From NCBI GenBank assembly GCA_004124475.1, contig SCKK01000006.1:1-64000 (forward strand): DNA of 64,000 nt, read 5' to 3'. The stretch is from Fidelibacterota bacterium (GTDB lineage Bacteria > Fidelibacterota > Marinisomatia > Marinisomatales > SCKK01). A model generated the notes under the pieces. The model was not told where the DNA came from. It saw nothing but the letters and a program-made list of their open reading frames with translations, and searched no databases. The first letter of the stretch is position 1; each line of letters begins with the position of its first letter. The position numbers and the translations under genes are program-made. Below are positions 1-64,000 of this stretch, in pieces.

Positions 1-120
1 GATGATGAAATAATCAGAGTTATTAAAAAGCTAAATAACCGTCCGAGAAAATGTCTCGGGTTCAAAACCCCCAATCAGGTATTTTTCGGGGAACTTTCAA
101 ATGTTGCACTTACTACTTGA
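1..120 (+). CDS. IS30-family transposase, C-terminal end (partial)
   Basis: The window opens inside a reading frame that ends in TGA at 118-120 and encodes 39 residues. They include LNNRPRKCLGFKTPNQVF, the C-terminal signature of IS30-family DDE transposases (LNxRPRKxLGxKTPxEVF). Transposases of this family cut and join insertion-sequence ends. Only the tail is visible, so intactness cannot be judged. No obvious terminal inverted repeat was recognised in the AT-rich 57 bp that separate it from the next gene. Confidence 0.75.
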   Translation, partial: DDEIIRVIKKLNNRPRKCLGFKTPNQVFFGELSNVALTT

Positions 121-177
121 ATCCAGCATACAATCATAAACGCAATTTTGTATTAAAATTTTTATATTCTATTTAAT

Positions 178-894
178 ATGAAACAGATTTCTATCTCTTT
201 CCTAACTCTTTTGTTCTTTGCTAATATTATGATCCCAACTATTGGAACAGGTCAGGTCATACGACGTCATACACTTGGATTAGAACAAACTCCTACATGG
301 GGTTCAATAAAAATTCAAGGCATAAGTGTTGAAGAAAAAGTAAATGGGATGCTGATCCGAATGATCTGCAGTAAGAAATTTCTTCCGGAACAGGTAACTG
401 CTTGGATTTCTGAATCCGACTGGTTTTATATTACTTTGTTAGGAGCAAGAATTGATACAACAAAGAAATGGCAATTCATAAAAACCGGATTTATACTTGA
501 CTATCAGGCACAACAGCTAAAAGAATCGGTGCAACTCAGTTTTAGACTAAACAGGGAAATTGGGGCATACGAAATCATGATTAACTCTCGAGAAGTGATC
601 ATCACATTGCGGTTACCGATAGCAGAAACAGTGGCGGCCATTGAAATATATAGTGAGATTAGAAGTGAAGAATTATCACCAACTGCAAAAGTTAGAGACA
701 CCAGTTTTAAAGAAAGAATTCCAAACGTACTATTACTTACAGGTACGGCTTTTGTTGTAGCAGGATTAATCGAACCCAGTGGATCAACTTTTATTATTGG
801 TAGTGTACTGATTATTACCGGATATTTAATGAAAAAAATTGACGTGGAGAAATATTCACCACTAAACCATAGAGGTCACAAAGTAAAATATTAA
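178..894 (+). CDS. Hypothetical exported protein with C-terminal membrane hairpin
   Basis: 238 residues. Residues 1-25 look like a signal peptide (MKQISISFLTLLFF, then a short neutral stretch ending TGTGQ). The middle, about 40-165, is beta-rich, with phrases such as GMLIRMICSKKF and WFYITLLGARID that faintly recall the AMIN-type envelope domain; this is an impression only. Two hydrophobic segments at about 183-201 and 204-220 are separated by a short EPSGS turn and followed by a basic tail. This suggests an envelope protein anchored near its C-terminus. The start is the ATG directly after an AT-rich leader; no strong ribosome-binding site was seen. Function unknown. Confidence 0.7.
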   Translation: MKQISISFLTLLFFANIMIPTIGTGQVIRRHTLGLEQTPTWGSIKIQGISVEEKVNGMLIRMICSKKFLPEQVTAWISESDWFYITLLGARIDTTKKWQFIKTGFILDYQAQQLKESVQLSFRLNREIGAYEIMINSREVIITLRLPIAETVAAIEIYSEIRSEELSPTAKVRDTSFKERIPNVLLLTGTAFVVAGLIEPSGSTFIIGSVLIITGYLMKKIDVEKYSPLNHRGHKVKY

Positions 895-1028
895 AACAGG
901 TTTATATTTATGGAGAGATTTTAGAAATTGATTTTGACAAATAATTGCAGGACAGTTCGACTGTAATGGTTTTAATAGCAATTCCAAATACTCTATACTC
1001 TCTATGGCTCATAAATAATTCACATTAA

Positions 1029-1172
1029 ATGGAAGACTACTTCATTTATTTCGCTTTGTATTATGTCTTGGGCATTCTATTATTCAGTCTATTTATCAGA
1101 TTTTGGCTGAGAAAAAAGCGATTTAAGGATGAGGAGAAAAAAACGGATACATCTTCCAGAGAAGGACCTTGA
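1029..1172 (+). CDS. Small single-pass membrane protein (47 aa)
   Basis: A short frame encodes 47 residues. A hydrophobic segment (about residues 5-24, FIYFALYYVLGILLFSLFIRF) is followed by a strongly charged tail with a run of Lys, Arg, Asp and Glu. This is the composition of a small integral membrane protein with a cytoplasmic basic tail. It lies just upstream of the secreted protease and ends 29 bp before that gene's preferred ATG, so the two may be co-transcribed. No family is recognised, and such a short frame could be spurious. Confidence 0.4.
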   Translation: MEDYFIYFALYYVLGILLFSLFIRFWLRKKRFKDEEKKTDTSSREGP

Positions 1173-1201
1173 GATCAATTCTAATTGACCTTTCCATTTC
1201 A

Positions 1202-3010
1202 ATGAAAAACGCTATTTATTTCTTCCCTATTTTTCTGTCTCTATTATGGGCTATGGATGATATTAGCCAAGTCCATTTGAATTATAGTCAAGGTATCTTA
1301 TCGACGGATGAATTTGTATTAGATCAAGTGATCAGACTCCTTTCCGAAAGTAAATTCCCTGCAAAAAGCCCTATCTCGATTCCTGATAAGTGCGGTACCC
1401 ATATTCTTCTAACTCTGGCACAAGCATATCCACATCTTGCAGAATCTACTAAAAATACACTAAAAGAATTGGGTATTCGGTTCAATGGTATAATCCCTAC
1501 CCTTCAAAGACCAAACGGACTTAACCAGAAACATAATTTTGGAATTTTTCAGTTTCATTATACCATGACAGGACTTGATGCGGTTGACCCTACCGACTTT
1601 GATGGTGACGGTATCCCCGATTACATTAACAGAATGGCAGAAATCTTTCAAACAGTTATCAACACCATTATTAACACGTATGATTTCACACCTCCTCCCG
1701 GAGACGGTCGGTATTCCGATAATGGGGGTAATGAACTATACGACATTTATGTTATGAGTCTAAACATGGGGTTTTATGGCTATGTCCAGCCGGAATATCC
1801 TGCGAATAACGATGGTAATAATGAAAATTCTGAAGTGACAGAAGAAAATGCATTTACTAGCTATATGGTATTAAGAAATAATTACGAAGGATTTTATGAT
1901 GTATTAAATATTTATGGACCCATATCTGAATTTGAAGCAGTTCAGGTTTCAGTTGCCCATGAATTTTTCCATTCCATACAGTTGGGTTACGATGGATGGG
2001 AAGCAGTATGGCTCCTTGAAGCAACCGCAACCTGGATGGAAGATGAAATATTTGATGAAGTAAACGACAACTATCAGTATCTATTCCCATGGTTTCAAGA
2101 TCCAAAGGTCTCCCTAGATCGTGACAGCGAACCTCATTTTTACGGGAGCTGGATATTTTTCCGGTACCTCTCGGAGCACAAAGGTGGATATCCCACAATT
2201 CGTAAGATATTTGAGAAAGGGATTAATCATAACAGTTACTCCGAAGACTTCAGTATTCAAACAATTGACGAAACCCTTTTGGATATTGGCACAAGTTTCG
2301 AACAAGCTTTGGTCAAAATGGCTGTCGCAAATGTATTACTAACATCGAATTCTCTATCAACCCCTTATACTTATGAGGAGGCAGAAGATTATCGAACTTT
2401 TGGCATCAAGCCTCATTTTGAATCTACGATCATTTTATCCGATTCTTCTTACACATTTTTGTATGATAAAAGGAGTCTTAAAGAAAACGCAGCCCAGTAT
2501 TTAAAATTGGTCAGCAGTATGGGTCCCCTTAAAATTTCTTTTTTACCCGAAGACCCTGTAGCACAGCATTATCCTCAAATTGTTATCCAAAATATCTCAG
2601 GGTCGGTGGTTGTGTTTAGCATTGGAGCGTCTTCAACAATACAAATTCCACAAAATTCAGAATCTATTAATATAGTAATCGTTACAGGGAGGAATAATCA
2701 CAGTTACGACTACCAATTAACACTTGATCCTGAAATTCCATTACCCAAAGAACTGACACTTATAAAAAATTATCCAAATCCATTCCTTGATATTACCACT
2801 ATTCAATTTTTTACCCCGGCTCTACAGCCAATGACATTGACTGTATACGACATTTTAGGGAGAACCGTTGGAAAGATTTATCTTAACGATATTGTGGAGG
2901 GGATCAACGAAGTGAAATTTGAAGCTCGACATCTGCCTAGCGGAGCATATATTTTAAAACTTCAGGGACGTGATACCAACTCCATTCAAAAAATTATATT
3001 GAGAAAATAA
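1202..3010 (+). CDS. Secreted zinc metalloprotease (MXAN_6640-like) with C-terminal sorting domain
   Basis: 602 residues from the ATG at 1202. A TTG 33 bp upstream is also in frame, but the 1202 start gives a clean signal peptide (MKNAIYFFPIFLSLLW). A Ca-binding-type loop DFDGDGIPDY lies near residue 137. The zinc site HEFFH is at about 253-257 with a downstream glutamate in LLEATATWMEDE, as in metzincin/gluzincin-like proteases of the family I recall as 'MXAN_6640 family putative metalloprotease'. The last ~85 residues (KNYPNPFLDITTIQFF ... YDILGRTVGK ... LPSGAYILKL) form a type IX-style C-terminal sorting domain, so the enzyme is probably exported across the outer membrane. Substrate unknown. 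Confidence 0.85.
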   Translation: MKNAIYFFPIFLSLLWAMDDISQVHLNYSQGILSTDEFVLDQVIRLLSESKFPAKSPISIPDKCGTHILLTLAQAYPHLAESTKNTLKELGIRFNGIIPTLQRPNGLNQKHNFGIFQFHYTMTGLDAVDPTDFDGDGIPDYINRMAEIFQTVINTIINTYDFTPPPGDGRYSDNGGNELYDIYVMSLNMGFYGYVQPEYPANNDGNNENSEVTEENAFTSYMVLRNNYEGFYDVLNIYGPISEFEAVQVSVAHEFFHSIQLGYDGWEAVWLLEATATWMEDEIFDEVNDNYQYLFPWFQDPKVSLDRDSEPHFYGSWIFFRYLSEHKGGYPTIRKIFEKGINHNSYSEDFSIQTIDETLLDIGTSFEQALVKMAVANVLLTSNSLSTPYTYEEAEDYRTFGIKPHFESTIILSDSSYTFLYDKRSLKENAAQYLKLVSSMGPLKISFLPEDPVAQHYPQIVIQNISGSVVVFSIGASSTIQIPQNSESINIVIVTGRNNHSYDYQLTLDPEIPLPKELTLIKNYPNPFLDITTIQFFTPALQPMTLTVYDILGRTVGKIYLNDIVEGINEVKFEARHLPSGAYILKLQGRDTNSIQKIILRK

Positions 3011-3215
3011 TACTCAAACAATAGGGTGTGTATGTGTTAAAGTGTTAGAGTGCCTGCCCCGAAAGGAGGAATCCTGAAGTTTTGGGATATCGGGGTAATG
3101 AGCTTGTCCCTTAGCTTTGGGATACGGGGTTTAAGTGCTAAAGTGTTTGTGTGTTAAGATGTGGAGGTGTTCAGGTGAATCTTTACTTTACCTTTATATT
3201 TGCCTGTATTTAGAT

Positions 3216-3455
3216 TCAGACAAATTTCAGCTCTCCGGATTGTAATTTTGCAAATAGATTATCATATCCCCCAATTGGAGTTTCATCGATGACAATTTGG
3301 GGTACAGTCGATCCTCCGGTCAGTTTTTCAAGCTCCGAGCGACTCATACCAATTTTTTCAATATCAATTTCATCGTACTCGACCCCTTTTTCCGTTAAAA
3401 GTCTTTTTGCCATTTTGCAATAGGGACACCAACTTGTCATATAAATTTTTACCAT
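3216..3455 (-). CDS. Glutaredoxin
   Basis: 79 residues, the usual size of a bacterial class I glutaredoxin. The dithiol active site CPYC is at residues 11-14 (SWCPYCKMA). The cis-proline loop TVPQIVID and the glutathione-binding GGYDNL motif follow. It reduces disulfides or mixed disulfides in the cytoplasm at the expense of glutathione or a substitute thiol. It stands alone, convergent with the protease gene. The 205-bp spacer on the 3' side contains short GTGTTAAAGTGTT-type repeats and inverted GGGATA-type palindromes. No operon partner. Confidence 0.92.
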   Translation of the reverse strand: MVKIYMTSWCPYCKMAKRLLTEKGVEYDEIDIEKIGMSRSELEKLTGGSTVPQIVIDETPIGGYDNLFAKLQSGELKFV

Positions 3456-3648
3456 ATTTATCCCTTTGTTGTTTTATTAATCAATTTATTGTTTAAGAAT
3501 TAAAAATAATTTACAACCAAAATTTCCAATGTTCCTTATATCGTATAAATTTCGATCATTATCTTTTCTTCACAATGGATGATGGAGTTTGTAAATTTCT
3601 CTTGAAAACACGTCAAAATATTCATACTATAAAATTTAGAGGATAAAA

Positions 3649-4485
3649 TTGATCAAAAAGGTTATTGTTGGATTGGATGAATCCAATGATACAAAATCAG
3701 CCATTAGTGTGGCATGTCGATTAGCTAAAGACAGTGATTGTGTAGTCGTTGGTGTTGGGGTTGTCGATCTACCGGGAATTGAATCTATTGAGAGGGGAGC
3801 TACCCCTGGTGCATTATACTTTGCAGAAGAACAGAAGAACATAAGCTCAAGGACGCCATTGAAAAAGTAGAAGGATTTCTAACACAGTTTGAATCTACTT
3901 GCAAGAAATATGGAGTGAATTATGAACTTCATTCCCAAACAAGGCGTTCCATTTGAAGTGATTGTCAGCTAGGGAAAAGTTTCAGATTTAATCATTCTCG
4001 GACTCCGAACTTATTTTCATTTTGAGACGAGATCAAAATCGGGAGACACACTAAGACAAATTCTTGAAAATGCAGTCTGCCCGGTTTTAGCAGTCCCGGG
4101 AAAATTCAATGACCCACAAAATATACTTGTAGCATACGATGGGTCTGTTCATTCCGCCCGAGCGCTTCGTGCATTTACAGACAGGTTTTACTCAAGTTAT
4201 CGCCACATAAAATGGATCGTTTTAACTCTATCGGATAATTAAGAGGATAGCAAAGAGATTCAACTAGAGGCGTTAAATTATCTTCGGTGTTGGGGAATTG
4301 AAGCCAAAGGATTGGTGCTTGAAGGTAGTCCAGCTAGTGTAATCCACAATCAGGCAAAATCCCTTGAGCCTATGATTGCCATTATTGGGGCATATTGAAG
4401 AAGTCGAATTTCGGAAATCTTATTCGGTTAAACGACACGCCGGCTTATCGATGATGGTGAGATACCTTTAGCTATTTACCATTAA
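3649..4485 (+). pseudogene. Universal stress protein (UspA family), decayed
   Basis: A two-domain Usp protein can be read only by changing frame and passing stops. The first domain starts at a TTG (IKKVIVGLDESNDTKSAI) and loses frame near 3845. The continuation (KDAIEKVEGFLTQF) stops near 3955. Then VSDLIILGLRTYFHFETRSKSG and the second domain (NILVAYDGSVHSARALRAF) follow in one frame, interrupted by TAA near 4240, TGA near 4397 and TAA near 4430. The text ends EIPLAIYH before a stop at 4483-4485. Several independent lesions of different kinds indicate a genuine pseudogene rather than one sequencing error. Confidence 0.8.
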
Positions 4486-4492
4486 TAATTTA

Positions 4493-5173
4493 TTAAGGCA
4501 CTATATAGCTATTATCAATTCTGGGACTGATAATCAATTCCCTCTCTCCCCTAAAAAAATCATAAATGATCCACCCAAGTGTTGTAAGCGGAAAAACAAC
4601 GATCGAAGAGGGATAAACATTATTAAACTCGTTGAAAACCTTATCAAAATTATAAAACTGATTTAATGCTCTGAATTTGCTCAAATAAAGAAGCAAACTG
4701 ATTCCACTTCCCAAGTAAAATCCTTTTTTAGCAGCGTACTCGGAAAGACTGTAATCAATTTCGATCTTATGGATTTCAGTTAATGGTATTTTTTGTCTAT
4801 TCTGAGATCCGGGGGTGTAATAAACTAATTTCGGGTTATACATAAACATTTCTTCAGCAAGAAAAGAAAATGGAATAATTTCTCCCTTAGTTGTCATAAT
4901 GACTCCTCTCCTACCCAAACTCCTTGCAATGAAACTCCACAATTCATCAGAAACATAAAACAATTTCCCTTTTGTATTATGAATATACATGATATTGTCT
5001 AATGCAATAGATATTTCAAATGCTCCGGTCCATGAGGTAAATTGTATAGAATCCGCGGTCATTCCAGTGACATAACCAAATTTTGAAATACCACCTTTGA
5101 ATACTACCTCATGTTGAACGGATGTAGCGTTAAGTGAGGAAAAAGTGATGAAAATTATTAACCAGTTCTTCAT
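4493..5173 (-). CDS. Hypothetical exported protein
   Basis: 226 residues with a short signal peptide (MKNWLIIFITFSSLNATS). The mature part begins with a beta-rich stretch (KGGISKFGYVTGMTADSIQF) reminiscent of small SH3/Sm-like folds. A hydrophobic segment (about 152-164) and another near 193-206 follow. The latter (VFPLTTLGWIIYDFF) plus a charged C-terminus suggests membrane association. The stop lies 8 bp from the end of the decayed usp gene on the other strand. No family recognised. Confidence 0.65.
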   Translation of the reverse strand: MKNWLIIFITFSSLNATSVQHEVVFKGGISKFGYVTGMTADSIQFTSWTGAFEISIALDNIMYIHNTKGKLFYVSDELWSFIARSLGRRGVIMTTKGEIIPFSFLAEEMFMYNPKLVYYTPGSQNRQKIPLTEIHKIEIDYSLSEYAAKKGFYLGSGISLLLYLSKFRALNQFYNFDKVFNEFNNVYPSSIVVFPLTTLGWIIYDFFRGERELIISPRIDNSYIVP

Positions 5174-5265
5174 TGGGAATTCTATAGTCTCAATTTAAAT
5201 TTAAAGAACATCTTATCGATTAAGTAGATAAATCATGAGTGATCTGAAAGTGATGATAAGTTAAA

Positions 5266-5910
5266 ATGAAAAAACATATTGGAGGACTACTCATTCTTTT
5301 CATCTCCTGTCTCCCCGCTCAATTTAAATATAGTGTGGGAACCGGGGTTGGAATCCAATTTCCCGATTTTTCGGATTTTAACACAACAATCAGTGATACG
5401 GGTTTAGCAAATGTTTCCCAGATTTGGCTCCCTTTGAGTTACGATATTTCTTTCAAGGTTTATCCCTCTATTCGATTGGGTTTTTTCCGGTTTTCTAACG
5501 CTTTAGTAAAAAATAAATCATCTTCAGGATTTTCACAGTATATCACCATGAATGGGATATCCATTCAGACATTTTTTGTATTCCTGAATCGATTTGAGGC
5601 TGTATTTGGTATGGCTCCAATGTTATCACGAATAAATTTTTACCAGGATAAAATCACCGCTAAGACCTCACCATTTCAATTCTCAACAGAAACTCGTGCA
5701 GGTATTCACAACACCTTTTTCTCGTACTATTCCTGGGTAGGTGTCCGGTTTCATCTCAATACGTGGCTGGCATTGGAAGGAACATTGGGGTTCATTAAAT
5801 CAAACATTAAGAAAGATGCCTGGAAAAATGAAAAAAAGGATGTGGACCTAACTATGGGAATTGACATGACCAAACCGCTCTATCGGTTAGGATTAGTATT
5901 CGGATGGTAA
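5266..5910 (+). CDS. Outer-membrane beta-barrel protein (small)
   Basis: 214 residues. The signal peptide (MKKHIGGLLILFISCLPAQ) is followed by alternating amphipathic strands with frequent aromatic girdles (WLPLSYDISFKVYPSIRLGFF, WVGVRFHLNTWLALEGTLGFI). The final strand YRLGLVFGW ends in an aromatic residue, the usual BAM-recognition pattern. It therefore most likely inserts in the outer membrane as an 8-10-stranded barrel. The next gene overlaps its 3' end by 7 bp, so the two are translationally coupled. Specific function unknown. Confidence 0.75.
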   Translation: MKKHIGGLLILFISCLPAQFKYSVGTGVGIQFPDFSDFNTTISDTGLANVSQIWLPLSYDISFKVYPSIRLGFFRFSNALVKNKSSSGFSQYITMNGISIQTFFVFLNRFEAVFGMAPMLSRINFYQDKITAKTSPFQFSTETRAGIHNTFFSYYSWVGVRFHLNTWLALEGTLGFIKSNIKKDAWKNEKKDVDLTMGIDMTKPLYRLGLVFGW

Positions 5911-6275
5911 TCAGGCCTGTTACATTATTTTGTATCGTCTTCTGTTTAACAGGAGTAGGGTATTCACAAACTCCGTCTTCGTCTCTGGAGGATGAACCAA
6001 ATCCATGCCAATCCCCAGTTCTTCAAAAAGCACAAACACAGGGACTCAAATCACTTAAACCGGATGAAATAGTGGAATATTGGATCAGAAACTGGCAGTG
6101 CAAAAGATATGCAAAACGTGTTGGACAAGATATCAATCTTGGATACTTGCAAAAGCAGAAACAGGAAGAATACTACCGTGAAGCGAAGGAATTATCCGGT
6201 TTGGGTAGCTGTTTCACCACTGTAATCATCATAACGATTCTGTACTCGTTTGTATCATTTGCTCTCCTTAATTAA
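5904..6275 (+). CDS. Hypothetical exported Cys-containing protein with C-terminal membrane segment
   Basis: 123 residues overlapping the barrel gene by 7 bp. The N-terminus (VTLFCIVFCLTGVGYSQ) is a signal peptide. The mature part has conserved-looking cysteines (NPCQSPVL, NWQCKRY, GSCFTT), a charged helical middle (LQKQKQEEYYREAKEL) and a final hydrophobic segment TVIIITILYSFVSFALL. Co-expression with the barrel is inferred from the overlap. No family recognised. Confidence 0.65.
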   Translation: MVIRPVTLFCIVFCLTGVGYSQTPSSSLEDEPNPCQSPVLQKAQTQGLKSLKPDEIVEYWIRNWQCKRYAKRVGQDINLGYLQKQKQEEYYREAKELSGLGSCFTTVIIITILYSFVSFALLN

Positions 6276-6534
6276 CTGTGACGTCTGCCTGCCGCATCAG
6301 GTAGGAGATTTCTCCATAGAAGTTCCGAAGTTTCGGGACTACAGGGTAGGCATGTATTAAGTTTCACATTCCTTCATTAGCTACTAAAGCGGTTATTTGT
6401 CCCGACGTGTTGGGATGAGAGGACAAACTTTCAAATTCCTATATATTAATATATGTTGCTAATTGAATGTTGTACTTTGAATCAGCCACAAAATATTTAG
6501 ACATCACAACATCTCACTTCGTTTATGCCGGAAA
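6276..6534. other. Spacer with short palindromes
   Basis: No gene. It carries a degenerate CCTGCC/GGTAGG palindrome near 6291-6307, a CCGAAGTTTCGGG palindrome at 6323-6338 and an imperfect inverted repeat around TGTCCCGACGTGTTGGGATG near 6400. All three types recur elsewhere in the window. Confidence 0.5.
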
Positions 6535-6690
6535 TCAAAATATGTCCCTGGCCAGAATCTCAAACTCATGAATCAGGTACGGCAAGTATTTAGATATCTT
6601 CATTACTCTTATCGAACAGATTAGGCTTTGATGAATAAACCTTCCTTGGGTATCATATAATTCTATTTCAACAATACCATCTTCATCATC
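6535..6690 (-). pseudogene. Possible remnant of a C-terminal sorting domain
   Basis: An open minus-strand stretch reads DEDGIVEIELYDTQGRFIHQ and ends at a TGA at 6535-6537. The phrase VEIELYDTQGR is typical of the middle of FCB type IX sorting domains. No start or upstream protease or adhesin part remains, and the text after HQS is not domain-like. I read it as a fragment of a lost secreted protein, with low certainty. Confidence 0.3.
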
Positions 6691-6763
6691 TGTACAACGT
6701 TCGGCTCACAGGTGGAGGCGCATCGGAGCTGGTATCCTGAGCAGCCGCTCATTAGAAAAAAGT
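6691..6763 (-). repeat. attC-like imperfect palindrome after the methyltransferase-like gene
   Basis: On the minus strand the sequence directly after the stop at 6766 runs through ACTTTTTTCTAAT, then an arm ending GGCTGCTCAGG, a 23-bp middle and a complementary arm CCTGTGAGCCG with bulged bases, ending at GTTGTAC. This is the R-box, L-box, loop, L-box, R-box layout of integron attC sites, with degenerate R boxes. The first box complements GTTAGAAAAAGT at 7616-7627 on the far side of the gene, apart from one extra base, which is the boundary relationship expected for one cassette. Confidence 0.35.
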
Positions 6764-6765
6764 TC

Positions 6766-7611
6766 TTATGATGTTTGTATTTCAAGTTTAGAGAAACAAT
6801 AATTGTTTCCATGTAAGTAACACGACTCATGAGCATCATGAGGTTCAAGCCTCAACGATTTTATGCACCGTATATGTTCTTTCTTAAAAGCTTCTTCAAC
6901 TAAAAGATCAGCATCAGCATCACGCCCCCCTTCGCAATGAAAAATTTTAGTTTGACAAATAGCATTGGCCAAATAGCCTTTATTTAGTTTGGTAATTTTA
7001 ACGAACCATCCAAGCCCTTCGCTTGATGTTAATGGCAGCAATAAGCACCCTCCCAAAACGAGAGATTCCAACCATCGGGCGGAAATACGAGATACTCCGG
7101 CATTAACCACTATAACATCAGTATTTTCTTCAAAATATTCAACACCATTAGTTCTAATAACTTTGATATTAGATTTATAAGATAGGTTTTGTTCAGCTAA
7201 ATCACTGATCGAACCATCAATTTCAATTGCGGTTACATGGCCAGAGTCCCCCACGATTTCTGATAGAATGGCACTATAGTATCCAGTCCCACAGCCAATA
7301 TGAATAATCTTCTCTCCTTCTTTTAACATGAGTTTATCAAATAATAATGCCCACAAGCTAGGTTGTCCGTTATTTAAACTCCTTTCTTTATCGATAGCCA
7401 CCAAAATATTATGATATAAATGTCGAGGGTCATTATCTTTCGTAGACCAGTATTTTCTAGCAAAAACATCTAAAATTTCCCAAGGTCCAGGACCTAGAAA
7501 ATTTTCTCTTGGTACTTTGGCAAATGCATCAATTATCGATTCGGATTGAATATTCGATACATATTTTATCTCATTAGCATATTGAATACGGCAATTTTTA
7601 ATATCTTCCAT
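6766..7611 (-). CDS. Protein-L-isoaspartate O-methyltransferase-like SAM methyltransferase
   Basis: 281 residues from the ATG at 7611. A TTG 24 bp upstream is in frame but lies in the boundary repeat. The SAM-binding motif I is IIHIGCGTGYYSAIL, followed by the acidic loop VTAIEID and a post-motif region DVIVVNAGVSRI, as in PCMT-family enzymes that methylate damaged aspartyl residues. An N-terminal stretch FAKVPRENFLGPGPW resembles the family's 'VPRExFVP' start. The ~100-residue C-terminal extension containing CEGGRDADADLL is unlike PCMT, so the substrate may differ. It stands alone on the minus strand between an attC-like palindrome and a 115-bp repeat, suggesting acquisition as a single-gene unit. 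Confidence 0.75.
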   Translation of the reverse strand: MEDIKNCRIQYANEIKYVSNIQSESIIDAFAKVPRENFLGPGPWEILDVFARKYWSTKDNDPRHLYHNILVAIDKERSLNNGQPSLWALLFDKLMLKEGEKIIHIGCGTGYYSAILSEIVGDSGHVTAIEIDGSISDLAEQNLSYKSNIKVIRTNGVEYFEENTDVIVVNAGVSRISARWLESLVLGGCLLLPLTSSEGLGWFVKITKLNKGYLANAICQTKIFHCEGGRDADADLLVEEAFKKEHIRCIKSLRLEPHDAHESCYLHGNNYCFSKLEIQTS

Positions 7612-7620
7612 GTCTACTTT

Positions 7621-7735
7621 TTCTAACAGTGTCAATATGTGGGAACTTTTGCTTCATATCACCCTTCCCCCTGTCCGCCAGCTGGCGGATCGGGCAGGAT
7701 AGACTGGAAACAATAACCATCTATTGATATATTGT
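7621..7735. repeat. 115-bp dispersed repeat, copy 1 (attC-like)
   Basis: From TTCTAACAGTGTCAATATG to CTATTGATATATTGT this matches 30331-30445 at most positions over its whole length. Both copies sit immediately upstream of a minus-strand gene and start with a CTAACA box. Imperfect outer arms (TCAATATGTG against CATCTATTGA) enclose a GC-rich core palindrome (CCGCCAGCTGGCGG inside CCTGTC/GGCAGG). The box, arm, loop, arm order resembles an integron attC site, but the second outer box is degenerate, so this assignment is uncertain. Confidence 0.55.
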
Positions 7736-7831
7736 AATACGAATTTGAAATAATAATTGGTGTTTGTCCATATATAATTGGTTTAATATAGGTAGCATAG
7801 AATTTTAACATGAGTAACAGGTAAAATTATG

Positions 7832-7867
7832 GAAGCAGAGGTAATTTTCTGCCTTAACCTCTGCTTC
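7832..7867. terminator. Hairpin, possible bidirectional terminator
   Basis: A perfect 11-bp stem (GAAGCAGAGGT / ACCTCTGCTTC) with a 14-nt loop lies about 95 bp after the glycosylase stop. The minus-strand downstream run is only weakly T-rich (CATAATTTTAC), so termination activity is uncertain. Confidence 0.35.
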
Positions 7868-7962
7868 TAGTAATAGCCTTTCCTATTGGAACCACCCTCT
7901 ATTGGTATCGCTTTTATACCAGTCTTTCTGTTAATAAATCCGGCGAGTATTGCTCCTCTTTA

Positions 7963-8637
7963 TCACTTAAATATTTCTCCCGTTTCTTTAAACCATAATA
8001 CCAAATCAAGATGGCTCATGGGTATGCCTGTCTTAATTGCAAATTTCCTCATCTTTTTCTCTATATCGAGATATCTAACCACGGGTAAGGACTTTGGTAT
8101 TTCCTCTATGACTCCAAGGAGATATAAGTTCTTTAATATATGTCTGTCAAGAATAGCCAAATTTTCTCCCAGCCCGATATTTCTCATAAAATGACTAGCT
8201 TCTTTATAACCAAAGCCCTTTACGTTCTGCACTAACCACCCTCTGAGAGCATAACCATCGCTTGCTCTTTCAAGTTTAGATTTGATGTTAGACTTGCCAT
8301 TATTGGAAAAAACCTTTCTCGCTTTAACGATATAGGAAGCCTTTTTGTTTTTAAATCGACAAGCCGCTATGTCTTGAGCGATGCGGCTGGTATCTCCGTC
8401 AAATAACAACCCTTTTTTCTTAAGATTCAATACCACATACCAACAGGTTTTTGCTTTTGCCTGAGGAGTTAAGATGCAAAAGACGAGTTCAGTAAAAATC
8501 TCATTGTTTTCTCCTTGCCCAACCTTTTCAAACTCCATCAACCTCTTATTGATTACATTTTTCTGGGCAGAGAAAATCTCTTTTATCTCCCTTAGGATGG
8601 GTTTATTTCTTCCTTCACACGATTTGTCTTGAGTCAT
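7963..8637 (-). CDS. ogg: 8-oxoguanine DNA glycosylase/AP lyase, archaeal Ogg type
   Basis: 224 residues, the normal length of the Ogg2-type N-glycosylase/DNA lyase. It excises 8-oxoguanine and nicks the abasic site. The helix-hairpin-helix and catalytic region reads VKGFGYKEASHFMRNIG with the Schiff-base lysine at K145, followed by the catalytic aspartate D164 in LAILDRHILKNL. The protein ends in lysine (FKETGEIFK), which in this family contacts the damaged base. This type is common in archaea and thermophiles and sporadic elsewhere, so lateral acquisition is plausible. It has no operon partner. Confidence 0.92.
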   Translation of the reverse strand: MTQDKSCEGRNKPILREIKEIFSAQKNVINKRLMEFEKVGQGENNEIFTELVFCILTPQAKAKTCWYVVLNLKKKGLLFDGDTSRIAQDIAACRFKNKKASYIVKARKVFSNNGKSNIKSKLERASDGYALRGWLVQNVKGFGYKEASHFMRNIGLGENLAILDRHILKNLYLLGVIEEIPKSLPVVRYLDIEKKMRKFAIKTGIPMSHLDLVLWFKETGEIFK

Positions 8638-8907
8638 AAGTTCGCTGTCATAACAATTTATTCTATAAGTTTTTTAATAATATCAATTTTTTAAAATATT
8701 AAAAAGAATAATCTAATTAATTTACATATTTCCCAGCTGGATAATATTCAATTATGTGATAACTTATAATTGTTCAGGCAACTCATAGCATAAAGTTGGT
8801 TTGACATTGAATGGCTTTGGCTGGTTGTTATGGAGGGCCTATTCATCAGGTGGGGTGATTCCTCTCACTCTCAGTCCCAAGAGGATACATATGAATGTGG
8901 GATCCTT

Positions 8908-9880
8908 TTACCAAGCATAGGCTTCAGGTGCTTCGCCTCCGGGTCCTGGCCAGATCTCACCAAGTTGGGCAAGGTTATTTTCTGATAACTCAATACCCAA
9001 GGCGCGTTGGATGCTAATGAGTTGACCCCAGCGTACGTGGTCCGATGATGGGTGCTGTTACATCAGGATTGTGGAGTAGCCAAGCTATGGCCACATCAGC
9101 AGCGTTTTCTCCAAGCTTTTTGCAGAACGATTCGTACGCATCCAAATGGGAATGGTTCTTCTCAATAGCTTCTCGCACCCGGTCTTCTGCCCGCCGACCC
9201 TTACTGATTTTTTGAAGGACTCCACCAAACAAACCACCACCTAGTGGACTATAGGGAATTAAAGCCAGACCATATTCGCGACAGGCCGGGATGACTTCTA
9301 ATTCCACCATTCGGGCACTGAGGTTGTATAGACTCTGTTCCGAGACGAGTCCCATGAAGTGGCGTTCCGAAGCGATACTATTTGCTTGTGCAATATGCCA
9401 CCCGGCAAAATTGCTACTCCCCACGTAGAGGACCTTCCCTTCACGCACCAATTGTTCCATCGCTTGCCAAATTTCTTCCCAAGGAGTATCACGGTCAACG
9501 TGGTGCATCTGATAAAGGTCGATGTGGTCAGTTTTCAAGCGCCCCAGGCTCTCTTCACAGGCGTGCCTTATATGATATGCTGAGAGTCTTGCTTCGTTGG
9601 GTCCTTTACCCATTTTGCCGTATATCTTGGTTGCTAATACAATCTGTTCTCGGCGACGTCCTCCTTGAGCCAACCATCTTCCAATGATTTGTTCAGTAAT
9701 TCCTTCACCTTCGTGCCAGCCGTACACATTGGCAGTATCAAAGAAGTTGATTCCCACTTCGAGAGCCTTCTCCATTATGGCAAAGCTGTCAGTTTCATTG
9801 GTGAGGGGACCAAAGTTCATGGTACCAAGGCAAAGCCGGCTGACTTTCAAGCCGCTGCGACCAAGGTTGGTGTATTCCAT
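8908..9880 (-). CDS. Aldo/keto reductase, frameshifted near the C-terminus
   Basis: The main frame (9014-9880) encodes the TIM-barrel of an NADPH-dependent aldo/keto reductase of the YghZ/Tas type. Catalytic residues are visible in FFDTANVYG (Asp, Tyr), LATKIYGKM (Lys) and YQMHHVD (His), with the coenzyme loop IIGPRTL at the end. After RTLG the frame runs into a stop, but skipping one base at about 9025 restores QLISIQRALGIELS through GEAPEAYAW and a stop at 8908-8910. So a one-base insertion truncates the last ~35 residues. A strong AAGGAGG sits before the ATG. The gene is GC-richer than the window, as is the next one. Confidence 0.85.
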
Positions 9881-10055
9881 AAGACCCTCCTTTTGTTATC
9901 CCGATGCAGGAAATTGTTCAACCACGCACTCTCTTATACAACATTCTCGGAGAATAAGGAGCCCTAAGGGTTTAGAAGCAGATAGGTATGGTTTAGTGAA
10001 CAACAGACACACGGTTATATTTGGTCAACACGCCGCCTTTTGAAAAAAATGATTT

Positions 10056-11801
10056 TTAGAACTCTTCATAGAGGTGTACGCCACGGTGGAGGCGGAGAGC
10101 AATCTGATACGTCTGCCCTTGTGCCCTCACCGTTTGGGCATGAGCAGCCAGATAACGTGTTGCAGCGACCAATACGTTGGTTCTATCTGACATCTCGCTC
10201 AGCAGGCTGTACTGACAAAAAGCTGCTTCTAACATCTGAATCGTGTGAAAGTCGCGGTCTTCTCGTAATAACAATCTGCCCAGCATTGCCATTAACCTGT
10301 CTGGGGCACCCCCACTGTACAGATACCGTCCGACCAATTCACCAGCCGTGTTTATCTGCTGCTGCCGGTCCAGCAGCTCTGGCAGTTCATCTAGAAGTTT
10401 TTCAGGGTTCTTGACCGTATCATCTGATTCTACCAGACGAACAGCTGGAACGTTTAGAAAGCGGTCAAGGTATATACTCATGGCTGCGTCAAAGGTACCT
10501 CGTAGTAACTCAGGTGACGCAACCCGCCGCAGTCCTTGGTGTACCGCATTGGCAAATGTAAACGTGTGTAGTGCTGTATCCCAGTCACTGAACTCATTAC
10601 TGGTGTGGAAGCGAGCAATTCGTAAGGCTGCTGCGTAGGCAACTGCACTGGCCAATTCCTCTTCGGTACAACCCGCTCGCAGCGCTGTCAGCAATTTGTC
10701 AGCGATAGCCTGGGGGTCTTCGCCTAAGACCACCGATACCAGTTTGTCGTGGCCAGACCATGTCCCGCGTCGATTCCGGCCAGTTTCTAATGCCTTTGGT
10801 AAGGCTTCGAAGGTGTCCTGCAAGATTTTAATCAGGTCTACCGGGTTACGCCAAGCATTTGATTCTTCCATCCGGTCAGCATTGGCGTAGCTGGAGGCCA
10901 AGCTGGTTAGTACTTGTTCTGCGTAATCCAACCCTGCTGCATCCAGCGCCTCCAGTGCCTTGTTGGTGAAGTCGAGAACATGACCTATATCAATATAGCG
11001 ATGGTCGGTAGCTGCAGCAAAGAGCATGTCGGCCAACTTTTGAAGATTGGCCCCCGCTCGTACAGCCGAAACAATACAACGTTCAGCCCCCTCAGAGTCC
11101 CGCACCTCAACGAACTGACGGAACCAAGCCTTCAGCGTAGTTAGGTCGGTTGTAGGACTCGGAAGCGGACGAACCCCGAAACGAGGCGGCATGCCAGCAC
11201 AGTCCTTAGAAATGGCTGCCAGACCGTGGTAAAAAGCCCTTCGCCTGTCCTGGGAATCAAGGTAAGGCAATAAGTTCATCATGCAGGTGTGAATGGTGAG
11301 GCCTTGCCCCCAGCCCCCTTGGCGATAACGAGTCCCAAACTCAAGCCCAATGCAGAACGGCTCTCTCGGATCACCGTCACTATCAAGCAAGACAATGACG
11401 GCCTTGCCGATTATCAGTGGGATGTTACGCTCCAATCCGTCCCGCAAACGCTCGCGTTGGTGATCTCGCAGGTTTACGCGCTGGGCGAGATCCACCCACA
11501 CCTCACCGTCGCGGATTTGCACAGGGAACATGCGCACGTCGTCGGCCCACTGGTCAAATGTCCCACCGCTTACCAGGTCAAAGCGGGCATGATGCCAGTG
11601 GCAGGTGAGGATCCCGTTCTTGACAGTGCCTTGGTGAAGGGGAAAGCCCATATGGGGGCAGCGGTTATCCAGAGCATAAATCTTATCCCTGTAAGCGAAT
11701 AGTGCCACGGTGTGTCGTTCCAGATGGACTACCTTACAGCCAATGGTTTGAACGTCAGAAAGCTTGGCGGCACGCACATAGTGCTCAGTTTTCCTCGACA
11801 T
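10056..11801 (-). CDS. Rieske [2Fe-2S] domain fused to a large alpha-helical domain
   Basis: 581 residues starting at the ATG preceded by AAGGAGGTCGAA. An upstream in-frame TTG lies before that ribosome-binding site and is rejected. Residues ~8-105 are a Rieske ferredoxin domain with cluster ligands C48, H50, C67 and H70 (RCPHMGFPL ... CHWHH). The remaining ~470 residues are helical with an apparent repeat-like build. They contain His-rich phrases (GWGQGLTIHTCMMNLLPYLD, ADMLFAAATDHRYIDIGHVLDF, VAYAAALRIARFHTSNEF) that could bind a metal. I do not know this domain. An electron-transfer role for the Rieske part is family knowledge; the reaction is unknown. GC-rich, with no close spacing to its neighbours. 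Confidence 0.8.
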   Translation of the reverse strand: MSRKTEHYVRAAKLSDVQTIGCKVVHLERHTVALFAYRDKIYALDNRCPHMGFPLHQGTVKNGILTCHWHHARFDLVSGGTFDQWADDVRMFPVQIRDGEVWVDLAQRVNLRDHQRERLRDGLERNIPLIIGKAVIVLLDSDGDPREPFCIGLEFGTRYRQGGWGQGLTIHTCMMNLLPYLDSQDRRRAFYHGLAAISKDCAGMPPRFGVRPLPSPTTDLTTLKAWFRQFVEVRDSEGAERCIVSAVRAGANLQKLADMLFAAATDHRYIDIGHVLDFTNKALEALDAAGLDYAEQVLTSLASSYANADRMEESNAWRNPVDLIKILQDTFEALPKALETGRNRRGTWSGHDKLVSVVLGEDPQAIADKLLTALRAGCTEEELASAVAYAAALRIARFHTSNEFSDWDTALHTFTFANAVHQGLRRVASPELLRGTFDAAMSIYLDRFLNVPAVRLVESDDTVKNPEKLLDELPELLDRQQQINTAGELVGRYLYSGGAPDRLMAMLGRLLLREDRDFHTIQMLEAAFCQYSLLSEMSDRTNVLVAATRYLAAHAQTVRAQGQTYQIALRLHRGVHLYEEF

Positions 11802-11895
11802 TTCGACCTCCTTATTCAAATGGGTAACATCTTCCTTTTAAATGTGTATAACGCCTCAAATCACTGGCGCCTTTGGCGACTCGTACATTTTGTGG

Positions 11896-12549
11896 TTATA
11901 CCTTTTGTAAGATAATATTGTAAGCATAAATCTCTGGTTTATCTTCTACTTTTGAAGACATCATAAGTTTTCTTTCTTCTTTGCTCTTTCGTTTTAACAA
12001 AAGATCTGAATCGTTAAGTTGATGTCCTGGGAAATACATTTGTGTAATGAGTTCAATATATCCCTTCTTACTAACCTTAAAATGTATATGTGGAGGCCTT
12101 GTCCATTTATCAGATGCCGGATAAGCTCCAGGATAAACAGTTTTGAAACGAAACTTTCCTTCTTTTCCACTTGGCACAATAGCCCATCCTTGAAAGTTAG
12201 GGTCCAATGGAGCTTCGTTTGAGTCATGCGGATGTCTATACCTTCCAGCTGCATTCGCTTGCCACAAGTCAACCGTGGCATCCGCAACTGGGTTGCCATC
12301 CGTATCCAAAACCTGCCCTTGGATGATTATTATCTTCCCTTTAGCCACTCCCTGTTTTCCCTGTATCCGTGTCAGATCAAAGTCCTTATCTTTCTGAGCT
12401 AACACGGGATAGAAAGAGCCTTCGATTTCCGGTGGAGTGGGGTATAGCTTTGGCAAATAACTTGCATATGCAGAACTTGCAAACAGACCTAACGCTCCGC
12501 CGATTACTCCCCCCTTAAGAAAAGTTCGTCTATCCATTTTATCCATCAT
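11896..12549 (-). CDS. Intradiol ring-cleavage dioxygenase, Tat-exported
   Basis: 217 residues. The N-terminus carries a Tat signal (DRRTFLKGGVIGGALGLFASSAYA). The catalytic domain matches the protocatechuate 3,4-dioxygenase beta-like fold with the four non-haem Fe(III) ligands visible: Y104 (GRYRHPHD), Y143 (PGAYPA), H154 and H156 (RPPHIHFKV). Such enzymes cleave catechol-type rings between the hydroxyls; exported forms act on extracellular aromatics or polyphenols. The first two codons are both ATG, and AAGGAG lies just before them, so the second ATG (12546) may be the true start. It follows the Rieske and reductase genes on the same strand, but spacing does not show an operon. Confidence 0.88.
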   Translation of the reverse strand: MMDKMDRRTFLKGGVIGGALGLFASSAYASYLPKLYPTPPEIEGSFYPVLAQKDKDFDLTRIQGKQGVAKGKIIIIQGQVLDTDGNPVADATVDLWQANAAGRYRHPHDSNEAPLDPNFQGWAIVPSGKEGKFRFKTVYPGAYPASDKWTRPPHIHFKVSKKGYIELITQMYFPGHQLNDSDLLLKRKSKEERKLMMSSKVEDKPEIYAYNIILQKV

Positions 12550-12576
12550 ACTCCTTGTCCTTGCATAATGGATAAG

Positions 12577-12701
12577 CTCACCGCGCGTGAGACTTCTACT
12601 TTCATGCTTTTGTTAAACAAATTTACATTCCTTTTTTCACTTAAACATCAAATTCACGCTACGCACTTCTCACATCGGGTGGAGCGTTGGTTAGAAGGCA
12701 T
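12577..12701 (-). repeat. Degenerate attC-like site at the end of the 12719-13189 unit
   Basis: GTTAGAAGGCAT at 12690-12701 is a perfect inverted copy of ATGCCTTCTAAC at 13210-13221, on the other side of the neighbouring gene. Inside it, the arm TCTCACATCGGGTGGAGC is loosely complementary to AGCTCACCGCGCGTGAGA near 12572-12589. The layout fits an attC belonging to that gene with its distal R box lost. The match between arms is imperfect. Confidence 0.35.
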
Positions 12702-12718
12702 ATTGTTATGAATGATTT

Positions 12719-13189
12719 TCACTCTCTATTAGTTTGTTCATATGAATGAATGACACCAACCAAGTATCCACATATATAGGCTAATGTAGTATAAAGTAAT
12801 GTCTTGTGATCATTACGATATTCACGTTTTGTCTTGGTATATTCATCCTTAAGTGAACTTCCGATAAAATCAATGTCTGATATTGTGATTTGTTTATCCA
12901 TCTCATGTGAACATTTATTTCTCACTTTATTTAGGTTTTTTAAGCTTGATATTAGTTCATCTGGAACTATATCAAAGGAATCGAGAAGTGATACTTTTTG
13001 GTAATAACCTAGATTTCCGTTGAAAACGATTCTATCACCTCTTTCTAGGACAAGCATAATTAAACTTTTAATTAGATTTTCTGTCAGTAAGTGTGCACGA
13101 AGTAATAATAGTACTGGGTCAAGATCAGGATCGACTATTTTTGTAAATGTTTCAAAATCTTTATCAAAATCTTTATCTATTTCAGCCAT
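12719..13189 (-). CDS. HEPN/DUF4145-like hypothetical protein
   Basis: 156 residues, all helical in appearance, with an N-terminal helix DPVLLLLRAHLLTENLIKSLI and the motif RNKCSH (R-N-x3-H) at about residues 91-96. This combination is seen in HEPN-superfamily proteins (MtlR/DUF4145-like), many of which are RNases in toxin or defence systems; that function is inference. The C-terminal part has a hydrophobic helix (LLYTTLAYICGYLVGVIHSY). The gene is a single-gene unit delimited by a 12-bp perfect inverted repeat and the best long attC-like palindrome in the window just upstream, which fits an integron cassette. Confidence 0.6.
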   Translation of the reverse strand: MAEIDKDFDKDFETFTKIVDPDLDPVLLLLRAHLLTENLIKSLIMLVLERGDRIVFNGNLGYYQKVSLLDSFDIVPDELISSLKNLNKVRNKCSHEMDKQITISDIDFIGSSLKDEYTKTKREYRNDHKTLLYTTLAYICGYLVGVIHSYEQTNRE

Positions 13190-13215
13190 TTATTTACTTA
13201 TTATTAAAAATGCCT

Positions 13216-13352
13216 TCTAACGGTGTGCCAATTCACCTGCCACCAAATAAGACGAGAGACTAACTCTGAATTTCAGACGAACTTTTTTTGGCGGCATTGA
13301 CATCGAAATTACGTCCGGGCGTTTGGTGGTCAGGTGAATTGGCGTGTTAGGT
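13216..13352 (-). repeat. attC-like site (137 bp, long imperfect palindrome)
   Basis: On the plus strand CTAAC is followed by an arm at 13227-13247, a 74-bp middle, the complementary arm at 13322-13343 and GTGTTAGGT. The arms pair over 21 bp with one bulged base (an extra T in the right arm). The outer boxes fit the integron consensus on one side (GTTAGGT, i.e. ACCTAAC on minus) and nearly on the other (GTTAGAA). A long stem with an extrahelical base and R boxes flanking shorter spacers is the hallmark of attC recombination sites. The left box also complements the start/end boxes of the adjacent gene unit. Confidence 0.6.
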
Positions 13353-13434
13353 GTAAATCATCCTTTTGCAATAGAATTATCCTTGTTTAAAAATTTCATA
13401 AACTCAAAGGGTATAACAGAGAATCGTATCAATT

Positions 13435-14070
13435 TTACCTACTAATATTGAATTTTAATCCAATTCCCCCACCAAGCCCGATGGGAACATCATTTCCAAA
13501 TATTATATCCACCCGAAATTCGATTGGAATGGTAAATACTTTTGAAATTGGTATTTCATGTCCAATAGCTAACGGTATACCTAAAGTGGTGCCTGATCCA
13601 TTAAAAAATACGTGAAAGCTGCCACCCGTTAAAGCGTAGTAGTGGGAGGCAAAACTCAACCTTACTAGTCCACCTAAATGCCATGTCCAAATAGTTCCCC
13701 AACGCCACCTCACACTAGATCCAACCGGTTTATATTTTTCTTCCCAATAGTATAATCTGTTAAATCCTATTTCTGCACCAAACGAAACTTTCTGGGAGCT
13801 ATTAAATAATATTTGAATTAACCCTTTATAATTAAATTGATCCCAATCAACCAGACCATAGTCTGTAGTAGAAGAGGATTCAGGGATTTGCATCGCTTCA
13901 GAGACATTTACAATCGTGTATCCGAAATTATTTTGTAAATTAATACTCATATCCTGCAACATCCCTCCGTATGGTTCTTGCTTTTGCACAGTTTCATTCA
14001 AATCATAGAACTGAGTTTGAGTTTTAGAGGATATAACACTAATAAAAAATAATAGGAATATCTTTTTCAT
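13435..14070 (-). CDS. Outer-membrane beta-barrel protein
   Basis: 211 residues. The signal peptide MKKIFLLFFISVISS is followed by amphipathic strands (GLIQILFNSSQKVSFGAEIGF, WTWHLGGLVRLSFASHYYAL). It ends IGLGGGIGLKFNISR in PorT/OmpW style. Probably an 8-10-stranded barrel. It sits as a lone minus-strand gene between attC-like boxes (ACCTAAC just after the gene at 13346-13352; a weaker GTTGAGT upstream near 14124-14130), so it may be a cassette. Cargo or ligand unknown. Confidence 0.65.
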   Translation of the reverse strand: MKKIFLLFFISVISSKTQTQFYDLNETVQKQEPYGGMLQDMSINLQNNFGYTIVNVSEAMQIPESSSTTDYGLVDWDQFNYKGLIQILFNSSQKVSFGAEIGFNRLYYWEEKYKPVGSSVRWRWGTIWTWHLGGLVRLSFASHYYALTGGSFHVFFNGSGTTLGIPLAIGHEIPISKVFTIPIEFRVDIIFGNDVPIGLGGGIGLKFNISR

Positions 14071-14248
14071 TTCCTTGCTTTCATATCAAGAAGAATAAGC
14101 TAAGCTATGTGGAAATATAAACCACTCAACTTCTACTTCCAAAATCTACGTTGCCAGTACTCCAAACTCTGAAAGTCACTACAAAGCTTTTCACATCAAC
14201 TTCAGTGAGTGGTTAGACTACCTCACTCTCCTTACAGCAAAGAGAGCC

Positions 14249-14944
14249 TTACACCTTGTATGCGACAAGCAAGCCGTCGCGAATGGGTACTACTGAAGCA
14301 ATCCATCCGGTGTCGCCAGTTATTCGCCGTGTAAATTCGCGTACACCTTCAGTACTCGGCTCTTGATCGTTCTTGTCAAAGATGCGCCCAAGCCAAAGCA
14401 TATTGTCAACAATCAGCACCCCACCTGACCGTAGCTTCTCCTCAATAACTGGTAGAGAGCCAGGGTAGGCCTCCTTATCAATATCATTGAAGATTAGATC
14501 AAAAGGACCTGACATCCCTTTCAGAATCTCTACCGCTTCTCCAACATGATATTCAACAATATCACCATAGCCAAGTCTTCCCAGATGCTCCTGTGCTCTC
14601 TGTGACAATTCGGTGTCCCATACCACGTGATGTACTGTCCCTCCGCCATTCTCTGTCACCGCCTTGGCGAACCACGCGGTCGAGTACCCATAGCCGGAAC
14701 CGAGCTCAATGATACGCTTCGCACCAGTCATACGTGCGATCTGGTAACACAGATAGCCAGCGACTGGTCCGATGATGGGGTAACCTACCTCCTTCGCATA
14801 CATCTCCATTACTTTCATTTCAGTTGAGCGAGGAGGTACGAGTGTCTTCAGATAGTCCTGCACCATCGAAAAGGTCATTTCATTACGCACTTGACTCTCC
14901 CTTCTGTAGTCAATTCCGTTTACCATTCTTACAAAATGGCTCAT
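14249..14944 (-). CDS. O-methyltransferase, CCoAOMT (family 3) type
   Basis: 231 residues, the normal length. The SAM-binding motif is RIIELGSGYGYSTAWFAKAV. The divalent-metal and catalytic region LIFNDIDKEAYPGSLPVIEEKL is followed by GGVLIVDNMLW, as in cation-dependent catechol O-methyltransferases. It methylates small hydroxylated substrates; the actual one is unknown. Base composition is richer in G and C than its flanks, suggesting transfer. GTCTAAC on the minus strand lies just after its end (14218-14212) and a GTTGAGT box follows, so it may also be a cassette, though no good stem is seen there. Confidence 0.88.
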   Translation of the reverse strand: MSHFVRMVNGIDYRRESQVRNEMTFSMVQDYLKTLVPPRSTEMKVMEMYAKEVGYPIIGPVAGYLCYQIARMTGAKRIIELGSGYGYSTAWFAKAVTENGGGTVHHVVWDTELSQRAQEHLGRLGYGDIVEYHVGEAVEILKGMSGPFDLIFNDIDKEAYPGSLPVIEEKLRSGGVLIVDNMLWLGRIFDKNDQEPSTEGVREFTRRITGDTGWIASVVPIRDGLLVAYKV

Positions 14945-15119
14945 TCACCATTACGTGTTGTTACTCGACAACAAGATAGGTAAGTTTTTCGCATAAATTG
15001 TTAAGAAGCAATTTAATGAACACAAAGTGTTTTTTAAGACCCTTATTTTCACTTCTGAGGTTGACTCCTACTCAGCGTGCTAAGGTGAAGGATAGTATCA
15101 AGACATTGGATGACAAAAG

Positions 15120-15268
15120 CGTCATTCCCAACGCCATGGAAACACTCAGCGGAGTGAAGAATTAGATGACTGAGCATCCCGTTGAAACCTGACCATTGGC
15201 AATTCTTCAAAACCTTATTTTAAGTGGCACTCTTTCACGTCCGTTGGAGTGAATGTTAGGGCGCAAGA
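15120..15268 (-). repeat. Degenerate attC-like site after the 15270-15890 gene
   Basis: GTTAGGGCGCAAGA (15255-15268) abuts the gene stop and is a perfect 14-bp inverted copy of TCTTGCGCCCTAAC at 15926-15939, upstream of the gene. Going further out, CACGTCCGTTGGAGTGAATG is partly complementary to CATTCCCAACGCCATGG near 15123-15139, and an inner GAAGAATT/AATTCTTC pair lies between. This is the layout of a worn attC site. Confidence 0.4.
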
Positions 15269-15269
15269 T

Positions 15270-15890
15270 TTATCGTAAGAGAAATGAAATCGAAAACTCT
15301 ATGCTTGAATACCTACCACCATAAGCGTCATTTGTATTGGACAGACCCACATCATAGGAGAGTTCAGGCAAAACAGCGAGGACAATACCAAGATCTATCA
15401 AATAGCCTATAGAGACAATTACACCGAATCGAATTTTCTTTGTCTCTGGAATTGGCTTTTGTATCGCGGGAAAATCTCCAGTCGCCTCAAGTCGACTGTT
15501 CAGATTTACATCCAAGACAGGACCAGCGCCAATGATCAACCCATTCAAAAGTCTGTACTGCACTTTGGAGACTAAGCTCAAGTAATTGAACATAAGAGTC
15601 ATAAACACTGGTCCATCAGCTTCGCCTACTCGATGAGTGGAAACGGACTTACTTGTAAACTTTGCTGCGGAGTTAATTAAGACTTCATCGCGCAGGTGGA
15701 GCAATGCGACTACACCGACAGCATATGTTGTACGTGAGCTAAAACCTAACGGGGTCTCCGCATGTGTGAAGTAGTGTGACTCAGAGGTTGCCGTGTTCGG
15801 TAGGATTCCGAATGTCATACCGTATCTCAATATTTGAGCTTGGACAATAAGTGGTTGAAACACCAATGCAAGCAAAAGTACGTTTTTCAT
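15270..15890 (-). CDS. Outer-membrane beta-barrel protein (PorT-like)
   Basis: 206 residues with signal peptide MKNVLLLALVFQPLIVQAQ and a small barrel: LRYGMTFGILPN, YAVGVVALLHLRDEVLI, KVQYRLLNGLIIGAGPVLDV, RFGVIVSIGYLID, and a last strand SSIEFSISFLLR. It is similar in build to PorT/OmpW-type proteins of Bacteroidetes. The gene is exactly enclosed by a 14-bp perfect inverted repeat with GTTRRR ends, close to the stop on one side, which resembles an integron cassette. No partner gene. Confidence 0.65.
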   Translation of the reverse strand: MKNVLLLALVFQPLIVQAQILRYGMTFGILPNTATSESHYFTHAETPLGFSSRTTYAVGVVALLHLRDEVLINSAAKFTSKSVSTHRVGEADGPVFMTLMFNYLSLVSKVQYRLLNGLIIGAGPVLDVNLNSRLEATGDFPAIQKPIPETKKIRFGVIVSIGYLIDLGIVLAVLPELSYDVGLSNTNDAYGGRYSSIEFSISFLLR

Positions 15891-15925
15891 AGACTCTCCT
15901 TATTGTGATATCTTTTAATAAAATG

Positions 15926-15939
15926 TCTTGCGCCCTAAC
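15926..15939. repeat. Outer boundary box of the 15270-15890 unit
   Basis: TCTTGCGCCCTAAC here is the exact reverse complement of the box at 15255-15268. On the minus strand it reads GTTAGGGC and precedes the gene, where a cassette insertion point (G^TTRRRY) would lie. No second arm is seen on the outer side, which borders an unrelated gene. Confidence 0.5.
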
Positions 15940-15978
15940 TCGTTTCTGGCCTTCTAATATTATAGATAAATAATTTAT

Positions 15979-17460
15979 TCATCGATTCAGGGGTACAGAC
16001 ACAGTGATCTGATGCGTCGTCACTCGAGCTTCTTCGAGGGTTAAAGGACCACTTGGAGCAATGATGAAGTCGGCACCTGTTGTTACCATCCATCCATCTT
16101 CAATCATCCATCCCCAGTTTTGCTGCTCAACTCCAGGACGACCTGTGCCGGTAGTAGTTCTACCCATATACCTTAACTGAAATCCGGGAAACTTTAACGT
16201 AATTCCCCAACTTGGTACCCACTCCAGCCAGTGCTCGTTCTGGGTTCTATGGGATTCCTCAATATTATTTTCCTGCTCAAGCCAATACCGGTATGACTTC
16301 ATCTGTAACCCCAATTGCAATCCGAAACGATTATTTTCTTGTCTAAGACCAACCCGAATCAACCAGTTAGCGAATTCGAAGTCGTTTTCAACAGTCTTAC
16401 CTCCGGCAGGAATAATCTTTCCACTTTCCGTTTCGATAGCCGTATCTGTATTTGCCCAGGTGTTACTCCAGATAGGTTCATAGATTAAATCAATTCCAAA
16501 GGCAGCCATATCTTCAATCATGGAAACACCAACTCCAACATTATATGCCCAGGTATTTCCAGGGTCTCTCGGAATATTCATGATTTCATAGTTAGGAATT
16601 TTAGGGTGAGATTTTCGATTGATGGTTAGTATTCCACCCGCCCGGAAACCATCTTTGCCTATGGGTTGAACATATCTTGTATGGATTCCCCAAGTTTGGG
16701 TGTGATCCAGGTTTTTTTCTACCCTTGTCACCCTAGAAGAACCCTTCTGGATATCCCAAATCCATTCAACATAAGTGACGTTATGAGTCATATCGAGTTC
16801 GTTAAATAAAAAGAGTATTTCATAGGAACGTTCTCCGTTTAATTCACCGAACAGCCCAATTCGATAATCTGCAATGTATCCGGACTGATCAATTTTTTGG
16901 CTGCGCACATACAAAAGATCAACTCCATCGAGGGCATCCAAGCTTGCCCAAAACATACTACCAGCAATAGAAAGGTTTGCATGGGGGAACCTTTTACCAA
17001 GCAAACCAAATGAATATATGTTACTTGCTGAATTATCACTCAAAAGACGTGGACGGGATAATCCGAATCGGAAATTATTAGGGTTAATTACCTCTAATTG
17101 TTGTATAGCCACAAAGAGTCCGGCAAACCATTTAGAGGAGCTCAGCATTACACCTAATGGCAATGTCCTGACAGTACCATCATTATTCGAAAAACTGTAG
17201 AAAACCGGCGAACTGATCATCTGAGATTCATTGATATATGTCCCTTTCGCTGGATTGATAAACGGATCGAGAAGGGAATCTTCCAAAGCAATTGAGACAC
17301 TTCCCATACCGAGGTTTTGTGACGGGAAGATCAGAAACTGATCTCCAGTGGCAACCGGTACCGTTTTTAATGAAATGAGCTGCGCTAGTACAGTAGTCAG
17401 AATAAAAATGATAGCAAAGCACCAACGTGAAATCGTTCGCATTAATCTAAATTTTTTCAT
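15979..17460 (-). CDS. PorV/FadL-like outer-membrane beta-barrel protein
   Basis: About 493 residues from the ATG at 17460. GGAGGT lies 13 bp upstream; a TTG two codons earlier has better spacing and could be the start. After a signal peptide comes the phrase FPSQNLGMGSVSIALEDSLLDPFINPAKGTY, characteristic of PorV/UPF0164 proteins, where a conserved N-terminal loop leads into a 14-stranded FadL-type barrel. Many aromatic-rich strands follow, ending THQITVSVPLNR. PorV-like proteins shuttle type IX substrates in Bacteroidetes, and the window encodes at least one such substrate, but this is one of many paralogues in FCB genomes. A specific role is not shown. Confidence 0.75.
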   Translation of the reverse strand: MKKFRLMRTISRWCFAIIFILTTVLAQLISLKTVPVATGDQFLIFPSQNLGMGSVSIALEDSLLDPFINPAKGTYINESQMISSPVFYSFSNNDGTVRTLPLGVMLSSSKWFAGLFVAIQQLEVINPNNFRFGLSRPRLLSDNSASNIYSFGLLGKRFPHANLSIAGSMFWASLDALDGVDLLYVRSQKIDQSGYIADYRIGLFGELNGERSYEILFLFNELDMTHNVTYVEWIWDIQKGSSRVTRVEKNLDHTQTWGIHTRYVQPIGKDGFRAGGILTINRKSHPKIPNYEIMNIPRDPGNTWAYNVGVGVSMIEDMAAFGIDLIYEPIWSNTWANTDTAIETESGKIIPAGGKTVENDFEFANWLIRVGLRQENNRFGLQLGLQMKSYRYWLEQENNIEESHRTQNEHWLEWVPSWGITLKFPGFQLRYMGRTTTGTGRPGVEQQNWGWMIEDGWMVTTGADFIIAPSGPLTLEEARVTTHQITVSVPLNR

Positions 17461-18013
17461 TTTCAATGTCGAAACCTCCAAAACACTCCAAATGAAATAT
17501 CTACAATTAATTCATTCACAGTCACTTTTTGTTCAAACTGTGTGCCACATTATCAATTGAATCTGCTAAAAACAGATTCTTTGAAACACATTTTCATTGA
17601 TGATCCCCTTTATTTCCTGCTTAGATATCAGAATTATCTTACATGAACGGGGATCGCCGACGGAATATTGGGTCGTTTCTTTTAGTGTGCGTATTTGATA
17701 TCCGCAAACCTGTTCAGAAGCACTTTAGGATTTTTTAAGTAGACACCAAAAAAGGAGTAGAAAAAATTCCTGAAACTCACTCCAATAATACTAAATGATA
17801 TAGAAAACCATCAGTTTTTTGAAACTTCTTTCAGAAATCTGAAACATAGATAATAAAATTTCTACAATTTCAAACAGACATTCAAAGTGGGAAGGAAGAA
17901 GTCTTCTTCTCCCCTATACCCTATGCCAAATACCTTATACCGTTTTACATAGACATCCTGATGAATTGGAACTGCAAAACTTAAATGAGTAATTTGATAG
18001 TGCTTTTCATATT
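17461..18013. other. Gene-free spacer
   Basis: No credible gene in about 550 bp between the PorV-like gene start and the first MITE copy. The sequence is AT-rich, with a few direct GAAAC/TTTCAGAAA-type words near 17810-17850. Promoters for the PorV-like gene are presumably here, but no box is clear. Confidence 0.4.
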
Positions 18014-18118
18014 ACTCATATTTTGCACCTCTTTACGGTCATTTATGTATTTGATGTTCGCAGAATGTATGATTTTGTCGCATTAGAAAAATTTTATCAT
18101 TGACGTCAAACCATCGTG

Positions 18119-18138
18119 CCTGTCTGCCGACAGGCAGG
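18119..18138. repeat. 20-bp palindromic insertion, first instance
   Basis: CCTGTCTGCCGACAGGCAGG interrupts the MITE sequence. Copy B reads straight through at the corresponding point (CATCGTG then GAGGATT). Two alternative hairpins are possible: CCTGTC/GACAGG and CTGCC/GGCAG. No target-site duplication is visible. Confidence 0.8.
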
Positions 18139-18269
18139 GAGGATTAGAATGAATTTCTGTTTGAGTGCATATCCGCCAGTTGGCGGAGAGGGGCGAGTTT
18201 AATTCATTCCCGAAACGATGGTACAGACGGATAAAATTTTACTCCAGCGACAGTTTCTTTTGGTACTTT

Positions 18270-18289
18270 CCTGTCCGCCGACAGGCGGG
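18270..18289. repeat. 20-bp palindromic insertion, second instance
   Basis: CCTGTCCGCCGACAGGCGGG interrupts GGTACTTT and TCTTACGC, which are joined in copy B. It differs from the first instance only at positions 7 and 18 (T to C and A to G), which pair with each other in the CYGCC/GGCRG hairpin. The insertion splits one arm of a perfect hairpin that is intact in copy B. Confidence 0.8.
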
Positions 18290-18426
18290 TCTTACGCTAA
18301 GAAAAGTACATATAATAACGATAATAAGAAATTCGTCTTTTCCATTATAATACTTAATGACTTTATTTATGAACATCTTCCGAAATATGAAACACTTACT
18401 ATGTGCGAACCTTGAGTAGTATTACG

Positions 18427-19500
18427 TTACAGCTTATACTTAATGCCCACTTCAATGACGGTTTTATCGTAATAGCGCTGATTTAATATCGTCTCGTTCT
18501 CAAACAAACTGACCTTAATAAATACTACTCTTCTTTTTGCCATCATACGTTCAATCTGAATGTAACTGCGGTTTTGGATTTTTTCTTCCGGATCCCGATA
18601 TCCACTAACACCACTCAAACTTGGGTATCCATATTTTTTATCCACTCGTTGGAGAACAAAGTGATAGAAATATGTTTCTCCCACCCGTCCTGAAAAATAG
18701 CCCTGGTAACTAACAAGGGCATATTCTCCAATCGCGCTATTTGAATTGATCCATTCAAACCCTAATTGTAACCCGTAAATTATTTTACCTCGATAACGAA
18801 AATGGATCGTATTCCTTGCCAACCTGTCCTTCTGATTAACATCCAACGAAATTAATAGAGTATCATTTTTAATATCCCAAGCAGCAAAATCTTTATAAGT
18901 AATATTTCCCAGGATGGCAGCGGTTTCAATAGAAAATCGAGGATTCATTTGGAATTTCCCCCTCATTTCATAACTATACTCGTCAAATCGAAACTTACCC
19001 AATGAAGTGAATGTGGTTGACCTGAAAAAATACCCTATGTTAGCAGTTATTTTACGATGAGGCAAAAACTGAAGATAGATATTGTATTCCGACCATCGGT
19101 GAGATCTGGTTTGTTCATAAAATGATTTCTGGAAATAAGAGAATTGACTTACGATGAGAATATTTGGCACCCATTGATATTGAACAGTTAAATCCGAGTT
19201 GAGAATCAATTTTGATTCATCAATAAATCGGGCATCTAAGAATGTCTGAGCTAAAATATCTTCATAAATATTCCATTTCGACCGGGAAAATTCATGGTGC
19301 AAATCTCCTCTGAGTTTTAATCCAAATGTCTGTGTGGGATTGTTGAGAGATTCTTGAACATTGGTATCAACATAGGGTGAAAGCTGGAATTGTCCGCTGA
19401 TAGCGCAAATGAGAGAATGATTATAGACTACACAGAGAAATAGGAAAAGACCGTTTATGTTTCTCAATGGCTTTGTTCTAAATACTGACTTATCCGTCAT
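18427..19500 (-). CDS. Large outer-membrane beta-barrel protein
   Basis: 357 residues. An N-terminal signal (NINGLFLFLCVVYNHSLICAISG) is followed by a mature protein of regular amphipathic strands (FGLKLRGDLHHEF, WNIYEDILAQTFLDARF, LTVQYQWVPNILIVSQFSYF). The last strand is KTVIEVGIKYKL. This is the pattern of a 16-18-stranded outer-membrane barrel. It is the last gene of the minus-strand group histidine kinase, response regulator, coiled-coil protein, barrel, although a 238-bp gap precedes it. Transported substrate unknown. Confidence 0.7.
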   Translation of the reverse strand: MTDKSVFRTKPLRNINGLFLFLCVVYNHSLICAISGQFQLSPYVDTNVQESLNNPTQTFGLKLRGDLHHEFSRSKWNIYEDILAQTFLDARFIDESKLILNSDLTVQYQWVPNILIVSQFSYFQKSFYEQTRSHRWSEYNIYLQFLPHRKITANIGYFFRSTTFTSLGKFRFDEYSYEMRGKFQMNPRFSIETAAILGNITYKDFAAWDIKNDTLLISLDVNQKDRLARNTIHFRYRGKIIYGLQLGFEWINSNSAIGEYALVSYQGYFSGRVGETYFYHFVLQRVDKKYGYPSLSGVSGYRDPEEKIQNRSYIQIERMMAKRRVVFIKVSLFENETILNQRYYDKTVIEVGIKYKL

Positions 19501-19738
19501 CTGACGGATGATCTTTGTGAGGAATAAAGACGCGATGCGTAATGCGTGATACGTGATGCGACATTCGACTATCGGTTATGTTACCCACAGAATTACTCCT
19601 CTCTAAGCTGTGAATGGATGGTAGGGGAGTAAACTGGCGAGGCACTCCACTATTCTACCACTCACCCCTGTACGGTCGTTCCTCCCTACAGGGCAGGCAG
19701 TTACCACTCACCAATTCCTCAGCCTTAGCCTTCTCAAC

Positions 19739-20689
19739 CTATTGTGCCAATTCTTTCTCAATCTGTACAATAAGTGTCTGGTAATGTTGACGTTTGTATT
19801 TCAGAAAATTTATATTATTCTCAATCGTGGATGACCCAATCGAGGAGCTTCTAATAATCTCCGGAGTAATTTGATTTTCTAATAATGAGGAACCCAATGG
19901 TCTTTTTTCCGAACTCGACCTTTCAGAAAAATAATTCCCCATATCAGTTACAATAGACCCATCAGTGGCATAATCAAATGACCCCACACCCTGTTCTTCT
20001 GTGGAAAATATCTGACTACCTCCAGAACCTAAGTCACGATCTGATTCCAATGCTAAACCAAGATCGCGATGGAATTCCTCAAGGCGATTTATCAGTTCCT
20101 GTTCCGATCGCCACTCGAGTATGATGAAATCGATTAACGTTATCTTTTTACCAATAACCAAAAGCAAATCTTCAAAAATGAGTTGTCTGATCTGATCATC
20201 CTCATATGGATTCGTTAAAATGGAGGAATAATCCGGTAAGTCAACGGGAGTCAATCCTCTTCCCACAATCCACCGACCAATTGAAAACGTACGCTGTCTA
20301 TCTTCCACTGAAAGAGTATCACCAACTCCGGATTCTAACAGTTGACGATAGACTGTTTTTAAGGTCAAAAATATTCTGTCCCTCTCCATCAACAGCTTTT
20401 GTTCATTGTTTTGTAATGCTTTTAAAGAGTCATTCAATTCAACTTGCCGGTCACTTTTTCTATGGAGAATTAACTCATTTATCCATCCATTGAACCACGA
20501 TTTATTCTTCCGAAGAATAGTCATCTCATTTTGCAAAATCTCAAGTTGTTCTAATATAAGCTGTTCCTTAGCTAATGTCTCACTAAGTTCAGATTCCGAT
20601 TGTATATATTCAGTCCAGACATTTTGAATGTCCTGCGGCAAAATAAATATGGGTACAAGTAAAAAAATAATTATTCCAAAAAGTTTCAT
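19739..20689 (-). CDS. Exported coiled-coil protein of a two-component locus
   Basis: 316 residues from the ATG at 20689, which opens a signal peptide (MKLFGIIIFLLVPIFILPQ). The longer frame start adds an unlikely polar leader. Residues ~25-110 form a strong coiled coil (SESELSETLAKEQLILEQLE, KALQNNEQKLLMERDRIF). The middle is helical (LIFEDLLLVIGKKITLIDF), a low-complexity Ser/Gly-rich linker follows, and the C-terminal helix is again charged (YKRQHYQTLIVQIEKEL). Probably periplasmic. It follows the response regulator by about 150 bp, so its expression may depend on that system. No family recognised. Confidence 0.65.
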   Translation of the reverse strand: MKLFGIIIFLLVPIFILPQDIQNVWTEYIQSESELSETLAKEQLILEQLEILQNEMTILRKNKSWFNGWINELILHRKSDRQVELNDSLKALQNNEQKLLMERDRIFLTLKTVYRQLLESGVGDTLSVEDRQRTFSIGRWIVGRGLTPVDLPDYSSILTNPYEDDQIRQLIFEDLLLVIGKKITLIDFIILEWRSEQELINRLEEFHRDLGLALESDRDLGSGGSQIFSTEEQGVGSFDYATDGSIVTDMGNYFSERSSSEKRPLGSSLLENQITPEIIRSSSIGSSTIENNINFLKYKRQHYQTLIVQIEKELAQ

Positions 20690-20841
20690 TCTATATTTTT
20701 TCCTGTTAAAGAATGAATGAGATTGTTCATTCATGAGTCGTATCCGAATCTGTCCATCGTCTGTCCATCGTAACGTAGTGAAGATGGGTAACTGCGAGTA
20801 GCCTGTCTATCGTCCCTAACGACAGATAGGTCGGAGTAGAC

Positions 20842-22209
20842 TTATTCATCAATTCCTGTTTCTTCTTTTTTATCGAAAAGACCATATTTATTCATCTTGT
20901 AGTAAAGAGTGCTGGTTTTGACTCCTAAAATTTTTGCAGCTCTCTGCTTAATGCCCCCTGCTTTTTTAAGCGCTTCCTTTATCATATCATACTCTTTATC
21001 CTTCAATACACTTATAAGTTTCTCTTTTCCCTCAATAGGCATGTTGCTGTTCTCATCAAAATAAATATCATCTGCTGTAATCATTTTTTTGTTGGAGAAA
21101 ATCAAGATTCTCTCAAGAAAATTCTCCAATTCTCGGATATTACCAGGCCATGAGTACTGTTTTAATCTTTCAATAGCTTCATTACTAAAAACCGGTTTTT
21201 CTATGTCAAGATTTCGGGATTTCATGGTTACAATATATTCAACGAGGTCGGGTAGGTCTGAATATCTCTTTCTCAATGAAGGAACGTCAATGGGAATCAC
21301 ATTCAGACGGAAATAGAGGTCTTCCCTGAATTGTTTTTTCAAAATGGCTTCTTTCAGATTCCGATTTGTGGATGCTATGATACGAACATCCGTGGATATT
21401 TCTTCGGTACCTCCCAAGCGATAGAAAGCCTGATGCTGTAAAATTCTGAGAAGTTTTACCTGCATTTGTCTGGATATTTCCCCAATCTCATCCAAAAGTA
21501 TCGTGCCTCCATCAGCTTGTTCAAATATTCCCTTATGTTGTCTAATCGCACCCGTAAAGGCGCCCTTTTCATGTCCAAATAACTCGCTTTCGAGCAAAGA
21601 ATCTGTAAATCCCCCACAATTCACAGCTAAAAATTGTTTCCCACTTCTTTTACTCTCTTTGTGTATCGCTCTTGCAATGAGTTCTTTTCCCGTTCCGCTC
21701 TCACCCGTGATTAAAGCCGGACTGTCTACCCTTGCTACTTGCTTAACTTTTTCATAAAGCTCTTTCATATCTGGTGAAGAACCTACCATACCGTGAAAAG
21801 TGGAAATCATATCTGCTTCAACTTCCGGAAAAGTTAAATCCTCCAGCGCTTGGGAGACTTTTATTTTTAATTCATCAATAGAGAACGGTTTGGCGATAAA
21901 ATCTTTGGCACCGGATTTTAGTGCAGTCACAGCCAAATCGATAGTACCGTATGCGGATATGAGAATCACCGGAAGAAAAGGATTGATTTCTAAAAATTCG
22001 TGTAATAAGTGCATACCCCCTTTTCCGGGAAGTTTCAAATCTGTGATCACAAGCTGGGGATTGTACTGTGTGAACAGTCGGCTTCCCTCAATCCCATCCA
22101 AAGCAGATATTACATGATATCCCGCTTTCTCTAAGACAGTCTGAATCCCTTCACACATGGTTTTATCGTCCTCAATGACGAGAATCATTATTTCTTTAGC
22201 ATCACTCAT
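20842..22209 (-). CDS. Sigma-54-dependent response regulator (NtrC family)
   Basis: 455 residues in the normal three-domain order. The receiver domain (1-120) has phospho-acceptor D57 (LVITDLKLPG). The AAA+ domain has Walker A GESGTGKE and the sigma-54 contact loop GAFTGA (FGHEKGAFTGAIRQ). A Fis-type helix-turn-helix at the end reads QRAAKILGVKTSTLYYKMNKYG. It activates RNA polymerase-sigma54 at distant promoters on phosphorylation. The start ATG is one base after the kinase stop, so the pair is co-translated. Target promoters were not identified in the window. Confidence 0.95.
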   Translation of the reverse strand: MSDAKEIMILVIEDDKTMCEGIQTVLEKAGYHVISALDGIEGSRLFTQYNPQLVITDLKLPGKGGMHLLHEFLEINPFLPVILISAYGTIDLAVTALKSGAKDFIAKPFSIDELKIKVSQALEDLTFPEVEADMISTFHGMVGSSPDMKELYEKVKQVARVDSPALITGESGTGKELIARAIHKESKRSGKQFLAVNCGGFTDSLLESELFGHEKGAFTGAIRQHKGIFEQADGGTILLDEIGEISRQMQVKLLRILQHQAFYRLGGTEEISTDVRIIASTNRNLKEAILKKQFREDLYFRLNVIPIDVPSLRKRYSDLPDLVEYIVTMKSRNLDIEKPVFSNEAIERLKQYSWPGNIRELENFLERILIFSNKKMITADDIYFDENSNMPIEGKEKLISVLKDKEYDMIKEALKKAGGIKQRAAKILGVKTSTLYYKMNKYGLFDKKEETGIDE

Positions 22210-22210
22210 A

Positions 22211-23611
22211 TCAGTTTTCAGGCAATTCTATAGTAAAAGTAGTCGTCTTTCCTTCCTGACTTTTTACAATAATTGTGCCATTCAATTCATCAATGATGTT
22301 TTTTGCTATGGTTAATCCCAATCCATAACCCTTTTCCCGCGTAGTGAAATAAGGTTGGAATATCTGAGACATATTGTCCTCCGGAATGCCAATCCCATTA
22401 TCAGTAACATCAATAATAGTGGTTAAATTTTCATTCTTAATCTCTACTTTAATAGTACCTTTGTCATCAACTGCTTCTAAACTATTTTTCAAAAGGTTCA
22501 AGAACACCCTTCTTAATTTTGATTCATCAGCTAAAACTTCCCCTTGTCCGGATAGTGTGTATGAAATTTCCTTTTGTCTCATTTCCGGAAGAAGTATCCT
22601 GTAAATATCCTCAATCAACGATTCTATATGGATTGGTTTTAAATCACTTTTAAGAGGCTTCGCATAGTCTAAATATTCCAATACCACCTGTTTTAAATGT
22701 TGAATTTCCCGGGTGATTTTTCCTAGGTAATTTAAGCTCTCATCAGAAGTAGAATTGCCATTACTTTTAGCAAGTTCTTCCCGTAAAAGACCTGAATAAA
22801 TTTCCATTCCACCCAATGGATTTTTGATTTCATGAGCGATTCCTGATAATAATTGTTTCATCGTCTGTTCATTCTGTTTGATTTCTGTATGCATCTCAGA
22901 GAGGGATTGGCTTAAGTCTCCAAACTCATCTTTACGGTTTAGTGTTACGGTGTCCGTATAAATATTTTTCTTGATCGATTTGGTATATTCAGAGAGTTTT
23001 TTTACAGGAGATAGTAAAGATTGAGAAAAAATAACTGCCAAACCCATAGCAATGCCCACGGTAATTAGAATGATCCAAAATACAATTCCCGTAATTTGAT
23101 CAATCTCGCTCATAAAATCGGTTCCTCCCCAAACTACCAGAAAAACCATCGGATCGTCAATCATAAAAATGGGATAAGCAGCAGCTTTAAAATATTTTCC
23201 ACTCGATAGTTTATAGAGTTCGGAGACATTGCCATGTTTATTTTCTGTCCCGATTAAGGTTTTTATCAGTTCAAATATTAGATCATTGGCACTTTTACTC
23301 ATTTCCACCATTGCTAATTGTTTGCCATCTGATCTATGGATTGCAAGTCCATCTATCTGTTCTGATACAAAAAACATCAAATTATCTTCTAAACTTTTCC
23401 GTACATTTGATAAGGCAGGTTCTCTTGCAAGGGTACGCAATAGGTCCTTGTTTACGTTATTTGCTGTAATCTCCGCAATGGAAAGCAGACGTTTATCCAA
23501 TTCATCTTCCAGAGCGCTTTTTAGGTACCAATACACCGGCACCGATAGAAATAAAAAAGACACCGTTACTACAATCAATGTCAGTGAAAGGATTTTGGAC
23601 CGAAGTTTCAT
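22211..23611 (-). CDS. Sensor histidine kinase (HAMP, HisKA, HATPase)
   Basis: 466 residues. Transmembrane segments at about 8-30 and 174-197 enclose a ~145-residue periplasmic sensor. A HAMP domain (SPVKKLSEYTKSI) follows, then the H-box LLSGIAHEIKNPLGGM with H260, then the ATPase boxes NLLKNSLEAVDD, DVTDNGIGIP and GYGLGLTIAKNI. It autophosphorylates and passes phosphate to the NtrC-type regulator encoded one base downstream. The sensor domain is not assigned to a family. First gene of the locus; copy B of the MITE lies 91 bp upstream of its start. Confidence 0.95.
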   Translation of the reverse strand: MKLRSKILSLTLIVVTVSFLFLSVPVYWYLKSALEDELDKRLLSIAEITANNVNKDLLRTLAREPALSNVRKSLEDNLMFFVSEQIDGLAIHRSDGKQLAMVEMSKSANDLIFELIKTLIGTENKHGNVSELYKLSSGKYFKAAAYPIFMIDDPMVFLVVWGGTDFMSEIDQITGIVFWIILITVGIAMGLAVIFSQSLLSPVKKLSEYTKSIKKNIYTDTVTLNRKDEFGDLSQSLSEMHTEIKQNEQTMKQLLSGIAHEIKNPLGGMEIYSGLLREELAKSNGNSTSDESLNYLGKITREIQHLKQVVLEYLDYAKPLKSDLKPIHIESLIEDIYRILLPEMRQKEISYTLSGQGEVLADESKLRRVFLNLLKNSLEAVDDKGTIKVEIKNENLTTIIDVTDNGIGIPEDNMSQIFQPYFTTREKGYGLGLTIAKNIIDELNGTIIVKSQEGKTTTFTIELPEN

Positions 23612-23702
23612 TTTCTATTTATTATTTTAGTCAAACCTAACAGCCATAACTGAACACTCTGGTTTGATAATTAAATATCATAAACCAGGTTAAAAATAAT
23701 TT

Positions 23703-24066
23703 ACTCATGTTTCGCACCTCTTTACGGTCATTTATGTAGTTGATGTTCGCAGAATGTGTTATTATGTCGCATTAGAAAAATTTTATCATTGACGTCAAAC
23801 CATCGTGGAGGATTAGAATGAATTACTGTTTGAGCCTCTCTCCACCAGCTGGTGGAGAGGGGCGAGTTTAATTCATTCCCGAAACGATGGTACAGACGGA
23901 TAAAATTTTACTCCAGCGACTGTTTCTTTTGGTACTTTTCTTACGCTAAGAAAAGTACAGAGAATAACGGTAATATGAAAATCGTCTTTTTTATTACGAT
24001 ACTTAATGACTTTATTTATGAACATCTTCTGAAATATAAAACACTTACTATGTGCAAAACTTGAGT
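23703..24066 (+). mobile_element. MITE-like element, copy B (without the 20-bp insertions)
   Basis: 364 bp. The ends are inverted (ACTCATGTTTCGCAC against ACTCAAGTTTTGCAC on the other strand, 13 of 15 identical). AATTT occurs directly outside both ends (23698-23702 and 24067-24071), which looks like a 5-bp target duplication. Inside are a 22-bp perfect palindrome at 23838-23859 and a perfect 11-bp hairpin at 23932-23958. No transposase, so it is non-autonomous. It lies 91 bp upstream of the histidine kinase gene, in the spacer where that gene's promoter should be. Confidence 0.8.
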
Positions 24067-24271
24067 AATTTACATAACAATCCAAATAAGACCACGAAAA
24101 GAACAATCTAAATTGAGCAATTTTATGATAACTATTTCTGAAGGATCCTTTGGAAAAGATATTACGTATAGTCAAGAGGACAAGTTAACAACTTATCCTA
24201 CGCAAATCTCTCAATTTAGGAATAAATAAAACCTGATAAAAAAACCGGAGTATTATTTCAGGAGAAAATGG

Positions 24272-25261
24272 TTATCGTTTAGATTTATAAGGAAATCCCC
24301 ATAATGCTGCATTGTATCCTCCCTCTGTGCTGAAGAGTGTTTCAAAATCGATGACATCGACAAACATTTTGAAGATACGATGTCTAAATCCCCTTCCGGG
24401 AGGATGAACAAAAAATATCCTCGTGAATTCGTTATTGTTTTTTACCACATCTCCATGAGTCCCATCATCGAAAAATTTTCTGCGAGCATGGAGGTGTCCG
24501 TTTAGTGACCGACGTCCTCTTCCTATCCTCAAATGGGCTCCTTCACCCGATTCCCATTCATACTCCGGACCTGTATTGGAAACGTAAAGCTTCAGTGTGA
24601 TCGAATCCCCTGTAGTAACTTGAGGAATGTTTTCACGATCGATATACAAATCCAACAGGTTTTCTGCTTCGAATCTGTAAAGAAGATCACCATTTTGAGT
24701 GTTTGTAATCACCAGGGAATCAATATCAATCTTGCTACCGGAAATACTCACTATGGGGGTTAATGCAACCAAGCGCCAATTTCTACGCGGTTGTCGTGTA
24801 TTGTCTATCCTTTTGAACTTTACTTTACGGATTACCTCTATGTTAAACGGTTTTGCAAACGAATCTACAAGTACTCCCGAGGTATCAAAAATGACCGTGA
24901 TGAAATCACCTGAAACTGTATGAGATATGGTGGAATAGACCACAGAATCGCCTTCGAATTCGTGCGTAACTGAGATTTCATGATTGGTCACATTCCTGCC
25001 AAATCTGAATCGTAGACTGTCTGATGGATAGTAATCTTCCAAAGTCTTTCCTAATCCTCCATCCGTGATATCTCCGAATTCGATGTCTAAAGCGCCACCA
25101 TCGTTAAACTCATCCATCCCGAGCGCTACATCGCCTGAGATAATCGCTTCAAGGGCTGACATTATCTCATCTTTCGAAGGATCGTCTGTAGTTTCACATC
25201 CCGTAAAAATGACTAACCCACCAATGACCATCGATGCGATCAGTTTATTCGTGGAAAACAT
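24272..25261 (-). CDS. Lipoprotein of unknown function
   Basis: 329 residues. The signal ends in a lipobox (GLVIFTGCETTDD), so the mature protein starts with a lipidated cysteine. The rest is beta-rich with two apparent immunoglobulin-like stretches (SITLKLYVSNTGPEYEWESGEG near residues 220-245, HEISVTHEFEGDSVVYSTIS near 95-115). It is the last gene of a minus-strand set that begins with an ECF sigma factor, 11 bp after the NadC-like gene. No known family. Confidence 0.7.
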   Translation of the reverse strand: MFSTNKLIASMVIGGLVIFTGCETTDDPSKDEIMSALEAIISGDVALGMDEFNDGGALDIEFGDITDGGLGKTLEDYYPSDSLRFRFGRNVTNHEISVTHEFEGDSVVYSTISHTVSGDFITVIFDTSGVLVDSFAKPFNIEVIRKVKFKRIDNTRQPRRNWRLVALTPIVSISGSKIDIDSLVITNTQNGDLLYRFEAENLLDLYIDRENIPQVTTGDSITLKLYVSNTGPEYEWESGEGAHLRIGRGRRSLNGHLHARRKFFDDGTHGDVVKNNNEFTRIFFVHPPGRGFRHRIFKMFVDVIDFETLFSTEGGYNAALWGFPYKSKR

Positions 25262-25272
25262 TATTCTTCCTC

Positions 25273-26121
25273 CTATTTACTGAATGAAAGTGAAAAGTAA
25301 TTATCAGTTATTAAGTTTTTTCTTAAATCCAGAGAATACAATCGAACACCAGAATCTTTTAATTTTTTTACCTCCTCTACCGAAATGGATTGATCTACTA
25401 TTAGTTTAGCCCACCCCTCGGTGATCTCTCCAACTTGATGGACTTGTTCAACGGAAAAATGGGTGCAGAATATATAATTAACATTCATACCCTTAATCGA
25501 TACCACCTGGTCTGGTGTATCAATTTCAACGATAACCTTGATCAGTTTCCTCAGTTCCCCCACTTCATCCAAAGTATTGAAAACCGCTTTTTTAATGGAA
25601 CCGACCCAGGAAATGTGTTCAGACGTAATAAATACGATATCATCCAAACCGGTACCCAGTGAAATTCCGCCCGCTTCCTCAACAGCATAGGCAAACAATT
25701 TTTCATACCCTATGGGCAAACCAAAAGAATGTGTTACATCTATCTTGGTAGGTTTTAATTCAATTACTGTTTTTTCTACTGTAGAACGAACATTTTCCAA
25801 TAGAGATAAAATTGGTTTAGCGGCCTGCCACACAGTTAAGATGGCACGACCGTTTCCCTCCAATTGTGCGATAATATCTCCGGGATTTGCGATTTCGCCA
25901 TTCTCTATTTGAGATCGGAAATTGATTGTGTTATCACCGTGCATTACCAAAGCTTTGAATATTTGATTACCCACCGCTGTCGCCTCTTTTTGACACACCA
26001 CATTCACCTGGGTATGTTTTGGATACGGGAAGAGGTTTTCAGTTGTAATATCTCCCTCCCCAACTTTTCGGTCGTAAAGGACTATCGCCTGTTCGATTGC
26101 TTGTTTTAATAAATCAGCCAC
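25273..26121 (-). CDS. NadC-like protein lacking the canonical active-site motif
   Basis: 282 residues, similar in length and order to quinolinate phosphoribosyltransferase (NadC). There is a GEGDITTENLF N-terminal motif, an NVVCQKEATAVG hammerhead strand, and a GNGRAILTVWQAAKPILSLLENV helix in place of GxERtaLNflqxlSGIAT. The segment where NadC has DTRKTTPG reads ELKPTKIDVTHSFG here, without the catalytic Arg and Lys pair, and KDNHI is SEHIS. I infer the fold is retained but the usual chemistry is lost or changed. It lies inside the sigma factor operon, between the CpxP-like protein and the lipoprotein. Confidence 0.65.
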   Translation of the reverse strand: MADLLKQAIEQAIVLYDRKVGEGDITTENLFPYPKHTQVNVVCQKEATAVGNQIFKALVMHGDNTINFRSQIENGEIANPGDIIAQLEGNGRAILTVWQAAKPILSLLENVRSTVEKTVIELKPTKIDVTHSFGLPIGYEKLFAYAVEEAGGISLGTGLDDIVFITSEHISWVGSIKKAVFNTLDEVGELRKLIKVIVEIDTPDQVVSIKGMNVNYIFCTHFSVEQVHQVGEITEGWAKLIVDQSISVEEVKKLKDSGVRLYSLDLRKNLITDNYFSLSFSK

Positions 26122-26140
26122 AATTTACCCCCATATCTGT

Positions 26141-26665
26141 TTACCAGCGATCTCTCATTCTTTTCCGGGGTCTCGGTTTGTCCCGATCTCGAAATGGAAA
26201 ATCGCGCCTCTCTTCCCTTAATGCCTTTTTAAGCTCATGTTTGAAACGTACCTCAAATATTATATACCTTGCCCTTTGTTCCGGTGATAAGACGTCACTA
26301 AGATCATGTACAAATTTGAATTTTTCTTTGATTTTCAATTCTTCAATTTCCTGAAACTGTTTCATCATACGATTAAAATCAGCATCACTGATTTCATCTC
26401 TCATCTCCATCATCTTTTTGAATTCTTCTACAAGTTCTTTTTGCCTGGAATTTAGAACCTCAATACCTTCGCTTAATCCCTTGTATCGTGGGAAAAACTT
26501 CGTTGCTTGTTCTTCCGACAGGTTAAGATGTTCAGTCAATCTCCACATCTTCATCATCTCGATACGACTTCGTTCTTTGGGATCAACACGCCTTTCCAGT
26601 GGTGGATCAGGAATTTGACCCACGACCAATGTTGTCAGTAACATAAAAATTGATATATTTTTCAT
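26141..26665 (-). CDS. Spy/CpxP-like periplasmic protein
   Basis: 174 residues: a signal peptide (MKNISIFMLLTTLVVGQ) and then a helical, highly charged protein with two LTxxQ-like motifs (LNLSEEQATKFF and LSPEQRARYIIF). This is the signature of the Spy/CpxP/ZraP group, which bind misfolded proteins or metals in the periplasm and often feed back on envelope-stress regulators. The tail is very basic (DRDKPRPRKRMRDRW). It is 2 bp from the preceding membrane-protein gene, so it is part of the ECF sigma operon. Confidence 0.8.
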   Translation of the reverse strand: MKNISIFMLLTTLVVGQIPDPPLERRVDPKERSRIEMMKMWRLTEHLNLSEEQATKFFPRYKGLSEGIEVLNSRQKELVEEFKKMMEMRDEISDADFNRMMKQFQEIEELKIKEKFKFVHDLSDVLSPEQRARYIIFEVRFKHELKKALREERRDFPFRDRDKPRPRKRMRDRW

Positions 26666-26667
26666 AA

Positions 26668-27081
26668 TTAACTCCCCAATTCCTCAGTTATTATATTCAA
26701 AAATCCCAAATTATCCAGGTCATCAACCAATTCCCATCCTTGTCCTGTAAAGTCGGCTTCGTTAATTAAATATTCTGCCACTTCAATTGTAAACTGTTCC
26801 CCCTCCAGCCACTCTTTTGGATAGTAAGTAAAATCATTATCAGAAAAAAGATCCAAATCAAACTGTGTCATGTACAACTCGTCATAATCCACTGAAATCT
26901 TGTTTATCACTCCCAGTGTTATAACAAAAATCAGAGCTACTGTTATTATTCCAGAGTAGATTTCGGTCCTTATTTTATCTCTCCGGACAATTTCACCGTG
27001 GAGACGGTTAATAAATTTGTCCGAGTCCGGGACATCTACTTGCCGGATAGCTATTGCCTTAAGTTTTTCTTCGATATTCAT
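26668..27081 (-). CDS. Putative anti-sigma factor (single-pass membrane protein)
   Basis: 137 residues: an N-terminal cytoplasmic part of ~40 residues, one transmembrane helix (GIITVALIFVITLGVI, about 43-60) and an acidic C-terminal domain (LDLFSDNDFTYYPKEWL). Its start overlaps the sigma factor stop in an ATGA, giving tight translational coupling. That topology and position are those of anti-sigma factors, which hold the ECF sigma until an envelope signal releases it. No zinc-binding HxxxCxxC motif is present, so the family cannot be named. Confidence 0.65.
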   Translation of the reverse strand: MNIEEKLKAIAIRQVDVPDSDKFINRLHGEIVRRDKIRTEIYSGIITVALIFVITLGVINKISVDYDELYMTQFDLDLFSDNDFTYYPKEWLEGEQFTIEVAEYLINEADFTGQGWELVDDLDNLGFLNIITEELGS

Positions 27082-27644
27082 TTCGTTACTTTTCCAAGGG
27101 ATTCTACAGACAATTGTCCCTTCAAATTTTTAATTGCATAATGGTAGTTAACTTTCGCACTATTTTCAGATATTCCAATCACGTCAGCGACATCTTTAAA
27201 AGGTAATTGTTGAAAAATCCTGAAAATGATAACCATTCGCTGTTTTCGGGGTAATTTTTGGATAGCTTGCCACAAGTTGTGGTCGGTTTGTTCTGTAAAA
27301 GATTCATCTGTGTCTGTACTTCCTTCATATTCTTTTTCCGAAAAAAATAATTTTTTTATCTTTTCCCTTCTGAAATGATTGTTTGCCACGTTGATGGATA
27401 TTCTATATAACCAAGTTGCGAATTCTGATCGAAATCGAAATCTTTTAAGTCCTCTGTAAACTCGTATATACGTTTCCTGACAAAGGTCGTCGGCAAGCAT
27501 GGCATCTCCTGCCATCCGGTGAAACAGACGGTATGTCTGAGGATAATGTCTTTTAACCAATTCATCAAATGCATTTCTATTTCCCTGCTGATATTGTTTT
27601 ACGAGTTCCCTGTCTTTCATTTTCCATTTTGCCTGTTTAGACAT
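27078..27644 (-). CDS. ECF RNA polymerase sigma factor (RpoE-like)
   Basis: 188 residues. Region 2 contains DDLCQETYIRVYRGLKRF and the -10 recognition/melting stretch FRSEFATWLYRISINVANNHFRR. Region 4 is the helix-turn-helix LPFKDVADVIGISENSAKVNYHYAIKNLK. ECF sigmas direct transcription of stress regulons and usually their own operon. It is the first of five tightly packed minus-strand genes (sigma, membrane protein, CpxP-like, NadC-like, lipoprotein). An autoregulated promoter is expected upstream of 27644 but was not resolved. Confidence 0.93.
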   Translation of the reverse strand: MSKQAKWKMKDRELVKQYQQGNRNAFDELVKRHYPQTYRLFHRMAGDAMLADDLCQETYIRVYRGLKRFRFRSEFATWLYRISINVANNHFRREKIKKLFFSEKEYEGSTDTDESFTEQTDHNLWQAIQKLPRKQRMVIIFRIFQQLPFKDVADVIGISENSAKVNYHYAIKNLKGQLSVESLGKVTK

Positions 27645-28137
27645 AACAACTTGTAAAAGGTTAAAATTTCTCCCATAAAATCAAAAAAAATTAAACCACA
27701 CAAATGAATTTTCCTTTGGGAATATTGATCAGTATTTTCGACATCATTTTACTCATGCTCGAATCCCGTACACGAACTGTCGGGATGGCGTCTTGTTCCT
27801 GGACAGGCAGCTTTTTGGTTCTCCTCCAATGGAGTCCCTGCGGGACACAGGATTCGTCAGCTGCCCCGTTAGATAATGTGGAATAAGGAATACCCTATAT
27901 ATCAATTACATAGCAGAAAATGGATCAATATTGGGGCGAAAATTCTCGATGAAATACTTTGGATTTAAACCAATGACTGTCGCCTTATAAGTGTGGTTGA
28001 TTTCCCTCAGAAACAGCTACTTTTGGTGCCTACTCAGCCATTGTATCCAAAACTCTATGCTACAGTTGAACGGATGTTTAATGAAAATCTGTTTTATTGA
28101 TGATAGTAAAGATAACTAAATAATTAGTATTTATTGT
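27645..28137. other. Spacer with short palindromes
   Basis: No credible gene. It contains CCCGTACACGAACTGTCGGGA near 27766-27786 and GGAGTCCCTGCGGGAC at 27831-27846, members of two palindrome families that recur in other spacers. The following 250 bp show no structure I recognise. Confidence 0.45.
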
Positions 28138-28827
28138 TCAGGGAATTAAACCTTTAAATCGCAATTCTTCAATACAATCTTTAAAAAATGCAAACATAAG
28201 TGCAACCGAAACGCGGTATGCCGGATGATGCATATCAAGTAATATACACTGATGACCATCAAAATTATGGATTGCATATCTACCACCTGCTTGTAGTAGT
28301 TTATCAAAGAGTCCTAACGGCTTCTTAATATATCCATAAATACCTCCACATATAACAATGTGTGGTGCCATTATCCTTATTTCCTCAGTCCAGAGGTCTA
28401 TATCTTCCCTTGCAACAGTAAGAATCTCAATATTCTTAGATGAACCGCCTCCCCCACTTTTTTTGAGATTTGTCACACCGATCATTCCGAGACCATTACA
28501 GATATTCATAGCTTCACTATCATAACAGGTACGAAAAGGTGGGAAATCACTCTGCTGCATGCCGTAGGTCAGCGCTCCTACCACTTTCCACATAATTCTT
28601 CTAGCCCAGTACTTCTCCTTAATATTTACCCTAATTTGTTCTGGCAGATTCCACGGTTTCCAATCCTTAATATCATCAGGTTCAGGATCATTTGGGTCTT
28701 TTAATAACCACAGAACTTTAGTTCTAGCATTACTATAAAGATCTTCATTAACCAGACCGCAGTTAACGAATCGTACCCGACCTTGTTTCTTTAACTTGTA
28801 TAGCCGATCAAGCTGCTCTTGTATCAT
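28138..28827 (-). CDS. Hypothetical protein, uracil-DNA-glycosylase-like build
   Basis: 229 residues from the ATG at 28827, six bases after GGGAGA. The order of motifs resembles the uracil-DNA glycosylase superfamily: an early strand with a conserved turn (RTKVLWLLKDPNDPEP), a middle GMIGVTNLKK, a helix-strand (DLWTEEIRIMAPHIVICGG) and a late MHHPAYRVS in the place of the HPS loop. I infer the fold only; catalytic residues were not matched one to one. It stands alone, with repeat-rich spacers on both sides, in an accessory stretch. Confidence 0.5.
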   Translation of the reverse strand: MIQEQLDRLYKLKKQGRVRFVNCGLVNEDLYSNARTKVLWLLKDPNDPEPDDIKDWKPWNLPEQIRVNIKEKYWARRIMWKVVGALTYGMQQSDFPPFRTCYDSEAMNICNGLGMIGVTNLKKSGGGGSSKNIEILTVAREDIDLWTEEIRIMAPHIVICGGIYGYIKKPLGLFDKLLQAGGRYAIHNFDGHQCILLDMHHPAYRVSVALMFAFFKDCIEELRFKGLIP

Positions 28828-29182
28828 CAATTTTCTCCCTACATAAATGGTTATGCTTATATCTCATCGAATTTACAACATTCTGGTTCACTTTCCGCTC
28901 ATATACCCTCCGATTTGGAGCCCAAACAGCCATTGTTCCCCGATCTCTACAATGAAAATGAAAGAAGATCGTATGACAATCTTGCCAAACCCAGAAAATA
29001 TATGCAGAAATTATTGAAAGCGGCGGGTAAACGAGCACTTAACTTGCTGTTTAAAATAAACCTTAAAGATGCCACTAAACCATCCAAAAAGCAGTAGTCC
29101 TCTGTCAGCTCAAGGTATGGTAAGGCAAATCTGAACTTTCCTATATAAAGTTGTTGAATTTCAAAAAGAACAATTGATCTAT
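28828..29182 (+). other. Spacer with a possible gene remnant
   Basis: About 355 bp. A plus-strand frame ends in TAG at 29095-29097. Its last ~60 residues (LEPKQPLFPDLYNENERRSY ... YMQKLLKAAGKRALNLL) look protein-like, but it has no plausible start and overlaps the 5' region of the opposite gene. It may be the 3' end of a lost gene. Otherwise nothing seen. Confidence 0.2.
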
Positions 29183-30295
29183 TTAGAACGGAAGATCATT
29201 TTCATCGGATAAAATGGTGTTTTTTAGATCTTGTAACTTAGTCTTTGCTTCATCACTCAAGAAAAAGGTTGTCCGCGGTTTGTCAATAGTTTCGATAAAT
29301 TTCCGTTGGTGATCTGACTTCATTTCATCGTAGTTTATCCAAATCCAATATTTATCAATCTCTTCTGTCTTAATATAGCAATTTAACACACGATTTGAAA
29401 AGTTTACAATTTCATCATCATCCAGATACGCTCCTATGTGGTCAAATTTATGATTGAAATCGCCCAAACCACTGGTGTAAGATACAAGTGCAAAAAGCCT
29501 GTCTTTAATGAATTTTCTATCTGAGCCGTTTGGGATATATTCAAAATAGAAATTTTTGAAAAAGTAATTCTCATAAAAATTAATTTTATAGCTACCTTCA
29601 TTCTTTAATATCCAGATATGTCTCTGCATAACTTTTGTTTTTACTTTGATAGATACATTTTCAAAAATCCTATGAAAGCATATTTGCAATGCATCTATAA
29701 TCTCATCTGTGACCGGATTAGATTCCTCTTTCATAAGCTCAAAGTAGCTGTCTGGGATAATCTTGAGAAGAAGTTTTTCAAGCTCAGCTTCCTGCATATC
29801 ACGAGTAAAGTGTTCAAGAACTTTTACGACATTCGGGTCACGTTCTAATTGAGTAACGAATTGCTCTGCAGTTAGTCCATATAATGATTGCCTTTTATCT
29901 CTTACCTCTTTTATTATCATTTTTACAAGTGAAATGGCAATTTGGGCCGAGTTGCGGTCAACATTTTGTGCAAGCCTTTTGATTCTACCAGGATGAATAA
30001 GGTTTCGGAAATCCTTCACCACTATTGTAAGCGGCTCACTTCTGTTACTAAGAAGACCTGCTTCCTTACATGCCTTGATTGCTTCATTAAACTTCAGACT
30101 TAGAATTTTGTTAGTTGACCATGACTTGTGTTTCGTTGATAAGAGGAAATCTATTAACAATGCCTCAATAATACTTCCTGCCAAAACATGCACTGCTTTC
30201 CACGCTTCTACTTTGAAGGTTGCTTGCAGTTCTTTGTAGTCGGATTCAAGGCCGAGACGAAATTCTTCATCTGTTATGAAATTAAAATATGGCAT
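29183..30295 (-). CDS. Hypothetical protein with HEPN-like N-terminal domain
   Basis: 370 residues. Residues ~1-125 are helical, containing EAWKAVHVLAGSIIEALLIDFLL and ending in FRNLIHPGR, the RN-x2-H variant common in HEPN-like domains. The middle (residues 130-200) is helical (FVTQLERDPNVVKVLEHFTR). The C-terminal half is mixed, with the phrase KFDHIGAYLDDDEIVNFSNRVLNCY. HEPN proteins are often RNases or dimerisation modules in conflict systems; that role here is inference. Copy 2 of the 115-bp repeat lies just upstream of its start. The stop overlaps a TTTAGAACGGAAG box that weakly resembles the upstream GTTAGGAAGG, hinting at a cassette. Confidence 0.5.
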   Translation of the reverse strand: MPYFNFITDEEFRLGLESDYKELQATFKVEAWKAVHVLAGSIIEALLIDFLLSTKHKSWSTNKILSLKFNEAIKACKEAGLLSNRSEPLTIVVKDFRNLIHPGRIKRLAQNVDRNSAQIAISLVKMIIKEVRDKRQSLYGLTAEQFVTQLERDPNVVKVLEHFTRDMQEAELEKLLLKIIPDSYFELMKEESNPVTDEIIDALQICFHRIFENVSIKVKTKVMQRHIWILKNEGSYKINFYENYFFKNFYFEYIPNGSDRKFIKDRLFALVSYTSGLGDFNHKFDHIGAYLDDDEIVNFSNRVLNCYIKTEEIDKYWIWINYDEMKSDHQRKFIETIDKPRTTFFLSDEAKTKLQDLKNTILSDENDLPF

Positions 30296-30330
30296 AAAGT
30301 TTAGAGATAATGATACTCAAATTCCTCCTT

Positions 30331-30445
30331 CCTAACATTGTCAATATGTGTAAAATTTTGCTTCATATCACCCTTCCCGCCCTGTCTGACAGCGTCCGCG
30401 AAGGCAGGATAGATTGGAAATAATAAACACCTATTGATATATTGT
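30331..30445. repeat. 115-bp dispersed repeat, copy 2 (attC-like)
   Basis: Homologous to 7621-7735, with CCTAACATTGTCAATATG at one end and CTATTGATATATTGTG at the other. Outer arms TCAATATGTG and CACCTATTGA are complementary with one mismatch. The GC-rich core differs from copy 1 (CCTGTCTGACAGCGTCCGCG then AAGGCAGG), as if the core had been exchanged or remodelled while the frame of the repeat stayed. Confidence 0.55.
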
Positions 30446-31175
30446 GATTGGAGTACGCCTGCCTGCCCGCCCTCCGGCGGACGGGCCGGCGGGCAGGGAA
30501 TGATGATTTATCCACATAATATTAAATCAATATGGTTCTAATGTCATTTTAACAAATTTATAGATAATGTTATGGAATTAATAAACAATCCACAAACGAA
30601 ATTTGGTTAAGATTAAACAAATAGTCAAAAAAAACCTTGTGGGGCTCCAGTGGGGCAACCTAAACGTCACAAAACAACATAATTCTGCACGAATCAACAC
30701 AATTCTACAAGTGAAATAATTCACGAATTATAGATAGAAACCGGGGATTTTCCTCCTGTAGTGGGAGCTGGATTTAATATAGCGACCTTTGGGTAATGCG
30801 ATTTAACGTGTTTGATAAAAAAGAACCATATTTATCCCGAAGTTTCGGGAGGGGCTTGTCCAGGTTGGGTTGTTTAAAACCTAATGGCTTTGTTCAATGA
30901 AATGTATGAATTATCCACGCTTTCCTGATGGTATGTTTGAGCTGGGGCTGATATTGGTTATTGGTGAGTGGTTATTGGTTACTGGTACTACCACTCCACC
31001 GCTCACCACTCACCAGTTATAACTAACCTTTTAGCCACGTTTTCAATCCGCCAGCTGGCGGATCATAGGGTATTTAGAACAGCGCCAACCTAAAATGTTA
31101 GATCGCACTATGTTTCCTCCCAGTAAATTGTGGATAGAAATTTTTAATCTCCTTATGTTTCAGTAACTTTTATCC
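30446..31175. other. Repeat-rich spacer
   Basis: No gene. It holds a GC-rich palindrome at 30462-30497 (10-bp stem CCTGCCCGCC/GGCGGGCAGG), a TCCCGAAGTTTCGGGA palindrome at 30835-30850, a run of GGTTATTGGTGAGTGG-type words with inverted CCACTCACC copies at 30957-31015, and an 18-bp perfect palindrome ATCCGCCAGCTGGCGGAT at 31046-31063. Confidence 0.6.
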
Positions 31176-34100
31176 ATGACATTTATACCCAATACACAAC
31201 AAAAAATAGCTATCGAGCATCCTCCTGCTCCAATAATGATTCTTGCAGGTGCCGGGACAGGGAAAACATCTACGATTATCCATAGAATCGGACATTTGAT
31301 CCAATCTTATTCAGTAAATCCAGAACATATTGTTGTCCTCACTTTTACTGAGAGAACTAACGCCGAGCTCCGGAAAAAAATTAAGGAATTAATCGGGAAT
31401 CAATCCGAAAATATTCTCATTTCAACCTTTCACAGTTTTTGTAACCGGCTTGTGCGTGAATTCAGCGATTCTCCCGACGCGGAGAGGCTCCTAATCCACG
31501 AAAATGACATTAAATTCATTCTGTTAAACAGGTTTGATGAACTGACATTTCTTACTTCTCACCAATTTAGATCTGATCCTATCAGGACAGTCACCGGCAG
31601 CTTTATCCCCTTTTTCAACCGGGTTAGAGACGAACTCTTGTCACAAGCAGAAATTCAAAAAAAGTTTGATCGGTTATCCACAAAAAAAGAAGATATATTT
31701 ACTCTCTTTCCAGGTATCAACAAAAAGTTAGACTCTGAGGAAATTCTGCAGCAGTTGAAGGATCTCATAAAAGTTTACAAGACTTATCAAAATTGGAAAA
31801 TAGAATTAGGAGTCACTGATTATGGGGATATGATTTTGGACTGCTGGAACATGCTCAACGAGGATGAGGAAATTCTTTCCAAGGTTCGAGCTAACCATCT
31901 GCATATAATCATTGATGAATACCAGGATAATAACTTTGCACTCAATAAAATCGTAAATCTCATTTCTCAGAAAAACCCAAGTATTACCGTTGTAGGTGAT
32001 GAAGACCAATGCATTTACAGTTTTCGAGGAGCAAATTATTACAATATTCAGGATTTTGAAAGCAGGTATCTTTTTTGCCCAAACTACAAAGTTGTGAAAT
32101 TGGAACAAAACTATCGAGCAACTCAAGAGATCCTCGATTTGGCTAACGCGAGTATCGCCAACGACTCAAACCGAACGGACAAAATACTTATCTCAAGTGA
32201 TGATAAACATGGTCCTAAACCTGAATGGCATATGGGAGAACGACTTCAAACCCTGCAAGAGATTCCCAAGCTTGTTAACAAATTGATATCAGAACAGAAT
32301 TTCCATTATGGCGATATTGCCATCATCTGCCGAACTTGGAGTCAAGTAAAACAAATGGCAAAAACCCTTCACCAGGCAACAATTCCGGTGGATGTTTACA
32401 CAGAAAAATTTTTCAACGTTCCTGCGGTTAAAGATATATTAGCATGGGGACATTTTATTGTTAACAGTACCCAGGCTGATCCCGCTCTATTCAGGATACT
32501 CAGCCAACAAATGGGGATAAGTTGGACACGATCATTTTTTCAGAAAACCAAGACAGGTAATATTAAGGAAAAGATACAATCACTTAGGGGAATAATTAAC
32601 GAAAACCAACTATCGACATCAGTAAAAGAAAAACTCTTGTGGGTCATGGAAAAAACTCGCTCCCTTCAGAATAAACACGGTCAAAATCGCCAGGCAGATG
32701 AAATGGTTTGGGAAATCCTGAGTGAACCTGATATACTAAGAAAAACACGTCACAGTTACCGATATATGGATCGCCTAAACCTTATAAACAGTGGACATCT
32801 CATGTCTATTGCTGAATCTTTTATTATTAGGGAGAAAGACAAATCTCTAAAACACTGGCTGGCATATATTAATATTTTACAACTCGATCTCAAGTACCCA
32901 GCCATTCAGCCAGAGTTGTTTGATTCATCTATCGCTGTTCAGGTATTAACAGTCCACAAAAGTAAGGGATTAGAATTTCCAGTTGTGATGATTCCCTTCC
33001 TGCGGGCAGGGAGTTTTCCACTCAGGAAAAAAACTCCAGTGATGCTGGATTCACTTCCAGAACCGTGGTACCAATGGCCCAAGCCAGAAAATATTACCCT
33101 TGACGAGGAATATATAAATGAAGAACGGAGAATTTTTTATGTAGCTGTGACCCGGGCAAAAGAGCAATTGCACCTATTGGGTCCATCGAAAGCCCAATCA
33201 CTGCTACTAAAAGAATTGTGCACAGCACCCTGTGGGGAAAACTCAAACATACCCATTATGGAGATATTACCTATGCAAGAAAAAGAAAACCAAATTCCAA
33301 TTGAGAGCATTTCAGAGATAAAACAGAAATTACTGGTAGACCTGAACCGTGAGATTTCTGCACATCAGTACCATAATGCCAATACAATTATAGAAGACAT
33401 TCGATGTCTTGACCAGAATGGTAAATTAAGTGAAAATTCACCGTATGCAGAATTTTATCCTTCCGTCAGCAAACGGATGAAATATCAAGATTCTCGCAGA
33501 GTCCTGCGGACAATTCTCGATAGTAAACTTCTTAAACTTTCCGCAAGCAGCATAGAAGAATATGATCAGTGCTCCCTCAAATACCGCCTTGATAAAATTG
33601 ACCATGTACCCCAAAGGAGAAGTAAAGTTGCAATGGAGTTTGGTATTATCATGCACAATGTATTAGAGGAATTCCATGGATCCGAAGATCAAAGCCTGGA
33701 GACGCTTCGTAATCTTTTGGATAAACATTGGAGACAAGATGCGTTTGAATACCTGATTCGGGAAGAAGAATTTAAACGTCAGGGAGAACAGATTCTTAAA
33801 GATTACTTTAATTTTGTGGAAAAATATCCTCCGAAGGTGATTGGAAGGGAAAAAAGATTCGAGTTCATTATTGAAAGTCTAAACGTTCAAATATCAGGGA
33901 AAATAGATCGAATTGACAAAGACGGAAAATATCTCTCGGTAGTCGATTATAAAACCGGGAAAAACAAGGAATCTGCTAAAAACAGCCTACAGCTTGCCTT
34001 GTATATAGAAGCCCTTAAAAGGGATTCAGTAGATGGCATCCAGGGAATTCCCGGAACTGCAACTCTACATTTTCTCAGACATCCGGATGACCCTCTATCC

Positions 34101-34262
34101 AGCCATGAATTCTCGGAAAAAGACCTCAATAAACATCAAGAAAGAATCGAAAAAGTTGCGGAAGGAATTAGAAAAGGAATTTTCAACGCAAAACCCAATG
34201 ACTACATTTGCCAGAACTGTGATTATCGTGAATTCTTATGTCCGGCTTGGGAGGAAAAATAA
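31176..34262 (+). CDS. UvrD/Rep-type helicase fused to a PD-(D/E)XK nuclease with Fe-S cysteines
   Basis: 1028 residues. The superfamily 1 helicase core starts with Walker A AGAGTGKT (residues 24-31). It continues with motif II IIDEYQD, motif III VVGDEDQCIYSFRGAN and the late motif VAVTRAKEQLHLLG. The C-terminal ~250 residues carry a RecB/AddB-like nuclease: GKIDRIDKDGKYLSVVDYKTGK, plus a cysteine in YDQCSLKYR and three in CQNCDYREFLC, the four-cysteine pattern that staples an iron-sulfur cluster around this nuclease fold. It probably processes DNA ends. It combines in one chain what AddA and AddB split between two. Single gene with its own upstream region. Confidence 0.9.
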   Translation: MTFIPNTQQKIAIEHPPAPIMILAGAGTGKTSTIIHRIGHLIQSYSVNPEHIVVLTFTERTNAELRKKIKELIGNQSENILISTFHSFCNRLVREFSDSPDAERLLIHENDIKFILLNRFDELTFLTSHQFRSDPIRTVTGSFIPFFNRVRDELLSQAEIQKKFDRLSTKKEDIFTLFPGINKKLDSEEILQQLKDLIKVYKTYQNWKIELGVTDYGDMILDCWNMLNEDEEILSKVRANHLHIIIDEYQDNNFALNKIVNLISQKNPSITVVGDEDQCIYSFRGANYYNIQDFESRYLFCPNYKVVKLEQNYRATQEILDLANASIANDSNRTDKILISSDDKHGPKPEWHMGERLQTLQEIPKLVNKLISEQNFHYGDIAIICRTWSQVKQMAKTLHQATIPVDVYTEKFFNVPAVKDILAWGHFIVNSTQADPALFRILSQQMGISWTRSFFQKTKTGNIKEKIQSLRGIINENQLSTSVKEKLLWVMEKTRSLQNKHGQNRQADEMVWEILSEPDILRKTRHSYRYMDRLNLINSGHLMSIAESFIIREKDKSLKHWLAYINILQLDLKYPAIQPELFDSSIAVQVLTVHKSKGLEFPVVMIPFLRAGSFPLRKKTPVMLDSLPEPWYQWPKPENITLDEEYINEERRIFYVAVTRAKEQLHLLGPSKAQSLLLKELCTAPCGENSNIPIMEILPMQEKENQIPIESISEIKQKLLVDLNREISAHQYHNANTIIEDIRCLDQNGKLSENSPYAEFYPSVSKRMKYQDSRRVLRTILDSKLLKLSASSIEEYDQCSLKYRLDKIDHVPQRRSKVAMEFGIIMHNVLEEFHGSEDQSLETLRNLLDKHWRQDAFEYLIREEEFKRQGEQILKDYFNFVEKYPPKVIGREKRFEFIIESLNVQISGKIDRIDKDGKYLSVVDYKTGKNKESAKNSLQLALYIEALKRDSVDGIQGIPGTATLHFLRHPDDPLSSHEFSEKDLNKHQERIEKVAEGIRKGIFNAKPNDYICQNCDYREFLCPAWEEK

Positions 34263-34654
34263 TAGCATCTTTATACAACGCCTCAAAATTATGTATAAAG
34301 ATTTCTTTGCAATAATTAAGTGAAAAACATTGACAAACGTACATTATATCCTCATGTTCACAGTACATGAACAATGCATATTAATGAATAAGGTATTTTA
34401 CAAGGTTATTAGCCCAGAATCCCTTAGTGCTTGTGCTGGGTTTTCTTCCTTTGAAGTTGTACCATCACTGTTAAATGGCACACCAATTATATTAATCTTC
34501 ATCTTATTCTACTCTGTTCATAGCTTCTATCAGTTTGCATAACCGTTAAAAGCATCTGGATCGTAAGTGGAATATTCTTTTATCCGGTTCATGCTTTTGT
34601 TAGCCTACCCTGCTAATTGACAGGTGTGATTGAGTTCTCAAGAGGTTTTCCTTT
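34263..34654. other. Gene-free spacer
   Basis: About 390 bp between convergent genes. A small GTTCACAGTACATGAAC inverted repeat lies near 34358-34374. No terminator of clear form and no gene were seen. Confidence 0.35.
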
Positions 34655-35530
34655 CTAACCGCTATCCTGTTTTAGATAGCTCATTGTTAAGTTCATTACC
34701 TTCTCTATATTTTCGGTCTGGTAGGTATATTTGTTTGACTTGACTATTCTCCTCTTTTCGTCAAAGTATTTTCCTGTGACCGACCTTATTTCATCCGAAG
34801 TCGCCAGATAAGTATATGTTCCTGCCATCTCTTCAGGCGATAAAGCGAACTTGCTCTTGAGCGAGTAGAGAAATCTCATGATTGAGGGGAGGTTCAAATA
34901 TTTACTAATATCCACCTGGACTGCAGGTACCTGGATGCAATTGACCGTGATATTTGTGTCTTTCAGTTCTTCCGCAAGCCAATAAGTATACATCACTTGG
35001 GCTCGTTTCGATTGATAATATGCATCTACAAGACTAAACTTTTTCTTTCTGAATTCGGGATCTTCCAAGTCTACCTTCAGAAAGGGCTTTGCTTTCAATC
35101 CTTTTGACGCAATGGTAATTATACGTCCTTGTTCACTGCTTTTGATAGCATCCAAAAGAAGTTTTGTGAGTAGTGCCGGTCCCAAATGATTCGTTGCCCA
35201 CACTGTTTCTATCCCCTCACTCGTATAGACAACATCTTTTTGGGTGATGTCGAAAATAGCTGCATTATGGATAAGCGTATCAAGTCTATCATATTTGTTG
35301 AAAAAGTTTTTGGATAATCCCCGAATCGATGATTGCCGAGACATATCCACAATCATAAGTTCAAGAGAAGTACTGTGAGAATTTTCCTCGATTTCTCGGA
35401 GTGCCGTTTTGCCTCTCTCCGGATTACGACATGCGAGAATCATATGATAGCCTTGTTGAGCAATCTGAGTAGCAGCAGCTTTACCAATTCCGGAATTAGC
35501 TCCAGTAATCATACAAATCTTTTTATCCAT
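34655..35530 (-). CDS. Short-chain dehydrogenase/reductase (retinol-dehydrogenase-like)
   Basis: 291 residues with a Rossmann fold. The cofactor motif is TGANSGIG (residues 9-16), the strand turn LIHNAAIF takes the place of NNAG, and the catalytic Tyr/Lys pair lies in DAYYQSKRAQ after the conserved serine strand IITIASKG. An arginine after the second strand (ILACRNPERGK) suggests NADP preference. The C-terminal extension resembles light-dependent protochlorophyllide and retinol dehydrogenase relatives in being ~40 residues longer than classical SDRs. Substrate unknown. Single gene. Confidence 0.88.
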   Translation of the reverse strand: MDKKICMITGANSGIGKAAATQIAQQGYHMILACRNPERGKTALREIEENSHSTSLELMIVDMSRQSSIRGLSKNFFNKYDRLDTLIHNAAIFDITQKDVVYTSEGIETVWATNHLGPALLTKLLLDAIKSSEQGRIITIASKGLKAKPFLKVDLEDPEFRKKKFSLVDAYYQSKRAQVMYTYWLAEELKDTNITVNCIQVPAVQVDISKYLNLPSIMRFLYSLKSKFALSPEEMAGTYTYLATSDEIRSVTGKYFDEKRRIVKSNKYTYQTENIEKVMNLTMSYLKQDSG

Positions 35531-35762
35531 GATAATCTTCTCAGATGTTCAGTGTTGATGAAACAAGAACACTGTAGTTTTTTTGTGTATCATCTTCCAG
35601 CTGACTAACGTATGATCTGAACGGTGTGAAACATTCCTGGTTATGAATACTCATAGTCGAATCTAACTCAAATTATTCAACTTTCTTCCCGAACGGGTTT
35701 CTTACATGTTCTTCCTCCGGATTTATTATAGGAATCCCTCAAGAGAGTGGCCGATAGATTAC

Positions 35763-36548
35763 TCAAGTCAATAATTTCTTTTTTAATATTGTCATAAAAT
35801 CCTCGATAGAACTACGTTCCATTTCCTCCATTGGAATACATATCATCCTACCCCATTTAGTATGTTTGACTGACTTTCTCTCTCCCAATCCCTGTTTCAG
35901 CACATCGTACACATAAATGCCCTCATTTGAGACAAATGTTAAAAACCACGATATATCCCCTTCTTTAATCTTTAAATCGTCTAAATTATCGTTCAGTATT
36001 TCACGAAAGGATTCATATTGCCCATACCCCAACAATCCGGAATTCTCATCGATAAAAGTTTTTTCTTCAATGATTACCATTTTATTGTTACCGACAAACA
36101 TAAAATCCAAATCCGTAAGACTAAACCCTCCTCCCAGCCTCGACCGGAAAAATCTGCTAAAAGAGGATGAACGCTTTCCCGGTCTTCCCATTCCTTTAAT
36201 AAACTTGCAACAGGTAGACTTGATAATTCGTTGCTTGAGCTCTGTTAGTGAAATCTTTTCGTAAGGCGTCATCTCCCACTCTAATAAAGCATTATCACTA
36301 TCAATGAACATAAGCCATAAAGGAACCGTATCTTTAAAAAATGGACGGATTTCTTGAATTTCCGTATTGAAGAATGAATCCTTGTCTTTGCACTCTTTAA
36401 TAAATATATAACGGTTTAAAGGATTTGGATTAATCTCTCTTATAGCAGTGACAAACCAGAGATCGGTGAATAATTTTGTGTTGGGAAGTTTTTTCAGGTG
36501 AGAATAAAGATGTGAAGGACGAGTCCCAAATATTTCACTCTTTACCAT
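35763..36548 (-). CDS. Putative restriction endonuclease (PD-(D/E)XK)
   Basis: 261 residues from the ATG at 36548; an in-frame TTG 15 bp upstream is less likely. The core nuclease motif is visible in LTDLDFMFVGNN followed by KMVIIEEKTF: an acidic residue at the end of one strand and E-x-K on the next, the PD-(D/E)XK pattern. It directly follows the DNA methyltransferase gene on the same strand (189-bp gap) and has no other recognisable domain, so I infer it is the cognate restriction enzyme. Recognition sequence unknown. Confidence 0.65.
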   Translation of the reverse strand: MVKSEIFGTRPSHLYSHLKKLPNTKLFTDLWFVTAIREINPNPLNRYIFIKECKDKDSFFNTEIQEIRPFFKDTVPLWLMFIDSDNALLEWEMTPYEKISLTELKQRIIKSTCCKFIKGMGRPGKRSSSFSRFFRSRLGGGFSLTDLDFMFVGNNKMVIIEEKTFIDENSGLLGYGQYESFREILNDNLDDLKIKEGDISWFLTFVSNEGIYVYDVLKQGLGERKSVKHTKWGRMICIPMEEMERSSIEDFMTILKKKLLT

Positions 36549-36603
36549 CCCTAACCTGGACAAGCCAGAACCAAAAGGGTGTATAGATGATGTGTGAAGT
36601 TTA

Positions 36604-36661
36604 AACGTGAAGCGTGAAACGTAATGCGTGAATTTTCACGTTTCAAATATTCACGTTTCAT
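36604..36661. repeat. CGTGAA/TTCACG repeat cluster
   Basis: Between the methyltransferase and nuclease genes CGTGAA words occur three times in direct orientation (near 36605, 36613 and 36627), followed by two inverted TTCACGTTTCA copies. This forms a nested imperfect palindrome. It could be an operator, for example for a controller, or a small REP-like element. The words CGTAATGCGTGA also occur near 19539. Confidence 0.45.
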
Positions 36662-36736
36662 GTTTTTGACTAACATTTGATCGACAGTGGAAAACAATTT
36701 TCTTCCACAAAAAGAAAGATATTCAGTATTAAGCGC

Positions 36737-38713
36737 CTAAGGTTCGGAACGAAAGTATTTTGATCTCCTTAATTCCCTTTTCTCATTCCCAAACATGTCT
36801 GAATAACAGATTAAAAGTTGATTATCAATATCGGATATTGGGAAATGGCATGTATATTCATTTGCTGCTAAATCTTTTTCAAAAAATGTGAATTGTGGTC
36901 GAAATGTTTTTCCATCAAATCGTGTATCTATTGAAATCATTCTGAGTGATTTAATCCCTTTTTCCTTATCCGGAAGAGGTTTTTTTAACATGGCGTTTGT
37001 TTGAAAATCCAGAATCTTTATGGAGCATTCGGTAACATCTTTAAAATTATGTATGAGATATTGTGAACTCACAGTGGGTGGTTGAATAAAATCAAAGGCA
37101 ATCGACTTCACAATTTTGTTGATATCTTCTTCCCTCCACTTTAAAGCACTAATCTCTTCTAACAACAAGTCCATAATTGATACAGGTATTTTAAGGATTT
37201 GATACTCAATCTTATCAAGAATTACAGAGTCAGAGAACATAGCAACCATAAAAACAGGTGCAATAATATATACTAAATTTTCCCCATTGCCTGATATGGC
37301 TCTATGTATCATTCTCAGATATCCCTCGTATACCATCCGATCAGTGCTATCCTCCCAGTTAAAAACGATGACTGGATTCCTATTTAATTTTCCATCTACT
37401 TTTTGACTCCCTATGGTGATTTGACTTGCCTCACATTTGAAAATAGCCAGAACATTTTTTTTATACGTTTCGAAGGAAGTAGATATGGAAACTGATTCCA
37501 ACATTGGATAAGCCTCGTAAACTGCATAAGGTGTTGGTTGCAATTTATTACCCTTGTTTCCAATCCGTTCATTTAGGCTTAACATTCGACGTTGAATCGT
37601 ATAAATTGATGTTTTGGAGGAATCTACCATTATCCACCTTCTACCCATTTTCTCAGCCACTGCACCCGTCGTACCGGAACCTGCAAATATATCCAGAACG
37701 ATGTCTCCTTCATTTGAAGAAGCAGAAATGATACGTTCCAGTAACTGTTCAGAATTTTCTGTGGGATACCCCCATTTAAACGTATATCCGGGAATGTCTG
37801 TCCAATTGGAATCTACAATTTCTTCCGGACTGGTGAAATACTCAAGCATACCCGAATCAGTATTCTTTCTAATTCTACCCTCTTTCAGGTACTTCTCCAA
37901 CCTTTTCTGAGTGAACGTCCAATGGCGGCCTGCAGGAGGTATATGGACTTTTCCATCAAACACGCGACCTCTGGAACATGGTCTCCCTCTCCTAATTTCA
38001 AGCTGTTTATCGGAATAAAAAGATAAATAATCCTCCTCTACTTTTGTCCACCGTATGCCAGGAGAATGCATGGGAATCCATTTCTGATGAGACCTGGGCT
38101 TTTTAACTCCGTGGAATATGTAGTTATTCGTTTTTGTGTAGAAAAATAAAGTATCAGTTGCAATATTAAATTTACTGATCCCGTCAAAAATCTTTTTTGT
38201 CCGGTTAATGATGATCTCATTGTGGAAGTTCTCAGCACCAAAAACTTCATCAAGTATAACCCTCATATAGTGTCCGAAATGATAGTCAATCCGCATATAG
38301 AAACTTCCATCTTCAGTCAAAAGCTCTCTCAACAAGATGATTCGTTTTCTAAGCCAATCAATATATTTTACCCCTGTCCTCCTCGCAGAATATGCATTAA
38401 CGTGATTTCTGCTGTAGATATCGCCGGTACCGAAAGGAGGATCAATATAAATAAGACGTACTCCAACTGAACCATCGGAGTTCGCTAAAATCTTTTTATT
38501 GCCTTGCTGTAAAAAGTATTTCAAAACCCCAAAATTTTCGCCAAAGATAATCCTGTTATACCATCGCTCATTCAAACCGAATTCTTTGGTGATATGAAGG
38601 TTAGTAAAAGAGGGCTCCGATAGAAGCTCTAAAGCAGTACTTTTACCTGTATAGACTAATTCCGTTCTCCTCTTCCGTTTGGAAGAGGAAGATCGAATTT
38701 CTTCTTTTTTCAT
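36737..38713 (-). CDS. DNA methyltransferase (beta-class N6-adenine/N4-cytosine)
   Basis: 658 residues from the ATG at 38713 (a GTG 36 bp upstream is in frame). The catalytic motif IV is IYIDPPFGTGDIYSR near residue 90. The SAM-binding motif I comes later as VLDIFAGSGTTGAVAEKMGRRW, so the order is IV then I, as in beta-class and Mod-type enzymes. The C-terminal ~300 residues are a large extra domain. Together with the following PD-(D/E)XK protein it makes a type II or type III-like restriction-modification system. No Res helicase is present, which favours type II. Confidence 0.85.
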   Translation of the reverse strand: MKKEEIRSSSSKRKRRTELVYTGKSTALELLSEPSFTNLHITKEFGLNERWYNRIIFGENFGVLKYFLQQGNKKILANSDGSVGVRLIYIDPPFGTGDIYSRNHVNAYSARRTGVKYIDWLRKRIILLRELLTEDGSFYMRIDYHFGHYMRVILDEVFGAENFHNEIIINRTKKIFDGISKFNIATDTLFFYTKTNNYIFHGVKKPRSHQKWIPMHSPGIRWTKVEEDYLSFYSDKQLEIRRGRPCSRGRVFDGKVHIPPAGRHWTFTQKRLEKYLKEGRIRKNTDSGMLEYFTSPEEIVDSNWTDIPGYTFKWGYPTENSEQLLERIISASSNEGDIVLDIFAGSGTTGAVAEKMGRRWIMVDSSKTSIYTIQRRMLSLNERIGNKGNKLQPTPYAVYEAYPMLESVSISTSFETYKKNVLAIFKCEASQITIGSQKVDGKLNRNPVIVFNWEDSTDRMVYEGYLRMIHRAISGNGENLVYIIAPVFMVAMFSDSVILDKIEYQILKIPVSIMDLLLEEISALKWREEDINKIVKSIAFDFIQPPTVSSQYLIHNFKDVTECSIKILDFQTNAMLKKPLPDKEKGIKSLRMISIDTRFDGKTFRPQFTFFEKDLAANEYTCHFPISDIDNQLLICYSDMFGNEKRELRRSKYFRSEP

Positions 38714-38755
38714 AACCGATTTACTTTGATTAAACTCTAAAGAATACACCGATTT

Positions 38756-39871
38756 TTATTCGGTATCTTCAGATTTATTAGAAATTAGAGGGGTCTCTGA
38801 TTCTGCAAAAAAGCCAATCTCTCTGATTTTGTTCAAAGGTTTTTCTAACTGCCTTTTTCTTGTGGTTGTAAGATTTTCAAATTCTTTCTTTGCATCTTCA
38901 ATCCTTTTTCCCATCTTTTCCATTGCAGACACAAACATCTGCCACTGTTTCTCGAAATTCCTCAATAATGCAATTATCTCTCCTGTCTTCATTTCTACAG
39001 CGAAATTACTGACAGCTTGATGGATTAATGACAGAACCGCATACAACGTGATGGGTGAACATAATATGATATGTTTTTCAAGAGCAAAGTCTAATAGTTC
39101 CCAATTGGATTGATGGATAAATGCATAAATACTTTCATTGGGAATAAATAAAAGCACATAATCAACCGTCCCTTCTTCAGGATTGATATACCCACGACCG
39201 GCAACAGTTTTGATATGTTCTTTTACATCAGATAAAAACTGCTTTTTTTCCCTTTCCATTATTTCTTCGTCCTCTGTAGCAATATATTTTTCATAATGAG
39301 TGAGAGGAAATTTTACATCCATATTTACCTTTTTCTCCTTCGGGAGATTAAAGGTGTAATCGGGTCTTTCACCAGATTCGATTTTCTTCTGCCTGGAGTA
39401 ATTAACACCCTCCACCAAACCGACAATTCGTAGGATATCCTCCACCATTTTCTCACCCCATTGACCCCGTGCCTGTGAACTGGATAATACTCTACGCAGG
39501 TCTTCAGTGGTAGTACGAAGCTTAAAGGTTTCCTTCTGGCCTTCAGAAATTTGAGTAGAAAGAGTCGTGGATTTACTTTTTAAATCCTCCAAAACTTCAG
39601 ACATATTTTTTAAACTGACATCGATCAGTTTCTTCTTCTCTTCTAGATTTAATTCACCCTTCTCAATCTGGTTTTTTAATGTTTCTTTTGCCAACTTAAG
39701 AAACTGATCCATACTTTTATCGAGAGCCTCCGAAGCTAGTGCGGCGAAAGTATCCTTCATTCCTGATGTCACTTGTTGTTCCGATCTAACACGTTGGCGG
39801 GAAATAAAATAGACAATTAAACTTCCGATTACAATCCCGGCTATAAGTATTATTAGGGAGGAAAATTCCAT
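38756..39871 (-). CDS. rmuC: DNA recombination protein RmuC
   Basis: 371 residues. An N-terminal transmembrane helix (SLIILIAGIVIGSLIVYFI) is followed by a coiled coil to about residue 125. The conserved RmuC nuclease-like core follows, with RGQWGEKMVEDILR, ERPDYTFNLPKEKKVNMDVKFPL (the predicted metal-binding Asp and Lys) and the late HQAVSNFAVEM. RmuC limits inversions at short inverted repeats in E. coli; the number of palindromes in this window makes that role notable. Immediately upstream of the methyltransferase on the same strand (42 bp to its ATG). Confidence 0.93.
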   Translation of the reverse strand: MEFSSLIILIAGIVIGSLIVYFISRQRVRSEQQVTSGMKDTFAALASEALDKSMDQFLKLAKETLKNQIEKGELNLEEKKKLIDVSLKNMSEVLEDLKSKSTTLSTQISEGQKETFKLRTTTEDLRRVLSSSQARGQWGEKMVEDILRIVGLVEGVNYSRQKKIESGERPDYTFNLPKEKKVNMDVKFPLTHYEKYIATEDEEIMEREKKQFLSDVKEHIKTVAGRGYINPEEGTVDYVLLFIPNESIYAFIHQSNWELLDFALEKHIILCSPITLYAVLSLIHQAVSNFAVEMKTGEIIALLRNFEKQWQMFVSAMEKMGKRIEDAKKEFENLTTTRKRQLEKPLNKIREIGFFAESETPLISNKSEDTE

Positions 39872-40137
39872 AGGGTCAAGATAACAATGATAGCAGAAAT
39901 AATTCAGTATAAAATAACCTTACATTTCAGATTTTACATCCGGAATAATCAGCCGGAGATTCTTAAGAATGACAATTCCGGGAAAGAGGCGTTCTTATCC
40001 GGTGCCTTTCAAAGATTAATCCAAAGGAACCTTAGCTTGGGACAGACTTTTGAGAGGTGAAAGAGCTATAAAAAAAGTAATAATCCGGATAACGAAATAA
40101 CCTTTTGCAAATTCCACAAATATTTTAGATTTCCACT

Positions 40138-41634
40138 ATGCTTCCCCGTTATCAACCGTTCGATAATGAATGGGTGACATTCTCCATTATTCTCTTTTTT
40201 ATTCTCCTCCTGATAGGGTTCAGCGAGTTGGTGCGAAAACGACTGGATTGGTCCCCGGAGATAAATCGAAAAATTATCCATGTCTTTGTGGGAACAGTCA
40301 TTTTGTTCTGTCCCCTCGTCTTCACTTCGAAAATACCTCTCCAAGTACTGGCTATTATATTCATTGTTGTAAACTTTGTTACTCTAATTACCGGGAAATT
40401 ACCAGGTATACACAGTATAAGAAGAAAAAGTTATGGTACAGTTTTTTTCCCAATCTCCGTTTTAATCCTAGTAACTTTCTGGTGGGACCGACCGGCAAGT
40501 TTCATCATTCCTATCCTGCTGATGACCTATGCAGACACGCTTGCTGCAGTAATTGGAGAAAGATCCAAAACCTCAGCGATATACATAGGTTGGAGAGATG
40601 AGAAGACGATACAGGGCAGTATAGTTATGTTTTTAGTCTCTACCGTTCTTGTGGGTTTCGGAATATCCCTTATCATCCAATTAGTAGGTGGAATCGCTCC
40701 GGAACTAAAGACATTAATCCCTTTATCCATTTTTGTGGGAGCAATTGCAACGACGGCAGAGGGTTTGTCTTTCAAAGGTTCTGATAACCTGACGGTTCCA
40801 ATCTCTACTGCTGTTAGTATCGATCTATTTCTAAGCCTGGCAGAAACCGGAGAAATCCTTGTTTTTCTGTTGTGGGTATTGCTTGCCGTACTTCTCGCTC
40901 AAGGTGCATATCAGCTAAAATCACTAACATCTGCCGGAGCCATGGGTGCTTTCATTATGGGGATATTCGTTTTCGGTATTGGTGGATGGAAATTTATGGT
41001 TCCATTGTCTACCTTTTTTGTTCTTTCTTCAATTTTATCAAAATATGGGAAAAGGAAAAAAGAAAGTTTCAAATCTATAGCTGTAAAGGGATCTCGGCGA
41101 GACGTTACGCAAGTTTATGCCAATGGGGGAATACCATTAATTCTCACAATTTTCTGGTTTTATTCTCCGTCTGATCTGCTTTACACGCTGTTCATCGGAA
41201 GTCTTGCCGCAGCTACAGCAGATACATGGGGTACGGAAATTGGGTTCTTTTCTAGGTCCGCTCCTCGCAGCATTTCGACCTTCAAATCGGTAGTAAGAGG
41301 AACCTCAGGAGGCGTCACTTTTCTCGGTACGTTTGGATCACTTTTAGGCAGTACGATCCTTGTAGCATCCGCTTTTTTATTTACTGATGATCCACAAATC
41401 CTAATATTTGTCGTGATAGCAGGATTTATTGCCAGCTTAGTTGACTCGCTTTTAGGTGCTACGGTGCAGGCATCTTATGAATGTTCACGTTGCCATAGAC
41501 CGACTGAAGTCCAAGTTCACTGTGATAACCAGGCAAGCCTCATCTCAGGAATTAAGTGGATTTCCAATGATACGGTAAACCTAATCTGTACATTTACCGG
41601 AGCTGGATTGGGTTGGGTTTTTGTGGGACTGTGA
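40138..41634 (+). CDS. Phytol-kinase-like / DUF92 (VTE6-like) fusion, integral membrane
   Basis: 498 residues with many transmembrane helices. The first ~220 residues match the dolichol kinase/phytol kinase (VTE5, SEC59) family: RKIIHVFVGTVILFCP, RRKSYGTVFFPISVL and TYADTLAAVIGERSKTS. From ~225 on is DUF92: LTSAGAMGAFIMGIFVFGIGGW, ADTWGTEIGFFS, RGTSGGVTFLGT and a terminal Cys pair ECSRCHR. In plants and cyanobacteria the two families act in sequence, phosphorylating phytol and then phytyl phosphate. The fusion suggests a two-step isoprenoid-alcohol kinase in one chain. It is divergent from rmuC. Confidence 0.8.
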   Translation: MLPRYQPFDNEWVTFSIILFFILLLIGFSELVRKRLDWSPEINRKIIHVFVGTVILFCPLVFTSKIPLQVLAIIFIVVNFVTLITGKLPGIHSIRRKSYGTVFFPISVLILVTFWWDRPASFIIPILLMTYADTLAAVIGERSKTSAIYIGWRDEKTIQGSIVMFLVSTVLVGFGISLIIQLVGGIAPELKTLIPLSIFVGAIATTAEGLSFKGSDNLTVPISTAVSIDLFLSLAETGEILVFLLWVLLAVLLAQGAYQLKSLTSAGAMGAFIMGIFVFGIGGWKFMVPLSTFFVLSSILSKYGKRKKESFKSIAVKGSRRDVTQVYANGGIPLILTIFWFYSPSDLLYTLFIGSLAAATADTWGTEIGFFSRSAPRSISTFKSVVRGTSGGVTFLGTFGSLLGSTILVASAFLFTDDPQILIFVVIAGFIASLVDSLLGATVQASYECSRCHRPTEVQVHCDNQASLISGIKWISNDTVNLICTFTGAGLGWVFVGL

Positions 41635-41707
41635 TTTCTATTCTTTCAAAGTTATACTTTATAAATGGCGTGAAATAACAACGATTATTAAAGTTAGGGA
41701 CTAATAA

Positions 41708-42694
41708 TTATTCCATTAATGCATTTGATTCCTTAACTGGCCAACCTATCCTTGCATCAAGAATGAACGTTTCAATTTTTTCCAAATCCTTTGAACATTG
41801 ATTCGAATCAGGTCGATATTTTGCGAATTTAGTCAGGTCTGCCCGTTTTAGAACATCCAATAAAGTTGATACAGATTGATGATTTACTGGAATAAGATCC
41901 TTTGTCAAATCAATTTCCCTGGTTGTCATTTCGATAGCTCGAACAAAAAATTGGTTTTCTATAAATTCCCAAACAATAAATGATAATGTTACATAAAATT
42001 CCTTTATGTCCGGGGGATCAAATAATGGCTGAGATTTAAGTTGTTCAAGTTTCTCAATGGCTATATCATAGGGATGTCTGTTAATGTTGTATTGAGTTTT
42101 TTCATCGGGACTTGGTTGAACTCTTTTTCTCCATAAATAAATAAGTAAACCCACCAACAAAAGGATGGTTACTATCGAGATGATTTCTCTCCATGGAAGA
42201 ATCATTGGAATAGGCACGGGTTGTTTGATATCTCGGAGGTTTGGTTGGTCTTCCTTAATCACCGATTGAACAATGATTTGAAACGGGTATGTCGAGATTG
42301 AATAATCAACTGTGTCCTTTGCTTCTTGCATAATATTGACACTATAAGGCGGTATCTCAAACGACCCTGTATCCCAAAGTGTTAACTGAAACTCCACACC
42401 ATACTCATCCTTATATTCACCAGATAAATCTTTTGTTTTCCTTACATTGATATTTTCATCTTCCAAATTCCAATCAGGAAATTGAATAATTAGGTCTCCT
42501 GCTCCTTTTACCCATACTTGAACATTTATCACATCTCCAACAGTTACCTTAGTAGTATCAACCAGGCTAAATACTTGAAAATTTGAAGGTCTATGTTTTT
42601 CACTTGAACAGTTAGTTAGCAAAACCAGACAAAACATAAATAATATAAAAGATTTTATGTACAAATTGAGGGAAGTATATGAAACGGTTTTCAT
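41708..42694 (-). CDS. BatD/DUF4381-like membrane lipoprotein of the MoxR locus
   Basis: 328 residues. A signal (FILFMFCLVLLTNCSS) with a lipobox-like LTNC is followed by a beta-sandwich domain to about 150 (VTVGDVINVQVWVKGAG). A transmembrane helix (IISIVTILLLVGLLIYLW) and a ~130-residue cytoplasmic domain follow (KEFYVTLSFIVWEFIENQF). MoxR-DUF58 operons usually carry such a BatD-like subunit. It is separated by about 215 bp from DUF58, a spacer holding a CCTGCCCGAC/GACGGGTAGG palindrome at 42718-42748. Function in the complex unknown. Confidence 0.65.
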   Translation of the reverse strand: MKTVSYTSLNLYIKSFILFMFCLVLLTNCSSEKHRPSNFQVFSLVDTTKVTVGDVINVQVWVKGAGDLIIQFPDWNLEDENINVRKTKDLSGEYKDEYGVEFQLTLWDTGSFEIPPYSVNIMQEAKDTVDYSISTYPFQIIVQSVIKEDQPNLRDIKQPVPIPMILPWREIISIVTILLLVGLLIYLWRKRVQPSPDEKTQYNINRHPYDIAIEKLEQLKSQPLFDPPDIKEFYVTLSFIVWEFIENQFFVRAIEMTTREIDLTKDLIPVNHQSVSTLLDVLKRADLTKFAKYRPDSNQCSKDLEKIETFILDARIGWPVKESNALME

Positions 42695-42908
42695 TAAAAC
42701 AGCTTACCTGATTGTACCTGCCCGACTATGTTATTCAGACGGGTAGGAATTTTCATTTTTCTCAATATGTGATGTTTTGTGGGTATTTAGGTACTATGCA
42801 CTTCTTCTCTCGATATGTCGGGATCGGGACCGTCGCACCTGTAACTGGAATTATTCATTATCACTTTTAACTAGGCTACGAGTTCGTCAGAAAACAAAAT
42901 AATTCAGG

Positions 42909-43784
42909 TTAAAAACGCTTTTCCCTCTGTCTGAAATATTTCATAAGTGGTTTCACATAATCTGTACCCACTTCTACAGGAATAATATCAAATTTTATTT
43001 GCTTTGCTTGTTGGTAAAAGGAATTCATGCGGTCTTTCACAGCCATTTGATATTCTTTCCTGAATGTAGGACGGGTGGTATCGAGCCAAAAAGTCTCTTC
43101 TGTTTCCGCATCATGAACTTTTACCAGTCCCACATCTTTAAGGTTAATTTCTTGAGGATCATATATTTGTATACCAATTAAATCATGTTTTCGGTTGGCG
43201 ACTTTTAATTTTTGTTCAATCGCTATATCGAGAAAATCAGATATGATAAAGACAACGCTGCGTCGCGTAGCTACACGTAATAAAAAATTAAGAGCTTTCT
43301 CTAAATTTGTTCCTCTTGATTTCGGTTTATGATACAATAATTCTCGTATCACCCTCAATACATGAACAGAACCCTTCTTAGGAGGAACAAATGTCTCTAC
43401 CTCATCTGTGAAGATTAACAAACCCACTTTATCATTGTTCTTTATTGCGGAAAACCCAAGCACGGCTCCAATTTCGGCAGCCAATTCCGCCTTAAACTGA
43501 GTCACGGTTCCAAAGTGTCCTGATCGACTTGCATCAAATACAATAAAAACGGTTAACTCCCTTTCCTCTTCAAATACTTTCACATAGGGAGAATTATATC
43601 TGGCTGTAACATTCCAATCAATTAATCGAATATCATCTCCAAATTGGTATTCTCTCACTTCAGAAAATGTCATGCCTCGACCTTTGAATACACTGTGATA
43701 TTCGCCACCAAAAATATCATTGACAAGATGACGGGTACGGATTTCTATCTGCCGTACTTTTTTTAAAATTTCTTTGGGAAGCAT
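42909..43784 (-). CDS. DUF58 protein of a MoxR system
   Basis: 291 residues. The conserved DUF58 start is VFKGRGMTFSEVREYQFGDDIRLIDWNVTARY, with the core EERELTVFIVFDASRSGHFGT, a VWA-type metal-ion-dependent adhesion loop (DASRS). The gene starts 8 bp after the MoxR ATPase stop, the standard pairing. These systems are thought to be chaperones that activate or insert metal-dependent enzymes or membrane proteins; the client here is unknown. Confidence 0.92.
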   Translation of the reverse strand: MLPKEILKKVRQIEIRTRHLVNDIFGGEYHSVFKGRGMTFSEVREYQFGDDIRLIDWNVTARYNSPYVKVFEEERELTVFIVFDASRSGHFGTVTQFKAELAAEIGAVLGFSAIKNNDKVGLLIFTDEVETFVPPKKGSVHVLRVIRELLYHKPKSRGTNLEKALNFLLRVATRRSVVFIISDFLDIAIEQKLKVANRKHDLIGIQIYDPQEINLKDVGLVKVHDAETEETFWLDTTRPTFRKEYQMAVKDRMNSFYQQAKQIKFDIIPVEVGTDYVKPLMKYFRQREKRF

Positions 43785-43792
43785 GAAGGGGA

Positions 43793-44788
43793 TTAAGGTA
43801 CTTCGATGGTATCAAACAGCCGTTGAATAATATCTTCTGAAGTCACTTCTTCTGCTTCTGCTTCATATGTAAGAATGATACGATGTCTCAGAATATCCAT
43901 ACCAATAAAATGAATGTCTTCGGGAATTACATACCCTCTACCTTGCAGAAAAGCTCGAGCCTTTGCAGCTTGAACGAGAAATATAGATGCTCGTGGTGAT
44001 GCGCCATAAGCAATGAGACCACTAATTTCACCTATATTATATTCGTCAGGATTTCTCGTAGCTAATACCAAATTAACAACGTACTGTTCAATTTTTTCAT
44101 CCACATAAATTTCATTCACAATTGATCTTGCTCGTTTTATAGTGTCAGGTTTCACTATTGGCTTAAGGTTTATTTCACCATTATAAAGCGTGTTCTTTCT
44201 CAAAATCTGCAACTCTTCATCTCTTGATGGATAATCAATCTTTAATTTCATCATAAATCGATCAATCTGAGCTTCGGGTAAGGGATAGGTACCTTCCTGT
44301 TCTATTGGATTCTGTGTAGCAAATACGAGAAATGGATCATCGAGTTGAAATGTATTTTCGCCAATCGTTATTTGTCTCTCCTGCATGGCTTCGAGGAGCG
44401 CGCTTTGCACCTTTGCAGGGGATCGATTGATTTCATCCGCCAAAATAATATTGGCAAATAGAGGTCCCTTTTTAGTATCAAACGCTCCTGTTTTTTGATT
44501 GTAGATTAAAGTACCTAACAGATCAGCCGGGAGCATATCGGGTGTGAATTGAATTCTTTGAAATTTTGTATCAATAAGCTGAGCAATTATTTTTACGATA
44601 GTTGTTTTTGCAAGTCCTGGAACTCCTTCCAACAGTATATGCCCATTTGCTAAAAGTCCCATGAGAATTTTAGTCACTACGTCGGTTTGACCTACAATGA
44701 CCTTGGAAATCTCTCCTAACAAGGAATTTACAAAACCAGATTCACGGGCGATCTTCTCGTTTATCTCTATAAGGCTAAACTCACTCAT
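43793..44788 (-). CDS. MoxR-family AAA+ ATPase
   Basis: 331 residues, usual size. Walker A is GVPGLAKTT (about 55-63). Walker B is NIILADEINRSPAKVQSALLEAMQE, and sensor 1 is FLVFATQNPIEQEGTYPLPEAQIDRFMM. The C-terminal lid ends EEVTSEDIIQRLFDTIEVP. It probably works with the adjacent DUF58 protein as a chaperone-like assembly. The 187-bp spacer upstream holds three short palindromes (CCTGCC/CAGG near 44813, GGAGTCCC near 44853, CCCGAAACTACGGG near 44899). Confidence 0.95.
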   Translation of the reverse strand: MSEFSLIEINEKIARESGFVNSLLGEISKVIVGQTDVVTKILMGLLANGHILLEGVPGLAKTTIVKIIAQLIDTKFQRIQFTPDMLPADLLGTLIYNQKTGAFDTKKGPLFANIILADEINRSPAKVQSALLEAMQERQITIGENTFQLDDPFLVFATQNPIEQEGTYPLPEAQIDRFMMKLKIDYPSRDEELQILRKNTLYNGEINLKPIVKPDTIKRARSIVNEIYVDEKIEQYVVNLVLATRNPDEYNIGEISGLIAYGASPRASIFLVQAAKARAFLQGRGYVIPEDIHFIGMDILRHRIILTYEAEAEEVTSEDIIQRLFDTIEVP

Positions 44789-44975
44789 TCTTTTTCAAGT
44801 TTCCCCCCGACCTGCCAGCACAACTCCGTGCGGGTCAGGCACTTACTCCAACGGAGTCCCTTTGGGAAATACATAAACACTTATTACTTGTCACTTGTCC
44901 CGAAACTACGGGATGAAACTTTTTACTTCTAATCGGTCTAAAAATGATAATCCCGACAAAAGGAACAAAAATAAT

Positions 44976-45470
44976 TTATGAAGATATGTGTTTCAACTGG
45001 GGTATATCTTTCAATTCCTTACCTAAATACTGCAACTCAAAATTTACCGATTGGATCAAACTGCTATCAGCCCGATCTGAAAAATTATTCAAAAATTTCT
45101 CGTATTCTTCTCGTGCTGATACGGTATCGTTTAAATAATTTGCATAAATATAACCTATCATAAACTGGGCATTCACTGCTGAGATTGAATCGCGATACTT
45201 TTTTACTACTAGTCGATATTCATCGATTGCTTGCTCAAAATCGTTCGCATATGCCATAAAGGCATCTCCGAGTTTATATTGGGCTTCAGGTGCTAATGCA
45301 TGATCAGGATATCCCTCTGCCAAAGTCCTTAAATTTTTAATCGCACCAGAAAAATCTTTTTTCTCAATTTGAGATTGTGCCTTGTTAAAAAGTGATGCAG
45401 CAGAATCTTTTTTGCTGCATCCTGTGAACGCTATTGAAGCTATAAACAGTATTATATAGATTTTTTGCAT
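44976..45470 (-). CDS. Tetratricopeptide-repeat lipoprotein (BamD/YbgF-like)
   Basis: 164 residues. The lipoprotein signal is MQKIYIILFIASIAFTGCSK. Three TPR-like repeats follow: AASLFNKAQSQIEKKDFSGAI, ALAPEAQYKLGDAFMAYANDF, and NAQFMIGYIYANYLNDTVSA. This resembles BamD and CpoB/YbgF, which sit on the inner face of the outer membrane. Placed 167 bp before (in minus-strand sense, after) the TamA-like gene, it may be an assembly partner, which is inference. Confidence 0.78.
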   Translation of the reverse strand: MQKIYIILFIASIAFTGCSKKDSAASLFNKAQSQIEKKDFSGAIKNLRTLAEGYPDHALAPEAQYKLGDAFMAYANDFEQAIDEYRLVVKKYRDSISAVNAQFMIGYIYANYLNDTVSAREEYEKFLNNFSDRADSSLIQSVNFELQYLGKELKDIPQLKHISS

Positions 45471-45637
45471 TTATTTTACCCTGGTTTATCTGTAATTAAT
45501 GAATATTAAAACGGCGAAAATTTAACTGTTAGTAACAGTCATAACAACTGCAATCTGATTGATTATTCAGTAAAAAAACAAAATCGTGTTCGCAATGTAT
45601 ATTTGATTCAGTTATTAAACCAGTCACAAGAAAATAT

Positions 45638-47512
45638 TCAAAAGGCATATAACAATCCTAAATTCCAGATTCCTGGCTCATCATCTTCTATAATTCTATC
45701 AGCATAATATAATCTGATCGGACCTAAAGGAGTCATTACTGTAAATTCTATTCCATAGTCCCACCCGTTGCCTGTTTTCCATCTGGTTAATTCACTCTTT
45801 AAATTTGAAGAACTTGTTGCAAGTACACCACCTTCCAGAAAAAAATTAATACCTATTCGCTTCCAGATAGGAATACGAACCTCAGAATTAAACAACAGTT
45901 TGATTAGACCACCATTCGGGGTTATTTCTCCATTTTCCGTTGTATCAGGATTAAACATCTGAGTAGCCCAGCCCCGAAGACTTGTACTTCCCCCCAAGTA
46001 AAACCGATCATAACTTGGTATTCTGTTCAACCTTGAACTTTCATTTATTCTTTTTCCAATAGGTTCCATCCAGCCAAGTTTGGTTCTTAAAGCCAAAACC
46101 CATGAATTTTTATTAGCAAAATATCTGCGGTAATCGACTTCTAACCGATAGTAATCTCTAGAACCGCCAAGAATTGTACCTACGATTGAAGGATCGACAG
46201 AAAATACTGTGCCCTTGGATGGTGTGATAGGATTATTGATTCTCCGAAACCGGTAATTTACTCTGATACTCCGTTCATTTTCTGTATCCTTAACTTTTGT
46301 TGTATCTTCGGTAATTACTATAGACCATCTTAAACCCCCTCGGAAAATGGATTCTTCTGAAAATTTCTGAAGATAATTCCAATCTATCCCAATTTTGGTC
46401 AAGTCATCTTCTGGCTGACCCAATTCAGGAATGTCTTCATAAAATACCTTCAAGGTACTGGGTAATCGAAGCTTTCCTATCCAATTGCTGGAAATGTCTG
46501 TCTGGAATCGAAATACCAATGGTAGTTTAGCGCCAAAAAGGTAATCTACACGAGCAGGAATTTGGATGGTACTTTTTACTCCAAACCGGATTCCCGTATT
46601 AAATATGCTCCTGTTTCTCCATTCCAGCGTACCACCTATCCCTGGTATTGGATCAGCCCCTTGCGTTGTTTGTATGGGATAAAAACCTCCTTCTGAAATT
46701 AACTCTCTGGACTTGAATTCTTTAATTTCCACAGAAAGATTTACCCTATCTTCACCTTTATTACTTTTAACGGGATAAATATTTACGAAAGAAAAAAGAC
46801 CGGTTTCAAAAATTCTCTTTTGTGTGAATTCAATCTTTTCTTCATCATAAACCATATTTGAATAGAATTGGAACTCACGTTCCAACAATTTCTTCTTAAT
46901 CCTCTCAAGTCCTATTATTGATACATCATCAATTTTGACCGTAGGACCTTCTTCGATCCTAAGCCGATACTCTACATTCTCATCTGCATTAAAACTGTCA
47001 TCTACTAAGACATATAATTTGCCTATCTTCCGATATTCTCTTTCTAATATCCTTAATCCTTGTCTCACCAATACAGTATTAAAAGGTTTCCCAATCTTCA
47101 GTTTCAGTAGTTTTTTAATTGTCTTTTCCGGGATTAAATTATTTCCCTCAATCACAATCGATCTTAAATAGGATCGTGGACCCTCTTCGATTATAAATAA
47201 AATATTTACTCTCCCCTCACCAACAATTTGAAACGATTCCGTTATCATTGAGTTAAGGTAACCACGAGATTTATAGAAAGTCCGGATAGTTATGGCATCA
47301 AATCCAAGTGATCGCCTGTTAAATTCCTGGTAACTTAAAAACCTTGGTCCTCGGAGTTTTATTATTTTTCTAAGGTATGAATCCGGAATATTGTCATTGC
47401 CATCAAATGCAATATCACCCACGAAATATTTAATACCAATGATTTGTCCTTTCAATAAAGAAAGGAAAGCGAATAAAAAGAAAATAAAAAGAAATCTATT
47501 TTGTTGTAACAA
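45638..47512 (-). CDS. tamA: TamA/BamA-like Omp85 outer-membrane protein
   Basis: 624 residues. A signal peptide (FLFIFFLFAFLSLLKG) is followed by about three POTRA domains (YFVGDIAFDGNDNIPDSYLRK, LRSIVIEGNNLIPEKTIKKLLKL, VKIDDVSIIGLERIKKKLLE). The Omp85 barrel has a YLGGSTSLRGWATQMF motif in strand 11-12 territory and ends GIWNLGLLYAF. Start is a TTG placed 2 bp after the TamB stop; no upstream ATG is available. With TamB on its N-terminal side it forms the TamAB-type assembly and lipid-transport bridge. Gene order is tamB-tamA, the reverse of E. coli. Confidence 0.88.
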   Translation of the reverse strand: MLQQNRFLFIFFLFAFLSLLKGQIIGIKYFVGDIAFDGNDNIPDSYLRKIIKLRGPRFLSYQEFNRRSLGFDAITIRTFYKSRGYLNSMITESFQIVGEGRVNILFIIEEGPRSYLRSIVIEGNNLIPEKTIKKLLKLKIGKPFNTVLVRQGLRILEREYRKIGKLYVLVDDSFNADENVEYRLRIEEGPTVKIDDVSIIGLERIKKKLLEREFQFYSNMVYDEEKIEFTQKRIFETGLFSFVNIYPVKSNKGEDRVNLSVEIKEFKSRELISEGGFYPIQTTQGADPIPGIGGTLEWRNRSIFNTGIRFGVKSTIQIPARVDYLFGAKLPLVFRFQTDISSNWIGKLRLPSTLKVFYEDIPELGQPEDDLTKIGIDWNYLQKFSEESIFRGGLRWSIVITEDTTKVKDTENERSIRVNYRFRRINNPITPSKGTVFSVDPSIVGTILGGSRDYYRLEVDYRRYFANKNSWVLALRTKLGWMEPIGKRINESSRLNRIPSYDRFYLGGSTSLRGWATQMFNPDTTENGEITPNGGLIKLLFNSEVRIPIWKRIGINFFLEGGVLATSSSNLKSELTRWKTGNGWDYGIEFTVMTPLGPIRLYYADRIIEDDEPGIWNLGLLYAF

Positions 47513-47513
47513 A

Positions 47514-50500
47514 TCAGTACTGGTATTTCAGGCGATACTTCAATTCAGGCAGACCAGCTTCATCGTAGTTTCCAACTAAAGATACATTTCTAGACAGGCG
47601 GTATTCAATTCCCAATTGATAGGGTTGGGTTAAAGAAAAGCTTTTTTTATAGCTTAAATAGAGGTTTGGCAGCACTTGTTTGCCAAATTTTAACGATAGA
47701 TCTGTTGGACCAGATGAGCTCAAAAGATTTGTTGCTCCTTCAATTTCAAATTCATCAAGAGGACTCACACGTACCATACTCTTTTCTAATTCATTTTCTA
47801 TTATTTTCCCAAACAAACTAAGTGACTGAACTCTTAAACCCTCAGAAGTTAAGTCCTGTTCCTCGAGTCGCTTTTGAAATGTCAACAATTGGAGCAAGTC
47901 GCTTTGACTATAAAATTGTTCGGTATCCTCAATTAATAGAATTGGCTCTTTCAAATCGCCTGATAGAGATACATGAATGACAGTACCATCAATTTCTGTT
48001 TTAGCATGAATATCAAGCTTAGGATTGAATTCACTCGGTTCAAATAATAGACTTCCTTCTAAAATTTCAAATACATCCGACAGGTAATAAAATTTCCCTC
48101 TCGAGACATTTAACTCACCAGAATAACGATAAGAACCGTTTCCTACTTTGAAAATTGTCATATCACCATATAGTTCAACATCTACCTGACTATTTCTTAT
48201 GAAGAAATTCCCCTCAATGGGAAAATGAAGCGTATAATTAGTAACAACTCCACCTGATTCAACAACTTCCTCATATTCTTCCCCGGTGGCAAATTCAATT
48301 CGTAACATCACTTCATTCGGTTTAGGAATTATTTCCCCAGCAACATTTATCGTATCTTTGCCGGTAATAGACAAATCAATATCTGCAATACCTTCAATTT
48401 CCCCCAAAAGCGTTCTTATATATACATCTTGTCCTGATAAAACAAATGCAAGGTTCGGTTTAAAAAACTCAGTCATATCCATACTGCCTTTTAATGAAAT
48501 ATTAGATGCCGGCTTTGTGATAGTTTCTTTAAAAATTAGTCCTCCGGAAGCCTCAGCCAAATTTTTCTTCATCCGACCTGTCCAAGTAGCATTTGGTGGG
48601 AGATACGATGATCCCTGCAATTCCAGTATGATAAATTTATTATTAGATAAAACGGCTGAACCATTCAAATTTGAGATAGGATGTTCTAAAAGTGCTGCGT
48701 ATATCTGTGCATCTGTTATTTTAATTTTTCCGTTGCGGATTGGGTCATCGGGAGTCCCAGAGATACTTAGTTCAATTTCAAAATTTCCTGATATTACATC
48801 AATATCGTCAAAATAAGGTATTAAAAATTCCAGTTGTGTGGTTGAGCTTTCTATTCTAAAAGAGATTGGATCAGAGCTTAAAAACCGGCTCTCAACATTT
48901 GTTCCAATTGAAAAATCTACTGGAAGATATCCACTCCCAGTATATTGTCCACTACTTGTAATCCCAACAAGATCCTCAAAATAAAGGCGTTTGTCCGTAT
49001 ACCTCCCTGAGCCTGATAGTGATTCAGCCTTGATCCGATGGAAATTAAGTGATGAAATAGTAAACTCGTAATTTATCTCCAGATCGTTTGCAACACCAAA
49101 AAATGTAAAACTTCCTGTAGCACTGCCATCCAAATTCCAAGATTTCGGGACATACGGTTGAAAATGAGATATATCAAAATGCTTGAATTCAGATGAAATG
49201 CTTATGAGTTCCTCTGGATTTACTGTGAAAAATATACCATTATTTCCCATAACAACATGACCGTAGCCAGATAATCCAAATGTCATTGAATTATCATGAC
49301 CTACAATCCTGAATTCATCAATAGTAAATAAATCCTTATTTATTTCTGCTGAAAACAGCAATCGTTCAAAATCGACCGTACCCAGATGACCATCTTTAAG
49401 TTCAAATGACGCCTTCCCTTTAAATCCTTGGGAAATACTGTGAAGTTCAGCATGACCAAAAGCTGCTCCGGAAAGCGGAAATCCCTTACCAATGATTTTT
49501 TGGAGTGCGGAAAGATTTAAATTGGTCATAACTATTTCAATATCATCAACACCTTTCTCTGATACTTGAAGAGCAATATTTATTTTCCCCTCATTAATTT
49601 TAATTTCTGTTGGTTGAAGAACAAAATGTTTCTTCTCCCGATGAAACTCAATCTCGCTTAGATTTGTAACATATTGGTCCATAAAGGCAAGTTGAAATTG
49701 ATCAATTATTATAGTCTTCGATCCAATGACTTTACCGGAAATCTGTAGATAATCTTTATCATTCTCTAACCTGGCATTTGCAATCTGTAGCGTATCTCCT
49801 CTTAAGTAAAGATCAAATACCCCTCTATCAATTGGATAATCCATGAAATGTCCAGAACTGGTTAATATTCTAAATGAACCATACCGTTTTTCATAGGCTG
49901 GTATCATATGAAATGATATTTGTAATGTGTCAACATTTAATTCTTTATATTCTGCATTAGTCACTGAAAAATAACCTGTGATTGTTGGATTATCCAAAAA
50001 ACCAGTGATATCAACAGACCCTTCTACTTTCCCCAATAAAGAATCGATTCCGATAATCGGTAACAATGAATTCAAATCACCCCCTATAGAACGAAGAGAA
50101 ACATCAATTCTCTCTTTCGCCAAATCTATTTTCCCCTCAGCCAAAAGTTTGCCTTTTCCCAAATCCAGTTTCAGAGAATCGCCAATCCTGATGATATTAT
50201 TTTCGAAAATAATATCGCCGGTAACAGCAACATATTCTTTACTGTCTTTAACCCCTTGTTTCAGATCTATGGAACCAAAAAGGTGACCTATATGTGCTTT
50301 ATCAATATTCCCATTTAAATGCACTGTACCTTTAAATTGAGTGCTTTTTTCTATCAAATCAAACTCTTTCAGATCTAGGTCCGAAACTTCCATATTCAAT
50401 TGGAAATCGCCATCAGGCAGAAGCGCACCTCGTCCATTTAATACCATTGATTTAAAGCGAATATTCCCATAATTTAAATACCAGTCTTTTTCACTTCGGG

Positions 50501-51395
50501 TTATATCTACTGAAACATGCGCGAGGTTTGAATTGTCCAGCTCATTTAAGATTTCTCCCGCAATTTTCATCTGCTCGAAATCCGTATCAATCTGAATTTT
50601 TAAAGAAATCAATTTTGAATCAAACAAATACGATGTGTAGGCAGGCAATATCTCACTTAGATTAATATCATTTATCGTAACATCTAACGATACACTTGGA
50701 TCAGGCTCTATAAATAACTGTCCACTGACTTGAAAAGGTGTTTTATTAAATAAACCAGCAATTTCTTCCATACTTATACTTGATTTTTCTAATATAAAAT
50801 TTCCTGAATTAACGGATATAAATCTGTTATCTTGAATATCAGACAGATAAAAAGTCTGGGGAGAAAAAATAATCTCTTGATCTTGCGACTCTAAACGACC
50901 GCTAAAGTTTAAAATATATAAATGTTCATTTTGGTTATCCTGAATGATAACTGAAGTATTTACAACTTTGATCCAATTAATTGAAAAATTATGCTCTGTA
51001 AGTAAAGAAATAATATTCAGATCAAAATCTCCATCACTATTCTGAGAAGAATTCACGGTTACGATGACATTATCTAAAGAGAACTCGTCAATTGCCCATC
51101 TGCCAGATAATATCTGAATAAAGTTTAAATTTATAAGAGAGTTTTCACTATACAAGACAACGGACCCATCGTCTTTTTTTAAGTAGATATTTTTTAAGTG
51201 TAATTCAGATGTAATCGTTCCACTTACATTCCCCAAAGAAAGCTCCCATCCATGATCCTGAAGAATATTTTCGTTTACATATTTTACGAGTTCATCGGAC
51301 CAATTCTCTGGTCGCAAGGCAAAGTAAAGGACACTTCCTGCAACAAGTAGAAGAAATATCATTAAAATAATGACAGCTTTTATTCTCTTTTTCAT
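47514..51395 (-). CDS. tamB: Translocation and assembly module subunit TamB (AsmA-like, DUF490)
   Basis: 1293 residues from the ATG at 51395. An in-frame TTG 45 bp upstream lies in the dnaK terminator and is rejected. One N-terminal transmembrane anchor (AVIILMIFLLLVAGSVLYFAL) is followed by over a thousand residues of beta-taco repeats (for example ITSELHLKNIYLKKDDGSVV). The C-terminal DUF490 domain has GELNVSRGKFYYLSDVFEILEGSLLF and TDLSLKFGKQVLPNLYLSYKKSF, ending LKYRLKYQY. Such proteins bridge inner and outer membranes and help move phospholipids or assemble barrels. It is translated just before the TamA-like partner. Confidence 0.92.
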   Translation of the reverse strand: MKKRIKAVIILMIFLLLVAGSVLYFALRPENWSDELVKYVNENILQDHGWELSLGNVSGTITSELHLKNIYLKKDDGSVVLYSENSLINLNFIQILSGRWAIDEFSLDNVIVTVNSSQNSDGDFDLNIISLLTEHNFSINWIKVVNTSVIIQDNQNEHLYILNFSGRLESQDQEIIFSPQTFYLSDIQDNRFISVNSGNFILEKSSISMEEIAGLFNKTPFQVSGQLFIEPDPSVSLDVTINDINLSEILPAYTSYLFDSKLISLKIQIDTDFEQMKIAGEILNELDNSNLAHVSVDITRSEKDWYLNYGNIRFKSMVLNGRGALLPDGDFQLNMEVSDLDLKEFDLIEKSTQFKGTVHLNGNIDKAHIGHLFGSIDLKQGVKDSKEYVAVTGDIIFENNIIRIGDSLKLDLGKGKLLAEGKIDLAKERIDVSLRSIGGDLNSLLPIIGIDSLLGKVEGSVDITGFLDNPTITGYFSVTNAEYKELNVDTLQISFHMIPAYEKRYGSFRILTSSGHFMDYPIDRGVFDLYLRGDTLQIANARLENDKDYLQISGKVIGSKTIIIDQFQLAFMDQYVTNLSEIEFHREKKHFVLQPTEIKINEGKINIALQVSEKGVDDIEIVMTNLNLSALQKIIGKGFPLSGAAFGHAELHSISQGFKGKASFELKDGHLGTVDFERLLFSAEINKDLFTIDEFRIVGHDNSMTFGLSGYGHVVMGNNGIFFTVNPEELISISSEFKHFDISHFQPYVPKSWNLDGSATGSFTFFGVANDLEINYEFTISSLNFHRIKAESLSGSGRYTDKRLYFEDLVGITSSGQYTGSGYLPVDFSIGTNVESRFLSSDPISFRIESSTTQLEFLIPYFDDIDVISGNFEIELSISGTPDDPIRNGKIKITDAQIYAALLEHPISNLNGSAVLSNNKFIILELQGSSYLPPNATWTGRMKKNLAEASGGLIFKETITKPASNISLKGSMDMTEFFKPNLAFVLSGQDVYIRTLLGEIEGIADIDLSITGKDTINVAGEIIPKPNEVMLRIEFATGEEYEEVVESGGVVTNYTLHFPIEGNFFIRNSQVDVELYGDMTIFKVGNGSYRYSGELNVSRGKFYYLSDVFEILEGSLLFEPSEFNPKLDIHAKTEIDGTVIHVSLSGDLKEPILLIEDTEQFYSQSDLLQLLTFQKRLEEQDLTSEGLRVQSLSLFGKIIENELEKSMVRVSPLDEFEIEGATNLLSSSGPTDLSLKFGKQVLPNLYLSYKKSFSLTQPYQLGIEYRLSRNVSLVGNYDEAGLPELKYRLKYQY

Positions 51396-51431
51396 TATCG
51401 TGCCTATTACAAATTTAAGACTAATCGGTTC

Positions 51432-51469
51432 CAAAAACAAAAAGGTGAGGAATTAGTTTCCCCACCTTC
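51432..51469 (-). terminator. Intrinsic terminator after dnaK
   Basis: On the minus strand AAGGTGGGGAA, a 5-nt loop and TTCCTCACCTT make an 11-bp stem with one G-T pair, followed by TTTGTTTTTGG. It lies 22 bp after the dnaK stop and before the tamB ATG, so the two genes are separate transcription units or attenuated. Confidence 0.8.
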
Positions 51470-51491
51470 ATTCAAGTGTACTTTTGATGCT

Positions 51492-53396
51492 TTAATTTAC
51501 TACCTCAAAATCTGCATCTTCAATTTCGCTTTCATCGACATCCACCGATTTTTCTGTAGTTTCTTTTTTAGACGTTTCTTCTTGCTTTGTACTTGCATAC
51601 ATTTTGCTGGCTATCTCATTCCATGTTTGATTTAACTCATCAATTGAATTCCGAATGCTGTCGACATTTTCACTCCCAGAGGCTGTTTTTAATTTTTCTA
51701 CTGCGTCTGTCAGCTGCTTTTTATCATCATCAGTCAGTTTATCTCCAAATTCCTTCATATTCTTTTCCGTTTGATAAATCAATTGGTCCGCTTGGTTTTT
51801 AATATCCACTTCTTCACGTTTCTTTTTATCTTCAGCTTCATGTTTTTTCGCATCGTCTATCATCTTTTCAATTTCTTCTTCCGAAAGTCCGCTAGAAGAT
51901 TCAATCCGTATGTTTTGTTCTTTTCCTGTTGCTTTATCTTTTGCCAATACATGTAATATTCCATTGGCGTCAATATCGAATGTAACATCAATTTGAGGGA
52001 TTCCACGTGGTGCTGGAGGAATTCCTTCGAGATGAAATCGCCCTATCGTTTTGTTATAGATAGCCATCTCTCTCTCCCCCTGCAAAACATTTATTTCCAC
52101 AGAAGGTTGATTATTTGCAGCAGTGGAAAACACCTGACTCTTCCGTGTAGGAATCGTTGTGTTTCTTTCAATTAGCTTGGTGGTCACACCGCCTAATGTT
52201 TCGATTCCCAAAGAAAGAGGTGTCACATCAAGCAAAAGGATGTCATCCACATCTCCAGCCAGGATACCCCCTTGAATACCGGCGCCTATAGCTACTACTT
52301 CATCAGGATTAACACCCTTGCTGGGTTCTCTTTGAAAAATTGATTGTACAATTGCTTGAACTTTTGGAATACGAGTAGACCCACCTACCAGAATCACCTC
52401 ATCGATATCTTCAGGTTTCAAACCCGCATCTTTTAACGCTTGTAAACACGGTTCCTTGGTCCTTTCGAGTAGGTCATCAATCAACTCCTCGAACTTTGCC
52501 CGTGTAATGGTCATGTTTAAATGCTTCGGTCCGGAAGAATCAGCAGTTATAAACGGAAGATTAATATCTGTCTGTTTCGAGCTTGAAAGTTCCCTTTTTG
52601 CACTTTCTGCTGCTTCTTTTAATCTCTGGAGAGCCATCGGATCATCCATAAGGTTTATCCCTTCCTTCTTTTTGAACTCATCTGCTATCCAACTCAAAAG
52701 GCGATGGTCGAAGTCATCCCCTCCCAAATGTCCATCACCATTTGAAGCATTTACTTCAATGGACTTTTCTCCATCTATTTCCATAATGTCCAGAAGGGAG
52801 ATATCGAATGTGCCTCCACCAAGATCAAATACGGCTACTTTTTGATCTTTTTTCTTATCAAGACCGTAGGCTAAAGCTGCTGCTGTTGGCTCATTGATGA
52901 TGCGTCGAACCTTTAATCCAGCAATCTTACCTGCGACTTTTGTAGCTTGACGTTGAGAATCATTGAAATAGGCGGGAACTGTAATAACTGCTTCAACAAC
53001 CTTCTCACCAAGATAATCTTCTGCATTCTGACGAAGTTTCTGAAGTATCATTGCACTAATTTCCGGAGGAGTATGAGCTTTTCCATTAACAATAACTTCA
53101 ACTCCACCCTTTTTGTTCTTTTTTACTTCATAAGGGACTTGGCTAATTTCTTCTCCTACCTCGTTATATTCTCTGCCCATAAATCGTTTGATGGAGTAAA
53201 CAGTATTCATTGGATTTGTTACTGCCTGTCTTTTGGCTGGTTGACCTATCACACGTTCCCCATCTTTAGTAAACCCTATAACGGATGGAGTTGTCCTGCC
53301 ACCTTCCGGATTATTAATCACTTTTGGTTCACCAGCCTCCATTACCGAAACACAAGAATTCGTTGTTCCCAAATCAATTCCAATTATTTTTGACAT
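51492..53396 (-). CDS. dnaK: Chaperone protein DnaK (Hsp70)
   Basis: 634 residues, full length. The nucleotide-binding domain starts [16 protein letters not shown] and contains [16 protein letters not shown] and [10 protein letters not shown]. The substrate-binding domain follows the linker [17 protein letters not shown]. The tail ends [11 protein letters not shown], the common acidic Hsp70 tail. It folds proteins with DnaJ and GrpE, neither of which is in the window. No CIRCE element was seen in the 141 bp upstream. It is followed on the minus strand by a good terminator. Confidence 0.98.
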
Positions 53397-53537
53397 TTTT
53401 AAAATTCCTCCACAGAACTAACAATAGTTGTTAAAATTATTTATCAAATCAATTTTCCTTTAATCCATAATTACAATAGACGTGCCAGATAAGCTTCTCT
53501 GCTCATGTGTCTGAAAATGTATAATAACTACTTTATA

Positions 53538-56054
53538 TTAAGACTGATTGTCAGATTTAGAATCGGTTGACTGTCGTAAGGATCTTTTTTCTGTAGAAGT
53601 ATCTGTAGCTTCCAATTCACGTGTTCTTCTTGATATGGCTTTTTTAAATATAAATTCTCCGGATTTTGTATCGACGATTATTTTGTCACCCTCAGTAAAT
53701 ATTCCTTGGAGAATTTTTTCCGATAAGGGTCCTTCAATTGAAGTCTGAATTTCTCGTCTCAAAGGTCTGGCTCCATATTCAATACTATAACCATTTTTTA
53801 GAATCAAAATTTTTGCACGAGCAGTCAAAGACATTTCCATCTTTTTATTACCAAGATTAGAAATTAAGTCATTCAATTCCAAATCTATGATTTTAAGAAC
53901 ACTTTCCCTGGACAAAGGTCTAAAAACAATTGTTTCGTCAAGACGATTTAAAAATTCAGGGTTGAAAACTTCTTTTATTTCCTCGAAAAGATTTGATTTA
54001 ACCGATTCATAATTAAAATTTTCAGATGTTTCACCAAATCCGAATATTCCAACTTTCCCAAATCCTCTTGTCCCTATATTAGATGTCATAATAATTATAG
54101 TATTTCTGAAATCCACCTTTCTCCCCGAACTATCGGTTAACATTCCTTCATCAAGCACCTGAAGAAGGATATTGAATACATCGTGGTGAGCTTTTTCGAT
54201 TTCATCAAAAAGCACTACTGAATATGGATTTCTTCTGACACGTTCCGTTAGTTCTCCTCCTTCTTCATATCCTATATATCCTGGAGGTGCTCCAATAAGC
54301 CGCGACACCGCAAATCTTTCCATATATTCAGACATATCAATCTTGATCAGTGAGTCACCCCGTGAAAAAAGGTACTTTGCCAGTACCTTAGCTGTTTCGG
54401 TTTTTCCCACCCCAGTCGGACCTAAAAATAAAAACACACCAATCGGCCGTTTCGGATTCTTTAAACCTGCTCTTGCTCTCTGTATCGATTTGGTTAATAT
54501 TTCAATCGCTTCATCTTGGCCAATAATATCTTCTATCAAAATTTTACTCATTCTCAATAACTTTTGAGATTCCGAAGCCGCAACTTTCGAAATGGGAATT
54601 CCTGTCATCATGGAGACTACATCAGCAATGTCATTTTCAGTAATACGAGTGGCATTTTTCATCTCTTCTTTTTGCCAACGTTTTTGAAAATTGTCCAACG
54701 TTCTCATCAGATTTCGTTCTTTATCACGAAGACTCGCGGCTTTTTCGAAATTCTGACTTGAGACGACATCTTCTTTTTCAGCGCGTATTTTTTCTATCCC
54801 AAGTTCAAGATTAACAATTTCATCCGGAACATTCATGTTCAATAAATGCATACGAGCACCTGCTTCATCCATAACATCAATAGCTTTGTCAGGCAAAAAT
54901 TTATCTGTAATATATCGATGGCTCAAATTTACGCATGCTTTTATCGCTTCATCATCATATTCAACATTGTGATGAATTTCATACCGCTCTTGGAGACCTT
55001 GAAGGATTTTTATCGATTCATCGATTGTTGGTGGAGATACTATGATTTTTTGGAATCGCCTCTCCAGAGCACCATCTTTCTCAATGTATTTTCGATATTC
55101 GTTTAATGTCGTGGCACCAACACAGTGGATTTCACCTCTTGCTAATGCAGGTTTAAACATATTTGAGGCATCCAGAGAACCGGATGCACTACCAGCTCCC
55201 ACGAGAGTATGAAGCTCATCTATAAACAATATTATATTATCTACTGCCTCTAACTCCGTCATGATGGCTTTTATCCGTTCCTCAAATTGACCTCTATACT
55301 TTGTTCCTGCTACAACTGACGCCAAGTCAAGGGCTACAATCCTTTTATTATGTAATAGTCTGGGTACACTCCTTGATATAATTCTCAGCGCCAATCCTTC
55401 TGCGATAGCAGTTTTACCCACTCCCGGCTCCCCAATAAGAACAGGGTTATTCTTTTTCCTCCGACTTAAAATCTGTACTACACGCTCAATTTCATTCGTT
55501 CTCCCAATAACAGGGTCAAGGCGGCCATCCCGTGCTAATTGAGTAATATCCCGGCTGAAATGATCAAGTGCTGGCGTTTTGGATTTTTTCTTGACAGGAG
55601 GTCTCATATGTTTAACAGATCCCTTTTGTGCTCGTTGCATTTCTTCTAACACACTGCTGTAATCCACGTCAAATGCTGCCAATACTTCGTAAGCAACTCC
55701 TTCATTCTCTTTAAGTATAGCCAAAAGTAGATGATCATCCTCCGCGATTACAGCGCCAAGATTCGAAGCTTCAGTGAATGTATTCCTGAGTATCCGTTCT
55801 GCCCGGCGTGTCAACGGTAAGTGACCTAAGGTCATCGTGCCTCCTGAAGGCTTGACCAGGTCTTCTATCATCACTTTGACTTCTTGTAAATCACACTCAA
55901 GTAATTCAAGAATCTCTAACGCTTTCCCACTGCCATCACGGATTAACCCCAGCAGCAAATGCTCAGACCCTACATAACTATGACCTAATTGGATGGCTTC
56001 CTCTTTGGCATATTTCAAGATGGTCTGGACTCTTTTCGAAAAATTTTCTTTCAT
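53538..56054 (-). CDS. clpC: ATP-dependent Clp protease ATP-binding subunit ClpC
   Basis: 838 residues. Two Clp-N repeats ([20 protein letters not shown] and the [11 protein letters not shown] repeat), AAA domain 1 ([13 protein letters not shown]), a UVR/M-domain stretch ([20 protein letters not shown]) and AAA domain 2 ([15 protein letters not shown]) appear in ClpC order. The ClpP-docking loop is [11 protein letters not shown]. ClpC unfolds substrates for ClpP degradation. The usual Firmicute partners (McsA/B, CtsR) are absent. It lies between lolD and dnaK, all on the minus strand. Confidence 0.95.
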
Positions 56055-56106
56055 AATCCTTAATTACTTTGACAACAATTTACCGCCATACAGAAGGCAA
56101 ATCAAC

Positions 56107-56787
56107 CTACTTTTGCTCATAAATCTCTAATCTTCCATTTGTTAAATCATAATGCCTATCGCACCGTTTCGCAACCTCCGGATTGTGGGTAACGATTAAA
56201 TATGTAACCCCATATTCTTTATTCAACTCTGTCATCAAATCAAGCACTACCTCTCCAGAACTAATGTCAAGATTGCCTGTTGGTTCATCAGCAAATATTA
56301 TTTGTGGATGATTAACCAATGCTCTAAGTACGGCTACTCTTTGCCTTTCACCACCAGAAATTTGAGACGGCTTATGTCGTTTTCGATCACTTAATCCGAC
56401 TTTTGATAAAAGGTCAAGACCTCTGATAGTCGCTTCTTCATGAGAAGTCCCTTTAATCATCTGCGGAATGATTAAATTCTCGATGACAGTAAATTCCGGC
56501 AATAGGTGGTGAAATTGAAAAATAAATCCTATGGTATTATTTCGAAGGAAAGAAAGATTTTCATCAGACAAAGAAGTGACATCCTCATTATTGATCCAAA
56601 GTTGGCCGGAATCCGGTTCATCTAACGTGCCTAAAATATTTAGTAATGTTGATTTTCCACATCCGGACGGACCCATTACTGACACCATTTCACCCCTGTC
56701 AATGTATAAGTCAATGTTTTTTAAAACTTTTAAAGGGCCATCACCTGTATGATAGCTTTTTGATATTTTTTCTGCTTTTAGTATCAT
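56107..56787 (-). CDS. lolD: Lipoprotein-releasing system ATPase LolD
   Basis: 226 residues. Walker A GPSGCGKSTLLN, the Q-loop region FIFQFHHLLPEFTVIENL, signature ISGGERQRVAV and Walker B IIFADEPTGNLD, with H-loop LIVTHNPE, place it in the MacB/LolD type of ABC ATPases. It powers release of lipoproteins from the inner membrane for transfer to the outer membrane. The ATG overlaps the preceding permease stop (ATGA), so it is coupled to lolC and lolE. Confidence 0.95.
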   Translation of the reverse strand: MILKAEKISKSYHTGDGPLKVLKNIDLYIDRGEMVSVMGPSGCGKSTLLNILGTLDEPDSGQLWINNEDVTSLSDENLSFLRNNTIGFIFQFHHLLPEFTVIENLIIPQMIKGTSHEEATIRGLDLLSKVGLSDRKRHKPSQISGGERQRVAVLRALVNHPQIIFADEPTGNLDISSGEVVLDLMTELNKEYGVTYLIVTHNPEVAKRCDRHYDLTNGRLEIYEQK

Positions 56788-57989
56788 TTCTCGAAATGAA
56801 TAGATTCCCGAGGAAGTAACCTGGACGCAATGACAGCGGGATATATTATTGCGACCGCTACCATTAACGATCCAATTACTAATATTACAGCAACATCAAA
56901 CATGGGTAATACCATGGGAAGTGATTTCAAAAAGTAAATGTGTTCAGGTAACCGGATGAGTTCCCAGTGGCGTTGCATTAATACGAAAAATAGCCCGGAC
57001 GTCAGACCCAAACCAAGCCCTACAGTCCCAATAATGCCGCCCTGGATACCAAATATATATCTTATTCTGCTGTTAGTAGCGCCAAGCGTTTTCAAAATAC
57101 CAATCTCGCGTACTTTTTCCATAACCAACATAATAAGAGTAGAGGTCAAATTGAATGACGCTACCAAGACAATAAGGCTAAGGACAACAATACTCCCAAT
57201 CTTTTCCATTTGCATGGCAGCAAAAAGCGTTTTATGAAGATCAGCCCATGTAGAAAGATTAACATCATCAAGAATTTTTTCAGCGAGCTTCCCTACAAAA
57301 ATAGAAGGATTACTATTTTCTATTAGTCTTATATCAATGCCGTGAACCTTTTTCCCCAACTTAAATAATTCCTGACCCACATTGAGTGGAATGAAACAAG
57401 TCATTTCATCGAAATCTAGAATATTTGTCTGGAAAATCGCTGTTAAAATAAATTGTGCTGTGGAAGGAAACCCCATAATTAACTGACTATCAAGAGGACT
57501 TAAAAGACTCACTGTATCCCCCACAGTCAAACCCAGCCGTTCCGCCATTCCCCTGCCCATCCGAATCTGTGGTAGATTTGAAGTTGTGGTTGACTTTTCA
57601 ATATAATTTATTCGATAAACTTCATCACCCATTTTCTCAATTCCTTTAACCCATATAAGACTCCTTTTTTCATTTGCCAGGATGATGGCTTTCCTCTCGA
57701 TATAAGACGTAAATTCCTTCACTTTTTTTGAATTTGCTAATACAGATTCTATCTCCAATTTCTGCTCATTAGAAATTGAAACACTATGAATTTTAACATC
57801 CCCTTCATATCCAACTACTTTTTCCCGAATTTCTTTTTCAAATCCATTTAATACCGCTACAGCAACGATTAATGAAAAGCAGCCGATAGCCAATCCAAGA
57901 ATAGAGAAAATGCTACTCCACGAGATGAATCCTATCTCTTTTTTCGCAAAAAGTAGCCGTTTTGCGAGCCATATATTCAAACCGTTCAT
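56784..57989 (-). CDS. lolC: Lipoprotein-releasing permease, LolC/E family (second)
   Basis: 401 residues from the ATG at 57989, which overlaps the preceding permease stop in ATGA; longer in-frame extensions upstream are rejected. The four-helix LolC/E-FtsX layout is visible: an N-terminal helix (WSSIFSILGLAIGCFSLIVAVAVL), a ~230-residue periplasmic MacB-like domain, then three C-terminal helices beginning GSIVVLSLIVLVASFNLTSTLIM. The coupling motif VMEKVREIGILKTLGATNSRI precedes the next helix. Works with LolD and the other permease. Which of the two is C and which E cannot be told from sequence alone. Confidence 0.93.
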   Translation of the reverse strand: MNGLNIWLAKRLLFAKKEIGFISWSSIFSILGLAIGCFSLIVAVAVLNGFEKEIREKVVGYEGDVKIHSVSISNEQKLEIESVLANSKKVKEFTSYIERKAIILANEKRSLIWVKGIEKMGDEVYRINYIEKSTTTSNLPQIRMGRGMAERLGLTVGDTVSLLSPLDSQLIMGFPSTAQFILTAIFQTNILDFDEMTCFIPLNVGQELFKLGKKVHGIDIRLIENSNPSIFVGKLAEKILDDVNLSTWADLHKTLFAAMQMEKIGSIVVLSLIVLVASFNLTSTLIMLVMEKVREIGILKTLGATNSRIRYIFGIQGGIIGTVGLGLGLTSGLFFVLMQRHWELIRLPEHIYFLKSLPMVLPMFDVAVILVIGSLMVAVAIIYPAVIASRLLPRESIHFEK

Positions 57990-59200
57990 TCGTACCGTAC
58001 CGCTCGTGCAGGCAAAATTCCAGCCGCCTTCCATGCAGGGTACGTAGCCGCTGCAAGTGTCATAAAAAACCCTATAATACAGACGATAAACACCTGAAAC
58101 CCGCTAAACATGATCGGGAGGTTTTGCATGAAATAGATTTCTTCGGGAATTTTGATAATCCCAAATTTCATCTGCACATACCCGAGGATTAAAGCTATTC
58201 CAGCTCCAATTAATACCCCCAGAATACCAATCATCCCGCCTTCGAGGAAAAAAATGAAGGTTATATCACGTTTTGAATACCCTATTGACCTGAGTACTCC
58301 AATGTCGTTTTGTTTCTCCATTACAATCATGGTCAATGAAGAAATTATATTGACAATGGCAACAATAGCGATTAACGCAAAGATGATGGTAATCGGATAT
58401 TTTTGAATGGAAAGCCAGGCAAATAAGTTGAAATGCCTCTCTTTCCATGTGGATGAATAATACGGATAGCCAAGTGTCTCTTGAATGTCTTCCGATACCC
58501 TCTCAGCAGATTGTATGTCTGTGGTTTTAATAATCACCCCTGAATAGGCATTTTTCATGTCAAAGAGCCGTTGAGCAGTCGACAAGCTTGTATAAACAAC
58601 AGATCGATCATACTCCTGCAGTCCGGTTGAATAAACACCATTTATCGTAGCTTGAGTAAGACGTAACGGATTCCCCGGTATACCAATGGTATTAAAATCT
58701 ATCAGGGTTATTCTATCTCCGACGCCAACACCAAGTTTGGTTGCAAGCGCTTCCCCTACAACAATTCCGTCTAAATCGCTGTAGTTAAAAGACCCATGTT
58801 TGATAAGCGAATGAGTGCCAAAAACCGAACGGGCGTCCTCCTGGTTAATGCCTTCGATGAGAATTCCCTCGGTTTCCCGCTTGTAACGAATCATGGCAGG
58901 ATGATTGATAAACGGAGCGCTTTTAACAATATGAGGGTGTGATTGAAGAAGCGAGTCTCTTTTTGAATCTGCGGCTGGAATGGGTGCGCCTAAAAATCCT
59001 TGCAATCGAATGTGACCATCGAAACTGATGATTTTATTTTGAACCTCATCTTCAAAACCACGGAGGATTCCTAAGGTTAATATCAGTACGGCTACACCAA
59101 TTGCAAGGCCAATAATTGATAAGATACTGATAAAAGAAATATAGCTAAAGCTGTGACGGGATATGAGATGCCTGAAAGCGATGAATCCATGAGCCCTCAT
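57986..59200 (-). CDS. lolE: Lipoprotein-releasing permease, LolC/E family (first)
   Basis: 404 residues with the same LolC/E fold: FISILSIIGLAIGVAVLILTLGIL at the N-terminus, a periplasmic domain with IEGINQEDARSVFGTHSLI, and VMEKQNDIGVLRSIGYSKRDI ahead of the C-terminal helices. It ends ILPARAVRYE. The gene starts 2 bp after the lysS stop and overlaps the next permease by 4 bp, giving an operon lysS-lolE-lolC-lolD. Confidence 0.93.
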   Translation of the reverse strand: MRAHGFIAFRHLISRHSFSYISFISILSIIGLAIGVAVLILTLGILRGFEDEVQNKIISFDGHIRLQGFLGAPIPAADSKRDSLLQSHPHIVKSAPFINHPAMIRYKRETEGILIEGINQEDARSVFGTHSLIKHGSFNYSDLDGIVVGEALATKLGVGVGDRITLIDFNTIGIPGNPLRLTQATINGVYSTGLQEYDRSVVYTSLSTAQRLFDMKNAYSGVIIKTTDIQSAERVSEDIQETLGYPYYSSTWKERHFNLFAWLSIQKYPITIIFALIAIVAIVNIISSLTMIVMEKQNDIGVLRSIGYSKRDITFIFFLEGGMIGILGVLIGAGIALILGYVQMKFGIIKIPEEIYFMQNLPIMFSGFQVFIVCIIGFFMTLAAATYPAWKAAGILPARAVRYE

Positions 59201-59202
59201 TA

Positions 59203-60702
59203 TTAATCATCAGGTTGCGAACGCAAAGCTGGGAAAAAAATCACATCTTTTATTGATCTCTGACCCGTCAGCAGCATAACGAGACGATCGATTCCTACCC
59301 CAACACCCCCGGTAGGGGGCATACCCGTTTCCATCGCTTTAAGAAAATCTTCATCTAATGTCTGCGCCTCCAAATCACCACTTTTACGCAATTCTGTTTG
59401 CTCTTCCATACGAAGCCGCTGATCAACAGGATCATTTAACTCAGTAAATGCATTGGCAATTTCATTACCACCAATAAACAGTTCAAATCGTTCGACTATG
59501 GAGCCATCCCCATTCCGTTTAATTTTTGCCAGTGGTGAAATCACTTTAGGATAATCCATCACAAATGTGGGCGCAATCAATTCAGGCTCCACAAATTCAC
59601 GCATCAGAACGTCGTACATTCTGCCTTTGTGTGCATTTTCTTCAAGGGCTATGTTGTGTTCTTTACACAATTCTTTCAATTGAGTTTCGTCAAATGTTGA
59701 GATATTCAAACCGGTAGCCTTCTTTAAAAGCTCAAAATATGATGCCTTTTGAAACGGCTGAAAAATATCAATTTCTTCATCACTTGTGGATACGGTTTTT
59801 ACACCTAAAGCTTCGGCACAATACTTGATCAAAGATTCCACAAAATCCATGAGATAAAAATAATCGACGTAAGCGGTGTAGAATTCCAACATGGTGAACT
59901 CAGGATTATGGTTTCTATCCATCCCCTCATTTCGGAACACTTTCGATAATTCATACACACGGGTAAACCCACCAATGATTAACCTTTTTAAATACAACTC
60001 ATCTGCAATCCTGAGATATAAATCCTGGTCTAATGCATAATGTCTGGTTTTAAACGGCTGGGCGAATGCGCCGCCATACAGAGGCTGAAGCACGGGGGTC
60101 TCAACTTCTACATAGCCATGACTGTCGAGAAAATTTCTAATTGAAGAAATAATCTTACTTCTTTTGATAAAAACCTCCCTCACTTCCGGATTTACCACCA
60201 AGTCCAAATATCGATGACGGTAACGATGTTCTTTATTTGCGAAGGCTGAATATTTTTCTCCCTCCTTTTCTTTTGAACCGGGTAAAGGTTGAATACTTTT
60301 GGATAGGAGCGTCACTTCATCTGTTGCAATGCTGATTTCTTCTGTTTTTGTTTTGAATACCTTTCCACTGATACCAACAATATCTCCCATATCCAGAAGT
60401 TTAAATAGGGCATATTGCTCCTCTCCCACATTATCTTTTTTGATATATATTTGAATTTTCCCATCCTGATCCTGGACATGAAAAAAGGAAGCTTTTCCCA
60501 TCTTTCTGATGGAAACAATTCGACCTGCAACAGAAACCTGTTTTCCCTCCAATGATTTAAAATTCTGTAGAATATTTTGTGAAACATGAGAAACATCATA
60601 TTTATAGGGGTAAGGGTTTATACCCATATCTCGGAGCTCTTTTAGCTTCTTTTTTCTAAACTCAATGATTTGCTTCAAACTTTGTTCTTTTTTCTCTACC
60701 AC
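59203..60702 (-). CDS. lysS: Lysyl-tRNA synthetase, class II
   Basis: 499 residues. An N-terminal OB-fold anticodon-binding domain (VSVAGRIVSIRKMGKASFFHVQD) is followed by the class II catalytic core: motif 2 FRNEGMDRNHNPEFTMLEFYTAY and motif 3 GVGIDRLVMLLTGQRSIKDVIFFP. It charges tRNA-Lys. Start is a GTG with AAGGAG five bases upstream; the next residues VEKKEQSLKQ are typical. It heads the lol operon. Confidence 0.97.
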   Translation of the reverse strand: MVEKKEQSLKQIIEFRKKKLKELRDMGINPYPYKYDVSHVSQNILQNFKSLEGKQVSVAGRIVSIRKMGKASFFHVQDQDGKIQIYIKKDNVGEEQYALFKLLDMGDIVGISGKVFKTKTEEISIATDEVTLLSKSIQPLPGSKEKEGEKYSAFANKEHRYRHRYLDLVVNPEVREVFIKRSKIISSIRNFLDSHGYVEVETPVLQPLYGGAFAQPFKTRHYALDQDLYLRIADELYLKRLIIGGFTRVYELSKVFRNEGMDRNHNPEFTMLEFYTAYVDYFYLMDFVESLIKYCAEALGVKTVSTSDEEIDIFQPFQKASYFELLKKATGLNISTFDETQLKELCKEHNIALEENAHKGRMYDVLMREFVEPELIAPTFVMDYPKVISPLAKIKRNGDGSIVERFELFIGGNEIANAFTELNDPVDQRLRMEEQTELRKSGDLEAQTLDEDFLKAMETGMPPTGGVGVGIDRLVMLLTGQRSIKDVIFFPALRSQPDD

Positions 60703-61048
60703 TATTTCTCCTTATAAAATCAAGGTAATTATTCAGCTTATTTGCCGGAAAAAGGCTAAGGCTAAGATTCCTCCCTCGATAGGAGACCCTTCGAGTCGCG
60801 GGAGTCCCATTGGGACAACGAATGAATAAGAGCATTTCCAATGGATCCTTGGGACAAATTAACCCAAAATACTCTTCGTTTCCCCATTAAAGTACGACTT
60901 ACTATTTACTATTTTGATATTACTTATTCGTTATTCTTTATTCGTTATTTGTCATTCTTTATAACCCAATGCATTTCCCCTTTGCCTTCGCCTGCCTGTC
61001 CGTCGTAACGGTAGTGTAGACGGGCGCCTTAGACTGAATTGTAAAAAT
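60703..61048. other. Spacer with short palindromes
   Basis: About 345 bp with no gene. GGAGTCCCATTGGGAC at 60801-60816 belongs to a palindrome family also at 27831 and 44853. Tandem-like TTATTCGTTATT words occur near 60926-60960, and a degenerate CCTGCCTGTCCGTCG/TAGACGGGCG palindrome occurs near 60991-61026 just after prfB. Confidence 0.5.
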
Positions 61049-62189
61049 TCAAGAAGCTTGTCGAGATAATACAACTTTTTCAGCAGCTGTCTGTAAAAGA
61101 TAAGCCCGAATAAACTTATCCAAATCCCCATCCATTACTCTTTTCCCATCCCCTACTTCTACTTTTGTCCGATGGTCTTTTACCATAATATATGGATGAA
61201 ATACATAAGATCGAATTTGACTCCCCCACCCAATATCCTGTTTTTGATCCTCTAATTCACTTATTGATTCCCGTTGTTCCTCCAACTTTAATTGGTACAG
61301 CCTGGCTTTGAGTATCTTCATCGCGCTCGCTTTATTTTTATGCTGAGACCGTTCGTTCTGACATTGGGCCACGATTCCAGTCGGAAGATGAGTGATACGA
61401 ACTGCTGAGTCTGTTTTATTCACATGCTGCCCTCCAGCGCCACTCGCCCGATAGGTATCGATACGTAAATCATCCGAATCTATTTCAACCTCAATTTCTT
61501 CATCTACAGATGGATAGACAAAAACCGATGCAAATGAAGTATGTCGACGACTTGATGCATCGAACGGTGATATTCGAACCAGGCGATGGACACCAACCTC
61601 TGCTCTTAATAGTCCATAGGCATACTCGCCTTTCACTTCCACCGTAACGTCTTTCAGACCGGCTTCATCTCCGGGTTGGTAATTAATCACTACATAGGTG
61701 AAACCTTTTCTCTCAATCCACCGGACGTACATTCTATAGAGCATATCCGCCCAATCCTGAGACTCAGTACCTCCTGCTCCCGGGTGTATTGTGAGTATTG
61801 CATCTTTTGAATCGTCCTCTTCATTTAATATGAGTTTAAGTTCAAGCTCATCCACTAAATTGGAAAAGATTGCCTGCTCTTCAATGGTTTCATCCCATGT
61901 TGTCGAGTCACTGTCTTTAGGCTCTTCATCCAGGAATTCAATTAATATCTCGATGTCATCCCTCTTTCGTTGACCTTTATCCCACAACTCCAATTCCTTT
62001 TCAATCATGGAAATCTTCTTTAAAACCGACTGCGCTTTGATAGAATTATGCCAAAAATCTTCATTTGTCGTTAATTTTTTAAGGTCGGCTAAGGTAGACT
62101 TTAATGAGGAGAGGTCAAAGATACCCCCGAAGCTCGTTAAACCGCTTATCGGTGATATTGAATTTTTCTTTTATCTGCTGAATATCCAT
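61049..62189 (-). CDS. prfB: Peptide chain release factor 2, with programmed +1 frameshift
   Basis: Starts at the ATG 62189. The first 24 codons end at an in-frame TGA (62117-62115). A +1 shift then continues through DLSSLKSTLADLKK to the stop at 61049, about 379 residues in total. The stop-codon recognition motif SPF is in RISPFDASSRRH, and the peptidyl-tRNA hydrolysis motif GGQ is in SGAGGQHVNK. It releases chains at UGA and UAA. The frame shift is autoregulatory: low RF2 leaves UGA unread and favours the shift. A plain frame search would wrongly start this gene at 62008. Confidence 0.97.
62114..62129 (-). promoter_or_regulatory. prfB programmed +1 frameshift site
   Basis: The minus strand reads CGGGGGTATCTTTGAC: a Shine-Dalgarno-like GGGGG, three bases, then the slippery CTT followed by TGA and C. 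Apart from the first base this is identical to the E. coli prfB element, in which CUU slips to UUU over UGAC. Confidence 0.95.
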
Positions 62190-62303
62190 TTTGGTCTAAA
62201 ATTATAGTGTTAAATTAATGAACTATTCAAGGAAACCCAATGAATGGTTCTCGCAAAATGAAATATTGATTGGTGGTTGTGAGAATCCTCGTTATAAGAA
62301 ATT

Positions 62304-62693
62304 CTATTCCACCTCAAAATAACCCCATTCCGACTCGCCACACACTTCCGCCCTATAAAGATCATCAACAATAAAGATGGCGATGACTTTCCAACGGGTT
62401 GTGCCTGCTGGGAATTGATCGAATTGATATCTACACTCCAATACATTAGAAGGCCATGCGGAACTATCAGAAGCAATATAATTCAAGGTGATGGGTCCAG
62501 AAAATCCAATCCAATTATTCAGGATAGAACAAGTCCATACCGTCGAAATTTCTGGGAGGTTACTTACATCTTCTACACGAACGGCAAAATAATTTGCCCA
62601 ATAAAACTGACTATCAAATGTCAGCCATGTAAAGGAGGGTACATTGTTAGAAATGGGATTTAAAATAGAAATAAATTTTAGGAGATATAGCAA
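62304..62693 (-). CDS. Hypothetical protein, possibly 5'-truncated
   Basis: Up to 129 residues, beginning with a TTG and no internal Met, so the true start is doubtful. The sequence is beta-rich and aromatic (SFTWLTFDSQFYWANYFAVRVE, TLNYIASDSSAWPSNVLECRYQF, WKVIAIFIVDDLY), like the C-terminal part of an extracellular beta-sandwich protein. It begins at the edge of an attC-like palindrome, which suggests truncation by, or insertion of, the neighbouring cassette-like unit. No family recognised. Confidence 0.35.
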   Translation of the reverse strand: MLYLLKFISILNPISNNVPSFTWLTFDSQFYWANYFAVRVEDVSNLPEISTVWTCSILNNWIGFSGPITLNYIASDSSAWPSNVLECRYQFDQFPAGTTRWKVIAIFIVDDLYRAEVCGESEWGYFEVE

Positions 62694-62696
62694 GGA

Positions 62697-62818
62697 AAAT
62701 AAACAGCATGGAAAGTTTTGTTCCGCTGATTTTCATGTTATAATTAAACTTTATTTTTTCACAAAAACTTTAAATTCACTCTATCAGTATTCGATGTTCT
62801 GTTTATTTGAGGTTAGGC
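62697..62818 (-). repeat. attC-like site of the nuclease-like gene (degenerate)
   Basis: GTTAGGC at 62812-62818 (GCCTAAC on minus) contains the gene's TAA stop. The adjacent arm TCGATGTTCTGTTTATTT is complementary to AAATAAACAGCATGGA near 62698-62713 apart from a 2-base bulge and one mismatch. The distal R box is not recognisable. Stop codons embedded in the first R box are common in integron cassettes. Confidence 0.45.
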
Positions 62819-63706
62819 GTCTCCAATAATCACAGTGAGGAACATGATACAATCTTCCACGCGCTTTTTGATGGCATTGAGCTGGAGTAAATTAAATGTA
62901 CCCGCTGAACCATGTGTACCATCATTAAGAACTCGAAATAGCTGAACAATGTTCTCAATGTCATTCTCCACAAATTCCTCAAGAGAATCATTAGACATAC
63001 CTTGCTTGTGTAAAAAGTATTTAATTTTTGAACGCCGAGTCGGGTTACCATTATCTGTTTTTTCACATGTCGGTAGCAAAGCTAAAACTTCAGCATCTGG
63101 AGCCTTTATTACTAAAATTTGTGTCATTATTTCACGTGTACTAGTGCAGAAATGCCGAGCGGCATCTGGATTTTGTGGATTTAGCGCAAAGACAGCTCCA
63201 TTCCAGCGATCATCAAGATCTGGGGAAATTTTCCGCAAGCTATCACGCAATTCAGCATCCTCTAATGTATCAGTGTATTCTTCAACATCATATTTATTAT
63301 TATGTAAATGATTAGTTACAGCTAAGCTATTTGCAGTTTCCCGTTCTGATAAGTCTAAAACTCGATTATATATAGAATTGAACTGTTGACTCTCTGCACG
63401 ATTTTCAAGCCTAGTATATGACTCGTGCAACGTGTCAACTGAATTTCGATAAACTACATAATTCGTCGTCGTGATGGTCACTGATTGCCTACTTAATCGT
63501 GTTAATTCACTTTTCAAACGTTGACGATTTGCTCGAACTCTTGCGTTATGAAGACGGACAGCTTGATTATACTTATTTATAGCATTTCTAACATTTTGAT
63601 TTTTGCGGCGGACAGCTTGATTGTACTTGTTAATTGCCTGCTTATGTTTTTGCTGGGCCTGTCGCATCTTACTTATGATTTGAGAGGCTGAATATCTTCG
63701 CACCAT
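62813..63706 (-). CDS. Putative pPIWI-associating-type nuclease, cassette-borne
   Basis: 297 residues. The N-terminal ~70 are highly basic and helical, with a tandem repeat of AINKYNQAVR (QAINKYNQAVRRKN and NAINKYNQAVRLHN). The C-terminal half, DRWNGAVFALNPQNPDAARH, IKAPDAEVLALLPTCEKT, RSKIKYFLHKQG and RVLNDGTHGSAGTFNLLQL, resembles what I remember as predicted pPIWI-associating nuclease proteins. The RVLNDGTH spacing (R-x6-H) also fits a HEPN-like helix pair. A defence role is inference. The gene is alone and flanked by GTTAGGC/GCCTAAC boxes, with a canonical attC 70 bp upstream. Confidence 0.6.
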   Translation of the reverse strand: MVRRYSASQIISKMRQAQQKHKQAINKYNQAVRRKNQNVRNAINKYNQAVRLHNARVRANRQRLKSELTRLSRQSVTITTTNYVVYRNSVDTLHESYTRLENRAESQQFNSIYNRVLDLSERETANSLAVTNHLHNNKYDVEEYTDTLEDAELRDSLRKISPDLDDRWNGAVFALNPQNPDAARHFCTSTREIMTQILVIKAPDAEVLALLPTCEKTDNGNPTRRSKIKYFLHKQGMSNDSLEEFVENDIENIVQLFRVLNDGTHGSAGTFNLLQLNAIKKRVEDCIMFLTVIIGDA

Positions 63707-63775
63707 ATAAACCTCCTTTGAATTTTATCCGGTTATTTTATTGAACATCCTTTAATGAATAGATTGCGACTTTAT

Positions 63776-63847
63776 GCCTAACGTTTGGGATAAACGGTTT
63801 GAAAAAGCGGCAGCTTTTTCAAATCCGTATTCATACCATTGTTAGGT
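63776..63847 (-). repeat. attC site (72 bp, canonical boxes)
   Basis: On the plus strand it starts GCCTAAC and ends GTTAGGT, exactly fitting RYYYAAC and GTTRRRY. Between them a stem CGG TTTGAAAAAGC / GCTTTTTCAAA T CCG with a GGCA loop and one bulged T forms the core. The size, boxes and bulge match integron attC sites. On the minus strand it separates the partial gene at the window end from the nuclease-like gene. Confidence 0.65.
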
Positions 63848-63908
63848 TTTTTTGTTTCATCAAGTTTTCACAATAAGCCATAAAAGCATCAGATATTTAG
63901 TTGATATT

Positions 63909-64000
63909 TTATTTGCCCTTTTTGTTATATTTTGGTTGGCTCTTTTTAATAACATTACCTTCTTTTTTCCCAGCATCCTTTATGCTCCTAAACTGTTCTA
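63909..64000 (-). CDS. C-terminal end of an unknown gene (partial)
   Basis: The minus-strand frame runs in from beyond the window and ends FRSIKDAGKKEGNVIKKSQP then KYNKKGK and TAA at 63911-63909. Only about 29 residues are visible: a basic, lysine-rich tail. It is the gene that would own the attC at 63776-63847 if this is a cassette array. Family cannot be told. Confidence 0.4.
   Translation of the reverse strand, partial: EQFRSIKDAGKKEGNVIKKSQPKYNKKGK

Follow-up and report, generated by a model that had tools for sequence, protein, structure and literature searches.

Systems built on prokaryotic PIWI (pPIWI) proteins have been described together with their associated nucleases (PMC3702460, PMC6299218). 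HEPN domains and RelE toxins have already been noted in integron cassettes (PMC3710099), and in 2025 phage-defence cassettes were reported from both chromosomal and mobile integrons (Darracq 2025, Kieffer 2025; reviewed in PMC12409362). The gene described here touches on each of these. It lies near the right end of a 64,000-nucleotide stretch of DNA, here called the window, which is positions 1-64000 of contig C68; the contig continues to 92,043 and belongs to a genome of 3.15 Mb that is 95% complete. Like the phage-defence cassettes of the recent reports, it is small, single-gene, cassette-borne and defence-like; unlike them, it sits outside an integrase-bearing array and is missing its own attC.

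The initial annotation had pointed to an ORF of 297 aa resembling predicted pPIWI-associating nucleases, and both the coordinates and the likeness proved right (Table 1). The protein matches PF18165 (pP_pnuc_1) at 160.4 bits, against a curated Pfam cut-off of 26.3 bits (E 2e–47), with an alignment spanning profile positions 2-133 of 133, and it also matches the PADLOC Aga_Nuclease profile (E 3e–11). The match is thus strong across the whole domain (residues 158-290), and full-length relatives are 37-77% identical; what sets the window protein apart from the described family is an additional N-terminal region of long helices (approximately residues 7-135), its place in an integron cassette, and the lack of PIWI nearby or in the genome. 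Invariant residues of the domain are W168, R184, H185, S189, R191, E192, R224, H265 and R282; the set H265, R184-H185, R191-E192, R224 and R282 is identical in 79/79 aligned sequences. Substitutions between the window gene and its relatives were biased to third codon positions (0.18, 0.11 and 0.63 for the three positions), which shows purifying selection on the protein, and for one pair of relatives (L029 and L031) dN/dS was ~0.03. Searches of PDB sequences with the protein and two profiles returned nothing significant, and a search of one paper library found none naming PF18165 or the pP_pnuc label. The gene is a genuine member of a family of suspected defence nucleases that has received little study, and it is well conserved.

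Table 1. Features of the pP_pnuc_1 cassette, its island and other cassette-like sites (window coordinates unless marked as contig)
Feature	Position	Strand	Basis or detail
CDS, 297 aa	62813-63706	-	ATG start, TAA stop; N-terminal long helices and C-terminal pP_pnuc_1 domain
pP_pnuc_1 (PF18165) domain	62837-63235	-	Profile match, AF2 model, Foldseek
R'' box GCCTAAC, left from the attC of the pP_pnuc_1 cassette itself	62812-62818	-	Sequence; TAA stop (62813-62815) inside
5' untranslated leader of the cassette	63707-63775	-	Ribosome-binding site AAAGGAGGTT at 63710-63719
Complete attC, 72 bp, between upstream cassette and pP_pnuc_1 cassette	63776-63847	-	Scan and covariance models
R' box GTTAGGC of the complete attC	63776-63782	-	
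R'' box ACCTAAC of the complete attC	63841-63847	-	
GIY-YIG-like gene, 91 aa, last of upstream cassette	63909-64000 (contig 63909-64184)	-	3' end in window
123-aa ORF	contig 64199-64570		Further upstream, beyond window
HTH-Panacea antitoxin-like protein	contig 64554-65345		Beyond window
Left island edge, left arm of direct repeat	62297-62664	-	Repeats the 3' end of the gene at contig 65907-66710 over 368 bp, at 91% identity
Right arm of direct repeat	contig 65900-66267		
Second small cassette array	11846-13189	-	
Abi_2/HEPN-like ORF	12719-13189	-	Second array
attC-like site	12563-12696	-	Second array
Intradiol dioxygenase ORF	11896-12549	-	End overlaps attC-like site 11846-11901
Weak attC-like match	34525-34605	-	21 bits, E 0.08

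The R'' box that follows the gene of a cassette and the R' box that precedes it derive from one attC, and should therefore be complementary. At this locus the TAA stop does lie within a GCCTAAC box, as first noticed, and this box is the exact 7/7 complement of the R' box GTTAGGC found 76 nt ahead of the start codon. In the complete upstream attC the boxes (ACCTAAC/GTTAGGC) differ from full complementarity by one mismatch, which is what a hybrid of two cassettes should show. That 72-bp attC with consensus boxes had also been claimed in the initial annotation, and it was found exactly there by a scan and by an independent covariance model. In a strict box-plus-hairpin scan it was the sole attC of a 20-kb extension, and very few were seen in 878 kb of the loci of relatives. 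A first covariance model, trained on attCs of gammaproteobacterial relatives and of contig C44 of the same genome with the window site excluded, recovered it on the strand of the gene (E 1.2e–5 in 20 kb, 1.3e–4 in 205 kb); a second model, enlarged with the matches of the first and again excluding the window site, agreed (E 4.9e–4 in 225 kb), all of these E-values being approximate. Its design recurs on contig C44, and blastn found no second copy of it elsewhere in the genome.

The other side of the gene is less complete. With filters off, the covariance model detected no L'', L' or R' on the 3' side of the stop, where only the 7-bp R'' box is present. The remainder of the downstream attC is gone, which makes integrase-mediated excision unlikely; the cassette is half-bounded and is probably frozen, that is, not excisable now. 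Thus of the original description as an attC-bounded, mobile cassette, the complete upstream attC and the origin as an integron cassette stand, but downstream the boundary is reduced to the R'' box and present mobility is improbable. With no IntI on the contig and one complete attC, the locus is neither a complete integron nor a CALIN, and it does not have the complete attC of its own, 3' of the ORF, that would define an integron cassette; it does have an attC at its upstream boundary, as recovered by the independent models. The complete attC and the complementary R''/R' pair support the conclusion that the pP_pnuc_1 gene came in as an integron gene cassette.

We found no sigma-70-like promoter match in the leader, and expression would be low unless the gene is transcribed from an outside promoter. 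A promoter-like site that cannot be found, together with the lost downstream attC and a cassette that can probably no longer be excised, is what would be seen if the gene were a decaying passenger without present function; against this, the ORF is intact, the invariant residues are retained and substitutions fall mostly at third positions, and we regard decay as very improbable.

Ordinary chromosomal genes flank what is left of a cassette array, which holds the gene and, upstream of it, a Panacea toxin-antitoxin-like module. A second gene had been seen to end beyond the attC, and it is a GIY-YIG-like ORF with its end at 63909. The initial annotation had proposed extending the sequence in search of further cassettes and an integrase: the extension yielded the Panacea/123-aa/GIY-YIG module, and an integron-integrase profile search found none on the contig. 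An ordinary operon, the outcome that the annotation had held up against its own proposal, was checked and rejected on the strength of the attC and the complementary R''/R' pair. A direct repeat brackets the island. The Panacea/123-aa/GIY-YIG module occurs at 96% identity in a genome of the same genus (G001), on another contig (C25, 2405-4102), where no more than roughly half of its attC is left and there is no pP_pnuc gene; the sequences flanking the empty site are at contig ends in G001.

Integrons are plentiful elsewhere in the genome. At least six integron-integrase ORFs scored above the family cut-off (on contigs C13, C50, C54, C57, C65 and C71), and fragments of others were found as well. 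Many contigs carry attC-like sites, 33 in all (E 1 or better), some of them clustered on C63; simple attC scans had overlooked these other arrays, which the covariance models recovered. The genome is unusually rich in integrons. The window itself holds a second small cassette array, with an Abi_2/HEPN-like ORF and an intradiol dioxygenase ORF, and one further weak attC-like match (Table 1).

For the structure of the protein we turned to AF2, which modelled the full length at pLDDT 88 and the C-terminal domain at pLDDT 90 (pTM 0.85). When the C-terminal domain was searched with Foldseek, the three best E-values belonged to the HEPN structures 2hsb, 2q00 and 3o10 (probabilities 0.91, 0.98 and 0.75, each with E above 0.1), and 8xeh, 8xdj, 4nqf and Csm6 5fsh were within the top 40; no match reached E 0.001, and TM-scores, normalised to the query, were 0.39-0.53. 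The long N-terminal helices made the corresponding search with the full-length model uninformative. No support came from hhalign against two HEPN-like single sequences, which constitute a weak test, and the integron-associated HEPN structure 3jrt was not among the 50 Foldseek matches listed. The lack of any nuclease or HEPN structural match had been named at the outset as grounds for abandoning the proposal; HEPN structures did take the best E-values, although none was significant.

In the AF2 model H265 follows a long helix (240-264) and stands at the start of a loop, and the conserved E192 lies in an earlier helix (182-201), an arrangement as in HEPN RNases (PMC3710099). With those RNases, including the integron-associated family (PDB 3jrt, PMC3710099), the window protein shares a C-terminal domain that is helical and reaches its best Foldseek E-values with HEPN structures, an invariant histidine ending a long helix, and an integron cassette location; it differs in lacking a conserved Rx4-6H arginine and any significant sequence or fold E-value. 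At the candidate arginine positions, R258 occurs in 51% and position 260 is F or L, while N261 is present in 91% of aligned sequences. Because the arginine is not conserved we stop short of classing the protein with the canonical HEPN RNases, and the evidence for a HEPN-like fold of the C-terminal domain is best called suggestive. The same loss would fit a HEPN-like domain that is not catalytic and instead binds nucleic acid or a partner protein, regulating another factor, as many HEPN domains are non-catalytic (PMC3710099). We consider this quite unlikely, since H265, R184-H185, R191-E192, R224 and R282, unvaried across the alignment, look more like an active site than a scaffold, and since HEPN families have been described in which a different basic residue may stand in for the arginine (PMC3710099). 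Our reading remains that of a putative effector, HEPN-like though non-canonical, whose role is probably anti-phage or toxin-like.

A scan of a genome collection turned up 99 relatives. We retained 80, nearly all of which align along their full length; the relatives come from 15 phyla (as counted from tree labels). The window protein falls in a clade with support 98/93 that mixes six phyla, its clade mates being from Planctomycetota, Lentisphaerota, Verrucomicrobiota, Acidobacteriota and Sumerlaeota; such a mixture at 66-77% identity to the window protein implies horizontal transfer. Copies at 42-55% identity are carried on plasmids of Phaeobacter, Dinoroseobacter, Sphingobium and Bradyrhizobium, some adjoining PaeR7I-type restriction-modification or RNA-directed DNA polymerase genes. 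No relatives were found in phage records or viral contigs.

The complementarity of R'' and R' is a simple way to spot former cassettes whose attC has decayed, and we applied it across the family. A perfect pair was present at 8 of 81 genes (the window gene, L029, L031, L039, L051, L053, L057 and L069), compared with 0.36 expected when boxes were swapped between genes. The TAA stop lies inside R'' in five relatives (L029, L051, L053, L055 and L057), and in L057 the gene has an attC on both sides. All 17 covariance-model attC matches in the loci of relatives were on the strand of the gene; some of these sites had trained the models, but those that had not agree in strand as well, which is informative. 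The gammaproteobacterial cassette copies form a clade apart from that of the window. The pP_pnuc_1 gene is therefore a recurrent integron cassette, in at least two distant clades.

The family is named for PIWI, and the association is real but occasional. The absence of an adjacent PIWI/RE gene, as originally stated, was confirmed for the flanking ORFs and extends by PF02171 search to the whole genome (95% complete). At least five of the 80 relatives, in the part of the neighbours scanned, are beside or near a short pAgo with an APAZ partner: in four loci (L044, L047, L048 and L072) the relative has a ThsB-like TIR gene on one side and a pair of DUF4365-APAZ and short pAgo genes on the other, and in L065 it is near SIR2-APAZ and short pAgo. 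Relatives in those four loci directly precede operons of the SPARDA type (PMC6299218, PMC12205087); such an operon is absent from the genome studied here, and the association is exceptional among the sampled relatives. The four TIR/pP_pnuc/DUF4365-APAZ/short-pAgo blocks are near-identical in hosts that are distantly related Proteobacteria, which suggests that the whole block moved recently. For most of the 80 relatives the neighbours scanned include no adjacent pAgo, so the stand-alone copy is not the special version that it had first been taken for; standing alone is the usual state. These five neighbourhoods might also be explained if the protein were an orphan effector dependent on a prokaryotic Argonaute acting in trans. 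We find this hardly credible: the 95% complete genome has no PIWI by PF02171, adjacent pAgo was not detected among the neighbours scanned in the remaining loci, and the pAgo systems concerned carry an effector domain of their own.

Other neighbours of the relatives include ThsB/TIR, BrxL, GajA, PtuA and MTase genes besides the DUF4365-APAZ and SIR2-APAZ genes with short pAgo, a list that covers the loci of the relatives alone. They bear on whether the protein might be a general stress or toxin-type RNase (a toxin-antitoxin component or dormancy factor) that integrons keep, rather than a dedicated anti-phage protein. Integron-borne HEPN and RelE toxins are known, with induction of dormancy proposed (PMC3710099), and the adjoining cassette is the Panacea toxin-antitoxin-like module; yet we saw no small antitoxin partner conserved beside the relatives, and several of these adjoin known defence genes and pAgo. 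We judge such a role unlikely, if the least so of the alternatives considered.

The explanation that we favour, and hold to be somewhat better than an even bet, is that of a stand-alone pP_pnuc_1 protein with a helical N-terminal region and a non-canonical HEPN-like domain, captured by an integron and most likely acting as an RNase-type effector. Integron recombination would have captured the gene as a cassette of its own, made up of a leader that bears a ribosome-binding site, the ORF, and a stop in R''; the array around it is now a small remnant that has lost its outer attC halves. The N-terminal helical region is probably oligomerising or sensing; a phage or plasmid, once sensed, would set off the RNase-type effector and lead to growth stop or cell death. 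The likeliest mechanism that we can infer is an RNase that arrests growth or aborts infection. Nuclease activity, trigger and anti-phage role are all candidate properties of the 297-aa protein, which makes a good candidate for anti-phage defence.

Integron-borne HEPN and defence genes were already known, so the locus alone has modest value, and the whole pP_pnuc_1 family is more interesting than this single member. It is a real possibility, though one that we put short of even, that the pP_pnuc_1 proteins of full length make up a single-gene defence family not described before, capable of acting without Argonaute, with a non-canonical HEPN-like active site (invariant R184-H185, R191-E192 and NxxxH265 replacing Rx4-6H), spread by integrons and plasmids over at least 15 phyla and sometimes placed beside short-pAgo operons. 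Should the family prove to be an autonomous defence effector, a Pfam family named only for its PIWI link would become a testable single-gene system, cassette-sized and present in many phyla.
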